Positions 1-64,000 of a stretch of DNA of 64,000 nt are shown here, in pieces. Numbering within the stretch: position 1 is the first letter of the stretch; each line of letters starts with the position of its first letter. The notes beneath the pieces are model-generated. The model made no database searches. It worked only from the letters and a program-made list of their open reading frames with translations, and was not told where the DNA came from. Position numbers and translations under genes: made by a program. Source of the stretch: Sandaracinus amylolyticus (GTDB taxonomy: Bacteria; Myxococcota_A; Polyangia; Polyangiales; Sandaracinaceae). Where the stretch lies: NCBI RefSeq assembly GCF_021631985.1, contig NZ_CP070225.1, positions 5,828,001 to 5,892,000 of the forward strand, written 5' to 3'.

Positions 1-450
1 GGCGAGGGTCACGCGGTCGGCGACCGCCAGAGAGAGCCAGTCTTCTCCCCACGTGGCGCCGTGGACCGAGATTCGATTCTCGCTGAAGAGGAACCGATTC
101 CAGAACGCATATACACCGACGCTCGGGACGAGACCGAAATCGAAGAACGCAGTCGGGAAGACTCCGATGTTGCGCTCGGCGCCGAACGTCAGGACTCCGG
201 CGATCGTCTGGAGCACGTTGGCGCGCTCGATCTCGGTGAGCAGCCATCCGATCGGACGCCGCAGGACGAACTCCGAGATCGCGTAGAGCGGCGCGGTGAC
301 GACGCGTGGGATCCACAGGAGCGCGTCGACCGCGTCGTCCCCGGGCTCGACCCGTCCGTCGTAGTCGGGGAGCGGCCGGCGTTCCTGCGCGACGGCGGGA
401 GACGCGAGCGCGAGCGACGCCGCGAACAGACACACGACGCACGTTCTCAT
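1..450 (-). CDS. Putative outer-membrane beta-barrel protein, N-terminal part (truncated by window)
   Basis: Only the first 150 codons are visible; the gene continues to the left of the window. The ATG at 450 is followed by a typical secretion signal (starts MRTCVVCLFAASL, likely cleaved after SPAVAQ). The mature part has blocks such as LRRPIGWLL and FDFGLVPSVGVYAFWN that resemble, from memory, BamA/TamA-like (bacterial surface antigen) proteins of myxobacteria. The start overlaps the stop of the upstream gene by ATGA, so the two are probably co-transcribed. The family call is tentative; a secreted outer-membrane protein is the safer statement. Confidence 0.6.
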   Translation of the reverse strand, partial: MRTCVVCLFAASLALASPAVAQERRPLPDYDGRVEPGDDAVDALLWIPRVVTAPLYAISEFVLRRPIGWLLTEIERANVLQTIAGVLTFGAERNIGVFPTAFFDFGLVPSVGVYAFWNRFLFSENRISVHGATWGEDWLSLAVADRVTLA

Positions 451-920
451 CGCGAGCCTCGCACGGTGATCTCCTCGAGCTGCGCGGTGCTGAGCAGGAC
501 GATCAGTCGTCCGATCCGCTCGGTGATCGCGGCGTCGATGCGCTCCACGGATCCCGCGGTCAGCAGCACGAGCGTGTGCACCGACACCCGCACCGCGCGC
601 AGCGTGGCGCGCAAGGTCGCGGCCCGCGCGCGCACCGCCGCGAGCGCGCGCGGGGGAACCTCGAGCACCAGCACGAGCCGTCCGCCGCCTCGCTGCTGGA
701 TCCCCGCGATCCACGCCGGAGCGCGAGCGAGGAGCGCGTCTGCGGCAGCCTCGTCGCGCAGCTCGATCGGCGCGAGCGCGACGTCGGCGGGGAGCCGCGG
801 GAGGACGTCGCGATCGTCGTCGCGCACGCGCACCACGTCCCAACCCGACCGCAGGTCCGCGATCGCCCGAGCACAGACCTCGGCGAGCGAGCTCGCGCCG
901 AGCACCACCACACGCAGCAT
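447..920 (-). CDS. Hypothetical protein with Rossmann-like N-terminus
   Basis: About 157 residues, not recognised. The chosen start (MLRVVVLGASSLAEV) gives a beta-strand plus G-x-S-S turn like the first strand of a nucleotide-binding or receiver-type fold; an in-frame start at 1022 would add 34 Arg-rich residues that look non-coding. The C-terminal half has alternating hydrophobic stretches (TLVLLTAGSVERI, IGRLIVLLST), consistent with a small soluble alpha/beta protein. It is translationally coupled (ATGA) to the outer-membrane protein gene downstream. No catalytic motif can be assigned. Confidence 0.5.
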   Translation of the reverse strand: MLRVVVLGASSLAEVCARAIADLRSGWDVVRVRDDDRDVLPRLPADVALAPIELRDEAAADALLARAPAWIAGIQQRGGGRLVLVLEVPPRALAAVRARAATLRATLRAVRVSVHTLVLLTAGSVERIDAAITERIGRLIVLLSTAQLEEITVRGSR

Positions 921-1072
921 GACGAGGACGATGCGGCGCCGCCGCGGGGCGGCGTTGCACGCTCTTGTCGCGCCTCGAGGGCTCTCGAAGAATCGGCTCG
1001 CCCGCCGGCCCCTAGCGTCCACGCGCTTCGCGCGCTCTCCGGAACCTGCGGGACGAGCACTCCGGCGAGGAC

Positions 1073-4000
1073 TCAGCCCGCGCTCGGCTCCGGTGCCGCT
1101 CGCTTACCGCGCGTGACCACCTTGCGCACTGCCACGTAGAAAGCCGGGACCAGCACCACCGCGAGCACGGTCGCGCTGATCATCCCGCCGAGGACGCCAG
1201 TGCCGATCGCGCGCTGGGTCTCCGCGCTCGCGCCCGTCGCGATCGCGAGCGGGACCACGCCGAGGGTGAACGCGAGCGACGTCATCAGGATCGGTCGCAG
1301 GCGCAGCCGCGCCGCCTCCACTGCGGCCTCGGTGATCGAGCGGCCCTCGTCCTCGAGCTGCTTCGCGAACTCGACGATGAGGATCGCGTTCTTCGCGGAC
1401 AGGCCGATCAACGTGATGAGCCCGACCTTGAAGAACACGTCGTTGGGCATGCCACGCATCGTCACCGCGAGCAGCGCGCCCACGACGCCGAGCGGGACGA
1501 CGAGGATGACCGAGAGCGGGATCGACCAGCTCTCGTAGAGCGCCGCGAGCACGAGGAACACGACGAGCAGCGAGAGCGCGAGCAGCGCGGGCGCTTCGTC
1601 GCCGCTGAGGCGCTCCTGGTACGAGAGGCCCGTCCACTCGACGCCGAAGCCCGGCGGCAGCTGCGCGGCGATGCGCTCCATCTCCGCCATCGCCTCGCCG
1701 CTGCTGAAGCCCTCGGCCGCGCTGCCCGCGATGCGCACCGCGGGATAGCCGTTGTACCGGACGAGCTGCAGCGGGCTCCGCTCCCAGCGCGCCGTCGCGA
1801 CCGCGGAGAGCGGCACCATGCGGCCCTCCTGGTTGCGCACCGGGAGCGCGAGCACGTCGTCGAGCTGCATGCGCGCCTCGGGCTCGGCCTGGAGGATCAC
1901 CTGCTGCAATCGACCCGCGTTCGGGAAGTCGTTCACGTACATCGAGCCGAGCGCGGCGGAGAGCGTCGCGTTGAGCGATGCGAACGACACGCCGAGCGCC
2001 TCCGCGCTCTGGCGATCGATCTCGAGCCGCACCGACGCACCGTCGGGCAGGCCCTCGGGATAGACGCCCTGCACGACGCTGCTCTGCGCGGCCGCGGCGA
2101 GGAGCTGGCCCTGCGCCGCGAGCAGCGCCTGCTGGCCCTGGTTGCGACGATCGACGAGGCGCATCGCGAAGCCCGCGCTGGTGCCGAGCGAGTCGATCGA
2201 AGGCGGCACGACGTGGAACATCATCCCGTCGCGCAGCCCAGCGAACGTGCCGTTCGCCGACGCGACCTCGCCCTGCGCCGTCGCGCCCTCGCGCGCATCC
2301 CAGTCGTCGAGGATCGTGAACATCAGCGCGGCGTTGGGGCCGGAGCCCGAGAAGCCGAACCCGCGGATCGCGACCACCGAGCGCACGCCGGGCCGCGCCT
2401 GCGCGTACTCCTCGTACGAGCGGATCACACGATCGGTGCGCTCCGCCGTCGCGTCGGACGGCAGCGCGACGCTCGAGATCCAATAGCCCTGATCCTCCTC
2501 GGGGAGGAACGAGCCCGGCAGCGCGCGGAACAGCCAGCCCGCGCCGACGCTCACCGCGAGCAGCGCGACGACGCCGATGCTGCTGCGCCGCACGAGGTGC
2601 GCGACGCCCGCGCCATAACGCGCGGTGAGCCAGGTGAACGCGCGGTTGAACGGACCGAAGAGCCCGCGGTTCGGATCGTGGTGCTCCGGGACCGGCTTCA
2701 GCAGCGTCGCGCAGAGCGCGGGCGTGAGCGAGAGCGCGAGGAACGCGGAGAGCAGGATCGAGACCGCCATCGAGAGGCTGAACTGGCGGTAGATCGTGCC
2801 GACCGAGCCGGACGCGAACGCCATCGGGATGAACACCGCGGAGAGCACGAGCGTGATGCCGATGACCGCGCCCGTGATCTCGTCCATCGCCTTCTTCGTG
2901 GCCTCCTTCGCGGAGAGCTTCTCGGTCGCCATCAGGCGCTCGACGTTCTCCACGACCACGATCGCGTCGTCGACGATGATGCCGATGGCGAGCACCATGC
3001 CGAACATCGTCAGCACGTTGATCGAGAAGCCCGCCGCGTACATCACGGCGAACGTCCCGAGCAGCGCGATGGGCGCGACGATCGCGGGCACGAGCGTGTA
3101 GCGCACGCTCTGCAGGAACAGGAACATCACCGCGAAGACGAGCACCATCGCCTCGAAGAAGGTCTCGAGCACCTTCTCGATCGAGACGCGCACGAAGGGC
3201 GCGGTGTCGTAGGGGACGTTCGCCTCGATGCCCTCGGGGAAGCTCGCCGAGAGCTCGGCGACGCGCTCCCGCACCAGCGCCGAGGTCTCCACTGCGTTCG
3301 CGCCCGGCGCGAGCATCACGCCCGCGCCCGCCGAGGGCGTGCCGTTGGTGCGCGTCGCGGTGCCGTAGCTCTGCGCGCCGAGCTCGATGCGCGCGACGTC
3401 GCGCAGGAGCACGCGCGATCCGTCGGGACGCGCGCGCAGCACCACGTCGCCGAACTGCTCCGGGGTCTCGAGCTCGCCCTGCACGACGAGCGGGATCGTC
3501 ACGCGCTGTCCGGGCACGGTCGGCGCGTCACCGACGCGGCCCGGCGAGACCTGCGCGTTCTGCGCGCGGATCGCGTTCGCGACGTCGTCGACCGAGACGC
3601 CGAGCGCGGTGAGCTGCACCGGATCGAGCCACACGCGCAGCGCGCGCGGCGCGGTGAAGACCTGCACGCGACCCACGCCGGGGATGCGCTTGAGCTCCTC
3701 GACCAGGCCGCGCGAGAGGAAGTCGCCGAGCGTCTGCTCGTCGTAGCGACCCTCGGGCGAGCGCAGGTCGACGATGCACAGGAAGTTCGAGGTCGAGGCT
3801 TCGACCGCGAGGCCGATCTGCCGGACCATCTGGGGCAGGCGCGGCTCGACCGTGCGCAGGCGGTTCTGCACCGCGACCTGCGCGAGCTCGGGATCGGTGC
3901 CGGGCTCGAAGGTCGCGGTGATCTGCGCGACGCCCGAGGTGTCCGACGACGACTCGAAGTAGAGCAGGTGCGGCACGCCCGAGATCTCGCGCTCGATCGG

Positions 4001-4189
4001 CGCGAGCACGCTGTCGCTCATCGTCGAGGGCGTCGCGCCCGGGTACGTCGCGGTGATGGTGACCGCCGGCGGCGCGACGGTCGGATAACGCTCGACGGGC
4101 AGGCGACGGATCGCGAGCACGCCGAAGAGCACGATGAAGAGCGAGACGACCCACGCGAAGACGGGTCGCTCGATGAAGAAGCGCGGCAT
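1073..4189 (-). CDS. RND multidrug efflux permease (HAE1/AcrB family)
   Basis: 1038 residues, the normal length for AcrB/MexB-type inner-membrane pumps that export drugs or other hydrophobic compounds using proton motive force. It starts MPRFFIERPVFAWVVSL, the standard first transmembrane segment of HAE1 permeases. The proton-relay aspartate pair is present in the TM4 motif (GIIVDDAIVVVENV, near residue 406), as is the TM10 lysine (GLSAKNAILIVEF, near residue 931). Two large periplasmic loops follow TM1 and TM7 as expected. It lies 4 bases after the adaptor gene; that gene's TAG stop forms part of the ribosome-binding site (TAGGA). No outer-membrane TolC-type gene is adjacent, so the pump presumably borrows one. 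Substrate unknown. Confidence 0.97.
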   Translation of the reverse strand: MPRFFIERPVFAWVVSLFIVLFGVLAIRRLPVERYPTVAPPAVTITATYPGATPSTMSDSVLAPIEREISGVPHLLYFESSSDTSGVAQITATFEPGTDPELAQVAVQNRLRTVEPRLPQMVRQIGLAVEASTSNFLCIVDLRSPEGRYDEQTLGDFLSRGLVEELKRIPGVGRVQVFTAPRALRVWLDPVQLTALGVSVDDVANAIRAQNAQVSPGRVGDAPTVPGQRVTIPLVVQGELETPEQFGDVVLRARPDGSRVLLRDVARIELGAQSYGTATRTNGTPSAGAGVMLAPGANAVETSALVRERVAELSASFPEGIEANVPYDTAPFVRVSIEKVLETFFEAMVLVFAVMFLFLQSVRYTLVPAIVAPIALLGTFAVMYAAGFSINVLTMFGMVLAIGIIVDDAIVVVENVERLMATEKLSAKEATKKAMDEITGAVIGITLVLSAVFIPMAFASGSVGTIYRQFSLSMAVSILLSAFLALSLTPALCATLLKPVPEHHDPNRGLFGPFNRAFTWLTARYGAGVAHLVRRSSIGVVALLAVSVGAGWLFRALPGSFLPEEDQGYWISSVALPSDATAERTDRVIRSYEEYAQARPGVRSVVAIRGFGFSGSGPNAALMFTILDDWDAREGATAQGEVASANGTFAGLRDGMMFHVVPPSIDSLGTSAGFAMRLVDRRNQGQQALLAAQGQLLAAAAQSSVVQGVYPEGLPDGASVRLEIDRQSAEALGVSFASLNATLSAALGSMYVNDFPNAGRLQQVILQAEPEARMQLDDVLALPVRNQEGRMVPLSAVATARWERSPLQLVRYNGYPAVRIAGSAAEGFSSGEAMAEMERIAAQLPPGFGVEWTGLSYQERLSGDEAPALLALSLLVVFLVLAALYESWSIPLSVILVVPLGVVGALLAVTMRGMPNDVFFKVGLITLIGLSAKNAILIVEFAKQLEDEGRSITEAAVEAARLRLRPILMTSLAFTLGVVPLAIATGASAETQRAIGTGVLGGMISATVLAVVLVPAFYVAVRKVVTRGKRAAPEPSAG

Positions 4190-4193
4190 GGTC

Positions 4194-5381
4194 CTACTCG
4201 CTCGCGGTGTCGGGTGCCGGGCCGTGGTCCTCGCGCGCGATCTCGACGTCCCAGGGGACCGGTCGCACCTGCATGCCGGGCCCGAGGCGATCGTGGCCCT
4301 CGACGATCACGCGATCGCCCGCGACCAGGCCCTCGCGCACGATGTGCTGGCCATCGACGACGCGACCGGTGATCACGCTGCGCACCGCGACGACGTCACC
4401 CGCGTCGACGACGAGCACGCTCTCGCCGAGCGCGGGATCGTGCAGCACCGCCTGCTGGGGCACGGTGATCGCGGAAGGCTCGCGGCCGAAGGGAATGCGC
4501 GCCCGCACGAACATGCCGGGCAGCAGATCGACATCCGCGTTCGGCACGAGCACGCGCAGCGTGAGCTCGCTGGTCGTGAGGTCGACGTTCACGTCGGTCG
4601 AGAGGAGCCGTCCTTCGACCTCGTAGGGCTCGCCGCGCATCGAGAGGAGGCGCACCGGAAGTCCGTCGCTGCGCTCGAGCTCGCCGCGGGCCGAGCGCTG
4701 TCGCAGCTCCTCGTAGCGCGAGGCGGGCTGGCGGATGTCGACGTAGACCTGATCGAGCTGCTGGATGGTCACCATCGGCAGCGGATCGGCGGTGCCCACC
4801 AGCGCGCCTTCGGTCACGCGCGAGAGGCCGATGCGGCCCGCGATCGGCGCGGTGACGGTCGCGTAGCGGAGGCTGATGCGGCTGCGCGCGAGCGACGCCT
4901 CGCTCACCGCGAGATCGGCGCGCGCGAGATCGAGCGTGCTCTGCGCGTTGTGGAGCGCCTGCTCGGAGAGCGCGCCCATCGCGGCGAGACGGCTCGCGCG
5001 ATCCGCCTCGCGCTCCGCGGTGGCGAGCGCCGCGCGCTGGCGCTCGGTGGTCGCCGACGCGCCCGCGACCTCGGCGCGGAACACGGTGGGATCGACGCGA
5101 TAGAGCGGCTGCCCCGCGGCGACGGTGTCGCCCTCGGTGAAGAGACGCTCGCGCACGATGCCCGAGACCAGCGGGCGCACCTCGGCGACGCGCACCGGCA
5201 CGACGCGCCCGGGAAGCAGATCCTCCACGAGCACCGCGCGCGGCGACACGGTGATCGTCGAGACCTCGGGCGGGGGCGGCGGATCGCTCGGCGCGGAAGG
5301 AGGTGGCGGGCTGCTACAGCCGAGCAGCGTTAGCAGGGCGTAGAGCGCGGCGGTGCCGCGAAGAAGGCGGGAGCACATCAC
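4194..5381 (-). CDS. RND efflux periplasmic adaptor, lipoprotein (AcrA/MexA family)
   Basis: 395 residues; the membrane-fusion protein that bridges the RND permease to an outer-membrane channel. The N-terminus is a lipoprotein signal ending in the lipobox LLGC, followed by a Pro-rich linker. Then come the barrel-sandwich and hairpin regions: [18 protein letters not shown] (lipoyl-like half), an alpha-helical coiled coil around residues 100-160, and the returning half [18 protein letters not shown] beta-barrel and membrane-proximal domain follow ([20 protein letters not shown]). It is the first gene of the efflux operon, divergent from the aldehyde oxidoreductase operon. A short dyad sits directly in front of its start. 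Confidence 0.95.
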
Positions 5382-5559
5382 GAAGACCTGCCGAGAAGGG
5401 AGGGGTCTTCCCTATGTTGCGCGAGGGCGCCGATCGCCAGCCCCAGCGCGCATCGAAACGTCGTCGCCCCGCATCCGCACGCGGACTTTGGCCGCGACGC
5501 GAGCATCGCTATCTCACCCCCATCCCGCGAGCCGTGCGCGCGCGAGGGGAGGTGTCGCG
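5382..5559. promoter_or_regulatory. Divergent intergenic region with short dyad
   Basis: The 178 bases between the divergent efflux and aldehyde oxidoreductase operons must hold both promoters. A perfect 7-bp inverted repeat, GAAGACC (5382-5388) and GGTCTTC (5404-5410), sits immediately upstream of the adaptor start and could be an operator. No regulator gene is adjacent. On the plus side, GGGGAGGTG (5547-5555) is a good ribosome-binding site for the ATG at 5560. No convincing -35/-10 pair was identified. Confidence 0.35.
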
Positions 5560-6165
5560 ATGCCGTCCGAGGGCGATCGATCGAGACCAGGGCGCTTCCT
5601 CCGCAAGGCACCCGCGCCGCGGACCTCCGCGCCCGCGAAGGAGAGCAGCGCGAAGACCGTGACGCTCGAGGTGAACGGGCACACCTACGCGCTCGAGATC
5701 GATCTGCGGACGACGCTGCTCGACGCGCTGCGCGAGCGGCTGCACCTGACCGGCACGAAGAAGGGCTGCGACCACGGGCAGTGCGGTGCGTGCACCGTGC
5801 TCGTCGACGGTCGCCGCATCAACTCGTGCCTGACGCTCGCCGTGATGCACGAGGGCGATGCGATCACGACGATCGAGGGGCTCGGCGCGCCCGAAGAGCT
5901 GCATCCGATGCAGCGTGCCTTCCTCGAGCACGACGGGTTCCAGTGCGGCTACTGCACCTCGGGGCAGATCTGCTCGGCGGTCGCGATGGTCGCGGAGGCG
6001 CGCGCGGGCTGGCCGAGCCACGCCACCGAGGACGTCGCCGCGCCGCGCGTCGCGCTGACCGACGCGGAGATCCGCGAGCGCATGAGCGGCAACGTGTGTC
6101 GCTGCGCGGCCTATCCGAACATCGTCGCGGCGATCCGCAGCGTCGTCGGGGGAGGCGGGACGTGA
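5560..6165 (+). CDS. paoA: Aldehyde oxidoreductase, [2Fe-2S] subunit (PaoA type)
   Basis: 201 residues. Small electron-transfer subunit of a three-subunit molybdenum hydroxylase that oxidises aldehydes to acids. The plant-type [2Fe-2S] motif ([15 protein letters not shown], near residue 70) and the second cluster domain ([10 protein letters not shown] and [11 protein letters not shown]) are both complete. The ATG at 5560 is chosen because GGGGAGGTG lies just upstream; in-frame starts further left add an Arg-rich stretch without homology. The first 30 residues form a basic, Pro/Ala-rich tail with no clear Tat signal, so a cytoplasmic enzyme is likelier than the periplasmic E. coli type. The stop overlaps the GTG of the FAD subunit. 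Confidence 0.93.
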
Positions 6166-7145
6166 AGGAGCTCACCTACGAGCGCGCGAGCGATCCGGTG
6201 CGCGCCGCGGCCGCGGGCGCGACCGCCGGCGCGAAGCTCATCTGCGGCGGGACGAACCTGCTCGATCTGATGAAGCTCGGGATCGAGCAGCCGACGCATC
6301 TCGTCGACGTGAGCCGACTGCCGCTCAAGGACATCGAGGCGACGGCCGATGGCGGGCTGCGGATCGGCGCGCTCGCCGACAACGCGACGGTCGCAGCCGA
6401 CCGGCGGGTGCGCGAGCGCTACGGCGTGCTCTCGCAGGCGCTGCTCGCGGGCGCGTCGGCGCAGCTGCGCAACATGGCGTCGGTCGCCGGGAACCTGCTG
6501 CAGCGCACGCGCTGCCTCTACTTCTACGACACGCTCGCGCGCTGCAACAAGCGCGTGCCGGGCGTGGGATGTGCGGCGCTCGGCGGGATGAACCGCAACC
6601 ACGCGATCCTCGGGGCGAGCGACGCGTGCATCGCGACGCATCCGTCGGACATGGCGGTCGCGATGATCGCCCTCGATGCGAAGATCGAGGTCATCGACGC
6701 GCGCGGTGGATCGCGCGAGGTGTCGATCCACGACCTCTATCTCGCGCCGGGGAACACGCCGCACCTCGAGACCGTGGTGCGCCCGGGCGAGCTGATCACG
6801 GCGGTCGTGCTCCCGCCGCCGCCGCGGGGATGGCAGCTCTATCGCAAGGTGCGCGATCGCGCGTCGTACGAGTTCGCGCTGGTCTCGGTCGCGGTGATCC
6901 TGTCGGTCGCGGGCGACACGATCGAGTCGGCGCGCGTCGCGCTCGGCGGCGTGGCGCACAAGCCCTGGCGATCGTTCGAGGCCGAGGCGGTGCTGCGCGG
7001 GCGGCCGCCGACCATCGAGACCCATCGCGCCGCCGCCGATGCCGCGCTCTCGCGCGCGGTGGGGCGCGGGCACAACGACTTCAAGATCGAGCTCGCGAAG
7101 CGCACGGTGATCGCGACGCTCGACCACGCAGCGGGGCTCGCATGA
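6162..7145 (+). CDS. paoB: Aldehyde oxidoreductase, FAD subunit (PaoB type)
   Basis: 327 residues. Medium subunit that passes electrons from the molybdenum site to FAD and an acceptor. FAD-binding segments are [12 protein letters not shown] (near residue 28) and [13 protein letters not shown] (near residue 108). Cysteines in [16 protein letters not shown] and GVGC match the extra cluster loop known from PaoB/YagS and distinguish it from plain xanthine dehydrogenase FAD subunits. The C-terminal CO-dehydrogenase flavoprotein domain follows ([11 protein letters not shown]). The start is a GTG that overlaps the paoA stop, and the stop overlaps the next ATG (ATGA), so the three subunits are translationally coupled. 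Confidence 0.93.
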
Positions 7146-9277
7146 TCGGCGCACCGCTGAACCGCGTCGACGGTCCGCTCAAGGTCTCGGGCCGCGCGAC
7201 GTACAGCTACGAGGAGCAGAGCCTCGGGCCGACGCTCTACGGCTTCGTCGTCGAGTCGGCGATCGCCCACGGGCGCATCACGATGATCGACACCTCGCTC
7301 GCCGAGCGCGCGCCCGGCGTGCGCCGCGTGATCACGCATCGCGATGCACCGCCGCAGCGCCAGCCCGACAAGACGCGCGCGTCGTACGGGCGCGCGCTGC
7401 CGGTGCTCACCGGCACCGAGATCCGCACGTTCGCACAGCCGGTCGCGCTCGTGGTCGCGAGGACGTTCGAGCAGGCGCGGGCCGCGGCGGGGATGGTGCG
7501 CGTCGGGTACGAGATCACGCCCGGTCAGTACGACTTCGACGCGCCCGGAGCGTCCGAGATCGAGCAGCCGAGCGTGAACGCGGGATATCCGTCGGACTCG
7601 TCGGTGGGCGATCTCGAGGGCGCGCTCGCGACCGCGCAGCTGGTGATCGATCGCGTCTACACGACGCCGTACGCGTTCGGCCTGCCGATGGAGACCCACG
7701 CGTGCGTCGCCGCGTGGGACGGCGACGTGGTGACCGCCTACTGCAGCACGCAGATGGTGGCCGAGGCGCAGTCGCGGATCGCATCGACGTTCGGCCTGGC
7801 GCCGGAGAAGGTGCACGTCGTCTCGCGCTACATCGGCGGCGGGTTCGGCTCGAAGCTCGGCGTGAGCGTGGAGACGATCCTCGCGGTGATGGCCGCGCGT
7901 GCGCTCGGCGAGCCGGTGAAGGTCACGCTGACGCGCCAGCAGATGTTCCATCACACCGGGCATCGGCCCGCGTCGCGGCAGCGCGTGCGCCTCGGTGCAT
8001 CGCGCGACGGACGGCTCGTCGCGTTCGGCCACGACGCGACGCAGAAGCAGTCGCGCGGGAGCGACTACGTCGAGCAGACCGCGACCGCGGGGCGCAGCCT
8101 CTACGCGGCGCCGAACCGGCGATCGACGCATCGCGCGATCCCGCTCGATCTGCCGGAGGCGGGCGACGTGCGCGCGCCGGGCGAGGCCCCCGGGCTCTTC
8201 GCGATCGAGTCGGCGATGGACGAGCTCGCGTACACGCTCGACATGGATCCGATCGCGCTGCGGATCGCGAACGAGCCCACGATCCACCCCGAGCTGAACG
8301 TCCCGTACAGCCATCGCCGCATGGTCGAGTGCATGCGCGAAGGCGCGCAGCGCTTCGGCTGGGATCGACGCTCGAAGGTGCCCGGGAGCACGCGCGACGG
8401 ACGCTGGCTCGTCGGTCACGGCATGGCGGCGGCGATCCGGCCGCACTACCAGAGCGAGACCTCGGTGAGGGTCCGCATCGACGCCGACGGCACGACGCGC
8501 GTGCAGTGCGACATGACGGACATCGGGACCGGCACGTACACGGTCCTCGCGCAGACCGCGAGCGAGGCGCTGGGCGTTCCGCTCGAGCGCGTGCGCGTCG
8601 AGATCGGCGACTCCGACCTGCCGCGCACCGGGGGCTCGGGCGGATCGTGGGGCGCATCGAACTCGTGCAACGCGCTGCTGCGCGCGTGCAAGGCGCTGCT
8701 CGAGAAGGTGGGCGCGCCCGCGGGCGGTGTGCTCGCGCAGGTCGCCTCGCAGTTCCCCGGCGGCGTGGAGGCGATCGGGAGCGTCGCGAGCCAGCACGAC
8801 GAGCCGAGCTACAGCAAGTACTCGATCGCCAGCTACGGCGCGCACTTCGTCGAGATCGGCGTCGACGCGGACACCGGCGAGATCCGGCTGCGCCGCATGC
8901 TCGGCGTGTTCGACGTGGGGCGCGTGCTCAACGAGAAGACCGCGCGCTCACAGCTGATCGGCGGGATGATCTGGGGCGTCTCGATGGCGCTGCACGAAGA
9001 GGGAGTCGTCGATCTGCGGGTGGGCGCGTTCGTGAACCGCGACTTCGCGCAGTACCTCGTGCCGGTGCACGCCGACGTCCCCTGCGTCGACGCGATCGTG
9101 CTCGACGGATTCGACGACGCCGCGAACGAGCTCGGCGCGAAGGGCGTCGGCGAGGTCGGCAACTGCGGCGCGTCCGCGGCGGTCGCGAACGCGGTCTACA
9201 ACGCGACCGGCGTCCGGGTCTGCGAGCTGCCGATCACGATCGAGAAGCTGCTGCCGCATCTTCCGGCGCGGCGATGA
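7142..9277 (+). CDS. paoC: Aldehyde oxidoreductase, molybdenum cofactor subunit (PaoC type)
   Basis: 711 residues, usual for the catalytic subunit. It starts [17 protein letters not shown], typical of the family. Cofactor-binding loops visible include [11 protein letters not shown] (near residue 232), [11 protein letters not shown] (near residue 500) and the C-terminal [11 protein letters not shown], whose Glu (near residue 670) is the conserved base that activates the Mo-bound water. The substrate cannot be predicted; PaoABC enzymes act on a broad range of aromatic and aliphatic aldehydes. It is coupled by ATGA to both neighbours, the second being its own maturation factor. Confidence 0.94.
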
Positions 9278-10905
9278 ACGAGCTCGAGCGGATCGTCGCG
9301 CGGGCGTCGGAGCTCGACGGCGCGCCGTGCCTGCTCGCGACCGTGGTGCGCGTGCGCGGATCGTCGTACCGGCGACCGGGCGCGCGCATGCTGGTCGCGG
9401 GCGATCGCTGGGTGTCGGGCTGCGTGAGCGGCGGCTGTCTCGAAGGGGACGTGCTCCTGCGCGGATCGCATCGCTGTCGCGACGGGGCGGTGGTGATCAC
9501 CTACGACTCGACGAGCGACGAAGGCGAGCCGTGGGGCGTCGGGCTCGGGTGCGACGGAGTGGTCGACGTGCTGCTCGAGGCCGGCGCGCCGAACGACGCG
9601 CTCGTGTTCGCGCGCGCGTGCTTCGACGCGGAGACGAGCGGTGTGCTGGTGACGGTGATCGGCTCGACCGTCGCGGGCGCGCCGATCGGTGCGCGCATCG
9701 CGATCGGCCCCCACGTCGCGCTCGCGCGTCCGGTGGTGGATCCCGTGGTGCGCGACGCGCTCGAGCACGCGGCGCGCGGCCCCGCGGGCGTCGTCGAGGT
9801 CGCGGGGGTGACCGCGCTCGTCGAGGTGATCGCGCCCTCGCCCCAGCTCTTCGTGCTCGGCAGCGGGCACGACGTGACCCCGATCGTCGCGGCGGCCCAG
9901 AACGCCGGATTTCGGGTCACGGTGGCCGATCGTGCGATCCGCGAGCGATCGCGCCTCTGCGTCGCCGATCAGCTGGTCGCGACCGGCGGGGATCTCGCGG
10001 AGATCGCCGGGCGGATCGACGCGGCGCGCGAGGCGTACGTCGTGATCATGCACCACCAGGTCGAGGCCGATCGCGCGGCGCTCGCGATGGTGTTGCGCTC
10101 GCGCGCTCGCTACGTCGGCCTGCTCGGGCCCGCGCGCCGGACACGCGCGCTGCTCGCCGCGCTCGGCGTGGAGCACGACGCGCGGGTGCACGCGCCGGTC
10201 GGGCTCGACATCGGCGCGGAGACGCCGGAGCAGATCGCGCTCGCGGTGATCTCGGAGATCTGCGCGGTCGCGCGAGGACGACGTGGCGGGATGCTGCGCG
10301 ATCGCGCGCGGCCGATGCACGCCGAGGTCGCGATCGTCGTGCTCGCGGCGGGAGGCTCGGCGCGGCTCGGTCGGCCCAAGCAGCTGGTCGAGCTCGAGGG
10401 CGTGCCGCTGGTGCGGCGGGTCGCGGAGACATGCCTCGCGAGCGGCTGCGGGCCGGTCGGGATGGTGCTCGGCGCGAGCAGCGATGCGGTGGCGCACGCG
10501 CTCGGTGGGCTGCGCCTCGCGACGATCGAGAACGACGGTTGGCGCGAAGGGATCGCGAGCTCGATCCGCGCCGGTGTCGCGTGGGCCGAGTCGCGATCGT
10601 GCGGCGCGCTGATGATCGTGCTCGCCGATCAGCCGCGCATCGCGAGCACGCACCTGATCGCGCTGCGCGATGCGTGGGCGCGCGGCGCGCCGATCGCGGC
10701 GACCCGGTGGCGCGATCGCGGCATCGAGGTCGTCGGCGCACCGGCGATCTTCGATCGCACGCGGTGGGACGCGCTCGCGCGGCTCGAGGGAGATCGCGGC
10801 GCAGGCGCGCTGCTGCGCGAGTCGGACGTGGTCGCGATCGAGAGCGTGGACGCCGCGATCGACGTGGACACGCCCGAGGACGTCGGCGCACTGCTCGGCG
10901 CGTGA
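9274..10905 (+). CDS. XdhC-MocA fusion: molybdenum cofactor maturation protein
   Basis: 543 residues combining two proteins that are usually separate. Residues 1-335 are an XdhC/CoxI-family chaperone: the N-terminal domain has GSSYRRPGARML and SGCVSGGCLEGDV, and the Rossmann domain has LFVLGSGHDVTPI and RYVGLLGPARRTRAL. Members bind and insert the sulfurated molybdenum cofactor. From about residue 350 a MobA/MocA-like nucleotidyltransferase begins with the signature VLAAGGSARLGRPKQL and contains LADQPRI, which would attach CMP to make the cytosine dinucleotide cofactor used by PaoC-type enzymes. Position directly after paoC (ATGA overlap) supports dedicated cofactor maturation. Confidence 0.92.
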   Translation: MNELERIVARASELDGAPCLLATVVRVRGSSYRRPGARMLVAGDRWVSGCVSGGCLEGDVLLRGSHRCRDGAVVITYDSTSDEGEPWGVGLGCDGVVDVLLEAGAPNDALVFARACFDAETSGVLVTVIGSTVAGAPIGARIAIGPHVALARPVVDPVVRDALEHAARGPAGVVEVAGVTALVEVIAPSPQLFVLGSGHDVTPIVAAAQNAGFRVTVADRAIRERSRLCVADQLVATGGDLAEIAGRIDAAREAYVVIMHHQVEADRAALAMVLRSRARYVGLLGPARRTRALLAALGVEHDARVHAPVGLDIGAETPEQIALAVISEICAVARGRRGGMLRDRARPMHAEVAIVVLAAGGSARLGRPKQLVELEGVPLVRRVAETCLASGCGPVGMVLGASSDAVAHALGGLRLATIENDGWREGIASSIRAGVAWAESRSCGALMIVLADQPRIASTHLIALRDAWARGAPIAATRWRDRGIEVVGAPAIFDRTRWDALARLEGDRGAGALLRESDVVAIESVDAAIDVDTPEDVGALLGA

Positions 10906-10930
10906 CGTCTGCGATACGCTCTCGCGCGTC

Positions 10931-12088
10931 ATGACGAGCCAGGTCGACGCCACCCTCCTCTCTCGCGCCGAAGATGCAGCCCGCGCGATCGCTCCTCTCG
11001 CCGCGCGCATCGAAGCGGACCGGCAGCTGCCGCCCGAAGCGGTCGACGCGCTGGTGCGCGCCGGTGCGCTGAAGCTGCTCGTGCCGCGCGTGCACGGTGG
11101 CGCGGAGGCGACGGCCGAGACCTTCGTGTCGGTGGTCGAGACGATCGCGCGCGCCGACGGCTCCGCGGGCTGGTGCACGATGATCGCGGGCGGCTCGGGG
11201 CTGATGTCGATGTTCCTCGCGCCCGAGGTCGCGCACGAGGTCTACGCGCCCGACGACGCGATCACCTGCGGCGTAGTGGCGCCGATGGGCCGCGCCGCGC
11301 GCGTGGAGCACGGATATCGAGTGAGCGGGCGCTGGCCCTTCGGGAGCGCGTCGAAGCACTCGCAGTGGATCATGGGCGGGACGATCGCCGAGGGAGACTC
11401 GCCGCTGCCGAGCGGTGCGCCCGACATTCGCAGCGCGCTCTTCCGCGCGAGCGACGTGCAGATCCTCGACACCTGGGACGTGAGCGGTCTGCGCGGCACC
11501 GGCAGCCACGACTTCGCGGTGAAGGACGTGATCGTCCCGCGCGAGCGCACGTTCTCGTTGATCACGACGCCGCGCACCCACGAGGGGCCGCTCGCGCGAC
11601 TGCCGTTCTTCGGCACGCTGGCGTCGGGCGTGGCCGCGGTGTCGCTGGGCATCGGGCGCGCCGCGATCGACGCGCTGATCGCGCTCGCGACGAAGAAGCA
11701 GCAGCTCGGCGCGAAGCAGACGATCGCGCATCGCGAGACGGTGCAGCTCGAGGTCGCGCGCATCGAGGCGCGGCTGCGCGGCGCGCGCGCGTTCCTGTTC
11801 GACGCGCTGGGCGAGGCGGGGCGCGAGGCCGCGCGAGACGGCGAGGCGACGGTGCGATCGCGGGCGCTGCTGCGCGCGGCGGCGTGTCACGCGGCGAGCG
11901 AGAGCGCGCGCGTGGTGACGAGCGCGTACGAGCTCGGCGGGGGCACGTCGATCTACGCGTCGAGCCCGCTGCAGCGGCACCTGCGCGACGTGCACACCGC
12001 GTCGCAGCACCTGATGGTCGCGTCGCCCACCGCGACCACCGCGGGGCGCGTGCTCCTCGGCCTCGACGCGGAGACGGCGACGCTGTGA
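10931..12088 (+). CDS. Acyl-CoA dehydrogenase-like flavoprotein (possible monooxygenase/hydroxylase)
   Basis: 385 residues with the acyl-CoA dehydrogenase fold: N-terminal helical domain (RQLPPEAVDALVRAGALKLL), middle beta domain (GCVVAPMGRAARVEHGYRV, SGLRGTGSHDFAVKDVIVP) and C-terminal helical domain. The start ADGSAGWCTMIAGG and the GLRGTGS motif resemble two-component flavin-dependent hydroxylases (HsaA/NcnH-like) more than beta-oxidation dehydrogenases, and no clear catalytic Glu motif was seen. It follows the cofactor-maturation gene by 25 bases and its stop overlaps the SDR start, so it belongs to the same transcription unit. Substrate unknown. Confidence 0.82.
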   Translation: MTSQVDATLLSRAEDAARAIAPLAARIEADRQLPPEAVDALVRAGALKLLVPRVHGGAEATAETFVSVVETIARADGSAGWCTMIAGGSGLMSMFLAPEVAHEVYAPDDAITCGVVAPMGRAARVEHGYRVSGRWPFGSASKHSQWIMGGTIAEGDSPLPSGAPDIRSALFRASDVQILDTWDVSGLRGTGSHDFAVKDVIVPRERTFSLITTPRTHEGPLARLPFFGTLASGVAAVSLGIGRAAIDALIALATKKQQLGAKQTIAHRETVQLEVARIEARLRGARAFLFDALGEAGREAARDGEATVRSRALLRAAACHAASESARVVTSAYELGGGTSIYASSPLQRHLRDVHTASQHLMVASPTATTAGRVLLGLDAETATL

Positions 12089-12912
12089 CGTGGTCTCCGC
12101 CCGACCTGCGCGGGAAGATCTGCATCGTCACCGGCGCGAGCCGCGGCGTGGGCAAGGGCATCGCGCTCGGGCTCGGCGAAGCGGGCGCGACGGTGTACGT
12201 GACCGGTCGCAGCGAGACCGCGGGCGCGCTCCCGGGGACGATCGGCGAGACCGCGGACGCGGTGCGCGCGCTCGGCGGCGTCGGGCTCGCGGTGCGCTGC
12301 GATCACGCGATCGACGAGGAGGTCGAGGCGCTCTTCGCGCGCGTGGACGCGGAGCACGGCCGCGTCGACGTGCTGGTGAACAACGCGTTCGCGATCCCGG
12401 AAGGCAAGCTCACCGCGCCGTTCTGGGAGCTGCCGATCGCGCAGTGGGACGTGATGCATCGCGTCGGTCTGCGCTCGCACTACGTCGCGGCGTGGCACGC
12501 GGCGCAGCGCATGGTGCCGGCGCGACGCGGGCTCATCGTGAACGTCTCGTCGTTCGGCGCGAAGATCCAGGCGGTCAACGTCGCGTACGGCGTGGGCAAG
12601 GCGGGTGTCGATCGCATGTCGCGCGACATGGGCCGCGAGCTCGCGCCGCACGGCGTGCTCGCGGTCTCGATCTGGCCGGGGATCGTGAAGACCGAGCGCT
12701 TGTTGCTCGAGCCGGAGCGCCTCGGGTTCGATCCCAGCAAGGGCGAGTCACCGCAATTCAGCGGGCGCGCCGTGGCGTGCCTCGCCGCCGATCCGCGCGC
12801 GATCGAGCACGCCGGCGAAGCGCTCGTGGTGGCCGAGCTCGGCGAGCACTACGGCTTCCCCGACCTCGACGGCTCACGCCCGCGCTCGATGCGCCGGGAC
12901 CGCGCCCGATGA
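12085..12912 (+). CDS. Short-chain dehydrogenase/reductase (DHRS1-like)
   Basis: 275 residues, classical SDR. Cofactor motif TGASRGVGKGIALGLG (near residue 15) with GR at the end of beta-2 (VYVTGRSE), compatible with NADP(H). The structural NNA motif is present (VLVNNAFAIPEG), as are the catalytic Ser (VNVSSFG) and the YxxxK pair (YGVGKAG). The start is a GTG sharing bases with the upstream stop (GTGA), a tight coupling to the flavoprotein. The long substrate-binding region after YxxxK with IWPGIVKTE resembles DHRS1-type proteins. Substrate unknown. Confidence 0.88.
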   Translation: MTWSPPDLRGKICIVTGASRGVGKGIALGLGEAGATVYVTGRSETAGALPGTIGETADAVRALGGVGLAVRCDHAIDEEVEALFARVDAEHGRVDVLVNNAFAIPEGKLTAPFWELPIAQWDVMHRVGLRSHYVAAWHAAQRMVPARRGLIVNVSSFGAKIQAVNVAYGVGKAGVDRMSRDMGRELAPHGVLAVSIWPGIVKTERLLLEPERLGFDPSKGESPQFSGRAVACLAADPRAIEHAGEALVVAELGEHYGFPDLDGSRPRSMRRDRAR

Positions 12913-12934
12913 TCGAGTAAGGTTCGCGCCACGC

Positions 12935-14476
12935 ATGCCGAAGTTCGCATCGATCGACGTGGGCTCGAACGCGTCGCGGCTCCTCATCGTGCAGGCCGAC
13001 GGACCCGGGCGCTTCACCACCGTGCTGCAGTCGCGCATGCCGGTGCGCCTGGGCCACTCGGTGTTCGTCACGGGCAAGCTCGATCCCGAGTCGGTGGAGG
13101 AGCTCGTGCGCGCGATGCGCGCGTTCAAGACCACGATGGAGAACGAGGGCGTCGAGGCGTATCGCGCGGTGGTGACCGCGTCGGCGCGCGACGCCGAGAA
13201 CTCCGAAGACATGCTGCACCGGGTCGCCGATGCGGGCATCGAGCTCGAGGCGATCGACGGCACCGAGGAGGCGCGGCTCGTGAAGCTCGCCGTCGAGCAG
13301 CGCGTGCCGCTCGGCGACAAGCGCGCGCTGCTCTGCGATCTCGGCGGCGGCAGCCTCGAGCTCTCGGAGGTGAACCACGACGAGGTGCGCTTCTCGACGA
13401 GCCTGCAGATCGGCACGGTGCGCCTGCTCGAGTCGTTCCTCGACGATGGCAAGCCGGTGACGAAGGCGCAGGAGCGCCTCCTCGGCGAGTACCTCGATCG
13501 CATGCTGCAGCCGGTGCGCGAGAGCTTCCTCAAGCGCAGCTACGACGTGGTCGCGGGAACGGGCGGCAACTTCGAGACGATCGCGGAGCTGTGCCCGATG
13601 GCGGGCACCGCGCTGCCGACGATCGACGTCCGGAAGGCGCGCGCGCTGCTCGCGAAGATGTCGAAGATGAAGGCGACCGATCGCCGCAAGGAGTACGGGC
13701 TGCGTCCCGATCGCGCCGACGTGATCGTGCCCGCGCTCTACGTGCTGGTGACGATCGCGGACCTCGCGCGCACCGACACGATCGTGGCACCCGGCGTGGG
13801 CCTCAAAGAAGGCATCGTCGCGGAGCTCGTGCACAAGCACTTCCGCGTCTGGGACTACAAGGTCGACGAGAGCCAGGCGGCGCGCGCCGCGGTGCAGCTC
13901 GGTCGTCGCTATCACTTCGACGAGCCGCACGCGACGCAGGTGGATCGCCTCGCGACCCAGCTCTTCGATCGACTGCGCGCGCTGCACAAGCTCGACGATC
14001 ACGATCGCGTGCTCTTGCGCGTCGCCGCGCTGGTCCACGACATCGGCGACTTCGTGCACTTCGCGGCGCACCACAAGCACACGCAGTACATCGTCGAGCA
14101 CAGCGACGTGATGGGCCTGTCGCCGGAGCACCGCGTCGTGGTGGGCTGCATCGCGCGCTATCACCGGCGCGCACCCCCGAGCCCGAAGCACGCGTCGTTC
14201 GCGTCGCTGGGCCCGGAGGATCGACGGAGAGTGCGGAAGCTGTCGTCGATCCTGCGCCTCGCGGATGCGCTCGATCGCGGGCACCGCAGCAAGGTGCACC
14301 AGCTCGACGTCGAGGTCGGCGCGCAGGAGATCGTGATCCGCGCGAGCGGCAGAGAGGATCTCTCGCTGGAAGCGTGGACCGCCGCGCGGAAGGCGGGGCT
14401 CTTCGAGCAGACCTTCCGGCGGACGGTGCACGTCGTCGTGGACTCGGCCGACGACGCCGCCGTCGCGCGCGCCTGA
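12935..14476 (+). CDS. ppx: Ppx/GppA family phosphatase with HD domain (exopolyphosphatase-like)
   Basis: 513 residues. The N-terminal actin-like/ASKHA domain has the family signatures FASIDVGSNASRLLI and LLCDLGGGSLELSEV; members hydrolyse polyphosphate and/or pppGpp. A C-terminal HD-type domain follows from about residue 310 (VAALVHDIGDFVHF, SSILRLADALDRGHRS), the longer PPX2-type architecture. Alternative roles, polyphosphate versus (p)ppGpp phosphatase, cannot be separated from sequence alone. It lies 22 bases after the SDR gene on the same strand and converges with a lipoprotein gene only 6 bases away. Confidence 0.92.
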   Translation: MPKFASIDVGSNASRLLIVQADGPGRFTTVLQSRMPVRLGHSVFVTGKLDPESVEELVRAMRAFKTTMENEGVEAYRAVVTASARDAENSEDMLHRVADAGIELEAIDGTEEARLVKLAVEQRVPLGDKRALLCDLGGGSLELSEVNHDEVRFSTSLQIGTVRLLESFLDDGKPVTKAQERLLGEYLDRMLQPVRESFLKRSYDVVAGTGGNFETIAELCPMAGTALPTIDVRKARALLAKMSKMKATDRRKEYGLRPDRADVIVPALYVLVTIADLARTDTIVAPGVGLKEGIVAELVHKHFRVWDYKVDESQAARAAVQLGRRYHFDEPHATQVDRLATQLFDRLRALHKLDDHDRVLLRVAALVHDIGDFVHFAAHHKHTQYIVEHSDVMGLSPEHRVVVGCIARYHRRAPPSPKHASFASLGPEDRRRVRKLSSILRLADALDRGHRSKVHQLDVEVGAQEIVIRASGREDLSLEAWTAARKAGLFEQTFRRTVHVVVDSADDAAVARA

Positions 14477-14482
14477 AGCGCG

Positions 14483-15355
14483 TCAGCGGGCCGACGGGAC
14501 GTCGCAGACGCCGTACTCGGCGCTCAGATAGCCGGGCACCGCGATGCACTCGTGCGAGGGATCGCTGCAGTCGGCGTCGCCCATCGCGGTGCGGCAGACC
14601 CGCAGGCACGAGAACGGACCGGCGCCGAGGCAGATCGTGCCCGGCACGCACGCGTTGGTCGCGGTGCAGCTGCCTCCCTCGGGCGTGGTGCCCGCGACGA
14701 AGCAACCGACGGTCTCGGGCGCCGGGCCCGGATAACAGCCGCGGCCTGCAGCACAGCCCGCGTTCGGCGCGAGCGTGCATGCGTCCGCGGGTGCGCAGTG
14801 ACCGAGGTTCGGCGCCTCGGCGAGCTGCACGCACGCCTGGCCGCCCGGGCAGTCGAGCGCGGCGTCCGGGCAGCAGTAGTGACGGCAGGTGCCGGCGCGA
14901 CAGGTGAGCCCTGGCGCGCACTCGTCGGCGAAGTCGCAGGGGTCGCCGTCGGTGCCGGGCAGGACGACGAGCTCGCAGCGCGTCGCAGCGACGCCGCCGA
15001 CCTCCGCGTAGTAGCAGGCATGGTCGGGCGGGCAGTCCTGCAGCGCCACGTCGCACGCGCCGCCGCCCGCCGCGCAGAGGCTCGCGCCGCCATCGGCGCC
15101 CGCGTCGGTCGTGCCGGCGTCGGGCTCGCCCGCATCGACCTCGCCCGCGTCGACCTCGCCCGCATCCGCCGAGCCCGCATCCGCCGAGCCCGCGTCGATC
15201 GCGCCGCCGTCGTTCCCGGCGTCGCGCGCGCCCGCATCGAGCACGCCGCCGGCATCGTGCGCTCCCGCGTCCGCCACGCCGTCGTCGTCACCGCACGCCA
15301 CGAGCACCAGCACGAGCCCGAGCGCGACCGCTCGTCCCACGAATCGTCCGTCCAC
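14483..15355 (-). CDS. Cys-rich lipoprotein with Asp-Ala-Gly linker
   Basis: 290 residues. The GTG at 15355 is chosen because GGAGG lies 8 bases upstream. A lipoprotein signal (ALGLVLVLVACGDDD) leads into a low-complexity linker of DAG/DAGS units over about 70 residues, then a domain with about 24 cysteines in small disulphide-type loops (CPPDHACYY, CRHYCCPDAALDCPGG, CAAGRGCYPG). This layout is common among secreted proteins of Polyangiales; function unknown. It is probably anchored in the outer membrane with the Cys-rich part exposed. A longer upstream reading frame exists but lacks a signal peptide. Confidence 0.82.
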   Translation of the reverse strand: MDGRFVGRAVALGLVLVLVACGDDDGVADAGAHDAGGVLDAGARDAGNDGGAIDAGSADAGSADAGEVDAGEVDAGEPDAGTTDAGADGGASLCAAGGGACDVALQDCPPDHACYYAEVGGVAATRCELVVLPGTDGDPCDFADECAPGLTCRAGTCRHYCCPDAALDCPGGQACVQLAEAPNLGHCAPADACTLAPNAGCAAGRGCYPGPAPETVGCFVAGTTPEGGSCTATNACVPGTICLGAGPFSCLRVCRTAMGDADCSDPSHECIAVPGYLSAEYGVCDVPSAR

Positions 15356-15488
15356 GGTCGCCGCCTCCACAGCTCGAGCGCGCGACCCGCGCCTCGGAGC
15401 GGCCGCGAGCCTATGCGACCTCGCGCCACATCGGCAACGAGCTCGGCGCGCGATCACACGCGGAACGCCCGGTGCAACGCGAGCCCCT

Positions 15489-15818
15489 GTGCCAAGACGA
15501 GCCCTGCTCATCGCGCTGACGGTGTGGCTCAGCGCGTGCGCCGACGATCGAGACGCATGCGGGCATGGCACCGAGTGCGCGCGCGCGACACCCGCACCCT
15601 CGGGCGAAGGCTGGTGCTGCGCGCCTGGAGGCTCGCCGTTCTCCGGTTCGCAGTGCGAGCCGCTCGGCGGCTGGGTCGCGGATCGCACGCAGTGCGATGA
15701 CGCTCCGGACTCGTGCGACGCGCCGCCCTGCGCATGGCGCACATCGGTCGACGCGAACGGCTGCATCGTCGCCCACATCGCACCCGACGCATGTCCACCA
15801 CTCGACGCCGGCCGCTGA
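15489..15818 (+). CDS. Small Cys-rich lipoprotein
   Basis: 109 residues from a GTG at 15489. The signal LLIALTVWLSAC ends in a lipobox, and the mature protein has nine further cysteines (CGHGTEC, WCCAPGG, CEPLGGW, CDDAPDSC, PPCAWR) and no recognisable fold. It is divergent from the Cys-rich lipoprotein at 14483 across a 133-base gap, and the two look like functional relatives although not clear paralogues. The signal plus regular Cys spacing makes it a real gene despite its length. Confidence 0.68.
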   Translation: MPRRALLIALTVWLSACADDRDACGHGTECARATPAPSGEGWCCAPGGSPFSGSQCEPLGGWVADRTQCDDAPDSCDAPPCAWRTSVDANGCIVAHIAPDACPPLDAGR

Positions 15819-15880
15819 TCGAGACCATCACCGTGCGACACGCGAGCGCCCGAGCCCGCGCGCCGCTCGCCGAGGCCTGC

Positions 15881-17638
15881 TCAGCCTCCGACGAGAGCCT
15901 TGTGCGCCCCCGTCTGGTCGGCCGGCCGCGGCGAGTACTGCGACTGGCTCGCGTACTGCGCTTCTTCGCGCCGCATCTCTTCCATCAGCTCGCCGACCTC
16001 GGGGCGTCCCTTCAGGTGGCTCATCAGCAGCGCCGAGCAGTCGGTGAACGTCTTCTCGTACGCGAGCGCCTCGCGCACCCGCGTCGCGATCCGATCACGC
16101 CCCGCCGCGAGATCGTTCTCGAGCGCATCGCCGTAGCGCGCCAGCTGCGCGCGCAGCTCGTCGATCTGCCGGCGCAGATCGCCCGCGCTCTTCTCCTTGT
16201 GCAGCGCGCGGCGCTCGTGGTCCTGCAGCACCTCCGAGAGCACCTCGGCGCGCGCGCGGTTCGCCGTCGCTTCCTCGAACACCCCGCGCCAGGTGCGCAG
16301 ATCACCCGCCGTGCGCTCGAGCTCGAGCGCCTGCGCGTTCGCGCGCTCCCATGCCCGACGCGCCTCGTCGAGCTTCGTCTTCACGCGCGACAGACGCTCG
16401 CGCTCCGCGGCCGCATCGCGCAGCGTGCGCGACTCCTCCTCCGCGAGCTCCTCGACCTTGCGTCCGATCTCCGCGCGCAGCGCCCTGCCCCGCCGCTCGA
16501 TCGCGTCGAGCTTGCGCTGGTGCGACGCGAGCTCGCCCTCGAGCTTGCTCGCGCGCGCCGAGACCTCCCACAGCTGATCGATCGCGGTCTGCAGGTCGTC
16601 GGGCACGCGGCCGTTCGGATACGCGCGCGCGACCATGCGCGAGAAGTACGCCGCACGGCGCGACCACTCGACGACACCGGGGCTCGGCGCGGGCGGCGGC
16701 GGAGGCGGCTGCGCGGGCGCGGCGGCCTGGCCCTCCTGCTGCTGCACCTCCCACGTGTTCGGGAGCGTGCGCTGCAGCGCCTTGAGCTCTTCCTGCAGGT
16801 GGTGGCCGTCGCGGAAGCGGCGACGTGGGTCTTTCTCGAGCAGCTTGAGGATGATCGCCTCGGCTGCCTCGGGCAGATCCTTCGCGAGCGTGCGCGGGCG
16901 CGGCGGCGGCGCGGTGCGCTGCATCTCGAGCAGCGTGTCGCGATCGTTGCTGCGGAACGGCAGCTGCCCGGTGCACATCTCGAAGAACAAGATGCCGAGC
17001 GCGTAGAGATCGCTCACCGGCAGCGCGTCGTCTCCACGCGCCTGCTCCGGCGACATGTACTCGGGCGTGCCGAACACCGCGCCCTTCGGAGCGAGTCGTG
17101 GATCCCGCGCGAGCGCTGCGAGACCGAAGTCCAGGATCTTCACGAAGTCGCGACGGCCGCCGCGCGTCGTGAGCATGATGTTGTCGCTCTTCAGGTCGCG
17201 ATGGACGACGCCGAGGTCGTGCGCACGCGCGAGCGCCGCGCACATCTGCTCGAGGATGTCGACCGCCCGCGCGAGCTGCATCGGGCCCTTCGCGATCTCG
17301 CTCGAGAGCGCGCTGCCGACGAGGTACTCCATTACGAGGTAGAGCTCGCTCTCCTCGGTCTCGCCGACGTCGTGGATCTCGACGATGTGCGCGTGATCGA
17401 CGCGGTTCGCGGCGCGCGCCTCGCGCAGCATCCACGCGCGCAGGTGCGTCTCGCTGCGCAGGTCGGGCCGGATGAGCTTCAGCGCGACCACCCGATCGAT
17501 GAGGACGTGACGGGCCCGGTAGACGACCCCCATGCCCCCTTCGCCGAGCAAGGCCTCGAGCCGGTAACGCCCGGCCACGACCTTCCCGAGATAGCTGTCC
17601 TTCGCCGAGCGATTGGCCGAGGTGCGCGTGGTTCCCAT
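15881..17638 (-). CDS. Eukaryotic-type Ser/Thr protein kinase with C-terminal coiled coil
   Basis: 585 residues. Kinase domain about residues 20-290 with glycine loop LLGEGGMGVVYRA, lysine in VALKLI, catalytic loop VVHRDLKSDN (near 145), DFG (near 168) and FGTPEYMSPEQ, so it should be active. A Pro-rich linker (QPPPPPPAPSP) follows, then about 170 residues rich in Arg, Glu, Ala and Leu with heptad-like spacing, predicted coiled coil. No transmembrane segment, so cytoplasmic. The ATG at 17638 is the first start that precedes a plausible N-terminus. It is transcribed divergently from a second kinase, suggesting joint signalling or shared control. Confidence 0.92.
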   Translation of the reverse strand: MGTTRTSANRSAKDSYLGKVVAGRYRLEALLGEGGMGVVYRARHVLIDRVVALKLIRPDLRSETHLRAWMLREARAANRVDHAHIVEIHDVGETEESELYLVMEYLVGSALSSEIAKGPMQLARAVDILEQMCAALARAHDLGVVHRDLKSDNIMLTTRGGRRDFVKILDFGLAALARDPRLAPKGAVFGTPEYMSPEQARGDDALPVSDLYALGILFFEMCTGQLPFRSNDRDTLLEMQRTAPPPRPRTLAKDLPEAAEAIILKLLEKDPRRRFRDGHHLQEELKALQRTLPNTWEVQQQEGQAAAPAQPPPPPPAPSPGVVEWSRRAAYFSRMVARAYPNGRVPDDLQTAIDQLWEVSARASKLEGELASHQRKLDAIERRGRALRAEIGRKVEELAEEESRTLRDAAAERERLSRVKTKLDEARRAWERANAQALELERTAGDLRTWRGVFEEATANRARAEVLSEVLQDHERRALHKEKSAGDLRRQIDELRAQLARYGDALENDLAAGRDRIATRVREALAYEKTFTDCSALLMSHLKGRPEVGELMEEMRREEAQYASQSQYSPRPADQTGAHKALVGG

Positions 17639-17945
17639 GGGGACCTGGCTCCGGGGTTCGAAGAGGGCCGAAACCGAACCGAGCAGCGATGATAACGCCA
17701 GTCCTCCGGGGACAGTCAGAGTTTCCGTATCGCCTCTGGCCGAACCGGGGACGTCTCCAATCGTACACCATTGGTGAAGAATTGCGGATCGATCGCGAGA
17801 AAGTGCAGAGTTCGTACACTTATCCTGTTGTCCGGAGCGGCCTCTCCCGTATCCTGGGTGCGAGCTTCGGCCGGGCGTGCGCCTACGTGTCGCCCCGGGT
17901 TTCCACCCATACGGCCAGCGCTCAGGGCCACGAGCAGGAGGCGTG
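17639..17945. promoter_or_regulatory. Intergenic region between divergent kinase genes
   Basis: 307 bases with no gene. The stretch 17756-17832 is clearly richer in A/T than its surroundings (for example AAGAATTGCGGATC and TTCGTACACTTATCCTGTTG) and probably contains the promoters for both kinases. No exact sigma-70 or sigma-54 consensus was found. GGAGG at 17938-17942 is the ribosome-binding site of the rightward kinase. No repeat or hairpin stands out. Confidence 0.4.
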
Positions 17946-19934
17946 ATGAGGGCTCGGACGCTCGGTCCGTATCGCATCGAGCGACGTCTCGCGACCGGCG
18001 GGATGGCCGAGGTGTTCGTGGCCCAGCGGCTCGGTCCCCACGGCTTCCAGAAGCGCGTGGCGCTCAAGTGCATCCTGCCGCAGCACGCGCGCGATCCCGA
18101 CTTCGTCGCGATGTTCATCGACGAGGCGCGCCTCGCGGCGCAGCTCGAGCACCCGTCGATCGTGCAGGTCTTCGACTTCGGCGAGGCCGACGGCGCGCTC
18201 TTCCTCGCGATGGAGTTCGTCGACGGGACGAACGTGAATCGCCTGCTGCGCGCGGTCGCCGCGAACCGCGAGGTGGTGCCGATCTCCGCCGCGCTGCACA
18301 TCGCGGCGGAGGCCGCGCGTGCGCTCGCCTACGCGCACCACCTGTGCGACGAGTCGGGCAAGCCGCTCACGATCGTGCATCGCGACGTGAGCCCCGCGAA
18401 CCTGCTGCTGACCAAGCGCGGCCACGTGAAGGTCGCGGACTTCGGCATCGCGCGCTGCGCGCAGAGCGATCACCGCACCGACGACGGTCACGTGCGCGGC
18501 AAGCTCGGGTACATGTCGCCCGAGCAGGTGAGCGGGCTCGACATCGACGGGCGGAGCGACGTCTTCACGCTCGGCACGGTGCTCGCGGAGATGTTGATCG
18601 GCGAGCCGCTCTTCGGCAGCGGAACCGATCTCGACGTGCTGCTGCGCATCCGCAACGCGGATCTCGGCGTGCTCGATCGCAAGGGACGCGCGGTGCCGCA
18701 GGACGTGCGCGCGGTGCTCTGCGCGGCGCTCGCGCGTCATCCCGACGATCGCCCCGAGGCGGGCGCGCTCGCCGAGGCGCTCGAGGATCTGATGCGCCGT
18801 CGCGGCAGCGCGGGGCGTGGCGCGCGCGAGCTCGCGCGGCTGCTGCACCGGCTCGATCTCGTCGCGAAGACGCCGCAGGACGAGGCCGCGCACGAGCCCG
18901 GCGCGAGGCCGACCGCCTACGTCGATCCGAGCGGCGGCGCGCGCACCGGAGCGACGGTGGAGACGCCGCTCGCGACGCGCGACATGCTCGGCAAGCTCGC
19001 GCTCGAGACGCCGAACTCGTGGGAGGTGCGGCTCGCCGACGGGCACACGATCGGGCCGCTCACGTTCCCAGAGCTCGTGCGGCGCATCGTGGCCGGCGAG
19101 GTCGACGAGCGCGCGCTGGTGAAGCGCGACGCGGGGCAGCTCGTGCCGAGCGGCGAGGTGCCCGAGCTGCAGCGTTATCTCGGGTCGCAGGCGCTGCGCT
19201 GGAACCCCGCGGAGATCCGCGACGCCGATCGCCGCGGGCTCGTGATGCCCGGCGGCGTGCTCGGGCTCGTGCACCGCATCACGTCGGATCGCGAGACCGG
19301 CGTGCTGCACCTGTGGGACGGGCAGCGGCGCAAGAAGGTGTACTTCGTCGACGGTCGGCCCGACTTCGTCGCGTCGACTGTGAAGAAGGAGATGCTCGGC
19401 GAGTATCTCGTGCAGCGCGGCGTGTGCCTCCGCATGGAGGTCGACATGGCGCTCGCGCTCCTGCCGCGATACGGCGGGCGGCTCGGCGATGCGCTCGTCG
19501 GGCTCGGTGTGCTGCGGCCGGTCGAGCTCTACCGCGCGATCTCGGGGCAGGTGCGCGAGCGCTACCTCGAGATCTTCCGGTGGCGCAACGGACAGTGGGC
19601 GTTCCGCGCCGGCGTGCGATCGGAAGAAGAGACGTTCCCGCTCGAGCAGGGCGCGCACGAGCTGCTGCGCGATGCGGCGCTCGCGGCGGACACCTCGGAG
19701 ATCGAGGCGGCGCTCTCGGACGTGCGCGAGCGCGTGCTCTCCCGCGAGTCGCGTCCGCCCGCGCCGCCGAGCGCATACGGGCTGCCCGAGCCCTGGCTCC
19801 GTCTGCTCGACGTGCGGGGCGACATGACGCTCGGGAGCATCGTCGCGCGCGAGACCGCGAGCGGCGGCGACGTCGAAGACGTGTACCGCGCCTTCTACCT
19901 CGGTCTATCCTGCCGGCTGGTGAAGGCCGCCTGA
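17946..19934 (+). CDS. Ser/Thr protein kinase with GYF_2-like and PATAN (DUF4388) domains
   Basis: 662 residues. Kinase domain residues 8-280: RRLATGGMAEVFVA, VALKCI, IVHRDVSPANLL (near 145), VADFGIARC (near 163), LGYMSPEQ. Around residues 355-415, WEVRLADGHTIGPLTFPEL matches the GYF_2/DUF4339 type of interaction module. Residues about 435-560 match the PATAN/DUF4388 fold found in myxobacterial signalling proteins (GVLGLVHRI, RRKKVYFVDGRPDFVAS, GRLGDALVGLGVL). No membrane segment. The ATG has GGAGG five bases upstream. The extra domains imply that it is recruited to a complex rather than sensing outside signals directly. Confidence 0.92.
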   Translation: MRARTLGPYRIERRLATGGMAEVFVAQRLGPHGFQKRVALKCILPQHARDPDFVAMFIDEARLAAQLEHPSIVQVFDFGEADGALFLAMEFVDGTNVNRLLRAVAANREVVPISAALHIAAEAARALAYAHHLCDESGKPLTIVHRDVSPANLLLTKRGHVKVADFGIARCAQSDHRTDDGHVRGKLGYMSPEQVSGLDIDGRSDVFTLGTVLAEMLIGEPLFGSGTDLDVLLRIRNADLGVLDRKGRAVPQDVRAVLCAALARHPDDRPEAGALAEALEDLMRRRGSAGRGARELARLLHRLDLVAKTPQDEAAHEPGARPTAYVDPSGGARTGATVETPLATRDMLGKLALETPNSWEVRLADGHTIGPLTFPELVRRIVAGEVDERALVKRDAGQLVPSGEVPELQRYLGSQALRWNPAEIRDADRRGLVMPGGVLGLVHRITSDRETGVLHLWDGQRRKKVYFVDGRPDFVASTVKKEMLGEYLVQRGVCLRMEVDMALALLPRYGGRLGDALVGLGVLRPVELYRAISGQVRERYLEIFRWRNGQWAFRAGVRSEEETFPLEQGAHELLRDAALAADTSEIEAALSDVRERVLSRESRPPAPPSAYGLPEPWLRLLDVRGDMTLGSIVARETASGGDVEDVYRAFYLGLSCRLVKAA

Positions 19935-19971
19935 GGCCTTCGCGGAAGCCGGACCGGACCGGGAGGACGTA

Positions 19972-21327
19972 TTGAGAGGTGGATCGCGCAGGGCGCGCGG
20001 GCGCGCGCTCGTGCTGCGTATCGCTCTCTGCTGTGTGAGCGCGATCGTCGTGGCGGTGTTGCTCGGCGCGTGCGCGGGTCCAGCGCGCGGCGCCACGTCG
20101 ACGGCCCTCGAGCGCGGTGCGCTCGTGGAGGCGCTCGACGGGTACGATCGCATGCGCCAGCTCGACGGGCCGGATCGCGAGCTGCTCGGGCGCATCGCGG
20201 CGCTGCTGCTCGAGCAGGAGGCGGGCGGCGCGGATCGCGAGCTGCGACGGCAGGCGATCCAGGAGCTCGCGGGCTCGGGCACCGCCGGTGAGCCGGTGCT
20301 GCAGCGCATCGCGCACGGCGAGGGTCCGTCGCGCGTGCTCGCGCTCGAGGCGCTCGCGCGGCGAGGGGACGATCGGGCCGCGCTCGAGCTGCGATCGTTC
20401 GCGGACGACGAGGACGCGGACGCGCGCGCGGCATCGGTGCTGGGGATGGATCCCGAGGAGGATCGTGACGCGTTGCTCGAGGCGATCCGCTGGCCGAGCC
20501 CGCGCGCGAGGGAGAACGCGGCATCGAAGCTCGCGGTGCTGGTGCCCGAGGGCGCCGCGCGCGCGGCGCTCGAGGAGACGAGCCGCGTCGATCCCGAGCC
20601 CGCGGTGCGCGCGGCTGCGGTGCGCGCGCTCGGTGGTTATGGCCCGCCGGCGCTGGTCGCGCTGCGCGAGCGTCTCTCGGATCCGGTGCCGAGCGTGCGC
20701 ATGGCCGCGGTGGACGCGCTGATCCGCGCCGATCGCGATCAGGCGTGGACGGCGCTGGGCTCGCTCTTCGAGACGCCGCCGAGCTCGCAGGGGATCGAGG
20801 CCGCGCGCTTGATGTTGGTGCGGGCGCGCCAGGGCGACGAGGATCGCGGAGCGCGCGCGTACTTGCTCTCGGCGCTGCGCGCGGGCGAGCCCTCGCTGCG
20901 CTCGCAGGCCGGTGTCGCGCTGGTCTCGCTCGAGCCGAGCGAGGATCTCCGGGGCGCGCTGCACGAGGCGCTGGAGGGCGAGGACGATCCCGGCGCGAAG
21001 CTCTCGATCGCGCGCGCGCTGATGGAGCAGGACGGCGCGGAGGACGAAGCGCGGCGCGCGCTGCGCGCGCTGATGCAGAGCGGGCTCGAGATGAGCGCGC
21101 TGCAGTCGGCCGCGGTGCTCGCGGAGGACGGCGACGACGAGGCGAGGTCGATCCTGTCGGCGTTCCTGCACCGGCCCGATCCCGTGCTGCGGCGTGCGGC
21201 GGCGCGCGCGCTCGCGCGTGATGCGATGCGCCCCGACGACGCGCGCGAGGCGATGCGCGATCACGACGCGCAGGTGCGGATCGGCGCGGCGGGCGCGATC
21301 CTCGCAGCGTCGAACGCGGACGCGTGA
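19972..21327 (+). CDS. HEAT-repeat lipoprotein
   Basis: 451 residues. The best start is a TTG at 19972, with GGGAGG five bases upstream and a lipoprotein signal (IVVAVLLGAC) beginning soon after. The mature protein is almost entirely short alpha-helical repeats typical of HEAT/PBS-lyase repeats, for example PAVRAAAVRALGGYG, PSVRMAAVDALIRAD and PVLRRAAARALAR at roughly 30-residue spacing. Such proteins are scaffolds for protein binding; no enzyme motif. It follows the kinase by 37 bases and may be co-transcribed. Confidence 0.85.
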   Translation: MRGGSRRARGRALVLRIALCCVSAIVVAVLLGACAGPARGATSTALERGALVEALDGYDRMRQLDGPDRELLGRIAALLLEQEAGGADRELRRQAIQELAGSGTAGEPVLQRIAHGEGPSRVLALEALARRGDDRAALELRSFADDEDADARAASVLGMDPEEDRDALLEAIRWPSPRARENAASKLAVLVPEGAARAALEETSRVDPEPAVRAAAVRALGGYGPPALVALRERLSDPVPSVRMAAVDALIRADRDQAWTALGSLFETPPSSQGIEAARLMLVRARQGDEDRGARAYLLSALRAGEPSLRSQAGVALVSLEPSEDLRGALHEALEGEDDPGAKLSIARALMEQDGAEDEARRALRALMQSGLEMSALQSAAVLAEDGDDEARSILSAFLHRPDPVLRRAAARALARDAMRPDDAREAMRDHDAQVRIGAAGAILAASNADA

Positions 21328-21345
21328 GGTAGAGTCGAGGCAGGC

Positions 21346-21744
21346 ATGTACAAGCACATCCTCGCGGCCACCGACTTCTCGGATCTGGGCGATCGCGCGC
21401 TGCAGAAGGCGTCGGAGCTCGCGATCCAGCTCGGTGCGAAGCTGACCTTCGTGCACGTGATGGTGTCGGAGGACAGCGCGAGCCCGATGTACGCCCAGCA
21501 CGAGGTGCGCGCGCACGTGAAGAAGCTCGGCGAGCGCATGCCGCAGCACCACGACGTGCAGGTCGAGCTCGAGGTGCGCGTGGGCGATGCGCCGACCGAG
21601 ATCCTCGCGGCCGCGGAGGCGCACGACGCGGACCTGATCGTGATCGCGACGCGCGGCGAGCGTGGGTTCGCGGAGTGGCTGCTCGGCTCGACCGCGGAGC
21701 GCGTGGTGCGGAACGCGCGTCGCGACGTGCTGATCGTGACCTGA
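21346..21744 (+). CDS. Universal stress protein (UspA family)
   Basis: 132 residues, single Usp domain. The start MYKHILAATDFSDLGDRAL is diagnostic, with the Asp of ATD near residue 10. The nucleotide-binding signature near the C-terminus, TRGERGFAEWLLGST, is of the ATP-binding type. Cytoplasmic; family members are made under stress and growth arrest. It lies 18 bases after the HEAT gene with an AGGCAGG-like ribosome site, and converges with the peptidase gene (1-base gap). Confidence 0.95.
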   Translation: MYKHILAATDFSDLGDRALQKASELAIQLGAKLTFVHVMVSEDSASPMYAQHEVRAHVKKLGERMPQHHDVQVELEVRVGDAPTEILAAAEAHDADLIVIATRGERGFAEWLLGSTAERVVRNARRDVLIVT

Positions 21745-21745
21745 C

Positions 21746-22738
21746 CTAACGCGAGCGGACGCGCGGGGGCGGCGGGAGCGAGGGCATGCGCGCGTCGAGC
21801 TCGCGCGTGAGCGCGTCGACGATCGAGTCGGCGTCGAGCTCGAGCTCGTCGTCGCTCGGGCGCGGAGGCGGCGGCGCGGGCGCGTCGGGGGTCGGCACGC
21901 GGCGGATGCGCGCAGCGCGCGGCGGTGCGTCCTCGGGCGTGGCGCGCGGAGGCTCGCCGGGGCCGCTCGCGTCGACCCAGCGCGTCGCCCGCGTGCGCAC
22001 GTCGAGGTGGAGGAACGCGCCCGCAGGGTAGAGGCCGACGCCGGTGCGATCGAAGCGCGAGACGAGCTCGTGCACCGCGTCGAGGCTCGCGCCGGTGACG
22101 CGCAGATCGAGCGCGAGGCCGTGGAGGTGCCGGCTGCCGGGGCGTGCGTCGGGACGATCGCCGGAGAGGATCTCGATCGCGTGGCCGGGGAAGCGATTGG
22201 CGATGACCCGCAGGCGCTCCAGCAGGCCGGGATGGAGGCGGCGGATCGAGGGCGCGATCCAAGTGGGATCGTTCGCGTGCGCGACGAGGGTCGCGGCATC
22301 GGGCAGCGGCGCGCTCGGCGGTCGCGCGAGGATGCTGAGCGCGACGAGGCTCTCGGCGTGCGGTCGACCCTCGCAGTCGAGCAGCACGAGCGAGCGGCGC
22401 TCGGTCCCTCGCACGAGCGTGACCGGCGCAGGGCACGCGGACGGAGCAGGCGGCAGCGCGGCGGGCTCGGGCGCGCGCGGACGCGGCGGAGGCGGCGGCG
22501 TGATCGCGACGCGCGGTGGCGGCGGCGGGGTGATCGCGACGCGCGGTGGAGGCGGCGGCGTGGGCGGGGTCGCGGCGGCGCGCGCGCACGCGCTCTCGCT
22601 CATGCCCGCAGGGCACACCGGTCGCGCGACGAGCGGCGCGCGCTCGCTCGGCGGCGCGTAGATGACGGTCACGTCGGCGCGCGCGGACGACGGCAGCGCG
22701 AGCGCCGACACGAGCGCGATCAGGACGACGCGGTGCAT
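21746..22738 (-). CDS. Secreted M15/DUF882-type peptidase-like protein
   Basis: 330 residues with an N-terminal signal (MHRVVLIALVSALALPSSARA). A Pro-rich spacer contains three tandem copies of a PPPPPRVAIT-like unit (about residues 60-90). The folded region (about 95-250) carries the zinc-ligand pattern of M15_3/DUF882 proteins: SRHLHGLALDLRV (His and Asp) and AFLHLDV (His), after HPGLLERLRVIANRFPG. Such enzymes cut peptidoglycan cross-links, acting in the periplasm. The C-terminal 80 residues are again Pro/Arg-rich. Activity is inferred; no substrate evidence. Confidence 0.8.
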   Translation of the reverse strand: MHRVVLIALVSALALPSSARADVTVIYAPPSERAPLVARPVCPAGMSESACARAAATPPTPPPPPRVAITPPPPPRVAITPPPPPRPRAPEPAALPPAPSACPAPVTLVRGTERRSLVLLDCEGRPHAESLVALSILARPPSAPLPDAATLVAHANDPTWIAPSIRRLHPGLLERLRVIANRFPGHAIEILSGDRPDARPGSRHLHGLALDLRVTGASLDAVHELVSRFDRTGVGLYPAGAFLHLDVRTRATRWVDASGPGEPPRATPEDAPPRAARIRRVPTPDAPAPPPPRPSDDELELDADSIVDALTRELDARMPSLPPPPRVRSR

Positions 22739-22792
22739 CGACCGAATGGTCCCGTGCTCGCTCGTGATCGATCCAGAAAACGGATCGCGAGG

Positions 22793-23143
22793 TCAGACCA
22801 GGCGCTCGTCCTGGGGATCGAAGCAGACGAGGCCATGCTCCGCCGCGAGCTGCGACACCACGCGCAGGACGACCTCGGCGTAGTCCCATCGCACGTGGGG
22901 GTAGAGCAGCGGCCCGCGCTGATCGCAGTCGATCGGAGACAGAGCCCAGACGCGATCTTCCGGCGCGTCATCGGGGAATCGCGCACGCACGGCGTCGATC
23001 AGCGCGCGCACGCGAGCCGGGGTCGGCTCGTCGTGCTCGGGCTCTCGTTCGAGGTAACGATTCGCGAGCGATGCGAACGTGCTCGCGGCGTCATCGTCGT
23101 CGCGAGGACGTGGCCCCTCCCAGACTGCGATGTCGAAGCTCAT
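22793..23143 (-). CDS. Conserved hypothetical protein
   Basis: 116 acidic residues starting MSFDIAVWEGPRP, an opening I recall from small uncharacterised proteins of actinobacteria and myxobacteria. Later segments are WALSPIDCDQRGP and YAEVVLRVVSQLAAEHGL, consistent with an alpha/beta fold. No signal peptide or membrane segment. It sits 17 bases downstream of the gamma-glutamylcyclotransferase-like gene on the same strand and likely shares its transcript. Function unknown. Confidence 0.68.
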   Translation of the reverse strand: MSFDIAVWEGPRPRDDDDAASTFASLANRYLEREPEHDEPTPARVRALIDAVRARFPDDAPEDRVWALSPIDCDQRGPLLYPHVRWDYAEVVLRVVSQLAAEHGLVCFDPQDERLV

Positions 23144-23161
23144 GCCGCGAGCACAGGCGCA

Positions 23162-23680
23162 CTACTCCGGTGCGCGGCGCAGGACGCGATCGAGCGCTTC
23201 GATGATCCACGGCACCGCGTCGGAGACGCCGGGGACGTGCGCGGTGGGGATGCGCTCGAGCTCGTCGATCCACGACGCGGGCAGGCCGTGCTCGCGCGCG
23301 CCGCGCACCAGGAGATCGCGATATCGACGGGAGGGTCGCAGGCCGAGCGTCGGAGTACGGGTCACGTACACGAACGCGCGCATCACGCGTTCGCGCGCGT
23401 GCACCTCGCGCTCGACGCGCGCGTAGCCCGCGGACTCGTGGCGATCGAGGCGCTCCATGTCGTCGTCGTGCAGCACGTGCAGCACGCCGTGCACGGTCGC
23501 GCCGAGCTGCGGGAGGACGCTCGCGAACGCGGGCTCGATCAGCGGGATCCCGCGCTGCACGAACGCGAGGCGATGATCACGCAGCGACGCGGCCTCGCTC
23601 GAGATCGGTCGGATGCGCCGGCGTCGCACCAGCACGTCGCGGCACGTGTTCGCCCCGAACGCGAAGTACGCGACGCTCAT
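23162..23680 (-). CDS. Gamma-glutamylcyclotransferase-like protein
   Basis: 172 residues with the GGCT/BtrG fold. The start MSVAYFAFGANTCRDVL contains the substrate loop (YGSN-like FAFGAN). The expected catalytic Glu is in LDRHESAGYARVEREV (near residue 84), matching the D-x-x-E-x-x-x-Y pattern. Members release 5-oxoproline from gamma-glutamyl peptides or related amines. The start overlaps the upstream lipoprotein stop (ATGA). A longer frame upstream of 23680 is out of phase with that lipoprotein and is not used. Confidence 0.82.
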   Translation of the reverse strand: MSVAYFAFGANTCRDVLVRRRRIRPISSEAASLRDHRLAFVQRGIPLIEPAFASVLPQLGATVHGVLHVLHDDDMERLDRHESAGYARVEREVHARERVMRAFVYVTRTPTLGLRPSRRYRDLLVRGAREHGLPASWIDELERIPTAHVPGVSDAVPWIIEALDRVLRRAPE

Positions 23681-24252
23681 CGCCCGAGCGCTTCGAGCGA
23701 CGCGAAGGGGAACGTCTCGAGCACGTCGACCGCTTCTTCGGGAACGCTCGCCGGCGCGATCGTGAGCGCGACGACGAAGCGATCCGCGACCACGACCTGC
23801 GCTTCGCTGGTCGACGTTCCCGGGACCCACGACGCGAGCGCGGGACGTCCTGCGATGCCCGTCGGGACGAGCTCGACCGGCGCCTCGGGCTCGGCGGCCA
23901 TCGGGATGCGCTGCGCTGCCGCGAACCCCGCGACGAGATCGGGCGCGCGCTGCGCGTCGACGACTCGCACCGTCGCGCGCCGCTCTCCGTCGGCGTACTG
24001 CACGCTCACGCGCGTGGTCGGGGTCACGCCGAGCTCGACGTGCGGCTCGGGCGCGCCCGTCGCCTCGAAAGAGCCGAGCCGCTGCGGCAGCGCGCCCGCG
24101 AGCGCGCTCGGTGCGACGAGCCCTGCGGGCGTGCTCGGCGCGCTCGGCGTGGGACGTGCGGGCGGCGTGGGCGCGGGCTCGCTCTCGCGCGGACGTTCGC
24201 ACGCGAGCGAGAGCCAGAGTATCGAGACCAGGAGCGCGGTGCGGGAGCGCAC
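23677..24252 (-). CDS. Hypothetical lipoprotein
   Basis: 191 residues from a GTG. The signal LLVSILWLSLAC gives a lipobox Cys at about residue 18, followed by a Pro/Thr/Ala linker (APTPPARPTPSAP). The globular part (about 50-190) has alternating beta-type segments (EPHVELGVTPTTRVSVQY, FVVALTIAPASVP); no known family was recognised. It is the first gene of a three-gene minus-strand unit and divergent from the amine oxidase operon. Probably anchored in the outer or inner membrane facing the periplasm. Confidence 0.72.
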   Translation of the reverse strand: MRSRTALLVSILWLSLACERPRESEPAPTPPARPTPSAPSTPAGLVAPSALAGALPQRLGSFEATGAPEPHVELGVTPTTRVSVQYADGERRATVRVVDAQRAPDLVAGFAAAQRIPMAAEPEAPVELVPTGIAGRPALASWVPGTSTSEAQVVVADRFVVALTIAPASVPEEAVDVLETFPFASLEALGR

Positions 24253-24317
24253 GGCGCGAGGGTAGCGGGGATCACGCGCCCGGGAGAAGCGCGCGACGTC
24301 GTGGTAGGAGTCGCGAA

Positions 24318-25667
24318 ATGGCGCCGCGGCGATTCGGCCCTTCCGATCGAGAGCGAGTGACGCTGCGCGTCGATGGCGACGACGTGCCCGCGCTGCGCGG
24401 TGAGCCGATCGCGATCGCGCTCGCAGCAGCGGGGCGTGTCGTGCTCGGTCGCAGCGTGAAGTACCACCGGCCTCGCGGTGCGAGCTGCTACGCGGGGCGC
24501 TGCGACGGTTGCTTGATGCGCGTCGACGGCGCGCCGAGCCGCATGACGTGTCGCGTGCCCGCCGAGCACGGCATGGTCGTCGAGACCCAGAACGTGCTCG
24601 GCACCGCGGAGATGGATCTGCTCGCCGCGACCGACTGGTTCTTCCCGGGCGGGATGAACCACCACGAGATGTTCACGTGGAGCAAGCCGGTGAACCGCGT
24701 GATGCAGAGCGTCGCGCGCCGCATCGCCGGTGTCGGCAAGCTGCCCGACGAGCCGAGCGCGCCGGTCGAGCCGCAGCGGCGCGAGTGCGACGTGCTGGTG
24801 ATCGGCGCGGGCCCGAGCGGGCTCGCAGCGGCGGCGGAGTGTGCGCGGCTCGGGCTGCGGGTGATCGTCGCGGACGAGGAGACGCGCGCGGGAGGACACC
24901 TCGCGCACACGCCGGGCGTGGTGCGCACCGCGGAGGACGAAGCGCCGCTCGACGCGCGGGTCGTCGCGGAGCGGCTCGCGAACCGCGCCATCGAGCGGGG
25001 CGCGGAGCTCGCGCTCGGGTGCTCGGTGGTCGCGATCGACGACGAAGATCCGTCGGTGCTCGTCGCGCTGGCCGATGCGCCCGACGCGCTGGTGCGCGTC
25101 GAGGCGCGGCGCGTGATCGTCGCGCAGGGTCGGCACGAGGGCGCGTGGGCGTTCGAGGGCAACGATCTGCCCGGCGTGATCGGGAGCGACGCGGCGTGTC
25201 GACTGCTCGCCCACGGTGTGCTCCCGGGCGAGCGCGTGGTGATCGCGGGGCCGACGAGCGCGAGCGCACCGGGAAGCGCGCGGCTGCGTGCGCTCGCCGC
25301 GGCGCTCGAGGGCGCGGGCGCGAGCGTGATCGGGAACTTCGAGATCTCGGCGATCGAGCGGGCGCACGGGCGCGCCGGCATCGATCGCGTGGACGTGCGC
25401 ACCGTCGGCGGCATCGAGTCGCTCGAGTGCGACGCGCTGGTGATCGCACCGCCGAGCAGCGCGGTGTACGAGCTCGCGTCGCAGGCCGGCGCCGACGTGG
25501 TGTGGCGCGAGGGCGGCTTCGAGGTCGACGCGTCGCACGACGACGGAGCGACGCGCTCGCCGCGCGTGCGGGTGATCGGTCGCGCATCGGGTGTTCCCTC
25601 GGTGCCCGCGGGGATCGCGCAGGGGATCGCGGCGGCGCGGGCGATCGCGCAGGAGTTGCAGCGATGA
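24318..25667 (+). CDS. Amine/imino-acid oxidase alpha-type subunit: [2Fe-2S] plus FAD domains fused
   Basis: 449 residues. The N-terminal 110 residues are a Fer2_4 domain with cysteines CYAGRCDGC and a further Cys in RMTCRVP, preceded by KYHRPRGASC, the hallmark opening of heterotetrameric sarcosine oxidase alpha and HcnA-type proteins. From residue 155 a pyridine-nucleotide/FAD domain begins (CDVLVIGAGPSGLAAAAEC), with a second dinucleotide region near 300 (GERVVIAGPTS). The folate-binding GCV_T half of true sarcosine oxidase alpha (about 950 residues) is absent. The arrangement fits HcnAB-, opine-oxidase- or hydroxyproline-dehydrogenase-type complexes. It is coupled by ATGA to the BFD gene. 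Confidence 0.9.
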   Translation: MAPRRFGPSDRERVTLRVDGDDVPALRGEPIAIALAAAGRVVLGRSVKYHRPRGASCYAGRCDGCLMRVDGAPSRMTCRVPAEHGMVVETQNVLGTAEMDLLAATDWFFPGGMNHHEMFTWSKPVNRVMQSVARRIAGVGKLPDEPSAPVEPQRRECDVLVIGAGPSGLAAAAECARLGLRVIVADEETRAGGHLAHTPGVVRTAEDEAPLDARVVAERLANRAIERGAELALGCSVVAIDDEDPSVLVALADAPDALVRVEARRVIVAQGRHEGAWAFEGNDLPGVIGSDAACRLLAHGVLPGERVVIAGPTSASAPGSARLRALAAALEGAGASVIGNFEISAIERAHGRAGIDRVDVRTVGGIESLECDALVIAPPSSAVYELASQAGADVVWREGGFEVDASHDDGATRSPRVRVIGRASGVPSVPAGIAQGIAAARAIAQELQR

Positions 25668-25939
25668 GCGACAAGATCCTGGCGTGTCGCTGCGAGGACG
25701 TGACGACGCACGAGATCGAAGAAGCGGTGCGCGCGGGACATCGCGATCTCGAGTCGCTCAAGCGCTACACCGGGTTCGGCACCGGGTGGTGCCAGGGCAA
25801 GCAGTGCGTCGCGCTCTGCGCGCGCCTGCTCGTCGAGCTCGGTGGCGATCCCCCCGACGCGCCGATCACGCCGCGCCCTCCGTTCCATCCGGTCTCGATC
25901 GCGCGGCTCGCGCGCTTGCTGCCCGAGGGGGACGAGTGA
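25664..25939 (+). CDS. BFD-like [2Fe-2S] protein
   Basis: 91 residues. The bacterioferritin-associated-ferredoxin-like domain has cysteines in ILACRCEDV and GWCQGKQC, the expected CxC plus CxxxxC-type pairs about 33 residues apart. In sarcosine/opine/proline oxidase complexes this domain is either fused to the alpha subunit or a small separate subunit that relays electrons. It overlaps both neighbours (ATGA before, GTGA after), so stoichiometric synthesis is likely. Confidence 0.9.
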   Translation: MSDKILACRCEDVTTHEIEEAVRAGHRDLESLKRYTGFGTGWCQGKQCVALCARLLVELGGDPPDAPITPRPPFHPVSIARLARLLPEGDE

Positions 25940-27123
25940 GCGCGCACTTCGAGCCGATCGCGGCGCCGCCCAAGCTGCTTCCCGATCGCGCCGACGTCGT
26001 GATCGTCGGCGGCGGGATCATGGGGCTCGCGATCGCGTGGAACCTCGCGCGCCTCGGACAGCAGCGCATCGTCGTCGTCGAGAAGAGCTACCTCTGCAGC
26101 GGCGCGTCGGGGCGCAACGGCGGAGGCGTGCGCGCGCAGTGGTCGAGCGAGACCAACGTGCGCCTGATGAAGCGCTCGATCGAGCTGTGCTCGGATTTCG
26201 CGACGAAGATGCGCATCAACGTGTGGTTCCGGCGCGGGGGATATCTGTTCCTCGCGCGGAGCGACGAGCGCGCGAAGCAGCTCGAGGAGAGCGCGCGGCT
26301 GCAGCGCGATCACGGCCTGCCGACGCGCATCGTCGATCGCGCGGAGATGAAGGAGATCGTCCCCGAGCTCGACGTCTCGCGCTTCGTCGCGGCGAGCTGG
26401 AACCCGCACGACGGAGTCGTGTTCCCGTGGCCCTTCGTGTGGGGCTACGCGCGCGCCTGCGAGAAGCTCGGTGTCGCGCTGCACACGCACACCGACGTGC
26501 GCGAGATCGAGACGACGAACGGACGCGTCAGCGGCGTGGTCACGTCGCGCGGGCGCATCGCGACGGATCGAGTGCTCGTGTGCGCGGGCGCGTGGTCTCC
26601 GGAGATCACGCGGATGGTGGGAGTCGAGCTGCCGAGTCATCCGCACCGACACGAGATCTGCTCGAGCGAGCCGCTCAAGCCGTTCTTGCGGCCACTGGTC
26701 GGTGATCTCGCGGACGGGCTCTATTTCTCGCAGTCGATGCGCGGCGAGATCGTCGGTGGGATCTCGAACGCGAAGGTGCCCGACGGAATCGATCAGCGAT
26801 CGTCGCTGCGCTTCCTGGGCCTCTATTCACGTGCTCTGTCGCGCGCGATGCCGGTGCTCGGAGAGGTGAAGATCCTCCGTCAGTGGGCCGGCTGTTACGA
26901 CATCACGCCGGATGGGAATCCGCTCGTCGGCGACGTCGACGAGGTGCCCGGCATGTACCTGATGAGCGGGTTCATGGGGCACGGCTTCATGATGGCGCCG
27001 GTGATGGGCGAGCTCTTCGCGCGCTGGCTCCTGCAGGGCGAGGAGCGGGAGCTCTTCGAGCGCTGGAACCTGCGCCGCTATCGCCTCGGCAAGCTGCTCA
27101 GCGAGACGATGATCCTCGGCTAG
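25936..27123 (+). CDS. FAD-dependent oxidase beta-type subunit (DAO family)
   Basis: 395 residues. Dinucleotide motif VVIVGGGIMGLAIAWNLA (near residue 20) and the covalent-flavin-region-like SGASGRNGGGVRAQW, both typical of sarcosine oxidase beta / glycine oxidase-type DAO proteins. The C-terminal GNPLVGDVDEVPGMYLMSG and GHGFMMAPVMG are the usual second FAD contact. It should remove hydride from an N-methyl, imino or opine-type amino acid, with electrons passing to the FAD and [2Fe-2S] domains of the two preceding genes. GTG start shares bases with the BFD stop. Exact substrate cannot be told. Confidence 0.92.
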   Translation: MSAHFEPIAAPPKLLPDRADVVIVGGGIMGLAIAWNLARLGQQRIVVVEKSYLCSGASGRNGGGVRAQWSSETNVRLMKRSIELCSDFATKMRINVWFRRGGYLFLARSDERAKQLEESARLQRDHGLPTRIVDRAEMKEIVPELDVSRFVAASWNPHDGVVFPWPFVWGYARACEKLGVALHTHTDVREIETTNGRVSGVVTSRGRIATDRVLVCAGAWSPEITRMVGVELPSHPHRHEICSSEPLKPFLRPLVGDLADGLYFSQSMRGEIVGGISNAKVPDGIDQRSSLRFLGLYSRALSRAMPVLGEVKILRQWAGCYDITPDGNPLVGDVDEVPGMYLMSGFMGHGFMMAPVMGELFARWLLQGEERELFERWNLRRYRLGKLLSETMILG

Positions 27124-27127
27124 GCGA

Positions 27128-27334
27128 TCAGCGCGACTTGCGCGACTTCGACTTGCGGCGCGGAGCCGTCGCCTTCGCGAGCGGCGCGAGCTCGTAGCTC
27201 TCGATCACCCACTGGCGCACTCGCTCTGCGGCCTCGCGACGATCGCCGACGTCGAGCCACTGCTCCATGTCGCGCACGAGCGTCGGAGGGCTCTCGTGGT
27301 ACTCGCGGAGCTCGCTGGTGCGCTGTCGGGGCAC
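27128..27334 (-). CDS. Small hypothetical protein with basic tail
   Basis: 68 residues from a GTG at 27334 (other starts lie upstream inside a repeat). The core SELREYHESPPTLVRDMEQW and AAERVRQWVIESYEL is amphipathic helix, and the last 18 residues are Lys/Arg/Ser-rich. No family recognised. It converges with the oxidase gene, only 4 bases apart. Codon bias agrees with coding, but there is no clear ribosome-binding site, so the start and even the gene are uncertain. Confidence 0.42.
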   Translation of the reverse strand: MPRQRTSELREYHESPPTLVRDMEQWLDVGDRREAAERVRQWVIESYELAPLAKATAPRRKSKSRKSR

Positions 27335-27390
27335 GAATGGAGTATGGCCGCAGCGTGCACGCCCGCGCCAGAACGAGCGGCGCTCAGTCC

Positions 27391-27477
27391 AGCTGGAGTG
27401 CTCGCTGGCGGAGGGCCCGCACGGGAGCGTGCGGCGCACGCGGACGGGAGGGCCCTCCGCCGGCGAGCCGATTTTTT
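27391..27477 (+). repeat. Hairpin repeat, family 1, copy A
   Basis: An 87-base element whose arms GCTCGCTGGCGGAGGGCCC (27400-27418) and GGGCCCTCCGCCGGCGAGC (27450-27468) pair over 19 bp with a single G-T wobble. The 31-base loop holds a smaller hairpin (GCACG-GGAG-CGTGC). The ends GGAGTGCTCG and CGAGCCGAT recur in copies at 50678 and 57927. It starts about 10 bases past the stop of the minus-strand gene at 27488; a T6 run follows on the plus strand, so it may terminate rightward transcripts. Confidence 0.85.
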
Positions 27478-27487
27478 CGACACTCGC

Positions 27488-28492
27488 TCAGCGCGCGACC
27501 GGCGCGCGGAAGATGTCGAGCCCCGACGCGCCAGGGAGCACGCCGCTCGTGAAGTAGAGCGAGCCGTCCGAGCCGAGCTCGGGCGAGCAGGGATCGGCCG
27601 CGTCGAGCGCTTCGGTGTCGACGAAGATCGGCGGGCCCCACGCCGAACCTCCGCGCTGTGCGCACCAGATGTTGTACGAGCTCGACGCGCGGCCGAACGC
27701 GGGACGATCCGAGCACCACACGAGCGTGCGGCCGTCCGACGAGATCGCGGGCTGGGTGTCGTGGCTCGTGCTCGCGAGCTCGGTGATCTCGCTCGGCTCG
27801 TCGAACACGAGGCCGGTGGTGGTCCGGCGGGTCACGTAGAGGCGCGTCGGGCCTCCGCCGATGGGCTGGCGCGTGAAGTAGATCGTCACGCCGTCCGACG
27901 CGATCTCGGGGCCGCCGTCGTGATCCGGCGTGCTGAGCGCATCGATGCGCGTCGGCGTGAGGAACGTGTACGCGCGGTCGTCGAACACCGCGTGATAGAG
28001 GTCGAGGCCGCCGCCGCCGCCGGGACGATCGGACGCGAAGATCATCTCCCAGCCGTCGGGGCTCAGCGCGGGATCGACGTCGTCGGCGCTCGAGTTGATG
28101 ACGGGATACGCGGTGACCGTGCCCCACGGGCCGTCGGAGGTGCCGCGCTCGACGCAGAAGAGGTCGCGACGCCCGACGCCACCCGGGCGGTTCGACGCGA
28201 AGCAGAGCACGCGACGGTTCCCGGTGATCGAGGGGCCGTCCTCCTGCCCGCTGGTCGCGACCGCGCCGACCCACTCCGGCGTGCCGAAGCGACAAGCAGC
28301 GGGCACTGGCGGACCGGCGTCGAGCTCCGTCCACGCCGCGTCGATCGTGGTCGCATCGACCGGCGCGGCGTCGTTCGCGGGCGTCGCGGCGTCGAAGGCC
28401 GTCTGGTAGCCGACTCGCCCGCACGCGGGCGCGAGGAGCACCACGACGACGAACGTGAGCGCACTGATCGATCGCCGCGCGAACTGCACCAC
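27488..28492 (-). CDS. PD40/TolB-like beta-propeller lipoprotein
   Basis: 334 residues from a GTG. The signal FVVVVLLAPACG ends in a lipobox, followed by an Asp/Ala-rich linker. The rest is made of WD40-like PD40 blades: LCFASNRPGG, ALSPDGWEMIFASDRPGG, EIASDGVTIYFTR and AISSDGRTLVWCSDRP, with about 45-60 residues per blade. Such proteins usually act as secreted binding scaffolds. It diverges from a small lipoprotein gene at 28578. A family-1 hairpin repeat lies just after its stop. Confidence 0.88.
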   Translation of the reverse strand: MVQFARRSISALTFVVVVLLAPACGRVGYQTAFDAATPANDAAPVDATTIDAAWTELDAGPPVPAACRFGTPEWVGAVATSGQEDGPSITGNRRVLCFASNRPGGVGRRDLFCVERGTSDGPWGTVTAYPVINSSADDVDPALSPDGWEMIFASDRPGGGGGLDLYHAVFDDRAYTFLTPTRIDALSTPDHDGGPEIASDGVTIYFTRQPIGGGPTRLYVTRRTTTGLVFDEPSEITELASTSHDTQPAISSDGRTLVWCSDRPAFGRASSSYNIWCAQRGGSAWGPPIFVDTEALDAADPCSPELGSDGSLYFTSGVLPGASGLDIFRAPVAR

Positions 28493-28577
28493 AGCGAGCC
28501 GGAGCTTAAGATGTTCGTCCCCGCGCGTCGACGCCGACGCGCTCGCAAGCGCGATCGAGACGGCCTACGATCGGCGC

Positions 28578-29063
28578 GTGGGTGGGTGGCGCCGCGCTTC
28601 GTCGATCGGGCTCGCGATGTCGATCGCTGCGGGGTGTGGTGGTGCGCAGTCGCCCGACATCCGCGAGGTCGGCGCGCCGCAGGTGCACCAAGGTCGCGTC
28701 GTCGCGGCGCGCGGGCCCGTCGTGCCGCAGCGCGGTGACGCGTGCGTGGTCGAGGTGCTGCGGACCGACGACGCCTACTACAACTGCCGCATCCGCGTGG
28801 AGTGCGGCGGCGACATGGTCTACGGGCTCGCCGACGGTGGCTACAACGCGTGTTACCGGCAGGGCGAGGACCTCGTGTTCGCGCGTGATCGCAACGGCAC
28901 GCGCGTCGACGGAGATCCGCGGCTCTACTTCGATCTCGCGGGCGGGCGCGTGTTCGTGAGCGACGACGCGCCCGACGTGGAGCTCGAGATCGATCTGAGC
29001 GGTCTGCCGCAGGACTACGAAGGTCCGAGCGCGCCGCCGCCCGACGCGATGCCGGGCGCGTGA
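28578..29063 (+). CDS. Small hypothetical lipoprotein
   Basis: 161 residues from GTG 28578. The signal SSIGLAMSIAAGC has a plausible lipobox, followed by Gly/Ala/Gln. Mature features: CVVEVLRTDDAYYNCRIRV, CGGDMVYGLADGGYNAC and DLVFARDRNGTRVDGDPRL, with four or five cysteines likely forming disulphides. The C-terminus is Pro/Asp-rich. No family recognised. It converges with the signal-peptide protein at 29071 (7-base gap). Confidence 0.7.
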   Translation: MGGWRRASSIGLAMSIAAGCGGAQSPDIREVGAPQVHQGRVVAARGPVVPQRGDACVVEVLRTDDAYYNCRIRVECGGDMVYGLADGGYNACYRQGEDLVFARDRNGTRVDGDPRLYFDLAGGRVFVSDDAPDVELEIDLSGLPQDYEGPSAPPPDAMPGA

Positions 29064-29070
29064 TCGACGG

Positions 29071-29622
29071 TCATCGCGCCGCGCGCACGTAGTCGAGGCG
29101 GTACCGCACCGGCGTGGAGAGGTACGAGCTCTCGACGGTGAAGTCGACGTGCAGGCGCGAGCCGTCGGGCTCGGTCGAGTAGAGCTGGTGCAGCTGCGAG
29201 CCCTCGCCCTCGTAGAGAAGCTCCAGCCAGCCGCCCTGGAGCCGCGGCGTGACGCGAGTGCCGCTCGAGACGCCGGTGACCTGCGCCGCCGCGCCGATCG
29301 CTCCGTCGACGACCCTCGTGCGGTTCGACTCGAGCGTGACCCGCACGCGCGAGCCCGTGAGCGAAACGAGCACGCGCCGCGGCGGCTGCATGTCGTTGCG
29401 GATGCGATCGCGCGCCATGCCCTGCAAGAGCTCGGGCAACGACGCGATGCGCGGCGCGAACGCGGCGTCGACCGTGCGCATCGCGCTCGCCGCATCGTCC
29501 TGGACCCACGTGCCCGCGAGCGTCGATGGCACCGTGCCCGACTGCGCGCGGCCGGGCCCGGGGAAGGCGCCCGCGGCGAGCGTCAGCGTGAGCGTGGCGA
29601 AGAGCGCGAGCGTCGATCTCAT
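29071..29622 (-). CDS. Secreted hypothetical protein next to TetR regulator
   Basis: 183 residues with a cleavable signal (MRSTLALFATLTLTLAAG, cut after PGRAQ). The mature part begins with a lipocalin-like phrase (LAGTWVQDDAASAMR) and contains beta-rich stretches (RVLVSLTGSRVRVTLESN, WLELLYEGEGS, RLHVDFTVESSYLSTP), so a small periplasmic beta-barrel is likely. It is divergent from the TetR gene with only 58 bases between, so it is the obvious candidate target of that repressor. Function unknown. Confidence 0.75.
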   Translation of the reverse strand: MRSTLALFATLTLTLAAGAFPGPGRAQSGTVPSTLAGTWVQDDAASAMRTVDAAFAPRIASLPELLQGMARDRIRNDMQPPRRVLVSLTGSRVRVTLESNRTRVVDGAIGAAAQVTGVSSGTRVTPRLQGGWLELLYEGEGSQLHQLYSTEPDGSRLHVDFTVESSYLSTPVRYRLDYVRAAR

Positions 29623-29680
29623 GGCGACCTCTATTTCGAGTCCAAGAGTCTCGTTTATGGGTTTGCTATATCGACGGCGC
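29623..29680. promoter_or_regulatory. Divergent promoter/operator between TetR and its likely target
   Basis: Fifty-eight bases, distinctly richer in A/T than the surroundings (CTATTTCGAG, TCGTTTATGGGTTTGCTATA). A partial dyad CGAGTC (29637-29642)...GTCTCG (29648-29653) matches in 5 of 6 arm positions and could be the TetR operator, placed where both promoters must lie. Inferred from position and composition only. Confidence 0.4.
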
Positions 29681-30328
29681 ATGTCCTCCGTCAAGCAGGG
29701 CTCGCCCCGACGTGGTCGCCCGCGGAGCGACGTCGCGCGTCGAGCGATCCTCGAGGCCACGCGCGATCAGCTCGCGGAGCTCGGCTACGAGCGGCTGTCG
29801 ATCCAGCGGGTCGCGGAGGTCGCGGGCGTGGGAAAGCAGACGGTGTATCGCTGGTGGCCGACCAAGCGAGAGCTGGTCGCCGAGTGCGTGCTCGAGGGCT
29901 ACGTGCTGCCGAGCGGCTACGGGCCCGACGAGACGGGTGATCTCGGGGCCGATGCGGCGACGTGGCTCCGCGAGCTCGCCGCGCACTACGGTCGGCCGCC
30001 GCAGACGTCGCTGCTGCGCGCGCTCACCTCGGCCGCGGCGGAGAGCGACGAGGTCGCGTCGAAGCTGCTCGCGAAGTTCGTCGAGCCGTCTCGCTCGGCG
30101 CTCGTGGCGCGATTGACGGATGCACAGCGCGCGGGCCGAGTGCAGGCCGACGCCCCGCTCGCGCTCGTCGCGGAGGCGCTGATCGGTGCGCTGGTGTTCC
30201 GGGTGCTGAGCCGCGAGCCGGTCGACGCCGACGCGATGGGAAAGCTCGCCGAAGCGCTGTTCGCGGGCATCGAGCAGCGGCCCCGCGGGGCCACGAAGAA
30301 GACGACGAAGGCACGGCGCGCGCGCTGA
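29681..30328 (+). CDS. TetR/AcrR family transcriptional regulator
   Basis: 215 residues. The N-terminal helix-turn-helix is classic: DVARRAILEATRDQLAELGY followed by SIQRVAEVAGVGKQTVYRWW and PTKRELV. The ligand-binding C-terminal domain is helical (TSLLRALTSAAAESDEVASK) and ends in a Lys/Arg-rich tail (TKKTTKARRAR). These regulators repress divergently placed genes until a small ligand binds; here the neighbour is the secreted protein at 29071. The chosen ATG at 29681 starts right before GRPRSDVARRA; longer frames upstream overlap the divergent gene. Confidence 0.93.
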   Translation: MSSVKQGSPRRGRPRSDVARRAILEATRDQLAELGYERLSIQRVAEVAGVGKQTVYRWWPTKRELVAECVLEGYVLPSGYGPDETGDLGADAATWLRELAAHYGRPPQTSLLRALTSAAAESDEVASKLLAKFVEPSRSALVARLTDAQRAGRVQADAPLALVAEALIGALVFRVLSREPVDADAMGKLAEALFAGIEQRPRGATKKTTKARRAR

Positions 30329-30357
30329 TCGGCCGCGCGCTGGCGTAGGCTGATCGC

Positions 30358-31044
30358 GTGGGGACGCTCCGGTCGACGTGCTCCGCGCTCGCGCTCGTGG
30401 TGCTCGCCGCGTGTGGTGCGGCGCGCCCGCACCCGGTCAACGCGGAGCACGTCGTCGTCGACACGATCGTCGAGGCGCACCGCGACGACGACGGGGACCG
30501 CATCGTCGAGGCGGACGATCGCTGCCCGCAGGACGCCGAGGATCTCGACGGCTTCGAGGACGACGACGGATGCCCCGAGCGCGACGACGATCGCGATCGC
30601 ATCGTCGACGCCGACGATCTCTGCCCGCGCGAGCCCGAGACCTACAACGGGATGGACGACGAGGACGGCTGTCCCGATCACTGCACGCTGCCGCTCTACT
30701 CGTGCCCGATCCAGCCGCAGATCGCGCGCGTCTACTTCATCAAGGACTCGTCGCGCGTGGAGGGCGACACGCTCGTGCTCCTGCGTGCGCTCGCCGACAC
30801 CATCGTCGGCAACCCACAGATCCCCGTCATCGAGCTGCATGGCCATGCAGGGCGCGAGGAGCGCGCGCCGGTGCGGCTCGCACGTCGTCGCGCCGAGCGC
30901 CTCCGCGACGAGCTCGTCGCGATGGGTGTCGATCCCGCGCGGCTCGTGATCCACGCGCACGGCGCGACGATGCCGATCACCGCCGGACGCACGCCCGCGG
31001 AGCGCGAGACGAATCGGCGCGTCGAGATCGTGCTCGATCCCTGA
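30358..31044 (+). CDS. OmpA-family lipoprotein with TSP3-type calcium repeats
   Basis: 228 residues from a GTG. Lipoprotein signal ALALVVLAACG, then Asp-rich thrombospondin type-3-like repeats (DDDGDRIVEADDRCP, DDRDRIVDADDLCP, each followed by a DGC(P) turn). The C-terminal OmpA domain has PVIELHGHAGREE and the closing NRRVEIVLDP, which binds peptidoglycan in this family, although the usual TDxxG part is less clear. Likely an outer-membrane lipoprotein tethered to the cell wall. It follows the TetR gene by 29 bases. Confidence 0.85.
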   Translation: MGTLRSTCSALALVVLAACGAARPHPVNAEHVVVDTIVEAHRDDDGDRIVEADDRCPQDAEDLDGFEDDDGCPERDDDRDRIVDADDLCPREPETYNGMDDEDGCPDHCTLPLYSCPIQPQIARVYFIKDSSRVEGDTLVLLRALADTIVGNPQIPVIELHGHAGREERAPVRLARRRAERLRDELVAMGVDPARLVIHAHGATMPITAGRTPAERETNRRVEIVLDP

Positions 31045-31047
31045 GCG

Positions 31048-32742
31048 TCAGCTCGACAGCCACGCGGGCGGGCTCGGATGCGCGACCGCGCGCACCGCGC
31101 CGAGCGAGAGCCGCACGGTGCGCGCTCGATCGGTGCGTCCGTCGAGTGTCCATCGCTCCTCGCGGCTCGCGTCGAGGCTCAGCACGAGGCCGTGCGCGCC
31201 GCGCGGGAGACTGAGCTCGCGCGCCTGGCCCGAGGCGTCCTTCCACAGCGCGACCTGACGCGGCTCGCTCTCTCCCGGCATCACCGAGCGCTCCATCATG
31301 CCGAGCGACGTCAGCGTGAGCACCGAGCTCCCCGGATCGTCGGCGAGCGCGCCCGCGTAACGACCGGGCCAGCGACGATCGAGCTGCGGTCCGTCCATGA
31401 GCACCGCGATCACCAGCGACGGGCCCATCGCGCGCAGCACCGGCTGCACCGGATCGATGCGCGCCAGGTCTTCGCACACGAGCACCGCGATGCTCGCGTC
31501 GGGTCGGAACACGTAGAGGCTCAGCTGTCGATCGTCGACGTCGATGTCCTCCCACCATCGACGCGCGGGATCGAGCGTGTGGCCGAGGTGGTATCGACGG
31601 ATCTGCCCTTCGTCCAATCGCCAGCGATGGTGCTTGCTCTGCCACCAGTGGGTGCGCACCTCGCCGCCCTCGAGCAGCGATGCGAACACGAGGTTCCGCG
31701 GCGCGCCGCTCTTCGGATAGATCGCCGACGTGCCCGCGATGAAGAGCTCGAGCGAGGGCAGCTTCGCGAGCTCCTTCGCGACGCCGCGCACCGTGAGCGA
31801 GTCGAGCGCGAGCTCGGGCAGCACCACGCCGTGCACCTGACCGACCTCGCGCTCCGACACCCGCACGAGCTCGCGCACCAGGTCCGCCACGAACGCGACG
31901 CGATCCTTGTCCTTCTCGGGCAGCCACGTCTGCTTCACGCGGAAGTGACCGGCGCCGCTCGCGCCCTGCACCAGCGGGCCCGCCTCGATCGCATCGCCGC
32001 GCATGCGGTACGGGAACGGCACGCACAGCAGGTTGAACGGGCCCTGCGCGCGATCGAGATCGCCGACCATCCAGCGCGTCTCGATCTCGTGCTTCGCCGG
32101 CAGCAGCGCGACGTGGTGCGAGAGCGCGCGCATCGCGCAGCCGACCTGCGCGGCGCGCGACTTCGGCTGCACGCACGCGCGATCGTGCGGCACCGCGATG
32201 CAGAGCGAGACGCGCACGTCGGGGATCGCGCCCGCGCCACGACCGCTCGCACGGTGCTCTCCGGAGACGAAACGAAGGTGCTCCTCGAGCACGAACGAGG
32301 TGATCGGCGAGGGATGCTCGGGCGCGAAGCCGATCCCGTCGCACGCCTCGTCGGCGATCGCGAGCAGCTCGATCGCAGCGTCGGCGACGGCATCGCTCGT
32401 CTCGGGCCCGATGGGATCGTTCTCGCCCGCGATGATCGCTTCCCACGCCTTCTGCGCGTCGTCGGGCACGCGCATCTCGCTGCGCCAGCGTGCGCCCGCG
32501 GCGTCGGTGCGCGCGAGGTACTCGAGCCCGAAGTAGGGCGACCAGCGCGCGCCCGAGCCGCGCGGAAGACCACGCCCCGAGTAGCGGTCGCGGGTGTAGC
32601 AGGCCGAGCGCTCGACGATGGTGGCCGCGGCCGCGAACGCATCGGGTGGCCACACCGGGCACGAGGCGAGCGACGCGCTCGCGCTCCCGGGCACGGTCCC
32701 GACGGGAAGGACGTAACGGAGGAGATCGCCGACGGTCGGCAT
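31048..32742 (-). CDS. Nitrilase-superfamily (carbon-nitrogen hydrolase) protein with unassigned N-terminal half
   Basis: 564 residues. The C-terminal half (about 270-530) carries the Glu-Lys-Cys triad of C-N hydrolases in the expected order and surroundings: Glu in VVLPELALDSL, Lys in WWQSKHHRW and Cys in VLVCEDLARI, with ELFIAGTSAIYP between the first two. The N-terminal 270 residues match no family I know; they include GLEYLARTDAAGARWRSEM and AAQVGCAMRALSHHVALLP. No signal or transmembrane segment. It converges with the OmpA gene and is divergent from the ECF sigma gene. Amidase, nitrilase or a signalling or defence role cannot be distinguished. Confidence 0.7.
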   Translation of the reverse strand: MPTVGDLLRYVLPVGTVPGSASASLASCPVWPPDAFAAAATIVERSACYTRDRYSGRGLPRGSGARWSPYFGLEYLARTDAAGARWRSEMRVPDDAQKAWEAIIAGENDPIGPETSDAVADAAIELLAIADEACDGIGFAPEHPSPITSFVLEEHLRFVSGEHRASGRGAGAIPDVRVSLCIAVPHDRACVQPKSRAAQVGCAMRALSHHVALLPAKHEIETRWMVGDLDRAQGPFNLLCVPFPYRMRGDAIEAGPLVQGASGAGHFRVKQTWLPEKDKDRVAFVADLVRELVRVSEREVGQVHGVVLPELALDSLTVRGVAKELAKLPSLELFIAGTSAIYPKSGAPRNLVFASLLEGGEVRTHWWQSKHHRWRLDEGQIRRYHLGHTLDPARRWWEDIDVDDRQLSLYVFRPDASIAVLVCEDLARIDPVQPVLRAMGPSLVIAVLMDGPQLDRRWPGRYAGALADDPGSSVLTLTSLGMMERSVMPGESEPRQVALWKDASGQARELSLPRGAHGLVLSLDASREERWTLDGRTDRARTVRLSLGAVRAVAHPSPPAWLSS

Positions 32743-32844
32743 GAGAAGGACGCAGACGCTACAGCGGATGCGCTCCTGACGCGAAGCCAATCGCGCAGGA
32801 CGTCGGCGCCTCACCGCGCATGTGCGCTGCATCGCGGTGCAGAT

Positions 32845-32881
32845 CGAGTGAGCCGTGTTCCGGGGTGCCGTCCACTTACCC
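32845..32881 (+). promoter_or_regulatory. Two-block motif upstream of ECF sigma gene (candidate ECF promoter)
   Basis: CGAGTGAGCC (32845-32854), then a 14-base spacer with TTCCGGGG, then CCGTCCACTT (32869-32878). The same two blocks with identical spacing occur at 35657 in front of the lipoprotein operon; 29 of 37 bases match. CGTC in the second block fits the usual -10 core of ECF promoters. If transcription starts a few bases after it, the sigma gene's GTG at 32885 would have almost no leader. Confidence 0.6.
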
Positions 32882-32884
32882 ACC

Positions 32885-33469
32885 GTGGGCATCGAGCTAC
32901 CGCGACACCTGCGGCTCGTCGGCACGGCGCAGGACGGCGCGGGCAGCGCGCAGGAAGACACACCATCGGAGGCGCGCCCCCCGATCGACACCGCATCGGC
33001 GTTCCGTCTCCACGGCAGCTACGTCACGCGCGTCGCGCTGCGCTTCCTGGGCCGCACCGCCGAGGTGGACGACCTCGTGCAGGACGTCTTCCTCGACGCG
33101 ATCCGCGGCATCCACAAGCTGCGAGACGCCGAGGCCGCGCGACCGTGGCTCGCGCTGATCACGGTGCGCAAGGCGCGACGTCTCCTGCGGAAGCGCCGCG
33201 CGCGACGCGCATTCGGGCTCGACGAGGGCGCCGACTACACCGAGGTGGCCGACTCGCGCGCCTCGCCCGAGGAGCGCGCGCGGATCGCGGAGCTCTACCG
33301 CGTCCTCGACTCGATCCCGGCGAACGAGCGCCTCGCGTGGACGCTGCGTTATCTCGAGCAGGAGCCGCTCGATCGCGTCGCCGAGATCTGCGAGTGCTCG
33401 CTCGCGACCGCGAAGCGTCGAATCGCGGCCGCACACGCGGTGATCACCGAGGAGATCGGCGATGACTGA
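32885..33469 (+). CDS. ECF-type RNA polymerase sigma factor
   Basis: 194 residues from GTG 32885; an in-frame GTG at 32855 lies inside the candidate promoter and is less likely. Region 2 is clear (LHGSYVTRVALRFLG, EVDDLVQDVFLDAIRGI, ARPWLALITVRKARRLLRKR), as is region 4 (LPANERLAWTLRYLE, LDRVAEICECSLATAKRRI; the actual first residues are IPANERL). Regions 1 and 3 are missing, as in ECF sigmas. The next gene overlaps its end by 8 bases and encodes a FecR-like membrane protein, the expected anti-sigma partner. Probably autoregulated through the motif just upstream. Confidence 0.93.
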   Translation: MGIELPRHLRLVGTAQDGAGSAQEDTPSEARPPIDTASAFRLHGSYVTRVALRFLGRTAEVDDLVQDVFLDAIRGIHKLRDAEAARPWLALITVRKARRLLRKRRARRAFGLDEGADYTEVADSRASPEERARIAELYRVLDSIPANERLAWTLRYLEQEPLDRVAEICECSLATAKRRIAAAHAVITEEIGDD

Positions 33470-34625
33470 TCGCTCGGAGCTGCGACGCACGATCGATGCG
33501 GCGCGCGAGCACGCGCTGCCGGCGTGGACCGACGCGCGCGGCGCGCAGCTCGCGGCGCGCGTCGATGCGCGACGACGAAGGCGCGCGGTGGCTCGCGTGG
33601 TGTCGGCGACCGGGCTCGTGCTCGCCGCAGCGGCGGCGTCGTTCTGGATGGTCGCGCGTGGAGAGGTGCCGGCACCGGTCGCGCGCGCCCCCGAGGTCGT
33701 CGCGCCCGCGCCCGCGGTGCTGCGCTTCGCCGACGGCTCGATCGCGACGCCGCTCGGCGACGACACCGAGCTCTTCGTCGATCGCATGGCGTCGGACGCG
33801 ATCGAGCTGTCGCTGGTGCGCGGCGCGGCGCGCTTCGCGGTCACGCCCGGGCTGCCGCGGGCGTTCCGGGTGCGCGCGGGCACGGTCACGGTGTCGGTGA
33901 TCGGCACCGAGTTCACGGTGACGCGCGAGGGCAGCGGCGCGATCGTCGAGGTCGATCACGGTCGCGTGCGCATCGAGTGGGAGCACGACGGGCGCGACGA
34001 GCTCTCGGCCGGCGAGCGCGGGGTGTACCCGCGCGCGCGCGTCGAGGCCGAGCCGACTGCGGTGCGCGACGAGCCGGCCGCGGCGCGAGCGCCGCGCGTG
34101 CGCACGTCGCGAGGACGCGAGCGCGCGGCCGAGCGCGAGGTCACGCCGGAGCCCGCGCCGGTGACGCCCGACTGGCGCGCGCTCGCTGCCGAGGGTCGCT
34201 ACGACGACGGCTACGCGCTGCTGCTCGCCGACACCCGCGTGCTGCGCAGCGACGACGTCGGCACGCTGGTGTTCGCGGCGGACTGCGCGCGCTTGTCGGG
34301 GCATCCCGCCGAGTCGCTGCCGTATCTGCGCCGCGCGCTCGAGATCGGACGCGACGACGAGCGGGCGCCGCTGGTGTCGTTCACGCTCGGCCGCGTCCTC
34401 CTGCAGCAGCTCGATCGACCGGCCGAGGCCGCCGACGCGTTCGCGCAGGCACGCGCGCTCGCGCCCGAAGGATCGCTCGCACCGGACGCGCTCGCACGCG
34501 AGGTGGAGGCGAGCCATCGCGCCGGGCTCGCGGCGCGCGCGCGCGCCCTCGCCGAGGAGTACTTGCGACGTCATCCCGACGGCGTGCGCGCCGACGCGGT
34601 GCGCCGGTTCGGCGGCCTGGAGTAG
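33462..34625 (+). CDS. FecR-domain membrane protein with TPR-like repeats (putative anti-sigma)
   Basis: 387 residues. A short cytoplasmic N-terminus (about 43 residues, Arg-rich end) would hold sigma; one transmembrane helix follows (VVSATGLVLAAAAASFWMV). The FecR domain spans about 80-185 (AVLRFADGSIATPL, VSVIGTEFTVTREGSGAIV, VDHGRVRIEW). After a charged linker, residues 240-385 form helical TPR-like units (AEGRYDDGYALLLAD, AESLPYLRRALEIG, AEAADAFAQARALAPEG). It overlaps the sigma gene, consistent with a coupled sigma/anti-sigma pair. Confidence 0.88.
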   Translation: MTDRSELRRTIDAAREHALPAWTDARGAQLAARVDARRRRRAVARVVSATGLVLAAAAASFWMVARGEVPAPVARAPEVVAPAPAVLRFADGSIATPLGDDTELFVDRMASDAIELSLVRGAARFAVTPGLPRAFRVRAGTVTVSVIGTEFTVTREGSGAIVEVDHGRVRIEWEHDGRDELSAGERGVYPRARVEAEPTAVRDEPAAARAPRVRTSRGRERAAEREVTPEPAPVTPDWRALAAEGRYDDGYALLLADTRVLRSDDVGTLVFAADCARLSGHPAESLPYLRRALEIGRDDERAPLVSFTLGRVLLQQLDRPAEAADAFAQARALAPEGSLAPDALAREVEASHRAGLAARARALAEEYLRRHPDGVRADAVRRFGGLE

Positions 34626-34643
34626 CGACTGCTCCGCGCCGTC

Positions 34644-35651
34644 GTGCCGATCGTCGCGCTCCTCGCGCTCGCGCGGCCGGGCGCGGTGCGCGCACAAGCA
34701 CGCGAGCGACCGAGCGTGTCGGTGTCGATCGCGGACAGCTGCGCCGAGCTCGACGCGGACGTGGTGCGGCACGTGCTCGAGGTCGAGCTCGGAGGCGATG
34801 CGGAGCTCGCATCGCCCGACGAAGCGAGCAGTCGCGTCGCGGTGCGCTGCGAGGGCACGCGCGCGCTGATCGAGATCGACGAGCGCCTCACGCACAAGGA
34901 GCTGCGCCGTGCGCTCGAGCTCGGCGCATCACGGGAGGCGAGCACGCGCATGGTCGGGCTCGCGATCGCGGAGCTGCTCGCGGCGTCGTGGCTCGAGCTC
35001 GGCACGCGCCACGAGGCGGTCGCGGAGACGGTCGGCGAGCCCGCGCGCGAGAGTGCCCTGCGGATCGTGCGCGAGCGATGGACGCTCACGATGCCGCAGC
35101 CGGACGCGCCGAGCGCGACGCGCGCGGGGCCGCTCGCGATCCGCGCCCTCGCGTCGGCGCGCCTCTCGGGCGGTGAGCCCCAGCACGTCGCGTTCGGTGG
35201 CGGGCTCGCGCTGAGCCTCGAGCTGCTCGCGCCGCTCGCGCTCGCGATCGATCTGCGCGCCGATCACGCACGCGATCACGTGTACGACGTGGGCGCGGTC
35301 GCGATCACTTCGGCGACGTTGGGCGCGATCCTCGCGGTGCGTCTGTCGCTGGGCGACGAGAACCTCCTCGAGCTCGGCGGCGGCGCGCGCGGCGGCGCCG
35401 GCTGGCTCGAGGGGCGCGCCGACGCGAGCGCGACGTCGGCGACGATCGTGGGCCCGATCTTCACGTTGCTCGGCGCGGCGAGCCTCGCGACGCGCATCAC
35501 GCGCGCCGCGTACGTGCACGTCGGCGTCGAGCTCGGATGGGTCGTCGCGGGCATCTACGGGACGCTCGCGCCGGTCGGCGAGACCATCGCGCGCATCGGC
35601 GGGACGCACGTCGCGATCACGCTCGGCTTCGAGGTGCGACCCGAGCCGTGA
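34644..35651 (+). CDS. Putative outer-membrane beta-barrel protein
   Basis: 335 residues from a GTG. N-terminal hydrophobic signal (VALLALARPGAVRAQA). Residues 20-130 form a mixed domain (VSVSIADSCAELDADV, RALIEIDERLTHKELRRAL), and residues 145-335 alternate short hydrophobic strands with Gly turns (VAFGGGLALSLELLAPLAL, LLELGGGARGGAGWLEG, HVAITLGFEVRP), ending like an outer-membrane barrel. Similar uncharacterised proteins follow ECF/FecR pairs in other Polyangiales, from memory. It comes 18 bases after the FecR gene and directly before the candidate promoter of the lipoprotein operon. Confidence 0.68.
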   Translation: MPIVALLALARPGAVRAQARERPSVSVSIADSCAELDADVVRHVLEVELGGDAELASPDEASSRVAVRCEGTRALIEIDERLTHKELRRALELGASREASTRMVGLAIAELLAASWLELGTRHEAVAETVGEPARESALRIVRERWTLTMPQPDAPSATRAGPLAIRALASARLSGGEPQHVAFGGGLALSLELLAPLALAIDLRADHARDHVYDVGAVAITSATLGAILAVRLSLGDENLLELGGGARGGAGWLEGRADASATSATIVGPIFTLLGAASLATRITRAAYVHVGVELGWVVAGIYGTLAPVGETIARIGGTHVAITLGFEVRPEP

Positions 35652-35656
35652 AGAAA

Positions 35657-35693
35657 CGAGTGAGCCACTTCCGGGGGACCCGTCCACTTCCCC
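35657..35693 (+). promoter_or_regulatory. Second copy of the two-block motif, upstream of the lipoprotein operon
   Basis: CGAGTGAGCC (35657-35666) and CCGTCCACTT (35681-35690) separated by 14 bases, the same as at 32845. It lies 18 bases before the ATG at 35711; GGAGG (35697-35701) serves as ribosome site. It begins 5 bases after the stop of the preceding gene, so the operon can be transcribed on its own. Best read as an ECF sigma target promoter. Confidence 0.6.
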
Positions 35694-35710
35694 GCTGGAG
35701 GTCTCGCTGC

Positions 35711-38700
35711 ATGCGCCAACGGCCGCACGAACGCTCGCTCTCGTCGCTGCTCCTCACCGCGTGCGCGGTCGCGCTGTGCAGCGCGTGCTCGGACACCGGC
35801 GGACCGATCCTGATGATCGACGGCGGCGATCGACAGGACGGAGGTGCTCCGCAGATCGACGGCGGTGATCGCGAGCGGCCTCGTGTGATCGCGACGACGC
35901 CCGAGCGCGGCGCGACCGGCGTCGACGTCGCGACCGAGATCGCGGTGACGTTCAGCGAGCCGATGCACGACGCGAGCTCCGTCGCGATCGAGGCCGAGGG
36001 CACGCCGATCGCGATCGGATCGGAGACGTGGAGCGACGACGGCACGACGTTGACCATCGCGCCCGCGACGCCGCTCCCCGCGAGCTCGCACGTGCGCGTG
36101 GAGCTCGACGCGGAGCTCGCCGACCGCGCGGGCAACACGCTCGGTCTGCCCTTCGTGATCCAGTTCACGACCGAGGATCGCGCGGCTCCTCGCGTGATCG
36201 ACAGCGAGCCCGGAGCGGGCGCGACCGGGCTCTCGGCGCGCCTCGACGCGATCACGATCACGTTCGACGAGCCGATGAACGCCAGCACGGGCGGCGTGCG
36301 CCTCGAGGGCGGCTCGGGCGTCGTGGGCGCGCTCTCGTGGATCGACGGACACACCGTGCGCGCGCCGCTCTCGGGGCTCGCGTACGAGACGAGCTATCGC
36401 GTGGTGCTCGAGGGCTTCGCCGACGTCGCGGGCAACGCGCTCGACGCGAGCGTCTACCTCGTCGAGGGTGCGATCCCGTTCGCGACCGGGGTCGATCGCG
36501 ATGGGCCGCGCGTGACCGACGCGGTGCCCTCCGAAGACCAGGTGAACGTGTCGATCACGACGAGCGCGATCGTCGTCGAGTTCGACGAGGCGATGGACAC
36601 GTCGATCGGGAGCGCGACGCTGCTCGCGGGCACGACGCCGCGCGCGCTCGCTGCGACGTGGTCCGACGAGGGAACGCGCGCGTCGTTCGCGCTCGCCGGG
36701 GCCGCGCTCGGGGTCGACGTCGCGCACGCGCTCGATCTCTCGTCGATGCGCGACGCATCGGGCAACGCGCTCGACGGCGCGACGTACCTCGGCGACGGCC
36801 ACCTCGACTTCGAGACCGGCGCCGACGCGACGAACCCGCGCGTGCTCTTCAGCGATCCGCTCGAGGGCGCGACCGGCGTCGCCTCGTCGACCGCGTCGCT
36901 GCGCATCGTGTTCGACCAGTCGATGGACACCCGCGTCGCGTCGCTCGCGGTGACGCGCGACGGTGGGTCCTTCGACGCACCGGCGTCGTGGAACGCGGCG
37001 GGCACCCAGGTGCAGCTCGACGTGACCGGCCAGCTGGTGTCGGCCTCGGGCTTCCGCGTCGATCTCGGCGCGCTCACGAGCGCACGCGGGATGCTGCTCG
37101 AGCCCGGCCACTACCTCGGCGACGGCGCGCTCGACTTCTCGACCGCGACGCCGACCGGCGAGCGCTGCCGCGACGAGCTCACGATCTCCGAGGCCGTCGC
37201 GCGCACGATGGCGGGCGGCTACGAGTGGCTCCTCGGCGCCGATTCGGTGAGCGTGCACGACGGCAGCAATTCGTGCGCGACCGGCGGCGTGTCGGCGGAC
37301 GCGGTGATCCGCTATCGCAAGGAGAGCGCGTCCGGCTCGAGCGGCGGTCGCTACCTGCGCGTGCGCGTGGTCGGCACCGCGTCCGCGACCGCGCGCATCG
37401 TGCTCGACGTCTATCGCGACGTCTGCGATCCGGTCGAGGCCGCCCGCACGTCGGCGCGCCTCACGTGCCCGCGCGATCGGCACGAGTGGGACACCTATCT
37501 CGACGTCGGCGCCGGCGACTATTTCGTGTGGGTCGCGACCGATCTCGGCACGCGTCCCTTCGAGGGCGCGCAGGTGATCATCGAGGAGGTCGCGGCGACG
37601 CCCGAGGGCGAGAGCTGCGCGGCGCCGTTCACCACGAGCTCGGCGGTGCACACCACGAGCGCGAACGGCGAGCACGTGTGGTCGGTGCCCGCGGGCGCGG
37701 TGGGCGGCGTCGACATGGCGATCCAGCCCGGCGCGCCCGGCACGATGGTCTGCGACGTCGACGGCCGTCAGGGCCCGGACGCGGTGTTCGAGATCGTCAA
37801 GACGTCGGATGACAGCGAGATCACCGGCGTGGTCTCGCCGATCGCGACGCCCTCGACGTCGATCGACGCGATCGACGTGCAGGTGCTCGACGCGTGTGAT
37901 CCCCGCGCACCGGCGACGCGCTCGCTCGCCTGCTTCCACGGGCTCTGGGAGGGCACGACGACCAACGCGCCCGGCCCCCGCGCGTTCGACATCCGGGGCC
38001 CCGCGGGCACCTACTACGTCTGGGTCGCGACCGCGTACCCCAACATCGCGTCGGCGCGTCCTTCGCCCGCGTTCGAGCTGCGCACGCGCGAGCTCGTGCC
38101 CGGCGACGGCGAGAGCTGCGCGACCGCGATCGCGATCGGCGCGACCGGCTCCACGACGATCGCGCCGGCGAGCACCGCGAGCGTGTCGACCCCGTCGTGC
38201 GTCGAGCCGGGCACGAACGTGAGCTGGTACCGCTTCACCGCGAGCGAGAACGCATCGCTCGTCACCGCCGGCGCCGCGGGCGGGGTCGCGACCTTCGATC
38301 GCGCGAGCGGTCGCGAGCTGAGCTGCTCGCTCGACGCGCGCACACGCGCCGTCGCCGCGTTCGTCCGCGCGGGTGACGAGGTCTGCGTCGCGGTCGCGAA
38401 CGGCGCGTCGATCGGTGCGCTCTCGATCGAGCCGGTCCCCTACACGGGCAACATGGGCGTGCCCACCGCGATCGAGCTCACGCCGCCGCTCGATCCCGAG
38501 GGCGATCCGATCACGCTGACCCTCGAGCGCTGGGTCGCGGTCACGCCGAGCTCGCTCTACCTCGGCGTCACGAGCGGCATGGTCGCGTTCCCGCGCAGCG
38601 GTGGGGGCGGCATCCACTACGCGCTGCCCGGTGATCAGCTCGGCACCGCGGGCATCGCGATCGGCGAGTCGCTCTTCACCATCGACGACTCGACGACCGC

Positions 38701-39346
38701 GGGCACCGCGACGCGACTGTGGAGGCTCGTCGGCGCGACCGGTGCGTTCGCGCCCGTCGCGTGGGATCCCGGCGCCGACTATCCGGCCGACGCGTTCGAC
38801 TCGCTCTTCTTCGACGGCAACGATCTCTGGATCGCGAACGACGGCCGCTGGCTCGGCAGCACGCTCGAGATCCCGGTGACGTTCTCGCGCGTGTCGGCGA
38901 CGTCGCCGGCCACGCCCGGGCCGGTCGTGACCGTGCCGGCGTTCGGCGACGTGATCGGCACCGCCATCGATCAGACGTGGATGTACGTCGCGGCGCGGCT
39001 CGGCATCGGCAGCACGGGCCCGGTCGGCGTGTACCGCGTCGAGCGCGCGAGCGCGGGCAGCGCGACGCCGCGGATCGAGCGCATCGCGGAGCTCTCGCTG
39101 CTGACGTCGGTGCGCCCGCTGGTGATCGACTCGCAGGTGCTCGCGCAGCACCTCTACTTCCGCGACACCGACGGCAACGTGCGGGTGATCGCAGGACCGG
39201 GCGGTGCGACCCCGCGCGACCTCGGCGTCCTGAGCGGCTTCGGCGACACCGACGACTTCACGCTCGCGCGCGATCCCGCGAGCGGCGCGCTCTTCCTCTT
39301 CGACTCCGAGAACGCGGCGCTCGGCCGCATCGTCCGCCTGGACTGA
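35711..39346 (+). CDS. Large lipoprotein with four SbsA/Big_5 Ig-like domains (paralogue 1)
   Basis: 1211 residues. Lipoprotein signal (LLTACAVALCSAC) and a short GGD-rich linker. Four Ig-like domains of the Big_5 type follow between residues 55 and 480, each opening with a P-x-V-x-x-x-x-P-x-x-G-A-T-G pattern and containing a FSEPM or FDEPM-type strand (ITFDEPMNAS, VEFDEAMDTS, IVFDQSMDTR). The middle part has Cys-rich beta domains (EGESCAAPFTTSSAVH, GTYYVWVATAYP) and the C-terminal 300 residues resemble a beta-propeller (DSLFFDGNDLWIANDGRWLG). It should sit on the cell surface; first gene of the operon. Confidence 0.88.
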   Translation: MRQRPHERSLSSLLLTACAVALCSACSDTGGPILMIDGGDRQDGGAPQIDGGDRERPRVIATTPERGATGVDVATEIAVTFSEPMHDASSVAIEAEGTPIAIGSETWSDDGTTLTIAPATPLPASSHVRVELDAELADRAGNTLGLPFVIQFTTEDRAAPRVIDSEPGAGATGLSARLDAITITFDEPMNASTGGVRLEGGSGVVGALSWIDGHTVRAPLSGLAYETSYRVVLEGFADVAGNALDASVYLVEGAIPFATGVDRDGPRVTDAVPSEDQVNVSITTSAIVVEFDEAMDTSIGSATLLAGTTPRALAATWSDEGTRASFALAGAALGVDVAHALDLSSMRDASGNALDGATYLGDGHLDFETGADATNPRVLFSDPLEGATGVASSTASLRIVFDQSMDTRVASLAVTRDGGSFDAPASWNAAGTQVQLDVTGQLVSASGFRVDLGALTSARGMLLEPGHYLGDGALDFSTATPTGERCRDELTISEAVARTMAGGYEWLLGADSVSVHDGSNSCATGGVSADAVIRYRKESASGSSGGRYLRVRVVGTASATARIVLDVYRDVCDPVEAARTSARLTCPRDRHEWDTYLDVGAGDYFVWVATDLGTRPFEGAQVIIEEVAATPEGESCAAPFTTSSAVHTTSANGEHVWSVPAGAVGGVDMAIQPGAPGTMVCDVDGRQGPDAVFEIVKTSDDSEITGVVSPIATPSTSIDAIDVQVLDACDPRAPATRSLACFHGLWEGTTTNAPGPRAFDIRGPAGTYYVWVATAYPNIASARPSPAFELRTRELVPGDGESCATAIAIGATGSTTIAPASTASVSTPSCVEPGTNVSWYRFTASENASLVTAGAAGGVATFDRASGRELSCSLDARTRAVAAFVRAGDEVCVAVANGASIGALSIEPVPYTGNMGVPTAIELTPPLDPEGDPITLTLERWVAVTPSSLYLGVTSGMVAFPRSGGGGIHYALPGDQLGTAGIAIGESLFTIDDSTTAGTATRLWRLVGATGAFAPVAWDPGADYPADAFDSLFFDGNDLWIANDGRWLGSTLEIPVTFSRVSATSPATPGPVVTVPAFGDVIGTAIDQTWMYVAARLGIGSTGPVGVYRVERASAGSATPRIERIAELSLLTSVRPLVIDSQVLAQHLYFRDTDGNVRVIAGPGGATPRDLGVLSGFGDTDDFTLARDPASGALFLFDSENAALGRIVRLD

Positions 39347-39357
39347 GGGAGCCCACG

Positions 39358-42300
39358 ATGACCCAGCGTTCCTTCACCTGCGCCCTCGCGCTCGCGCTGC
39401 TCGCGCTCGCGGGATGCGGCGACGACGACACGACGAGCGACGCCGGCCTCGGCGACGCGGCCACGACCGACGCGATCACGGAGCTGCCCACCGCGCCGGT
39501 GGTGATCGCGACGATGCCGACCGACGGCGAGCGCGACGTCGCGCCCGACGCGACGATCCGCGTCCTCTTCTCGCGCCCGATGCGCCGCGACGCGGGCACC
39601 GTGTCGCTCGCGGGGCCGAGCGGGCCGATCGCGATCGACACCACGACCTGGAGCGACGAGGGCGACCTCCTCGAGATCACCCCGGCCGACGCGCTCGAGC
39701 CCGGCGCGACGATCACCGTCGACGTCGACGATGCGTTCGAGAGCACCGAAGGCGCGCCCCTCGCCGAGCCGACGAGCATCGCGTTCACCGTCGCCGACGT
39801 GGTCGCGCCGCGCGTGGTGTCGACGACGCCGACGGAGGACGCGACCGTCGAGATCGATCTCGGGGAGATCGTCGTGACGCTCAGCGAGCCCGTCGACGCG
39901 CGCACCGCGACCGCGCGGCTCGAGGGCCCGGGCGCCGCGACGCTCGGTGCACCGCGCTTCGACGGCATCGAGGTGACGCTGCCGATCACCGGCGCGCTCG
40001 AGCACGACGCGTCCTACCAGGTCGTGCTCGAGGGCTGGCGGGACGCCGCGGGCAACACGCTCGACGCGAGCGTGCTCGGCGACGACGGATCGCTCGACTT
40101 CGTCGTCGGGCCCGACGCGCGCGCGCCGTTCGTGATCGATGCGAGCCCCTCGGAGGGCCAGCTCGACGTGAGCGCCGCCGCCACGACGCGCGTGCTGATC
40201 GCGTTCTCCGAGCCGATGGACGAGACGCTCGGCGCGGCGACGCTGGTCGTCGGCGACGTGCGCACCGAGCTCGAGCAGCGCTGGGAGGACGGCGGCACGC
40301 GCCTCGTGCTCTCGGTGAGCGGCCTGCTCGCGCTCGAGGCCGCGCACCGCGTCGAGCTCGCGGGCTACGCCGATCGCTCGGGCAACACGCTCGACACGAC
40401 GGTGCACCTCGGCGACGGCGCGCTCGACTTCACGACCGGCAGCAGCACGCCGCCCTACGTCTCGTACTCCACGCCCGAAGAAGGCCGCACCGACGTGCTC
40501 CCGGGCGCGGCGCGCGAGCTCGTCGTGGTGTTCAGCGAGGCGATGGACACCACGCGCACCACCGCGACGCTGGTGGGCGACGGACGCAGCGCGGAGCTCC
40601 ACGGCACCTGGTCGATGTCGGGCACCACGCTCCGGCTCGACGCGTCCGCGGTGATCAACGCGGGCGCCTCGTACCAGCTCGATCTGCGCGGGTTCGAGGA
40701 CGCGACGGGCGTACCGCTCGATGCGTCGCACGCGTACCTCGGCGACGGCGTGCTCTCGTTCGCGCTGGTCGCGCCGACCGGCGAGCGCTGCGGCGACGCG
40801 CTCACGCAGTCGGAGGGCGAGGCGCTGCCGAACGGACATCGCTGGACCCTCGGCGCGCTCGCGGTGATCGCGAACGACGGCAGCGCGTCGTGCGACACCG
40901 ATGGGCACGGCAGCGACGTGGTCGTGCGCTACCGCAAGACGACGCCCGCGGCGGGCGCGCCGGGCGGCACCGTCCTCCACGTCCACGCCGCGATCGCGAA
41001 CGCCGACCTCGACGTCGAAGTGCGCCAGGGCACCTGTGATCCGCGCGCGAGCGAGGGCCTGCGCGCGTGCCTGTGGCGCGGCGTGTTCAACGGCTCGGGC
41101 CGGCGCAGCGACGTCTGGGTCGACGGCGGCGAGGGCGAGTACTTCGTGTGGCTCGCGCAGGAAGCGCGCGAGTCGTTCCGCGGTGCGACGATCACGATCG
41201 AAGAGGTCGCGCTCCCGCCCGAGGGCGAGAGCTGCCTCGCGCCGCTCACGACCGCGAGCGCATCGCACTCGATCGGCCTGAACGGCGCGCACCAGTGGAC
41301 GTTCGATCAGGGCGGGCTCGTCGGGCTCGATCGCGCGCTCACCCACACCGGCGCGGGCGCGCTCGCGTGCGACGCATCGGCCGAGATGAACCTCGACGGC
41401 GTCGTCGCGTACCGCAAGACGTCGAGCACGAGCCTGGTCACGGTGGAGGTCGACGCGACGACCTCGAGCAACACCGCGCCCGGCGTGAGCGTCGAGGTGG
41501 GCGACGCATGCGCGCCTTCGACGCCGGGGCGCAGCGTGCTCGCGTGCGAGGCCGAGGCCGACGAGCACCGCGGCACGACGACGACGCTCGACGGCCCGGC
41601 GCGCGATCTCTACGCGTGGATCGTCGCCAACAAGGGCTCGGGGATCCGCCGCCCGCTCCCCGCGACGACGCTGTCGATCGACGAGTTCGAGCCCGCGCCG
41701 GGCGACACCTGCGCCGGCGCGATCCCGATCGACGCGTCGACCACGAACGCGATCACGCCCGGGGGCCGACACCGCGCGTACGCGCCGTCGTGCCTCGCGG
41801 GAGGCAGCGGCGTGACGTGGTACCGCTACACCACGCGCGAGCAGCTCGGGATCGTCCGCACCACCACGCGTCACGTCGCGGCGATCGTCGATCGCGCGAG
41901 CGGTCGCACGCTGCGCTGCGGCGACGACAGCGGCACCGGCGCTGCGGTGATCGTGCCGCCCGGCACCGAGGTCTGCGTCGCGCTCACCTCGACGGGCACG
42001 GCCACGTCGCTCTCCGTCGACGAGATCGACTTCGACGGCGTGCTCGGCGCGGAGACCGAGCTCGGCATCACCGGCACCGGCACCCTCTCGCCGCGGTGGA
42101 TCGCCGCGACCGACGCGGACCTCTGGGTGCGCCACTCGACCTCGGGCCTGCTGCGCGCGCCGCGCGCGGGAGGCGCGCCGTACACCTCGTCGACCGTCCC
42201 GACCACGACCGGCAACGCAGGCCTCCTCGCGCCGGACGGATCGATCGTCACGACCACGACCGCGACCACGTCGAGCGCAGCGCGCCTCGTGCGGATCGTC

Positions 42301-42894
42301 TCGACGAGCGGCACCGTGCTCGCCACCCCCGCGGCGATCGACACCGCGCCCACCGGCGGCTACCCGGCGCGCCGCGTCGACGCGCTCACGCTCGACGACA
42401 CCGGGTTCCTCGTCGCGACCGTCGGTGATCCCGTCGTCTTCTATCGCATCCCGTTCGCGGGCGGACAGGCGGTCGAGATCGGTCGCAACGACGTGCTCAC
42501 CGACGTCGCGGGCATGGCCGCCGACGCGACCTACGTCTACGTCGTCGGCACCGTCGCGGGCGTCGAGGGCGTGCATCGCCTCGCGCGCGCCGCGCTCGCG
42601 ACCGCGTCGCAGGTGCCGGTGACGATCGCGTCGGGGATGGGGCTCGCCAACGATCGTGCGTCGATCGTCGTCGACTCCACGACCGACGCGGGTGCTCTCT
42701 ACTTCCGCGCCGAGAGCCCCGCCGACGTATGGGTCGTGCTCGACCCCGCCGCGCCCACGCCGCGCTGGGCCGGACGCATCTGGACGGCGCGCGACAGCCG
42801 CGCCGACACCGGGCTCGCGTTCGACCCCGCGCGCTCGTCGCTCTTCCTCGTCGACACCTCGGACTCGAGCGGGCGCTGGCTGCGCCTCGACTGA
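39358..42894 (+). CDS. Large lipoprotein with four Ig-like domains (paralogue 2)
   Basis: 1178 residues with the same order of parts as the preceding gene: lipoprotein signal (ALALLALAGCGDDD), four Big_5 domains (IRVLFSRPMRR, IVVTLSEPVDA, VLIAFSEPMDE, LVVVFSEAMDT), the GERCGDALTQSEGEALPNG block, the EGESCLAPLTTASASH block, a SGVTWYRYTT-type block and a C-terminal propeller-like region. The two proteins align from end to end, so they arose by tandem duplication. The gene begins 11 bases after its paralogue with GAGGGAG as ribosome site. Probable surface adhesin or binding protein; no ligand evident. Confidence 0.88.
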   Translation: MTQRSFTCALALALLALAGCGDDDTTSDAGLGDAATTDAITELPTAPVVIATMPTDGERDVAPDATIRVLFSRPMRRDAGTVSLAGPSGPIAIDTTTWSDEGDLLEITPADALEPGATITVDVDDAFESTEGAPLAEPTSIAFTVADVVAPRVVSTTPTEDATVEIDLGEIVVTLSEPVDARTATARLEGPGAATLGAPRFDGIEVTLPITGALEHDASYQVVLEGWRDAAGNTLDASVLGDDGSLDFVVGPDARAPFVIDASPSEGQLDVSAAATTRVLIAFSEPMDETLGAATLVVGDVRTELEQRWEDGGTRLVLSVSGLLALEAAHRVELAGYADRSGNTLDTTVHLGDGALDFTTGSSTPPYVSYSTPEEGRTDVLPGAARELVVVFSEAMDTTRTTATLVGDGRSAELHGTWSMSGTTLRLDASAVINAGASYQLDLRGFEDATGVPLDASHAYLGDGVLSFALVAPTGERCGDALTQSEGEALPNGHRWTLGALAVIANDGSASCDTDGHGSDVVVRYRKTTPAAGAPGGTVLHVHAAIANADLDVEVRQGTCDPRASEGLRACLWRGVFNGSGRRSDVWVDGGEGEYFVWLAQEARESFRGATITIEEVALPPEGESCLAPLTTASASHSIGLNGAHQWTFDQGGLVGLDRALTHTGAGALACDASAEMNLDGVVAYRKTSSTSLVTVEVDATTSSNTAPGVSVEVGDACAPSTPGRSVLACEAEADEHRGTTTTLDGPARDLYAWIVANKGSGIRRPLPATTLSIDEFEPAPGDTCAGAIPIDASTTNAITPGGRHRAYAPSCLAGGSGVTWYRYTTREQLGIVRTTTRHVAAIVDRASGRTLRCGDDSGTGAAVIVPPGTEVCVALTSTGTATSLSVDEIDFDGVLGAETELGITGTGTLSPRWIAATDADLWVRHSTSGLLRAPRAGGAPYTSSTVPTTTGNAGLLAPDGSIVTTTTATTSSAARLVRIVSTSGTVLATPAAIDTAPTGGYPARRVDALTLDDTGFLVATVGDPVVFYRIPFAGGQAVEIGRNDVLTDVAGMAADATYVYVVGTVAGVEGVHRLARAALATASQVPVTIASGMGLANDRASIVVDSTTDAGALYFRAESPADVWVVLDPAAPTPRWAGRIWTARDSRADTGLAFDPARSSLFLVDTSDSSGRWLRLD

Positions 42895-42907
42895 CCAGGG
42901 AATGATC

Positions 42908-45052
42908 ATGCGCCGTTCGCACCTCTCCGCTCTCCTCGCATCGCTCGCACTCGCCGCGTGCACCGAAGGCGGGCCCTCGGCACCGGTCGACGCCGGCCAC
43001 CTCGCGCCCGACGTCGGCACCGACGCCGGACCGCCCGTGTGCGAGACCGCCGGCTCCACGCTCGGCGCGGCCTGCACCGCCACGCACGAGTGCGACGACG
43101 GCTGCTTCTGCAACGGCGTCGAGCTCTGCAGCGAAGGCGTCTGCGTCGCGGGCGAAGCGCCCTGCGCCGACGAGCACGCGTGCACCGACGACGTGTGCGA
43201 CGAGCGGGCGCGCACCTGCAGCGCGACCCCCCACGACGATCGCTGCGACGACGGCGTCTTCTGCAACGGCTTCGAGGTCTGCGACTTCGAGTTCGGCTGT
43301 CTCGGCGGCCTCCCGCCGAGCTGCGCCGACGGCGATCCCTGCACCACCTCGGCATGCGATCCCGCGCTCGATGCGTGCGTGCACGCCGCGCGCGACCTCG
43401 ACGGCGACGGCGCGGCCGACGACCGCTGCGGCGGCGACGACTGCGACGACGATCCCACCACCGGCGCCCTCGCCTCCCCCGATCAGCCCGAGCAGTGCGG
43501 CAACGGGCGCGACGACGACTGCGACGGTCGCATCGACTTCTACCAGGACGACTGCACCGCGCCGAACGACGACTGCGCGAGCGCCGAGCTGCTGCCCGGC
43601 CCCGGCACGTTCGTGCGCACCACGCTCGGCGCGACCGACGACGTCCCGCTCGCGTGCGCGCCGACCGGCAACGACGTCGTGTTCCGGGTGCGCCTCGATC
43701 GCTCGCAGGACGTGAGCGTCGCGGTCGTGCCCGAGGTCGGCTCGGCCGCGGTCGCGGTTCGTCCCTTCGGCGCGTGCGAGAGCGGCCCCGAGCTCGCGTG
43801 CGCCGCAGGCGCGGCGATCGCCCGCAACCTCGCGCCCGGCGACTACGCGATCGTCGTGCGCAGCGGCAGTGCGTCGCGCTTCGAGCTGACGGTCAGCTAC
43901 GCCGCGCCCACGCCCGTCGGCTCGACCGATCTCTGCCAGGCGAGCGCGGTCGACGTCTCGGGAGGCGGCACCTTCACGGGCCTCTTCGCGAACACCCGCG
44001 ACGACTACGCGCTCTCGTGCCGGCCGACGGCCACCTCGCGCGACGCCGCGTACCGCCTCGAGCTCACCGAGACGAGCGACGTCACGCTGATCGCGACCAC
44101 CACCGGCGGCGGCGCGACCTCGACCTACCTCGCGCTCACCCGCGACTGCTACGCGCCCGCGACCACGCTCGCCTGCGTGCAGCGCGCGTCGGCGGAGATC
44201 GTCCGGCGCACGCTCGAGCCCGGCACCTACTACGTGCTGCTCGAGTCCGCGGCGGCGGCCGCGACCAGCTGGACCCTCTCGGTCGACGTGCGCCCCGCGA
44301 TCCCGCGCAACGACGGCGACGCGTGCACGACCGCGGTCGACATCACGAACACCACCGCGACGCTGCCGCTCTCGATGCTCTCGCTCGACACCGGCACGAC
44401 GTGCGGCGGCGCGCCCGCGACCTCGCGCGACGCGAGCTTCACGTTCAGCACCACCGCCGAGCAGGACGTCGTGCTGCACACCACGGTGGGCAGCCCGCAC
44501 TTCCTCGCGGTGAGCCGCACCTGCGGCGATCTCCGCACCGAAATCTTCTGCACGAGCGGCACGCCGACCATCGATCACCGCTTCGTGCGACTGCCCGCGG
44601 GCACCTACCACGTGACCGTCTCGACCTCGGTCGCGTCGGGCGATCTCACCGCGTCGGCGCGCATCGAGCCGCCGACCACGCCGCCCACCAACGACACCTG
44701 CGCGAGCGCGAGCACGCTCGAGGATGCGGTGCCGCTGCGCTCCGATCTCACCGCCGCGAGCGACGACGTCGCGTCGTGCGGAGGCGCCGGCGCGCGCGAC
44801 ACGCTGCACCGCTTCGTGCTCACCGAGCGCCGCGAGGTGACGCTGATCGCGCGCCGCACCGACGGCTCGGGCGAGCTGCTCTCGCTCGGCCTGCGTGGCG
44901 CCTGCGAGGGCACGACCGATCTCGCCTGCGCGCCCGGAGCGCCCGCGGTCCTCAGCCGCACCCTCGACCCGGGCACCTACTACGCCGTCGTCGAGTCGAG
45001 CCCCGCCGCCGCGGGCTCGTACGCCCTGACCCTCTACCTCGCGGCCCCCTGA
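42908..45052 (+). CDS. Lipoprotein with metal-binding (MopE-like) motif and pre-peptidase C-terminal-like repeats
   Basis: 714 residues. Of two ATGs (42902, 42908) the second has AGGGA at proper distance. Lipoprotein signal LLASLALAACTEG. Residues 30-150 have Cys-rich repeats (CDDGCFCNGVELC, CDDGVFCNGFEVC), then the putative metal-binding motif CGNGRDDDCDGRID preceded by GGDDCDDDP. From residue 215 there are four related domains of about 120 residues, each starting with a Cys-rich N-D-x-C segment and ending in a PGTYYVLLES- or PAGTYHVTV-type strand, like PPC domains that help secretion or binding. Third gene of the operon. Confidence 0.85.
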   Translation: MRRSHLSALLASLALAACTEGGPSAPVDAGHLAPDVGTDAGPPVCETAGSTLGAACTATHECDDGCFCNGVELCSEGVCVAGEAPCADEHACTDDVCDERARTCSATPHDDRCDDGVFCNGFEVCDFEFGCLGGLPPSCADGDPCTTSACDPALDACVHAARDLDGDGAADDRCGGDDCDDDPTTGALASPDQPEQCGNGRDDDCDGRIDFYQDDCTAPNDDCASAELLPGPGTFVRTTLGATDDVPLACAPTGNDVVFRVRLDRSQDVSVAVVPEVGSAAVAVRPFGACESGPELACAAGAAIARNLAPGDYAIVVRSGSASRFELTVSYAAPTPVGSTDLCQASAVDVSGGGTFTGLFANTRDDYALSCRPTATSRDAAYRLELTETSDVTLIATTTGGGATSTYLALTRDCYAPATTLACVQRASAEIVRRTLEPGTYYVLLESAAAAATSWTLSVDVRPAIPRNDGDACTTAVDITNTTATLPLSMLSLDTGTTCGGAPATSRDASFTFSTTAEQDVVLHTTVGSPHFLAVSRTCGDLRTEIFCTSGTPTIDHRFVRLPAGTYHVTVSTSVASGDLTASARIEPPTTPPTNDTCASASTLEDAVPLRSDLTAASDDVASCGGAGARDTLHRFVLTERREVTLIARRTDGSGELLSLGLRGACEGTTDLACAPGAPAVLSRTLDPGTYYAVVESSPAAAGSYALTLYLAAP

Positions 45053-45070
45053 CTCCGAGGCTCGATCTCC

Positions 45071-47044
45071 ATGAAGCACCGCATCGTCCTCGCGCTCTGC
45101 CTCGCGCTCGCGCTGCCCGCCTGCGAGGGAGCGCCCCAGCCGGTCGACGACGGCGGCATCGCCGATGCCGACGGCGACTCGATCCGAGACGACCACGAGC
45201 GCACCGGGTTCTTCGACGCCGACACCGACGGCGACGGCACCTTCGATCACCTCGACGACGACTCCGACGACGACGGAGTCCCCGACTCGTTCGAGGCCGG
45301 CGACGACGATCCCGCGACCCCACCGGTCGACTCCGATCTCGACGGCATCCCCGACGTGCGCGATCCCGACTCCGACGCCAACGGCGTGCCCGACGGCCGC
45401 GAAGGCCTCGGCGACGGCGACGGAGACGGCATCCTCGACTTCGCGGACCTCGACGACGACGGAGACGGCATCGACGACGCGCGAGAGATCGGCAGCGCCG
45501 ACTTCCCGACCGACGCCGACGCCGACGGGCGCCCCGACTTCCGCGACCCCGACAGCGACGGCGACACGATCCTCGACGGCCACGAGGGCTTCTCCGACGT
45601 CGACGGAGACGGCACCCAGGACCGCTTCGACGACGACAGCGACGGCGACGGCGTGAGCGATCGCGACGAGGCCGGCGACGACGATCTCTTCTCGCTGCCG
45701 GTCGACACCGACGACGACGGCGTCGCGGACTTCCGCGATCGCGATGCCGATGGCGACGGCCTGCCCGACGGCACCGAGGTCGAAGAGGGCACCGACCCGA
45801 CCGTCGCCGACAGCGACGGCGACGGCGTGTCCGATCTGATCGAGGTCGGCGCCGGCACCGACGCGCTCGACGCATCGGTGAGCCCGCGCACCCGCGGTGA
45901 CTTCGTGTTCGTCGTGCCGTTCCGCGAGACCGCGCAGCCGCCGCGCGACACGCTCTCGTTCCGCACCAACATCGCCTACGCGGACGTGTACTTCCTCTTC
46001 GACACGACCGGCTCGATGACGGGCGAGATCGACGCGATGCGCAGCGCGGTGCAGGGCATCCTCGAGAGCCTCACCTGCGAGGACCTGCGCACGCTGTGCA
46101 ACGCCGACGCGCAGTGCGGCCCCGGCGCCGCGTGCGGCCCCGGCGGCACGTGCATCACCGATCCCCGCACCACGGGCTGCATCGCGAGCCTCTGGACCGG
46201 CGTCGGTGGGTACGGCGGATCGCCCGACTCGTACCGCAACTTCCTCTCGCTCCAGGCGAGCCCGACCGAGACGCGCCGTCGCCTGCCCGGCGTGGGCGCC
46301 GCGGGCGGTGGTGGCGACGAGTCGGTGTTCCAGTCGGTCGCGTGCGTCGGCGATCCCACGGTGTGCCGCAACGCCGACTGCGATCTCGGCGGCATCGGCT
46401 GTCCGGCGTTCCGACGCGACGCGCTGCGCACGCTCGTGCTGATCGGCGACGAGAAGAACGGCTGCACGACGTGCGGCGTGACCGCGAACGGCGCGGGCGC
46501 GCGCCTGCGCGCCGAGGACATCGTGATGCTCGCAATCGACGCCGACGCCGCCGGCACGCCGCGCGAGGACTTCCACGCGCTCCTGCGCGCGTCGGGGTCG
46601 GTCGACGCGTCGGGCGCGCCCTACTACGTGAGCGCGACCGAGGGCGCGGTGGTCGACGCGGTGAGCGACTCGATCCGCACGCTGGTCGATGGCTATCCGC
46701 AGTTCGTCGCGATCGACGCGGGCGATCTCCCGTTCGACGACGGCGACGCGCTGCAGTTCATCGATCACCTCGAGGTGAACACGAGCGGCACCGGCGCGTG
46801 CACCGCCGTGAGCTCGACGTCGGACACCGATCGCGACGGCCACGCGGACGCGTTCTCGGGCGTGCCGGCAGGCGTCTCGGTGTGCTGGGACGTCGTCGTG
46901 CGCGACAACGATCGGGTGCGCGCCGAAGGCCGCCCGCTGGTGTTCCACGCCCAGCTCACGGTCCGCGGCGATGCCTCGGTGCTCGACCGCCGGGTGATCT
47001 ACTTCTTGGTCCCGCCGATCATCGAGCCGCCGATCTTCGGGTGA
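45071..47044 (+). CDS. Lipoprotein with TSP3-type repeats and von Willebrand A domain
   Basis: 657 residues. Lipoprotein signal (LALCLALALPAC). Residues 30-280 are a run of about twelve Asp-rich calcium-binding repeats of the D-x-D-x-D-G type (DADGDSIRDDHE, DRDADGDGLPDG, DSDGDGVSDLIE). A VWA domain follows with the MIDAS start YFLFDTTGSMTGEID (near residue 312) and the later LVLIGDEKNGC, interrupted by a Cys-rich insertion (CNADAQCGPGAACGPGG). The C-terminus ends FLVPPIIEPP. Metal-dependent adhesion at the surface is a reasonable inference. Last gene of the operon. Confidence 0.88.
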   Translation: MKHRIVLALCLALALPACEGAPQPVDDGGIADADGDSIRDDHERTGFFDADTDGDGTFDHLDDDSDDDGVPDSFEAGDDDPATPPVDSDLDGIPDVRDPDSDANGVPDGREGLGDGDGDGILDFADLDDDGDGIDDAREIGSADFPTDADADGRPDFRDPDSDGDTILDGHEGFSDVDGDGTQDRFDDDSDGDGVSDRDEAGDDDLFSLPVDTDDDGVADFRDRDADGDGLPDGTEVEEGTDPTVADSDGDGVSDLIEVGAGTDALDASVSPRTRGDFVFVVPFRETAQPPRDTLSFRTNIAYADVYFLFDTTGSMTGEIDAMRSAVQGILESLTCEDLRTLCNADAQCGPGAACGPGGTCITDPRTTGCIASLWTGVGGYGGSPDSYRNFLSLQASPTETRRRLPGVGAAGGGGDESVFQSVACVGDPTVCRNADCDLGGIGCPAFRRDALRTLVLIGDEKNGCTTCGVTANGAGARLRAEDIVMLAIDADAAGTPREDFHALLRASGSVDASGAPYYVSATEGAVVDAVSDSIRTLVDGYPQFVAIDAGDLPFDDGDALQFIDHLEVNTSGTGACTAVSSTSDTDRDGHADAFSGVPAGVSVCWDVVVRDNDRVRAEGRPLVFHAQLTVRGDASVLDRRVIYFLVPPIIEPPIFG

Positions 47045-47063
47045 GGCTCGACGACACGTCGGC

Positions 47064-48053
47064 TCAGGGATCGACATCGCACCGCGCGGTGGTCTCGCCG
47101 AGCGCGTGACCATCGCTCGGATCGAAGCGGAGAACACGATCAGAGTGCGCGGCGTCGAGCACGCGTTGGCCGACCGCGCCATCGACGAGCAGGCCACAGA
47201 GCCATCCCTGGCCGGACGTCGGCACGTCCCACCGCGGCGCGAACGCCTCGTCGAGCAGCACCAGGCGACGCTCCTCGGCGCGACGTACCACGAGGAGCGT
47301 GCCGCGCGGCGTGTCCACGCACTCGTGGAGCTCACCTTCGAGCCCGGTGTCGATCACGTCGCGCGTTCCTCGTCGTCGTCGCGCGATCCCGTCGGACGTC
47401 TGCCAACCGAGCATCGTCGGTGTCGAGCACCAGACGTCGGGCAGCGGATCGGGCGGGAGCGCCACGCCGGTGTCGGCGTCGAGCACGCGGCCTTGGAAGA
47501 CGAGCTCACCACCCCGCGCCGCTGGCCAGTTGGGCATGCGACCCGGCTCGCCAAACACACGCCACGTCTCGCGACCATCGGCGAGCGAGACCCTGCGGAT
47601 CGCGCCGTCGTGCGATTCGAAAAGCGCTGTCTCGGAGATCACGACGCGCGCGCGAGCGTCGAACGCGCGCAGCTGGAAACGTGGCTCGCCGTCGTCGAGT
47701 CGCAGCGCAACGTGCTCGGCGGTCCAATCGTCGTGGTGCAGCTCGACGACGATCACGCCGTCCGCCACGCGTGAGCTCACGAACCCGGCGAAGTCTCCGA
47801 TCCCCCCGAGCGACGTCGTCCACACGGGCTCACCGCTCGCCGTCGTTCGTTCGATCAAGAACTCGTCGCCGCCCGGCAGGTGCAGGCGGCGGTACAGCGT
47901 GATCGCGCCACCGTCGTCGAGATGCGCGCGATCGCGCGACCCGAGCCGCTCGTGCCGCACGAACACGACGTACCACCCGATCGTGCACAGCAAGCTCACC
48001 ACCGAGAGGCCACCGACGCACCCGAGCAACCCCGGCGACATACGGCGCTTCAT
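47064..48053 (-). CDS. Single-pass membrane protein with PQQ-like propeller
   Basis: 329 residues. One N-terminal transmembrane helix (GLLGCVGGLSVVSLLCTIGW) anchors a domain outside the cytoplasm. That domain has repeating beta segments ending in Trp-rich turns like PQQ/outer-membrane-assembly propellers: ASGEPVWTTSLGG, LADGRETWRVFGE, GELVFQGRVLDADTGVALP, APRWDVPTSGQGWLCG. No enzyme motif. It converges with the VWA lipoprotein (19-base gap) and its start abuts the long family-2 repeat at 48054. Confidence 0.72.
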   Translation of the reverse strand: MKRRMSPGLLGCVGGLSVVSLLCTIGWYVVFVRHERLGSRDRAHLDDGGAITLYRRLHLPGGDEFLIERTTASGEPVWTTSLGGIGDFAGFVSSRVADGVIVVELHHDDWTAEHVALRLDDGEPRFQLRAFDARARVVISETALFESHDGAIRRVSLADGRETWRVFGEPGRMPNWPAARGGELVFQGRVLDADTGVALPPDPLPDVWCSTPTMLGWQTSDGIARRRRGTRDVIDTGLEGELHECVDTPRGTLLVVRRAEERRLVLLDEAFAPRWDVPTSGQGWLCGLLVDGAVGQRVLDAAHSDRVLRFDPSDGHALGETTARCDVDP

Positions 48054-48413
48054 CGCGCGCGCAGCATCGCACGCATCAATTCCCGCGCGAAGCGCGCACA
48101 CGCGCGCAGCGCGGTGCGACTCGCGAGCGTCCGGGCCGCGGCGAAGCGCGGACCGGTCGCGAGCTCTCCCCAGCCTCACCCAGCACGGGGGCGAGCCGCG
48201 TCGCGGGCGCGGGGTGGAGGGGCTGGCGGGCCCACGCAGCGGGGCGGGTAGACGGCAACGCGAGATCGTCACGCGAGCGAGCAGAGCGCGCGACCGCGCG
48301 CGGCGCGAGCGAGCCTCCGCTTCCCGAAGCTCTCACCGAGCTGCGCACGGCAGCCGCGAGTACCGGCCCGCCAGACCCTCCACCCCGCGCCTCTCACCGA
48401 AGCGCTTCCGTTC
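48054..48413 (-). repeat. Family-2 structured repeat, copy E (about 340 bp)
   Basis: This 360-base gene-free gap holds an element that reads, on the minus strand, in alignment with the gap at 53832. Shared blocks are TCGGTGAGAGGCGCG, GGCCGGT, CTCGCGG and GACGCTCGCG, in the same order. Inverted arms lie at 48207-48232 and 48365-48390 (26 bases, one mismatch). It begins within 15 bases of the stop codon of the gene at 48414. No open frame in it looks like a gene. Confidence 0.75.
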
Positions 48414-49592
48414 CTAGAGGATCTGCTCGCTCATCGTGAAGTGATCCCGCACCCACGTGCGCAGCTTCGGCATGCCGAACCGATCCAAGAGCGGCAGGAA
48501 CGCGCGCTCGACACGATCCTCGCGCGTGATCGTCTCGAAGCTGCGCACCCCGACGTCGTGCGCCGCGAGCACGAAGGGCATCACCTCGGTGCGCCCTTCG
48601 TCGAACGCCTCGAACAGCATCGTCGCCTTCAGGTACGCCGCGGACACGTCGGCGAACCCCGGGCGCACGCCGCGGATGTGGCGGCTGAACGGCTCCGCGA
48701 TCACGCGGCGATCGGGCAGGTCGCGCAGGCCGTACTGCTCGAGCTGGATCTTGAAGAACGCGCTCGCGCTCACGCCCGGCAGGTCGCGCTTGCGACGCTC
48801 GGCCTCGTATCCCTCCGCGACCACCACCAGCGCGTGCTCGGCCTTCGAGAGGCCTTCCGCGATCTCGCGCAGCACCTCGTCGGGGAACGAGAAGAACGGC
48901 AGCACGATCAGGTGCGCGCGCGCCGCGACGCCGCAGTTGAGCGCGTGCCTGCCCGAGCGATTGCCCATCATCTCGAGCAGGTAGATCCGCTTGTGCGTGT
49001 AGCTGTCCTCGTAGAGGCCGCGCGCGATCTCCGCGCCCGCCTCGACGCCGGTGAGGAACCCGATCGCGCGATCCCCGCCGACGTCGTTGTCGATCGACAC
49101 GTTCACGAACGCGGTGGGCGGGCGCTCGTCGCCGAACGACTGGAGCCACGCCTTGCAGCCCTCGAACGTGCCGTTGCCTCCCACGCACACGAGGTGGGTG
49201 AAGCCCTGTGCGCGGAACGTCTGCGCGGCGAGATCGCGGGTCTCGCGCTGATGGAACCCGAGGTAGCGCTCCGAGCGGAAGTCGCTGCCCGCGTCCTGCA
49301 CCCGACGCCCCATCGAGCGCGCCGGGATGTTCTGCGCGAGCAGCTCGTAGCGCTCGCGCCGCGAGACCACCATGCGCTCGAAGCGCAGCTCGTGGGTCGC
49401 GTCGCCCGTGAGCGAGCGGAAGCCCTCGGTCGCCGCCCACACCTCGAAGCCGCGCCGCGTGCCCTCCTCGGTGAGCGCGACCGCGACCGACGAGTAGCCG
49501 GGCGCGTTGCCGCCATCGAACACGCACAGGAGACGACGCTCGCCGCGCGGGACGCGCGAGGGGCGGAGGAAGGGATTGGTCGGCTCGGTCAT
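48414..49592 (-). CDS. Divergent 6-phosphofructokinase-like protein
   Basis: 392 residues. The PFK fold is visible through its motifs: FDGGNAPGYSSV (PFK: GGDAPGMN), VCVGGNGTFEGC (PFK: GGDGSxxG), VSIDNDVGGDRAIGFLTG (PFK: TIDNDI...GF.T), EMMGNRSGRHAL (PFK: MGRxxG) and VVVAEGYE. The catalytic Asp of the IDND motif is kept, but the Asp in both glycine loops is Asn. These loops hold Mg-ATP or pyrophosphate in known enzymes, so activity may be changed or lost. Cytoplasmic. The gene stands alone; a family-2 repeat follows its stop. Confidence 0.82.
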   Translation of the reverse strand: MTEPTNPFLRPSRVPRGERRLLCVFDGGNAPGYSSVAVALTEEGTRRGFEVWAATEGFRSLTGDATHELRFERMVVSRRERYELLAQNIPARSMGRRVQDAGSDFRSERYLGFHQRETRDLAAQTFRAQGFTHLVCVGGNGTFEGCKAWLQSFGDERPPTAFVNVSIDNDVGGDRAIGFLTGVEAGAEIARGLYEDSYTHKRIYLLEMMGNRSGRHALNCGVAARAHLIVLPFFSFPDEVLREIAEGLSKAEHALVVVAEGYEAERRKRDLPGVSASAFFKIQLEQYGLRDLPDRRVIAEPFSRHIRGVRPGFADVSAAYLKATMLFEAFDEGRTEVMPFVLAAHDVGVRSFETITREDRVERAFLPLLDRFGMPKLRTWVRDHFTMSEQIL

Positions 49593-49691
49593 CGCACCGG
49601 ATCGGTAGCGTCGAACCGGGTGTCACCGCAAGCCTGAGTGTCGCCCACGGGGCGCATCGCCCCACGCGATGAGCGTGGTACATCGCGCCCC

Positions 49692-50663
49692 ATGACGAGC
49701 CGACGCACCCTGGTCCTCACGCGCCGCGAGGTGGAATCGGTCGCGACGATGCCGATGGCGGTCAGCGCCGTCGAAGAGGCGTTCGCCGCCCACGGTCGCG
49801 GCGAGGCGCGCATGCCGCCCAAGGTCTATCTGGACCTGCCCGAGCACGACGGGGACTTCCGCGCGATGCCCTCGGCGCTCGCGCACGTGGCCGGCGTGAA
49901 GTGGGTGAACAGCCATCCCAAGAACCCGGCGCGCCACGGCCTGCCCTCGGTGATGGGCGTGTACGTGCTCTCCGATCCCGAGACCGCGCTCCCGCTCGCG
50001 ATCCTCGACGCGACGTGGCTCACCGCGCTGCGCACCGGCGCGGCGGCGGCGGTCGCGTCGAAGCACCTCGCGTCGGGCGCGCCGCGCACCGTCGGGTTCG
50101 TCGGCTCGGGCGTGCAGGCGCGCACGATGCTCGCGGCGCACCGCGTGGTGTTCGGCGAGTCGTTCGAGCCGCTCTTCTCGGATCGCGATCCCGCGCTCGC
50201 CGAAGCGCTGGCGCGCGAGCTCGGCGGTCGCGCGGTGAGCGTCGAGGAGGCGAGCCGCGCCGACGTCGTGAACACCTCGACGCCGTCGCGCACGCCGGTC
50301 GTGAAGCGCGCGTGGCTGAGCGCGAGCGCGCACGTGAACGCGATGGGCGCCGACGGCCCCGGCAAGCAGGAGCTCGATCCCGACATCCTCGACGCCGCGC
50401 AGGTCGTGATCGACGAGCCCCACCAGGCCGAGCACTCGGGCGAGATCAACGTGCCGATCCACGACGGCCGCTACGCGCTCTCGAAGGTCGCGGGCACGCT
50501 CGGCGAAGTGATCGTCGGCGCGGCGACGATCGATCGCGGCGCGCTCACGGTGTTCGACTCCACGGGCCTCGCCATCCAGGACGTCGCGCTGGCGTGGCGC
50601 ATCGTCGAGGCCGCGCGCGCGAAGAGCGTCGGCGTCGAGCTCGATCTCGTCGGCGTGGGCTGA
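49692..50663 (+). CDS. Ornithine cyclodeaminase / alanine dehydrogenase / mu-crystallin family protein
   Basis: 323 residues from ATG 49692 (an in-frame start at 49638 adds a tail without homology). The family N-terminus MAVSAVEEAFAAHGRGEARM and PPKVYLDLP is followed by the Rossmann motif RTVGFVGSGVQARTMLAAH (near residue 135). Substrate-binding Lys in GVKWVNSHPKNPARHGLP and the ADVVNTSTPSRTPV strand are present. Members either cyclise ornithine to proline with NAD or reduce keto- or imino-acids with NAD(P)H; these cannot be told apart here. Divergent from the phosphofructokinase-like gene. Confidence 0.9.
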   Translation: MTSRRTLVLTRREVESVATMPMAVSAVEEAFAAHGRGEARMPPKVYLDLPEHDGDFRAMPSALAHVAGVKWVNSHPKNPARHGLPSVMGVYVLSDPETALPLAILDATWLTALRTGAAAAVASKHLASGAPRTVGFVGSGVQARTMLAAHRVVFGESFEPLFSDRDPALAEALARELGGRAVSVEEASRADVVNTSTPSRTPVVKRAWLSASAHVNAMGADGPGKQELDPDILDAAQVVIDEPHQAEHSGEINVPIHDGRYALSKVAGTLGEVIVGAATIDRGALTVFDSTGLAIQDVALAWRIVEAARAKSVGVELDLVGVG

Positions 50664-50677
50664 GCAAGCGTCCAACA

Positions 50678-50757
50678 TCGGCTCGCCCGCTCAGGGCCCT
50701 CCCGTCCACGTGCTCCGCACGCTCCCGTGCGGGCCCTGCGCGAGCGAGCACTCCAGC
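50678..50757 (-). repeat. Hairpin repeat, family 1, copy B
   Basis: Arms GCTCGCCCGCTCAGGGCCC (50681-50699) and GGGCCCTGCGCGAGCGAGC (50731-50749) pair in 17 of 19 positions. On the minus strand it aligns with copy A at 27391 over the whole length, from GGAGTGCTCG to CGAGCCGAT. It sits between two convergent genes, 15 bases after the stop at 50663 and touching the stop of the gene at 50758, where a two-way transcription stop would be useful. It has no T-run. Confidence 0.85.
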
Positions 50758-51312
50758 TCAGGGCGCGACGTCGAGCCAGCTCGTCGCGCGCGTCGCGCCG
50801 ATCGCGTCGAGCGCGCGCGCGTAGTCGACGATCCCGCTGAGCTCGTGGGTCGCCGGCGAGAGCGGTGAGCCCGCGAGCCAGTCCGCGGGCGGCCGGTAGA
50901 TCGCGCCGAGCGTGAGCCGCATCGTGATCGCGGGCCCGTCGTCGCCGCGCACCTCGACCCAGAGGACGGGGAGCACGGTCGTCGAGACCGGCTCCTGGTG
51001 CCAGCCGACGCGGTAACGCAGGGGCGCCCGCACCTCGCGTTCGCCGGCGATCCGCACGAACGCGCCCGCGCGATCGCGCCCCACCTGGACCACGCTGCGC
51101 AGCCTCCCGCGCGCGAGCCACGCGAGGAACGCGCACGCGAGCGCGAGCACGCCCGAGAGCGCGAGCACCTCGGGCAACATCGCGCGCACGTTCGCGTCGA
51201 AGACGCCGAGCACGAACGCGAGCGCGAAGAGCATCGCGAGCGCGCCGGGGACCGCGTAGGTCCACTCGCCGCGCTTCCGGATCGCACCGCGCTCGAACGT
51301 CACGTCCGCCAT
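50758..51312 (-). CDS. Hypothetical membrane protein
   Basis: 184 residues. Two transmembrane helices near the N-terminus (YAVPGALAMLFALAFVLGVF and VLALSGVLALACAFLAWLA), then a soluble domain of about 110 residues (VQVGRDRAGAFVRIAG, STTVLPVLWVEVRGDDGP, ELSGIVDYARALDAIG). No family recognised. It begins 4 bases after the stop of the upstream membrane gene, and the pair look like partners. A family-1 hairpin directly follows its stop. Confidence 0.72.
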   Translation of the reverse strand: MADVTFERGAIRKRGEWTYAVPGALAMLFALAFVLGVFDANVRAMLPEVLALSGVLALACAFLAWLARGRLRSVVQVGRDRAGAFVRIAGEREVRAPLRYRVGWHQEPVSTTVLPVLWVEVRGDDGPAITMRLTLGAIYRPPADWLAGSPLSPATHELSGIVDYARALDAIGATRATSWLDVAP

Positions 51313-51316
51313 TCGT

Positions 51317-51958
51317 TCACCAGAGGAAGTCGGGGCCGAGCTGGAGCACGGGCGCGCGCCCCGGGAACGCGCAGCCGCTCGCGCCGCGCGCGACCTCGTC
51401 GCCGTGCTCGTCGCGGATCGTGAGCTCGAGCTCGGCTCCGTCGCACATCTCCCAGGGCGCGGCGTGATCGCCGCCGGGCTCGGTGCCGCACGCGCCGCGC
51501 GTGACCGTGGACAGCGCGAGCGTGCGCGACGTGCCGGGCGCGAGCGTGATCGCGCCTTCGTGCTCGACGCGCAGGCGCGGACCGGGGTCGCGGTGCGGGT
51601 GATCGCCGCGCGCGTCGATCTCGAGGACGCGCGGCGCGTCGCCGAGGTTGCGCAGCTCGATGCGCCCGGGCTCGCACGCGATCGCGATGCGGCGCAGCTC
51701 GCGCTCGGCGCGCGCCGCGTGGTGCTCGGCGCGCGCACGGAGCGCCCCGTTCGCGAGCAGCGCGAGCCCGAGCACGAACGTCACCGGCCCGTTGAGCCAC
51801 AGCCACACGCCGCGCGCGTCGAAGACCGGCAGGTACTGCCCGGCCGCGCGCGCCCCCTCGCGCGCCAGGAGGTGACGCCGGCGGTAGGGCCACACGAACG
51901 CGCCGATCGCGACCGCGATCAGGCCGAAGCCGAGCGTCAGGACGGTCTCGTCGCGCAC
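51317..51958 (-). CDS. Hypothetical membrane protein
   Basis: 213 residues. Two predicted transmembrane helices (VLTLGFGLIAVAIGAFVWPY; VWLWLNGPVTFVLGLALLAN) flank a short loop. The C-terminal 140 residues are probably periplasmic and beta-rich (IELRNLGDAPRVLEIDARG, GTSRTLALSTVTRGACG) and contain four cysteines. First gene of a two-gene unit with the membrane protein at 50758. Upstream (to 52475) lies a long repeat-bearing gap. Function unknown. Confidence 0.7.
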   Translation of the reverse strand: MRDETVLTLGFGLIAVAIGAFVWPYRRRHLLAREGARAAGQYLPVFDARGVWLWLNGPVTFVLGLALLANGALRARAEHHAARAERELRRIAIACEPGRIELRNLGDAPRVLEIDARGDHPHRDPGPRLRVEHEGAITLAPGTSRTLALSTVTRGACGTEPGGDHAAPWEMCDGAELELTIRDEHGDEVARGASGCAFPGRAPVLQLGPDFLW

Positions 51959-51998
51959 GCGCAGAGGATACGATCACGCGGCGACGGCTCTCCCGACA

Positions 51999-52146
51999 CG
52001 ATCCCCTCCGTCGGCGGCTCGATCCCCTCCGTCGGCGGCTCCATCCCCTCCGTCAGCAGCCCGATCCCCTCCGTCGGCGAGCCGATCCCCTTCGTCGGCA
52101 GCCCGATCCCCTCTGACGGCAGCCCGATCCCCTCCGTCGACGAGCA
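51999..52146. repeat. Seven-copy 21-bp tandem repeat
   Basis: Seven head-to-tail units of about GATCCCCTCCGTCGGCGGCTC, starting at 52000, 52021, 52042, 52063, 52084, 52105 and 52126. Copies 1 and 2 are identical and the rest differ by 2-5 bases. The 21-base period keeps frame (IPSVGGS-like on plus, TEGIEPP-like on minus), but no start, ribosome site or flanking coding signal supports a protein. It lies in the gap between divergent genes. Confidence 0.85.
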
Positions 52147-52475
52147 GGGTCCCCGGCGTCGACGACGGGGGTCCCCTCTCCGCGTGCGCCGCGCCCCGTC
52201 ACACGCGACGCGATCCCCAGCGGACCGGCGCGCTCGCCCCGAGGGAGCGCGCTCGGCCTCGCGCGGGACCGCGTGACCCGACGACGGGATCACGACCGGC
52301 GTCGCGAGGGACTGCGCGGCGCGACGACAGGAGCGCGATGCACCACGCGAGGGACGTCGTCGGCCGAGCGAGGAGCGCGATCCGCCACGCGAGGGACCTC
52401 GTCGTCGTCCGAGGGCGCTCGCCGCGAGATGACGGGAGCGGCCACGTGCGGCGCGGGGCAGTACCATCGCGCGCG
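52147..52475. other. Gene-free region upstream of the monoamine oxidase, with direct repeats and hairpins
   Basis: No gene supported. Two direct copies of AGGAGCGCGAT...CCACGCGAGGGAC start at 52329 and 52371 (42-base period). Inverted pairs include CGTGACCCG/CGGGATCACG (about 52271-52293) and GCGCGCTC/GAGCGCGC (about 52229-52252). The promoter of the oxidase gene must lie here, but no clear consensus is visible. Confidence 0.5.
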
Positions 52476-53831
52476 ATGCAGCCATTCGAGTCGGACGTGA
52501 TCGTCGTCGGCGCGGGGTTCGCCGGGCTCTCCGCGGCGCGGCGGCTGTGCGCCGCCGGGCGTCGCGTCGCGCTGATCGAAGCGCGCGATCGCGTCGGCGG
52601 GCGCGTCTACACCGAGACCCATCACGGCACCGCGATCGATCTCGGCGGGCAGTGGCTCGGGCCCACGCAGGACCGCGCGCTCGCGCTCGCGAAGGAGCTC
52701 GGCCTCGCGACCTATCGGCAGCACGTCGAGGGACACAACGTGCTGCACTTCGCGGGCAAGCGGCGGCTCTTCCGCGGCACCGTCCCGCGCGTCGACGCGG
52801 CGTCGCTCGCGGCAGTCGGCTGGGTGTGGTTCCGCCTCGATCAGCTCGCGAAGGAGGTGCCGCTCGATGCGCCCTGGGAGGCGAAGCAGGCGAGCGAGTG
52901 GGACGCGACGACGCTCGACACGTTCCTGCGCACCCACGCGCCGACCGAGGGCGCACGCAAGCTGCTGCGTTATGCGATGGAGACGGTGTTCGCGGCGGAT
53001 CCCGCGGACCTCTCGCTGCTGCACGCGCTCTTCTACATTCGCTCGGGCGGTGGGCTCGATCGACTGCTCTCGAGCGAGAACGGCGCGCAGCAGGATCGCG
53101 TGGTGGGCGGGATGCAGCGGCTCGCCGAGGCGCTCGCGGCGAAGCTGCCCGAGGGCGCCCTGCGCCTCTCGACGCCGGCGCGCGTGATCGAGCACGACCG
53201 CGACGGCGTGGTGGTGCGGAGCGACGACGCGGCGTTCGCGGGCTCGCGCGTGATCGTGGCGCTGCCGCCGATGCTCGCGGGGCGACTGCGTTATGCGCCC
53301 GCGATGCCGAGCTCGCGCGATCAGCTCACGCAGCGCGTGCCGCAGGGCGCGGTGATCAAGTGCATCGCGATCTACGAGCGCGCGTGGTGGCGCGACGAGG
53401 GATTGTCGGGCCACGCGATCACCGACGTCGGTCCGGCGCACGTGCAGTTCGACGCGTCGACGCCCGAGGGCACCCCGGGTGTGCTGCTCGGCTTCATCGA
53501 GGGCGCGGCGGCGCGCGAGTGGAGCGATCGATCGCACGCCGAGCGACGGGACGCGGTGCTCGCGTGCTTCTCGCGCTGCTTCGGCGTGCGCGCGGGGCTG
53601 CCGGTGCACTACGTCGACAAGAGCTGGACCGAGGACGAGTGGAGCCGCGGCTGCTACGCGGGGTACTTCCCGCCCGGCGTGTGGACGAGCTCGGGCAAGG
53701 CGCTGCGCGCGCCGGTGGGGCGGGTGCACTGGGCGGGGACCGAGACGGCGACTGTCTGGAATGGGTATATCGAGGGGGCTCTTCGGTCCGGGGAGCGGGC
53801 CGCGGAAGAAGTCCTGCGAAGCTCTCGGTGA
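52476..53831 (+). CDS. Flavin monoamine oxidase family protein
   Basis: 451 residues. FAD motif DVIVVGAGFAGLSAARRLC (near residue 6) and RDRVGGRVYTE, the GGR signature of the MAO family, then LGGQWLGPTQDRAL. Substrate-domain segments include GGMQRLAEALAAKLPEGAL and VIVALPPMLAGRL. The C-terminal FAD contact is GRVHWAGTETATVWNGYIEG, as in MAO A/B and putrescine oxidases. It oxidises a primary or secondary amine to an aldehyde with H2O2. No covalent-flavin Cys pattern was confirmed. The TGA stop lies inside the conserved edge of the family-2 repeat that follows. Confidence 0.93.
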   Translation: MQPFESDVIVVGAGFAGLSAARRLCAAGRRVALIEARDRVGGRVYTETHHGTAIDLGGQWLGPTQDRALALAKELGLATYRQHVEGHNVLHFAGKRRLFRGTVPRVDAASLAAVGWVWFRLDQLAKEVPLDAPWEAKQASEWDATTLDTFLRTHAPTEGARKLLRYAMETVFAADPADLSLLHALFYIRSGGGLDRLLSSENGAQQDRVVGGMQRLAEALAAKLPEGALRLSTPARVIEHDRDGVVVRSDDAAFAGSRVIVALPPMLAGRLRYAPAMPSSRDQLTQRVPQGAVIKCIAIYERAWWRDEGLSGHAITDVGPAHVQFDASTPEGTPGVLLGFIEGAAAREWSDRSHAERRDAVLACFSRCFGVRAGLPVHYVDKSWTEDEWSRGCYAGYFPPGVWTSSGKALRAPVGRVHWAGTETATVWNGYIEGALRSGERAAEEVLRSSR

Positions 53832-54204
53832 GAGGCGCGAGGGGGTGGGTCCGGCGGCCGGTGTGCTCGCGGGCTGCTCTTCGATCGCTGTGAGAGAGTT
53901 GGGCAGCGGTGGGCGCATCGCGGCGCGCGCGTTGCGCTCTGCCGCGATGCTGTCGTCAGTCTGTGGTCGGCCTCGGCGAGCCCCCGTCGCACGAGGCCGC
54001 CGGACCCACCCCCTCGCGCCCGAGACCGCGGTTCTGCCGCCTCGCTTGGTTGGGTGGACGATGGCTCGCGACGGAGTCGCGCTGTTCGCGCGCCTCCGAC
54101 GCTCGCGCGTAGCAGCGCGCGCTCCGCGCGCGACTGGAGCCGATCGGGGCCGAGGAGGACGCGGCCTTCTGCATGCGTTCGTGCGCGTGCAGGGCCGTTC
54201 GCGA
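53829..54204 (+). repeat. Family-2 structured repeat, copy D (about 330 bp)
   Basis: A gene-free gap holding inverted arms of 26 bases that match perfectly: 53834-53859 (GGCGCGAGGGGGTGGGTCCG...) and 53995-54020. An inner pair GCATCGCGGC (53915-53924)/GCCGCGATGC (53941-53950) lies near the centre. It aligns with the minus strand of the gap at 48054 through TCGGTGAGAGGCGCG, GGCCGGT, GCTCGCGAC and GACGCTCGCG. The alignment fades after about 54150; the last 50 bases hold nothing recognised. Confidence 0.75.
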
Positions 54205-54891
54205 TCAGAACTCGATCGTCAGCCTGATCGCGGTCGGGCCCAGCGCGAGGCCGACCTGGCGCTCCAGCGTGCGGCGGCGCTCTTCGAGATCGTCGCGGTG
54301 CGTGTCGCTCTGGCGCTCGAGGTACGACGCGCGGCGATCCGCGAAGCTGGCGCCCGAGAGCAGCACTGCGCTCACCAGCGCGGTCGCGAGGCCGCCGATG
54401 ATCCACTCCGGCGCGTCGTAACAGCCGAGGTCCGCCTCCGCGACACACGCGCTCTGCAGCGCGGCGATCACCAGCGTCGACGCCGACGCGACCGCGAGGC
54501 CCACGCCGCCGACGTAGAGCGCGACCGCGAGGAGGCGCTCCTGGCCCGCCGCGTCCATCTCGCGCTGCAGCGCGAGCTCGTCGATCTGCAGGCCCGCGAG
54601 ACGGCGCGCGGCGCTGCGCTGCTCCGCGCTCGGTGCGACCGGCGAGTCGAGCTGCTCGGCGCTCGGTGCGACCGGCGAGCCGAGCTCCTGCGGGGGCGCC
54701 GCGTCGACCGAGGGCGCCGCGTCGACTGGCATCGCGTCGGTTGGCGGCGTGTCGAGTGGCAGCGCCGTGTCGGCTGGCAGCGCCGTGTCGACGGGAGGCG
54801 CCAGCGCCTCGGCGGCGTCCTGCGCGTGCGCGACGTCGCACCACGCGAGCCCGACTACGAAAACCCATCCCGCGAGCGCGAGTCTCGTCAC
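54205..54891 (-). CDS. Secreted/membrane hypothetical protein with Pro-Ala-Asp linker
   Basis: 228 residues from GTG 54891. Signal peptide (TRLALAGWVFVVGLAWCDVA, cut after AHAQ), then a 60-residue linker of Pro, Ala, Asp and Thr units (DTALPADTALPLDTPP) that includes a duplicated SPVAPSAEQ. A helix, two transmembrane segments (LYVGGVGLAVASASTLVIAA; WIIGGLATALVSAVLLSG) and a charged coiled coil (QSDTHRDDLEERRRTLERQ) follow. No family recognised. Downstream of the amidohydrolase on the same strand with a 107-base gap. Confidence 0.7.
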   Translation of the reverse strand: MTRLALAGWVFVVGLAWCDVAHAQDAAEALAPPVDTALPADTALPLDTPPTDAMPVDAAPSVDAAPPQELGSPVAPSAEQLDSPVAPSAEQRSAARRLAGLQIDELALQREMDAAGQERLLAVALYVGGVGLAVASASTLVIAALQSACVAEADLGCYDAPEWIIGGLATALVSAVLLSGASFADRRASYLERQSDTHRDDLEERRRTLERQVGLALGPTAIRLTIEF

Positions 54892-54998
54892 CAACCTCGG
54901 GTCGACCGTGCTGCGCGGGTTTTCCAATCGACCTGACCGCCTCACGTGCGCATCTCGCCCCGTCGCGGGCGCAGACAAGCCGCACGCGCGCGGTCCCC

Positions 54999-56330
54999 TC
55001 ACTGTACGACGGGCGCCGGTCTCGTGCCGGCGCCGTCGACCGCGTGCTTGGCCAGCTTCCCGTCTTTCATGATGACGAGCAGCTTCGCGCTCGGGTCCCC
55101 GAGCAGACCGATGTCGGCCAGCGGATCGCCGTCGACCAGGAGCAGGTCCGCGAGCGCGCCCTCCCTCACGATGCCGAGCCGGCCGGGGTACGGGTTGCGC
55201 TCGCCGGAGAGCGCGAGCAGCTGCGCGTTGTCGTGCGTCGCGAGCCGGAGCACCTGCGCCGGGGTGAACCAGCGCAACATCTTCGCGAGCTGCGCGCCCT
55301 GGCGCTCCGCGAGCTTGGCGTCGAAGAGCACGTCGGTGCCCCACGCGAGCTTCACGCCGTGCTTCTTCGCGAGCGAGTAGGCCCGGTCCGTCCCGCTGAA
55401 CACCCGTCGTGCCTTCGCACGCCCCTCGGGGGTCGGCAGCGGATGCGCGTCCTCGTCGTCGAGGAACGTCTGCATCGACCACCAGACGCCGCGGTCCGCG
55501 ATCATCGCGGCCGTCTCGTCGTCGACGAGGTGGCCGTGCTCGATGCACTGCACGCCTGCACGGATCGACTGCTGGACCGCACGCGGCGTGTAGGCGTGCA
55601 CCATCACGTAGGTGCCCCAGTTCTCCGCGCACTCGACCGCTGCGCGCATCTCGGCCTCGGTGTACTGCGTGACGTCGATCGGATCGTAGGGCGACGAGAC
55701 GCCGCCACCCGCCATCACCTTGATCTGCGACGCACCGAGCATCAGCTGCTCGCGCGACGCGCGCAGCACCTCGGAGACGCCGTCCGCGAGCGCCGCGGCG
55801 CCGAGCCGCTCCGTGTACGAGAGGTGCGCGCAGCAATCGCGCGGCACCTCGTGGCGCGCGCGGAAGTCTCCGTGCCCCGACGTCTGCGAGATGAAGGCGC
55901 CGCTCGGGTAGATGCGTGGACCGGCGCACACGCCGGCATCGATCGCGCGCTTCAGCCCGAAGGCCGGGCCACCGGCGTCACGCACGGTGGTGAACCCGCG
56001 CATCAGCGTTCGCTCCGCCTCGCGCGCCGCGGCGATGTGGATGAACCCCGGATCGGCGGTCATCAGCACTTCGGGAGAGAGCGTCACGAACGTCGCGTGC
56101 CAGTGCGCGTCGACGAGGCCGGGCATCAACGTCCTGCCGGCGCCGTCGATCACCTGCGCGTCGTCGGCACCCGCGATGGGCGAGGTCGAGATCGCGTCGA
56201 TCACGTTGCCGCGCACGAGCACGTGCGAAGGCACCGAGAGCGCGCTCGATGTCCCGTCGAAGATGCGGACGTTCGAGAAGAGCGTTGCCCTCGGCTCGGA
56301 GCTCAAGGCGAGGCCTCCAGCGTTGACCAA
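54999..56330 (-). CDS. Amidohydrolase family protein (imidazolonepropionase/Xaa-Pro dipeptidase-like)
   Basis: 443 residues with the metal-dependent amidohydrolase barrel. Metal ligands visible: GLVDAHWHATF (HxH on strand 1), Lys in ASQIKVMAGGG, His in YVMVHAYTP, His in CIEHGHLVD and Asp in LAWGTDVLFDA. The small beta-sandwich is formed by both ends (FSNVRIFDGTS; GALADLLLVDGDPLADIGLL). The sequence resembles the prolidase-like amidohydrolases that cleave Xaa-Pro or similar amides. No signal peptide, so cytoplasmic. Substrate not predictable. Confidence 0.92.
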   Translation of the reverse strand: MVNAGGLALSSEPRATLFSNVRIFDGTSSALSVPSHVLVRGNVIDAISTSPIAGADDAQVIDGAGRTLMPGLVDAHWHATFVTLSPEVLMTADPGFIHIAAAREAERTLMRGFTTVRDAGGPAFGLKRAIDAGVCAGPRIYPSGAFISQTSGHGDFRARHEVPRDCCAHLSYTERLGAAALADGVSEVLRASREQLMLGASQIKVMAGGGVSSPYDPIDVTQYTEAEMRAAVECAENWGTYVMVHAYTPRAVQQSIRAGVQCIEHGHLVDDETAAMIADRGVWWSMQTFLDDEDAHPLPTPEGRAKARRVFSGTDRAYSLAKKHGVKLAWGTDVLFDAKLAERQGAQLAKMLRWFTPAQVLRLATHDNAQLLALSGERNPYPGRLGIVREGALADLLLVDGDPLADIGLLGDPSAKLLVIMKDGKLAKHAVDGAGTRPAPVVQ

Positions 56331-56375
56331 CGCTAGCTAGCCCCGCGCGGGCCGAGCGCCGACCCGCGACGCGGG

Positions 56376-57875
56376 CTAGGCGACGACGGCCAACGCGCGG
56401 CGCGGACGCGCGCTCGGCAGCGCCTCGAACGCGCGCTTCCAGTCCGCGAAGCGTCCGCCCGCGTGCACTGCGTCCATCACCGCGCGCCCCTCGGCGCGAC
56501 CGCCCTGCGCGAGCACCCACTCGATCCACGCCCACCGCGCGCTGGTCGCGCGCACGTCGACGCGTCCCTTGGTGCCACGGCGCAGCTGCTCGAGGCGCTC
56601 CTCGACCGGCTTGATCCCCGCGAAGGGCAGGCCGTCCATCGGCGTGTTGCGCTTGCTGACGAAGGGCGCGATCCCGAGCGACAGCGGCGCGATCTTCGAG
56701 AGCTCGGTCGCGAACACGATCAGCTCGTCGATGTCCTGCGCCTCTTCGCCGGGCAGGCCGACCATCATGTAGAGCTTGAGGCGCTCGAGCCCGTGGGTGC
56801 GCGTGAGCTCCGCCGCGCGCAGCAGATGACGCTCCTGCGCCTTGCGCTGCACCTGATCGCGCAGCCGCTGGCTCGCGCCGTCGCTCGCCGTCGTCAGCGT
56901 GCGATAGCCCGCGCTCTTCAGCGCCGCGACGAAACGATCGTTGAGGCGATCGGGGCGCAGCGACGAGAGCCCGACCTCGCGCCCCTGCCCCGCGAGCGTC
57001 TCGACGATGTCCGCGATCTTCGGGTGATCGCTCACCGCCGCGCCGACGAGCCCGACGCGGCGCGCGTCGTCGGGGATGAGCCCGAGGATCTTCTCCATCG
57101 GCACGATGCGCATGCCGCCGTTCGTGCTGCGGCGCATCACGCAGTAGGCGCAGCCGCGCGAGCAGCCGCGCTCGGCCTCCATCAAGAACATGTCGCGCAG
57201 CTCGGTGTTCGGCGTGCGGATCGCGGCGTACGCGGGGAGCTTCTCGAGGTCCGCCTTCGCGACGTGCGGCATCTCGTCGCCGTGGATCGAGGGCACGAAG
57301 CACGAGTCGATCTCGCGCGCGAGCGCGGCGAGGATCTCCTGCTTCGATCCGCCCGCGCCGAAGATGACGTCGAGCGCGTGGTGGATCGTCTCGTCGCACT
57401 CGCCCATCAGGATCGCGTCGGCGAAGGGCGCGAGCGGCAGCGGGTTCGAGAACGTCAGCGGCCCGCCGCACAGCACGATCGGATGGCGCGGCCCGCGCTC
57501 CTCGGCGAGCGGCGGCATCCCCGCGAGCTCGAGCGACTGCACGACGCCCGCGAGCTCGATCTCGTACGCGACGCTCATCGCGACGACCGGGAAGTCCGAC
57601 ACCGGGCGCTCGGACTCGTAGGTCAGCAGCGGCAGCCGCGCGCGCTGCCACGCGCTCACGTCGTCGGGCAGGAACGCGCGCTCGGCGGAGCGACCGCTCG
57701 CGTGGATCTCACGGTAGATCTGCTGGAACCCCAGCGAGCTCATGCCGGTGTGGTAGGGGCTCGGGTACACCAGCGCGATGCGCTCGGCGGCGTGGCTCGA
57801 GAGCGTGCCGATCTCCGCGGCGAGCCGCTCTCGGATCACCGCGCGCAGCTGGCTCGCGTGGGATGACTGCTTCAT
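56376..57875 (-). CDS. B12-binding-domain radical SAM protein
   Basis: 499 residues. The N-terminal 200 residues form a B12-binding-like domain (IALVYPSPYHTGMSSLGFQ, PIVLCGGPLTFSNP, ILMGECDETIHH). The radical SAM core follows with the cluster motif AERGCSRGCAYCVMR (CxxxCxxC, near residue 240), then GLVGAAVSDHPKI and LKLYMMVGLPGEEAQDIDEL. The C-terminal region has VSKRNTPMDGLPFAGIKP. The layout is shared with the uncharacterised TIGR03960-like proteins; the reaction is unknown. Stands 45 bases from the amidohydrolase start. Confidence 0.9.
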   Translation of the reverse strand: MKQSSHASQLRAVIRERLAAEIGTLSSHAAERIALVYPSPYHTGMSSLGFQQIYREIHASGRSAERAFLPDDVSAWQRARLPLLTYESERPVSDFPVVAMSVAYEIELAGVVQSLELAGMPPLAEERGPRHPIVLCGGPLTFSNPLPLAPFADAILMGECDETIHHALDVIFGAGGSKQEILAALAREIDSCFVPSIHGDEMPHVAKADLEKLPAYAAIRTPNTELRDMFLMEAERGCSRGCAYCVMRRSTNGGMRIVPMEKILGLIPDDARRVGLVGAAVSDHPKIADIVETLAGQGREVGLSSLRPDRLNDRFVAALKSAGYRTLTTASDGASQRLRDQVQRKAQERHLLRAAELTRTHGLERLKLYMMVGLPGEEAQDIDELIVFATELSKIAPLSLGIAPFVSKRNTPMDGLPFAGIKPVEERLEQLRRGTKGRVDVRATSARWAWIEWVLAQGGRAEGRAVMDAVHAGGRFADWKRAFEALPSARPRRALAVVA

Positions 57876-57926
57876 GCGCGAGCGCCGAGTATGGGACGGG
57901 CACCTCCCGAGCGGTAGGTGTCCACC

Positions 57927-57984
57927 GGGAGTGCTCGGCCGCGGGGTGCGTGCGGAAGGACCCGCGGTGCCCGAGCCGATTTTG
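57927..57984 (+). repeat. Hairpin repeat, family 1, copy C (divergent)
   Basis: A shorter member with the same edges, GGAGTGCTCG and CGAGCCGATTTT, but a different interior. Arms GCTCGGCCGCGGG (57933-57945) and CCCGCGGTGCCCGAGC (57961-57976) pair except for a 3-base bulge. It begins 4 bases beyond the stop of the minus-strand gene at 57988. A further inverted pair CTCCCG/CGGGAG (57904-57931) precedes it. Confidence 0.7.
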
Positions 57985-57987
57985 CCC

Positions 57988-58971
57988 TCAGATCCGCAAC
58001 CACAGCGCGAACGTCATCGTGGTGTTGGGGAGCGCGTACACGAAGTAGCGCACGTTCTGGTCGCCGTCGTAGCGGTGCAGCGCGAGCTGGACGACCACCA
58101 CCGAGAGGTCGAGGCGCGTGTCGATCGTCGAGCGCAGCATCACGCCCGGCTGCTCGATCCACACGTACGCGCGCTGCTCGAGGCCCAGCACGAAGCGCAC
58201 GCCCGCGGGGTCGCCGAGGCTCATCGCGATGCGGCCCGAGGGCTCGACCCACGAGCCACCGGGCAGCGTGCCGGCGCGCCCGCCGACGTCGCCTTCCGCC
58301 TCGATCCACGCCCACGGCGCGAGCGTCATGCTCGTCCATCCGCCCGCGCTCGCGTCCGCTGCGACGCCGACGCGGACGCCCTGCCCGTCGGGGTGGTACT
58401 CGTAGAGCCACACGCCGGTGTTGAGATCGTAGCGGCTGAACTCGTGCCACCAGCGCTGCTGTCCGGTCGCGCCGATCGCCACCACCTCCTCGCGGTTCGA
58501 GACCTCCATCGCCATGCCCCAGCGGATGCGCCACGGCCCGAGCCCGCGCCGGATCCCACCACCGAGCCGGAACCGGCTGAGCTCGTGGAAGTGGATCGGC
58601 AGCGTGGCCTCGTGCATCGGAGGCAGCCCGCTGATCGAGCGCGTGAAGAGCGCGCTCGAGACGTCGAGCTCGAGGGTCCCGCGATCCGCGATGTCGTAGG
58701 ACATGCCGATCGACGAGGCGTGGGTGCGCCCGAGATCGTCCCCGTCGAGCTCGGGCCCCGCCATGCGCGCGTAGGTCCCGAAGAGCAGGTTGTCGTTCTC
58801 GATCGCGAGACGAAGCTCGAAGGGTCCGTCGCGTGGCACCGGTGGAGGATCCGCGTGCGCGACCGACACGATCGCGAGCCACGCCACGATGGCTGCGCGC
58901 CACGGCGAGGGCCCCGCGCACGCCCGCACGCGGGCGCACCCCTCGCGCGGCGCGTGCGAGCACGCGCGCAT
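57988..58971 (-). CDS. Putative outer-membrane beta-barrel protein
   Basis: 327 residues from ATG 58971; an in-frame GTG at 58929 would give a more usual signal length. Signal core AAIVAWLAIVSVAHA. The mature protein alternates hydrophobic and polar residues in many strands (FELRLAIENDNLLFGTYARM, GVWLYEYHPDGQGVRVGV, AYVWIEQPGVMLRSTID) and ends ...TTMTFALWLRI, a C-terminal aromatic/hydrophobic strand expected of outer-membrane barrels. The ENDN-LFG start recalls LpxR/DUF2219-type proteins, but this is weak. Function unknown. Confidence 0.75.
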   Translation of the reverse strand: MRACSHAPREGCARVRACAGPSPWRAAIVAWLAIVSVAHADPPPVPRDGPFELRLAIENDNLLFGTYARMAGPELDGDDLGRTHASSIGMSYDIADRGTLELDVSSALFTRSISGLPPMHEATLPIHFHELSRFRLGGGIRRGLGPWRIRWGMAMEVSNREEVVAIGATGQQRWWHEFSRYDLNTGVWLYEYHPDGQGVRVGVAADASAGGWTSMTLAPWAWIEAEGDVGGRAGTLPGGSWVEPSGRIAMSLGDPAGVRFVLGLEQRAYVWIEQPGVMLRSTIDTRLDLSVVVVQLALHRYDGDQNVRYFVYALPNTTMTFALWLRI

Positions 58972-59100
58972 GCTGTCGCTCCCACGACGCGCGATGCCCC
59001 CGCGCGCTCCGCCCGAGCGCGCGTGCCGCCGTCTCGGCGCACCGCACGACGGCGCGCTCTCAGCAGCTACGTGGGATCACGCCGGAGAGCCCACAAGAAC

Positions 59101-59673
59101 TCACGGACGCAGTCGTTCCACCACGGGACGTCCGGTCGCGCGGGCCTCGCCGCGTAGCTCGATCTCGCGCACCTGCATCGGTCCGTCGAGGTGCACGAAC
59201 ACGTGATCGAGCACCGCCTCCTCGCCCGCGATGTCGGCCTGCACGGTGCCCACGCAGCGATCACCGGCGGGCTGCACGAGCGCAAGCAGGCGACGCTGGG
59301 GGAACGCGCTCAGGCGCAGCTCGATCCAGCTCCCGTTGGGCTCGCTGACGCGCACTGCCTGCTGCGCGATGCCGTAGCCCCGGCGATCGAGCACCGAGAG
59401 ATCCCCGAGCAAGGCCTGCCCCGGCTCGAAGCGGCGCCAATACGCGAAGATCGGTGAGTGCGACGCGGGCGCGCACTGCTCGTCGAGCCGCACGCCGTAG
59501 TCCACGCGGTTCCGATCGTCGGACTTCGCGATGTAGAAGAGCGTGGGTAGATCGAACTCGCCGATCCGGGGGTCGGCCCGGGCGATCGAGGCGATCACGA
59601 CCAGCGCGAGCGCGACCAGCAGGGAGACGCGAGCTACGGACACGGCGATCCTCCGCCGCTCCCATCTATGCAC
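59101..59673 (-). CDS. Secreted DUF4833-like protein
   Basis: 190 residues with a signal peptide (VSLLVALALVVIASIARA). The mature N-terminus DLPTLFYIAKSDDRNRVDYG and the later PIFAYWRRFEPG match my memory of DUF4833 proteins, small secreted proteins of unknown role. The C-terminal part includes WIELRLSAFPQRRLLALVQ and VFVHLDGPMQVREIELRG. It follows the signal peptidase gene with 3 bases between, so both are on one transcript. Confidence 0.75.
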   Translation of the reverse strand: MHRWERRRIAVSVARVSLLVALALVVIASIARADPRIGEFDLPTLFYIAKSDDRNRVDYGVRLDEQCAPASHSPIFAYWRRFEPGQALLGDLSVLDRRGYGIAQQAVRVSEPNGSWIELRLSAFPQRRLLALVQPAGDRCVGTVQADIAGEEAVLDHVFVHLDGPMQVREIELRGEARATGRPVVERLRP

Positions 59674-59676
59674 CGT

Positions 59677-60474
59677 TCACTGGATCGCGCTGAAGATGCG
59701 ATCCCAGCGAATGTACGCCTCGTTCGACCAGTAGATCGCGAGCGCGCGGCCCTTCACGCGCGAGATCGGGATCATGCCGACCCGCGGATTGCGGCTGTCG
59801 TTGCTGCGATCCCGGTGATCTCCGAGCACGAAGATGTGGCCCGGCGGCACGACCACCGGCGACATGCTCTCGGGCACGCTCAGCATCGAGTGGCTGGTGC
59901 GCCACAGCTCGCCGTTCGCGCCCTCCTCGATCCACTCGCAGTCGGTCGGGTCCTCGCTGCTCTCTTCCTCGAGGCAGGGCCCGAGCACGCGGCGATGGAT
60001 GGGCTCGCCGTTGCGCCACACGACGTCCTCGCGGATCTCGATGCGATCGCCGGGCACGCCGATGACGCGCTTGACGATGTCGATGTCGTCGTAGGGGCTC
60101 TTCACGATCACGACGTCGCCGGGGTTCGGCATGCCCCAGCTCACGACGGCGTCGCTCGTGAACGGCAGGAAGAGCCCGTAGGGGAACTTCGCCACGACGA
60201 CACGATCGCCGTTGAGCAGCGTGGGCTCCATCGAGGGCCCGTCGATCTCGAACGCCTCGAAGAGGACGATGCGGATGAAGAACGCGAGCAGCACCGCGCC
60301 GCCGATCGTCTTCATGTTCGACTTGGTGCGGCGCCAGCGCTCCTCGTCGCTCTCGCGGATCGCAGCGGCCTTCGCGGCGGCGGCGGGATCGGTGGGATCG
60401 CGGGGGATCCCGATCTCGCCGAGCTCGTTGCGCAGGTCCGCGGGCTTCGTCGGCTTCGTGGGATCCTCGCTCAT
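59677..60474 (-). CDS. lepB: Signal peptidase I
   Basis: 265 residues. One transmembrane helix (IGGAVLLAFFIRIVLFEAF) after a 50-residue cytoplasmic tail. The catalytic Ser is in DGPSMEPTL (near residue 80) and the Lys in IVKRVIGVPGDRIE (near residue 135). The closing motif FVLGDHRDRSNDSR is complete. It removes signal peptides on the outer face of the inner membrane, in keeping with the many exported proteins in this window. The start overlaps the miaE stop (ATGA). Confidence 0.96.
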   Translation of the reverse strand: MSEDPTKPTKPADLRNELGEIGIPRDPTDPAAAAKAAAIRESDEERWRRTKSNMKTIGGAVLLAFFIRIVLFEAFEIDGPSMEPTLLNGDRVVVAKFPYGLFLPFTSDAVVSWGMPNPGDVVIVKSPYDDIDIVKRVIGVPGDRIEIREDVVWRNGEPIHRRVLGPCLEEESSEDPTDCEWIEEGANGELWRTSHSMLSVPESMSPVVVPPGHIFVLGDHRDRSNDSRNPRVGMIPISRVKGRALAIYWSNEAYIRWDRIFSAIQ

Positions 60475-61055
60475 CCGTGCACCGTCGGGCCGAGCGGGAG
60501 CGAGGTGGCGAGGCGTGCCTCGCGCTCGGCCAGGGTGCGCAGGCGCGCCCGCGCGTCGGACTCGCCGAAGCGCTGCTCCGCGAGGCGCGCGAAGAGCCGG
60601 TAGTGCGTCGCTTCGGAGGCCATCAGGTCGCGATAGAAGAGGCGCAGCGTCCCGTCGCCGAGCCCCTCCGCGAGCAGCTTGAAGCGCTCGCACGAGCGCG
60701 CCTCGATCAGCGCGGAGATGAGCAGTCGATCGAGCAACGCAGGGACCTCGTCGGCGTCCTCGCGCGCGACCTTGCGGAGCGCGACGACGTAGCCGTCGGT
60801 GGCGGGCATGCCGAGCGTGCGACCGCGCGCGCGCAGCTTCTCCTCGACCTCGCGGAAGTGCTCGGTCTCCTCGTGGGCGAGCGCGACGAGCGGCGCGACC
60901 ATCTCGGGCATCTCGCCGCCGTGGCGACCGACCAGCGAGAGCGCGGAGTGAGCAGCCTTGAGCTCGCAGTGCGCGTGATCGGAGAGCAGGCGATCGAGGT
61001 CTCCCTCGACCGCGAGCAGCCATTCGCGGTCGGTGGGTGCGAGCAGGCCCAGCAT
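60471..61055 (-). CDS. miaE: tRNA-(ms2io6A)-hydroxylase
   Basis: 194 residues from ATG 61055 (MLGLLAPTDREWLLAV). MiaE is a non-haem di-iron enzyme that hydroxylates the isopentenyl group of modified A37 in tRNA. All iron ligands are visible: Glu in HCELKAAHSALSL, the pair in HEETEHFREVEEKL, Glu in SALIEARSCERFKLL and the pair in SEATHYRLF. A TTG at 61094 would extend it but more likely belongs to a promoter: TTGACC (61089-61094), 17 bases, then TAGCGT. It heads a miaE-lepB-59101 unit. Confidence 0.93.
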   Translation of the reverse strand: MLGLLAPTDREWLLAVEGDLDRLLSDHAHCELKAAHSALSLVGRHGGEMPEMVAPLVALAHEETEHFREVEEKLRARGRTLGMPATDGYVVALRKVAREDADEVPALLDRLLISALIEARSCERFKLLAEGLGDGTLRLFYRDLMASEATHYRLFARLAEQRFGESDARARLRTLAEREARLATSLPLGPTVHG

Positions 61056-61106
61056 GAAGCGCCGAACGCTATTGCGACGCCCCCTCCCGGTCAAGGAAGG
61101 CAGGAA

Positions 61107-61754
61107 TCACAAGAGCGCGAGCAGGCTCGCGACGATCGAGAACGCGAAGCAGCTCAGGCCCAGGATCAGGAAGAGCCCGATCGCCTTGAGAATCAGGATG
61201 CTGCGCAGGTGTCCGAACGCGCTGACGAGCTGGTGCAGCGCGTCGGCCGTGCGCTCGTCGCGATGGCGCCGCACCACCCGCCCGAAATGCCAGCCCGCGA
61301 GCAGGCTCCAGAGCCCGATCGCCCCCGAGATCACGGCGAGCGCGGCGCTCGGGACGCTGCCCCGGCCCTGCGCCCACTGCGCCGCGAACACGCCGCAGAT
61401 CGCGAGCGTCACGACGCCGGTCACGCCCAGCCAGCCCGCGAGCGAGCGCACCATGCGCGCCTCGGTCTTCCCGAACGGCACGCGCTCGGGCGGCGCCACG
61501 GCGGGCGCGGGGATCGGCTCGGGCTCGGAGACCGGCGCGGGCGTGAGCGCCGGGGTCTTCACCACCGGATCCGACTCGCGCACCACGATCGGCACGCTCT
61601 CGCTCGAGTCGGGCGCGGGCGGCGGCTCGGAGATCACGAGCTCGAGGCGGCGGGGCGTGGGCGCGGGCGTGGGCTCGCGCGCGCTCTCCTCGCGGCGTCG
61701 ACCTTCGCGCAGCTCCGGCGGCTCGCCGGTCACGCCCATCCCGGGAGCGCCCAT
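61107..61754 (-). CDS. Hypothetical membrane protein with Pro-rich cytoplasmic tail
   Basis: 215 residues. The first 100 residues are Pro, Glu and Ala-rich and disordered (PTPAPTPRRLELVISEPPP). Three transmembrane helices follow (WLGVTGVVTLAICGVFAAQW; SAALAVISGAIGLWSLLAGW; AIGLFLILGLSCFAFSIVAS), with a helix between containing DALHQLVSAFGHLRSIL, which looks amphipathic. No family recognised. Its start overlaps the end of the upstream membrane gene by 25 bases. Confidence 0.72.
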   Translation of the reverse strand: MGAPGMGVTGEPPELREGRRREESAREPTPAPTPRRLELVISEPPPAPDSSESVPIVVRESDPVVKTPALTPAPVSEPEPIPAPAVAPPERVPFGKTEARMVRSLAGWLGVTGVVTLAICGVFAAQWAQGRGSVPSAALAVISGAIGLWSLLAGWHFGRVVRRHRDERTADALHQLVSAFGHLRSILILKAIGLFLILGLSCFAFSIVASLLALL

Positions 61755-62236
61755 GCGAGCAACGCCGCGAGCGCGAGCAACGTGAACAAGGCCTCGATGC
61801 GGTAGTACCCGCGCACCCGGCGCAGCGCGTTCTCGAGGTGGTGGCGATCGAGCTCGTCGCCGTGCACCACGCGCTCGAGATCCTCGGCGCCGTCGATCAA
61901 CATCACGCCGCCCCAGAGCAGCAGCGCGCCGAGCAGCGAGACCGCGATGCCGACGCCGAGCAGCATCTCGAGCGTGACCTCGCCGAGCGTGATCAGCGGC
62001 GGCGTGGCGTCGGCGGCCTGGGCCGCGCTCGGCGTCGCGAGCGCTTCGGTCGTGCCGTACGCGATCGCGATGCCCATCACCGTCAGCATGAGCGCACCGC
62101 CCGCGAGCACCTGGAAGCGCCCGAGCAGGCCCATCCAGCGCGACATGCTCTCGACGATGCGCGCGTCGCGCGGATCGAAGGGGATGCGCGAGAGCGCTCG
62201 ATCGTGAACGGACTCGCGTTCCACGGGGTCGGACAT
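61730..62236 (-). CDS. Hypothetical membrane protein
   Basis: 168 residues from ATG 62236 (MSDPVERESVHDRALSRI). Three transmembrane helices (FQVLAGGALMLTVMGIAIAY; LEMLLGVGIAVSLLGALLLW; YYRIEALFTLLALAALLAWA) with a charged helix between the last two (DELDRHHLENALRRVRG). Its general plan is shared with the following gene (helices framing an amphipathic H-x-L-x-x-AL-type segment), so both could form one complex. Divergent from tsaB. Confidence 0.72.
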   Translation of the reverse strand: MSDPVERESVHDRALSRIPFDPRDARIVESMSRWMGLLGRFQVLAGGALMLTVMGIAIAYGTTEALATPSAAQAADATPPLITLGEVTLEMLLGVGIAVSLLGALLLWGGVMLIDGAEDLERVVHGDELDRHHLENALRRVRGYYRIEALFTLLALAALLAWALPGWA

Positions 62237-62328
62237 GGTACCGCGTCGCGGGCTCCGACGAGCCCCGACGAGCGCGGATTCAGCCACACCGGAACGCCGC
62301 GCGTGGTATGAGGCGCGCTGCCTCGGAC

Positions 62329-63063
62329 ATGCGGACGCTCGCGATCGACACTTCGGGCGACTTCGGCGTGGTCGCGATCACCGACGGCGGAGAGGTCCGC
62401 GTCGAGATGCACAGCCGGGTGCGCTCGCGGCACGGAGAGACGCTGCTGCCGACGATCGAGCGCGCGCTCGCGCTCGCCGAGCTCGACGTCGCGGCGATCG
62501 ATCTGCTCGCGGTCGGGCTCGGGCCGGGATCGTTCACCGGGGTGCGCATCGGGGTCTCGACCGTGAAGGGGCTCGCGCTCGCGCGCGGCACGCCGGTCGT
62601 CGGGGTGCGCACGACGCGGGTGATCGCGCGGGGGCTCTTCGGCGCGCTGCGGGTGCCGGTGATCGACGCCCACAAGGGCGAGGTGTTCGTCGCGGTGTAC
62701 GAGGCCGACGCGCGCGGTGCGCTCACGACGCGCCTCGACGAGACCCACGGCCCGCCGGAGCGCGCAGCGCAGGCGATCCGCGACGTGATCGGCGCTGTGT
62801 TGGCTGGCTCGCGGGCTGAGCGCCGCGAGGTGACGCCGGTGCTCGCGGGCAGCGGTCTCGCGCTGTACCGCGATCGTTTGCTCGGCGCGCTGGGAGACGT
62901 GATCACCGCGCCGCGCGTGCTCGACGTGCCGCGCGGCGCGCTGCTCGCGCTCGAGGCCGAAGAGGCGCTCGCGGCGCGCGGGCCCGACGATCTCGCCTCG
63001 CTCGAGCCGCTCTACGTGCGCGCCTCGGACGCGGTGCTGCCCGGCTCCTCGCGCGACGCCTGA
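62329..63063 (+). CDS. tsaB: tRNA threonylcarbamoyladenosine biosynthesis protein TsaB
   Basis: 244 residues from ATG 62329 (MRTLAIDTSGDFGVVAI); an ATG at 62308 adds seven residues. The ASKHA fold shows in LAIDTS, SRHGETLLPTIERAL and the family hallmark LAVGLGPGSFTGVRIGVSTV. The next part, VIDAHKGEVFVAVYE, is also standard. TsaB acts with TsaD and TsaE to make the t6A37 modification of ANN-decoding tRNAs. The 3' end overlaps the convergent glycogen synthase gene by 52 bases. Confidence 0.94.
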   Translation: MRTLAIDTSGDFGVVAITDGGEVRVEMHSRVRSRHGETLLPTIERALALAELDVAAIDLLAVGLGPGSFTGVRIGVSTVKGLALARGTPVVGVRTTRVIARGLFGALRVPVIDAHKGEVFVAVYEADARGALTTRLDETHGPPERAAQAIRDVIGAVLAGSRAERREVTPVLAGSGLALYRDRLLGALGDVITAPRVLDVPRGALLALEAEEALAARGPDDLASLEPLYVRASDAVLPGSSRDA

Positions 63064-64000
63064 CCGCGCGCCGCACGGTAGAGCCGCTCGTAGAGGCGCG
63101 CGCTGCGATCCCACGAGTGATCGATCGTCATCACGCGGTGCTGGAGCGCGCGGAACGCCGCGGGCTGGGTGAACGCCGCGAGCCCGCGCTGGATCGCGGC
63201 GAGCATCGGCTCACCGCCCTCCTCGTCCCAGAGGAACCCGCTGCCCGAGCCGAGGCGCGCGTCGCAGTCGACCACCGCGTCCGCGATCCCGCCGGTGCGG
63301 CGCGCGATCGGGAGCGCGCCGTAGCGATGCGCGTGCATCGCGCGCGCGCCTCCGGCATCGCTGGGGCTCGGCACGATCACGAGATCGCTGGCGCCGAGCG
63401 CGCGATGGACCGTCCCCTGATCCGCGTCGTGCCGCACCGCGATGCGATCCGACCAGCGCTGCGCGAGCGCGACGAAGCGCGAGACGATCGCGGGATCGCT
63501 GCCCGGCTCGGTCACCACCACGAGCTGCACGTCGTTGCGCAGCAGGCGCGGGCCGATCTCCGCGAGCACGTCGAACCCGCTGCCCGCCGCCGCCACGCCG
63601 ATCGCCGAGACGAGCGCGACGTCGCCGCGCACCGGGAGGCCGAGCTCCTTCTGCATCGCGCTCTTGCAGCGCTGCTTGCCGTACGCGCCCTTGCCCTTCT
63701 CGGTGGGCGAGCCCGCGACGTCCATCGCGTCGAAGCGCGCCTCGAGCCAGGGATCGGTCGCGGCGTTCCACACCGAGACGTCGACGCCCTCGAGGATCCC
63801 CGCGAGCGCCCGGCCGCGCGCCCGCAGCGCACCCTCGAGCCCGCCCGCGCTCTCCGTCGCCTCGCGCGCCGAGGTCGGCGAGGGCGTGGTGATGCGCGAT
63901 GCGGTCTGGATGCCCGCCTTGAGCGGCGAGAGCTTCCCGTAGAACTCGACGCCGTCGATGCGCCACCACTTGTCGGGCACGCCGAACGTCGCGAGCTGCG
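63012..64000 (-). CDS. glgA: Glycogen/starch synthase, C-terminal part (truncated by window)
   Basis: At least 329 codons; the start lies right of the window. The visible part opens with the GlgA pattern LATFGVPDKWWRIDGVEFYG, then KLSPLKAGIQTASRITTPS, LAGILEGVDVSVWNAATDP and the GT-B C-terminal domain (VALVSAIGVAAAGSGFDVL, VIVPSPSDAGGARAMHAHRY, GALPIARRTGGIADAVVD). In typical GlgA the second motif reads PSxxEPCGL; here it is PSDAGGAR, so the catalytic Glu/Cys context is altered. ADP- or UDP-glucose transferase is likely, but the variant motif leaves room for another glucosyltransferase. Confidence 0.85.
   Translation of the reverse strand, partial: QLATFGVPDKWWRIDGVEFYGKLSPLKAGIQTASRITTPSPTSAREATESAGGLEGALRARGRALAGILEGVDVSVWNAATDPWLEARFDAMDVAGSPTEKGKGAYGKQRCKSAMQKELGLPVRGDVALVSAIGVAAAGSGFDVLAEIGPRLLRNDVQLVVVTEPGSDPAIVSRFVALAQRWSDRIAVRHDADQGTVHRALGASDLVIVPSPSDAGGARAMHAHRYGALPIARRTGGIADAVVDCDARLGSGSGFLWDEEGGEPMLAAIQRGLAAFTQPAAFRALQHRVMTIDHSWDRSARLYERLYRAARGQASREEPGSTASEART

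What the first reader, a model, noticed from the sequence alone, without database searches (positions are those of the whole stretch)
48054..48413. Second copy (E) of the same element; arms differ in sequence but keep pairing
Read on the minus strand, this gap aligns with copy D over about 330 bases. Shared blocks are TCGGTGAGAGGCGCG, GGCCGGT, CTCGCGG and GACGCTCGCG. Its arms (48207-48232, 48365-48390) pair in 25 of 26 positions, yet their sequence differs from the arms of D. Preserved pairing despite changed sequence is the signature of selection on a stem, or of arm-to-arm conversion. Like D it starts within 15 bases of a stop codon, here that of the phosphofructokinase-like gene.
Basis: seen in the sequence. 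Interest (0 to 1): 0.76.

Follow-up and report, generated by a model that had tools for sequence, protein, structure and literature searches.

The report
Dispersed stem-loop repeat after stop codons
This gap holds one copy of a roughly 320-base non-coding DNA repeat, found dozens of times in two related soil bacteria, usually just behind a gene, whose two matching arms change together in a way that looks like one arm being copied from the other rather than like a conserved RNA.

Summary
E (about 48081-48403, minus strand) and D (about 53825-54130) belong to a dispersed non-coding repeat of about 320 nt. I count 46 places here (probably Sandaracinus defensii MSr10575) and 44 in a congener (probably S. 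amylolyticus), partial copies included; no third genome matched among 282 sampled from the phylum. At 45 of 58 independent sites a sense-gene stop codon lies between 25 nt before and 9 nt after the start of the unit.

The 26-bp arms covary strongly: 97.2% of cells pair, against 81.8% after shuffling. The pattern is wrong for an RNA stem. Coupled changes run Watson-Crick to Watson-Crick, 74 of 105 by double transversion. G.T wobble is nearly absent: 3 of 1655 standard pairs, against 50 of 584 in a tRNA control. No covarying helix was found in the interior.

Best reading: a REP-like but not REP DNA element whose arms are kept equal at DNA level, by arm-to-arm template copying and exchange of whole stem-loops between copies. 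Some copies decay by deletion of loop plus one arm. An IS110-family element inserts at one fixed position in it (4 of 6 copies here). A role at gene ends is inferred. Rfam has no match.

The parts
48081..48403 (-). copy E of the repeat
   Evidence: consensus positions 1-324 match, 77.9% identity
48365..48391 (-). 5' arm of E
   Evidence: 26 of 27 pairs with 48206-48232
48206..48232 (-). 3' arm of E
48233..48364 (-). 132-nt interior of E; conserved sequence, no covarying helix found in the family
48122..48164 (-). 3' hairpin module of E (exact match to the family consensus 43-mer)
   Evidence: G000:C1:5876122-5876164, 0 mismatches; the hairpin shows coupled changes in the family
48414..49592 (-). 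upstream gene, phosphofructokinase domain; 10 nt between its stop codon and E
   Evidence: PF00365 E 1.8e-35; sequence
47064..48053 (-). downstream gene, start codon 27 nt behind E; weak PQQ_2 match below the curated cut-off
   Evidence: sequence
53825..54130 (+). copy D of the repeat
   Evidence: consensus positions 4-304, 84.7% identity
53834..53859 (+). 5' arm of D
   Evidence: 26 of 26 pairs
53995..54020 (+). 3' arm of D
54064..54107 (+). 3' hairpin module of D, diverged from consensus
   Evidence: read from sequence and alignment
52338..53831 (+). upstream gene of D, flavin amine oxidoreductase; its TGA lies inside the first bases of D
   Evidence: PF01593 E 3.1e-76

Best explanation
E is one copy of a non-coding, dispersed DNA repeat of about 320 bp that I found only in two species of one genus. 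Order: a short lead (GCTTCGGYGNGAGG), a 26-bp arm, a conserved interior of about 133 nt, the second arm, a conserved linker (..TCTGCCGYCTCGC..) and a second, shorter hairpin. It spread at least partly before the two species split, is now mostly inherited in place, and usually sits directly behind a gene. The arms are a DNA inverted repeat. A base change in one arm is in time copied into the other, most likely by template switching between the arms during replication; now and then a whole stem-loop is exchanged between copies. That is why arms differ between copies and still match within a copy. Some copies are lost by deletion of the loop and one arm. Shown: the family, its position, coupled Watson-Crick-only change, deletion remnants, IS110 insertion. 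Inferred: template switching as the cause, exchange of whole stem-loops, and a REP-like role at gene ends (a structured 3' flank that insulates or protects the transcript end).
For: 46 + 44 places. Covariation on 57 of the 67 near-full copies: 97.2% of cells paired versus 81.8% shuffled, 181 cells changed on both sides versus 41.4, score 0.357 versus 0.079, slid structures at most 0.074, and only 2 cells changed on one side, both to wobble. On a tree from non-arm columns, without two irregular pairs: 74 double transversions, 31 double transitions, 4 other double changes, 3 WC-wobble, 21 WC-mismatch. In 67 copies A.C mismatches (23) exceed G.T (3), p 9e-5, though rows are related; without the two irregular pairs 9 versus 3, p 0.15, not significant. 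tRNA control: 50 wobble of 584 standard pairs. One orthologous site carries different stem-loop subtypes in the two species (L019/L118), fitting exchange of whole units. In 14 orthologous pairs the interior differs by 0.10 and the arms by 0.045, while the stretch 20-120 nt behind the unit is only 0.45-0.79 identical. Deletion remnants: L145, L024, L184.
Against: The arms are 133 nt apart; the template-switching papers I read deal mainly with short spacers. No copy with an inverted interior appeared in the BLAST lists (not searched for specially), though template switching can produce one. In 14 ortholog pairs one-sided arm changes (19) outnumber coupled ones (7), so correction is slow. The 3' hairpin shows more single mismatch changes (27) than coupled Watson-Crick ones (18). 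No transposase of its own, no target duplication and no clean empty site were found, so how the copies spread is unexplained. No expression data. Conservation of orthologs is biased upward because degenerate copies were left out.
Confidence: 0.6

Rival explanations
1. A structured RNA (3' UTR regulator, terminator or small RNA) whose 26-bp stem is under selection.
For: Strong covariation of the stem and coupled changes in the 3' hairpin; upstream gene in sense in 48 of 67, antisense in 13, unclear in 6; orthologs conserved better than the DNA behind them.
Against: Wobble pairs 3 of 1655 standard pairs against 50 of 584 in tRNAs; double transversions dominate; no covarying helix inside the interior; no Rfam match at gathering score in the window, and at E up to 1 in six loci only three hits, all outside the unit; no sigma-70 or intrinsic-terminator-like site by simple scan of 47900-54400 (a weak test in a 73% GC genome).
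Confidence: 0.2
2. A DNA hairpin or cruciform that is itself recognised (recombination site or single-strand transposition substrate, like attC or IS200/IS605 ends), so that selection acts on exact Watson-Crick DNA pairing.
For: Watson-Crick-only coupled change; position behind stop codons resembles cassette sites (recalled); dispersal to unrelated flanks requires some copying machinery.
Against: No Y1 (RAYT/IS200-type) transposase found in the own genome: PF01797 0 of 1, the control ringing in 5 of 14 genomes. The consensus holds no AAC, and its single GTT lies inside the unit, at position 207 of 314. Integron integrase not searched. No clean insertion site among the G001 comparisons.
Confidence: 0.2
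3. A non-autonomous transposon (MITE) whose arms are terminal inverted repeats of a lost IS.
For: Dozens of dispersed copies, most with unrelated flanks.
Against: The arms are internal: about 12 nt of conserved sequence before them and about 90 nt or more after them. Sites that lack the unit in G001 show remnants or wholesale change, not a clean site with a duplication.
Confidence: 0.1

Closest known systems
REP / BIME elements of enterobacteria and pseudomonads
   Same: Dispersed palindromic non-coding units, extragenic; targets of IS110-family insertions (PMC1525189, abstract and first part of the Discussion read).
   Different: Here about 320 nt with 26-bp arms 133 nt apart and a conserved interior, 46 places found, and no Y1/RAYT transposase found in the genome.
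Stem-loop (SLS) repeat families of bacteria; BOX, RUP and SPRITE of pneumococcus
   Same: Families of structured, mostly intergenic repeats; for BOX, RUP and SPRITE also narrow host range and slow present-day insertion (PMC2267715 and PMC3049150, abstracts read).
   Different: Sequence similarity not tested; here one long-armed architecture, usually just behind a stop codon.
Template-switch homogenisation of inverted repeats (quasi-palindrome correction)
   Same: Arms made equal by copying; multi-base coupled changes (PMC8604942: passages; PMC8794818: passages and one section; PMC8604942 cites bacterial data in which transversions were favoured).
   Different: The cases seen there are mainly short-spaced arms; here about 133 nt apart, in 67 dispersed near-full copies.
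IS110-family insertion sequences with bridge/seek RNA
   Same: The inserted IS encodes a PF02371 transposase and enters one fixed core in the unit.
   Different: The unit is the target, not the IS; the guide RNA was not examined (PMC11208160 and PMC11187229 seen only as abstract starts in a listing).

Membership tests
REP/BIME | short (20-40 nt) imperfect palindrome units (size recalled) | tested here: not met
   unit is about 320 nt with arms about 133 nt apart
REP/BIME | usually more than 100 copies per genome (PMC2817692, abstract start seen in a listing) | tested here: inconclusive
   46 places found, but each search scored only 40 candidates
REP/BIME | associated RAYT (Y1) transposase | tested here: not met
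   PF01797: 0 of 1 genome; not every REP-bearing genome need keep one (recalled)
REP/BIME | extragenic, often 3' of genes | tested here: met
   45 of 58 independent sites have a sense stop codon within -25..+9 of the unit's start
MITE | terminal inverted repeats at both ends | tested here: not met
   conserved sequence extends beyond both arms
MITE | target-site duplication / clean empty site | tested here: inconclusive
   no clean empty site at the D and E sites or in nine further G000-G001 comparisons (part of the output was cut)
attC (integron) | terminal GTTRRRY / RYYYAAC boxes (recalled) | tested here: not met
   314-nt consensus: no AAC, one GTT, and that internal at position 207
attC (integron) | integron integrase in the genome | not tested
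   no search spent on it
Rfam RNA families | score above a family's gathering cut-off | tested here: not met
   0 matches in the window
Structured RNA in general | covarying helices with wobble intermediates | tested here: not met
   covariation met, wobble not: 2 one-sided cells against 181 two-sided
Retron msr-msd | adjacent reverse transcriptase | not tested
   Pfam scans of the four genes flanking D and E name none (one of the four has no Pfam match); flanks of other copies not scanned

The most novel reading that the evidence does not exclude
The arms are rewritten together when the element is copied to a new site, as if the second arm were synthesised on the first (snap-back or hairpin intermediate), and then stay nearly fixed. 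This would be an unknown self-templating dispersal mechanism. Support: D-type arms diverge 4.6-fold more between sites than between orthologs (0.197 versus 0.043), the interior only 2.0-fold (0.184 versus 0.093), with 4.17 coupled and 1.94 one-sided arm changes per paralogous pair against 0.56 and 1.11 per orthologous pair; E-type 4.8-fold and 2.8-fold. Against it: the variable D-type tail also rises 5.0-fold (0.404 versus 0.080), and saturation of a constrained interior in older copies explains the same numbers.
Probability: 0.15. Interest if true: 0.75.

Novelty: new member of a known kind. Interest (0 to 1): 0.5.

Why it matters
Coupled change in a stem is normally read as proof of a conserved RNA. 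Here the coupled change is extreme while the usual RNA mark, G.U wobble, is missing, in 67 near-full copies from two complete genomes. It offers a natural test of whether DNA template switching can mimic RNA covariation over a 133-nt spacer, and a warning for covariation-based RNA discovery. It also gives an IS110 element a defined repeated target in a myxobacterium.

Tried and rejected
Other copies in the window: two extra alignment scores (reverse-strand offsets 15600 and 9840) were E itself and D's own arms.

The 3' hairpin as an independent repeat: not supported. A 43-mer pattern with up to 3 mismatches hits 20 places, of which 19 lie in places already listed (two of them, 8698069 and 9827710, partial copies); only 4551445 was new.

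The first alignment was invalid because minus-strand loci were not turned; redone.

The duplicate filter dropped one IS-split copy (L113) as a false duplicate; a merge by coordinates of the lists gives the same totals, 46 and 44, with fragments up to 30 nt apart joined (this joins two tandem G001 copies into one; unjoined 49 and 46). The 67 near-full copies are not affected.

I scanned 60 of its 80 listed loci for tRNAs (5 genes); these and 23 of phage T5 made the wobble control. T5 is not GC-rich like this genome and ARAGORN leaves mismatches out of its brackets, so the control is rough.

Comparing arms only in copies with interior identity of 0.85 or more (arms 0.172, interior 0.120 divergence) conditions on the interior and is not used as proof; one search repeats it without that condition.

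Plasmid records: no match. Stop-codon control: 36 of 248 flank positions have a clear sense stop in a wider window, -80..+60. The phylum search scored only two candidates per genome and listed E up to 1e-6. In one search the third genome of the genus gave two short hits (41 and 26 nt, E 2.8e-4 and 9.7e-4), taken as chance.

Rows dropped: 23 of 90 places were too partial for the main alignment. For one search I gave 57 of 67: four were lost by the script, and six I left out (missing right arm, odd length, or shortened interior hairpin). Pair L019/L118 was left out of the 14-pair counts; with it coupled 13, one-sided 20.

Full report
What is there. Copy E lies in the gap between a phosphofructokinase-domain gene (stop codon 48414-48416, minus strand) and the next co-directional gene (start codon 48053-48051). 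It aligns with D over about 330 columns, score 153 against at most 53 in 500 shuffles. Its arms 48206-48232 and 48365-48391 pair in 26 of 27 positions, D's in 26 of 26. They are the only near-perfect ones among the 25 longest of 150 inverted repeats in the window.

The family. BLAST of the own genome with E and with D each returned 40 places, the number of candidates scored, so the count is a lower bound. With the same searches of a congener, G001, there are 46 places in G000 and 44 in G001, partial ones included. Of these 67 are near-full (36 and 31). Two subtypes of the interior exist, 41 D-type and 26 E-type. Among 56 relatives and 282 genomes drawn from the phylum (two candidates scored per genome), both sets including G000 and G001, only these two carry it; a third, draft genome of the genus gave no match. 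Ten other genomes gave short weak hits (best E 1.5e-5, 50 nt), which I read as chance. Contig sizes, 10,754,065 and 10,327,335, agree with S. defensii MSr10575 (10.754 Mb, PMC9306752, passages read) and S. amylolyticus DSM 53668 (10.33 Mb, PMC5010890, abstract start and passages read); the identification is by size only.

Anatomy. Lead GCTTCGGYGNGAGG, 26-bp arm, interior of about 133 nt, second arm, linker with TCTGCCGYCTCGC, then a hairpin of about 10 pairs around TTCG between two GCTCGCG copies, then variable tails of two kinds. The hairpin belongs to the unit: 19 of 20 pattern matches fall in listed places.

Position. In 54 of 73 rows, or 45 of 58 after dropping the G001 member of each orthologous pair, a coding frame on the same strand ends from 25 nt before to 9 nt after the start of the lead. 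By codon-position GC the upstream gene is sense in 48 of 67, antisense in 13 and unclear in 6. So the rule is strong but not absolute.

Covariation. On 57 sequences the named arm helix has 97.2% of cells paired (shuffled 81.8), 18 of 26 pairs with two-sided change, 181 cells changed on both sides (shuffled 41.4), score 0.357 (shuffled 0.079; slid versions at most 0.074), no shuffle of 500 reaching any observed value. The tool warns that relatedness inflates such shuffles; the slid control keeps relatedness, though it favours a structure taken from one of the sequences, as here from D. A left arm pairs Watson-Crick with its own right arm in 96.4% of cells but with another copy's in 78.4%.

Why not simply an RNA stem. 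Of 1655 standard pairs 3 are G.T; in 28 tRNAs 50 of 584 are. On a tree built without the arms, leaving out two irregular pairs, coupled Watson-Crick changes number 105, of which 74 are transversion-type with no wobble route; 4 are other double changes, 3 steps lead to or from wobble and 21 to or from a mismatch. With all pairs the numbers are 84 transversion, 36 transition, 15 other double, 3 wobble, 42 mismatch. The 3' hairpin also shows coupled changes, but there single mismatches dominate (27, against 18 coupled Watson-Crick, 11 other double, 2 wobble). In the interior I found no covarying helix: predicted helices are nearly constant or full of wobble. A.C exceeds G.T, 23 to 3, but 14 of the 23 lie in the two irregular pairs; without them 9 to 3, p 0.15.

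Turnover. By flank matches 19 of 46 own places have a G001 copy with both flanks alike, two of them through the inserted IS. Among 15 near-full orthologous pairs the ortholog is the nearest relative in 12; one of the other three (L019/L118) carries a different stem-loop subtype at the same place, which fits replacement of the whole stem-loop. At the D and E sites G001 lacks the unit: the upstream gene matches to about its stop codon, then the DNA differs, apart from a weak 41-nt match behind the E site (83% identity) that could be a remnant; at D a segment of 1.2 kb with a 396-codon open frame stands there instead. Four other site pairs and five tagged sites out of ten tagged show left-arm remnants with the loop and right arm gone (L145, L024, L184), a left arm followed by other DNA (L163), weak traces (L186), a site with only the 3' module (L156), or nothing recognisable (G001 sites of L010 and L043); L055 was unclear, and L160 is the left half of a copy that the IS seems to have split. 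No clean insertion site was found. Loss by deletion is supported; recent gain is not shown.

Constraint. Fourteen orthologous pairs differ by 0.102 in the interior and 0.045 in the arms, while the stretch 20-120 nt behind them is only 0.45-0.79 identical and the upstream 300 nt 0.78-0.98. This suggests constraint, with the caveat that degenerate copies were excluded.

IS110 link. A PF02371 transposase gene occurs in six copies in the genome, five identical; four sit in this unit at the same point, between GTGCT and CTCGC, and two elsewhere. In G001 five places show the end of a relative of the IS at the same point (96% identical flanks). REPs are known targets of IS110-family elements (PMC1525189).

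Mechanism. Best reading: a DNA-level element, REP-like in place and in being an IS110 target, with arms equalised by copying from each other and by exchange of whole stem-loops. Template switching is documented to do this to inverted repeats (PMC8604942, PMC8794818, passages), mainly with short spacers. A role at transcript ends is inferred from position only, and how the copies spread is not explained.

Literature. Searches for Sandaracinus (125 papers, 15 listed), myxobacteria with repeat terms (10 of 197 listed), Sandaracinus among repeat and small-RNA terms (3 of 5,854 listed) and Sandaracinus with inverted repeat (one paper, on photoregulation) showed no description of this family; I read only listings there, and only open-licence papers are held.

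Noticed in passing
window 27400-27468; L338 near position 1419: A second palindromic repeat (GGAGGGCCCGCAC...): one copy in the window and one beside another copy of the same IS110-family element, which may therefore target this repeat too.
   Followed up: partly
L058:114-1451 (-) and the places of L337-L342 in G000: IS110-family element (445-aa transposase), six copies: five identical and one at 98%; four lie in the repeat at one fixed core. Its guide RNA was not sought.
   Followed up: partly
L177:1275-2465 (-), G001 between the D-flanking genes: Where D stands in this genome, the congener has about 1.2 kb of other DNA with a 396-codon open frame between the same two genes.
   Followed up: partly
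repeat tails, alignment columns 311-345: Two kinds of tail (GTAGCACCGCGC... and TTCGGGCTCTGC...) and two kinds of interior exist; copies with similar ends can carry different interiors, as if modules were reassorted between copies.
   Followed up: partly
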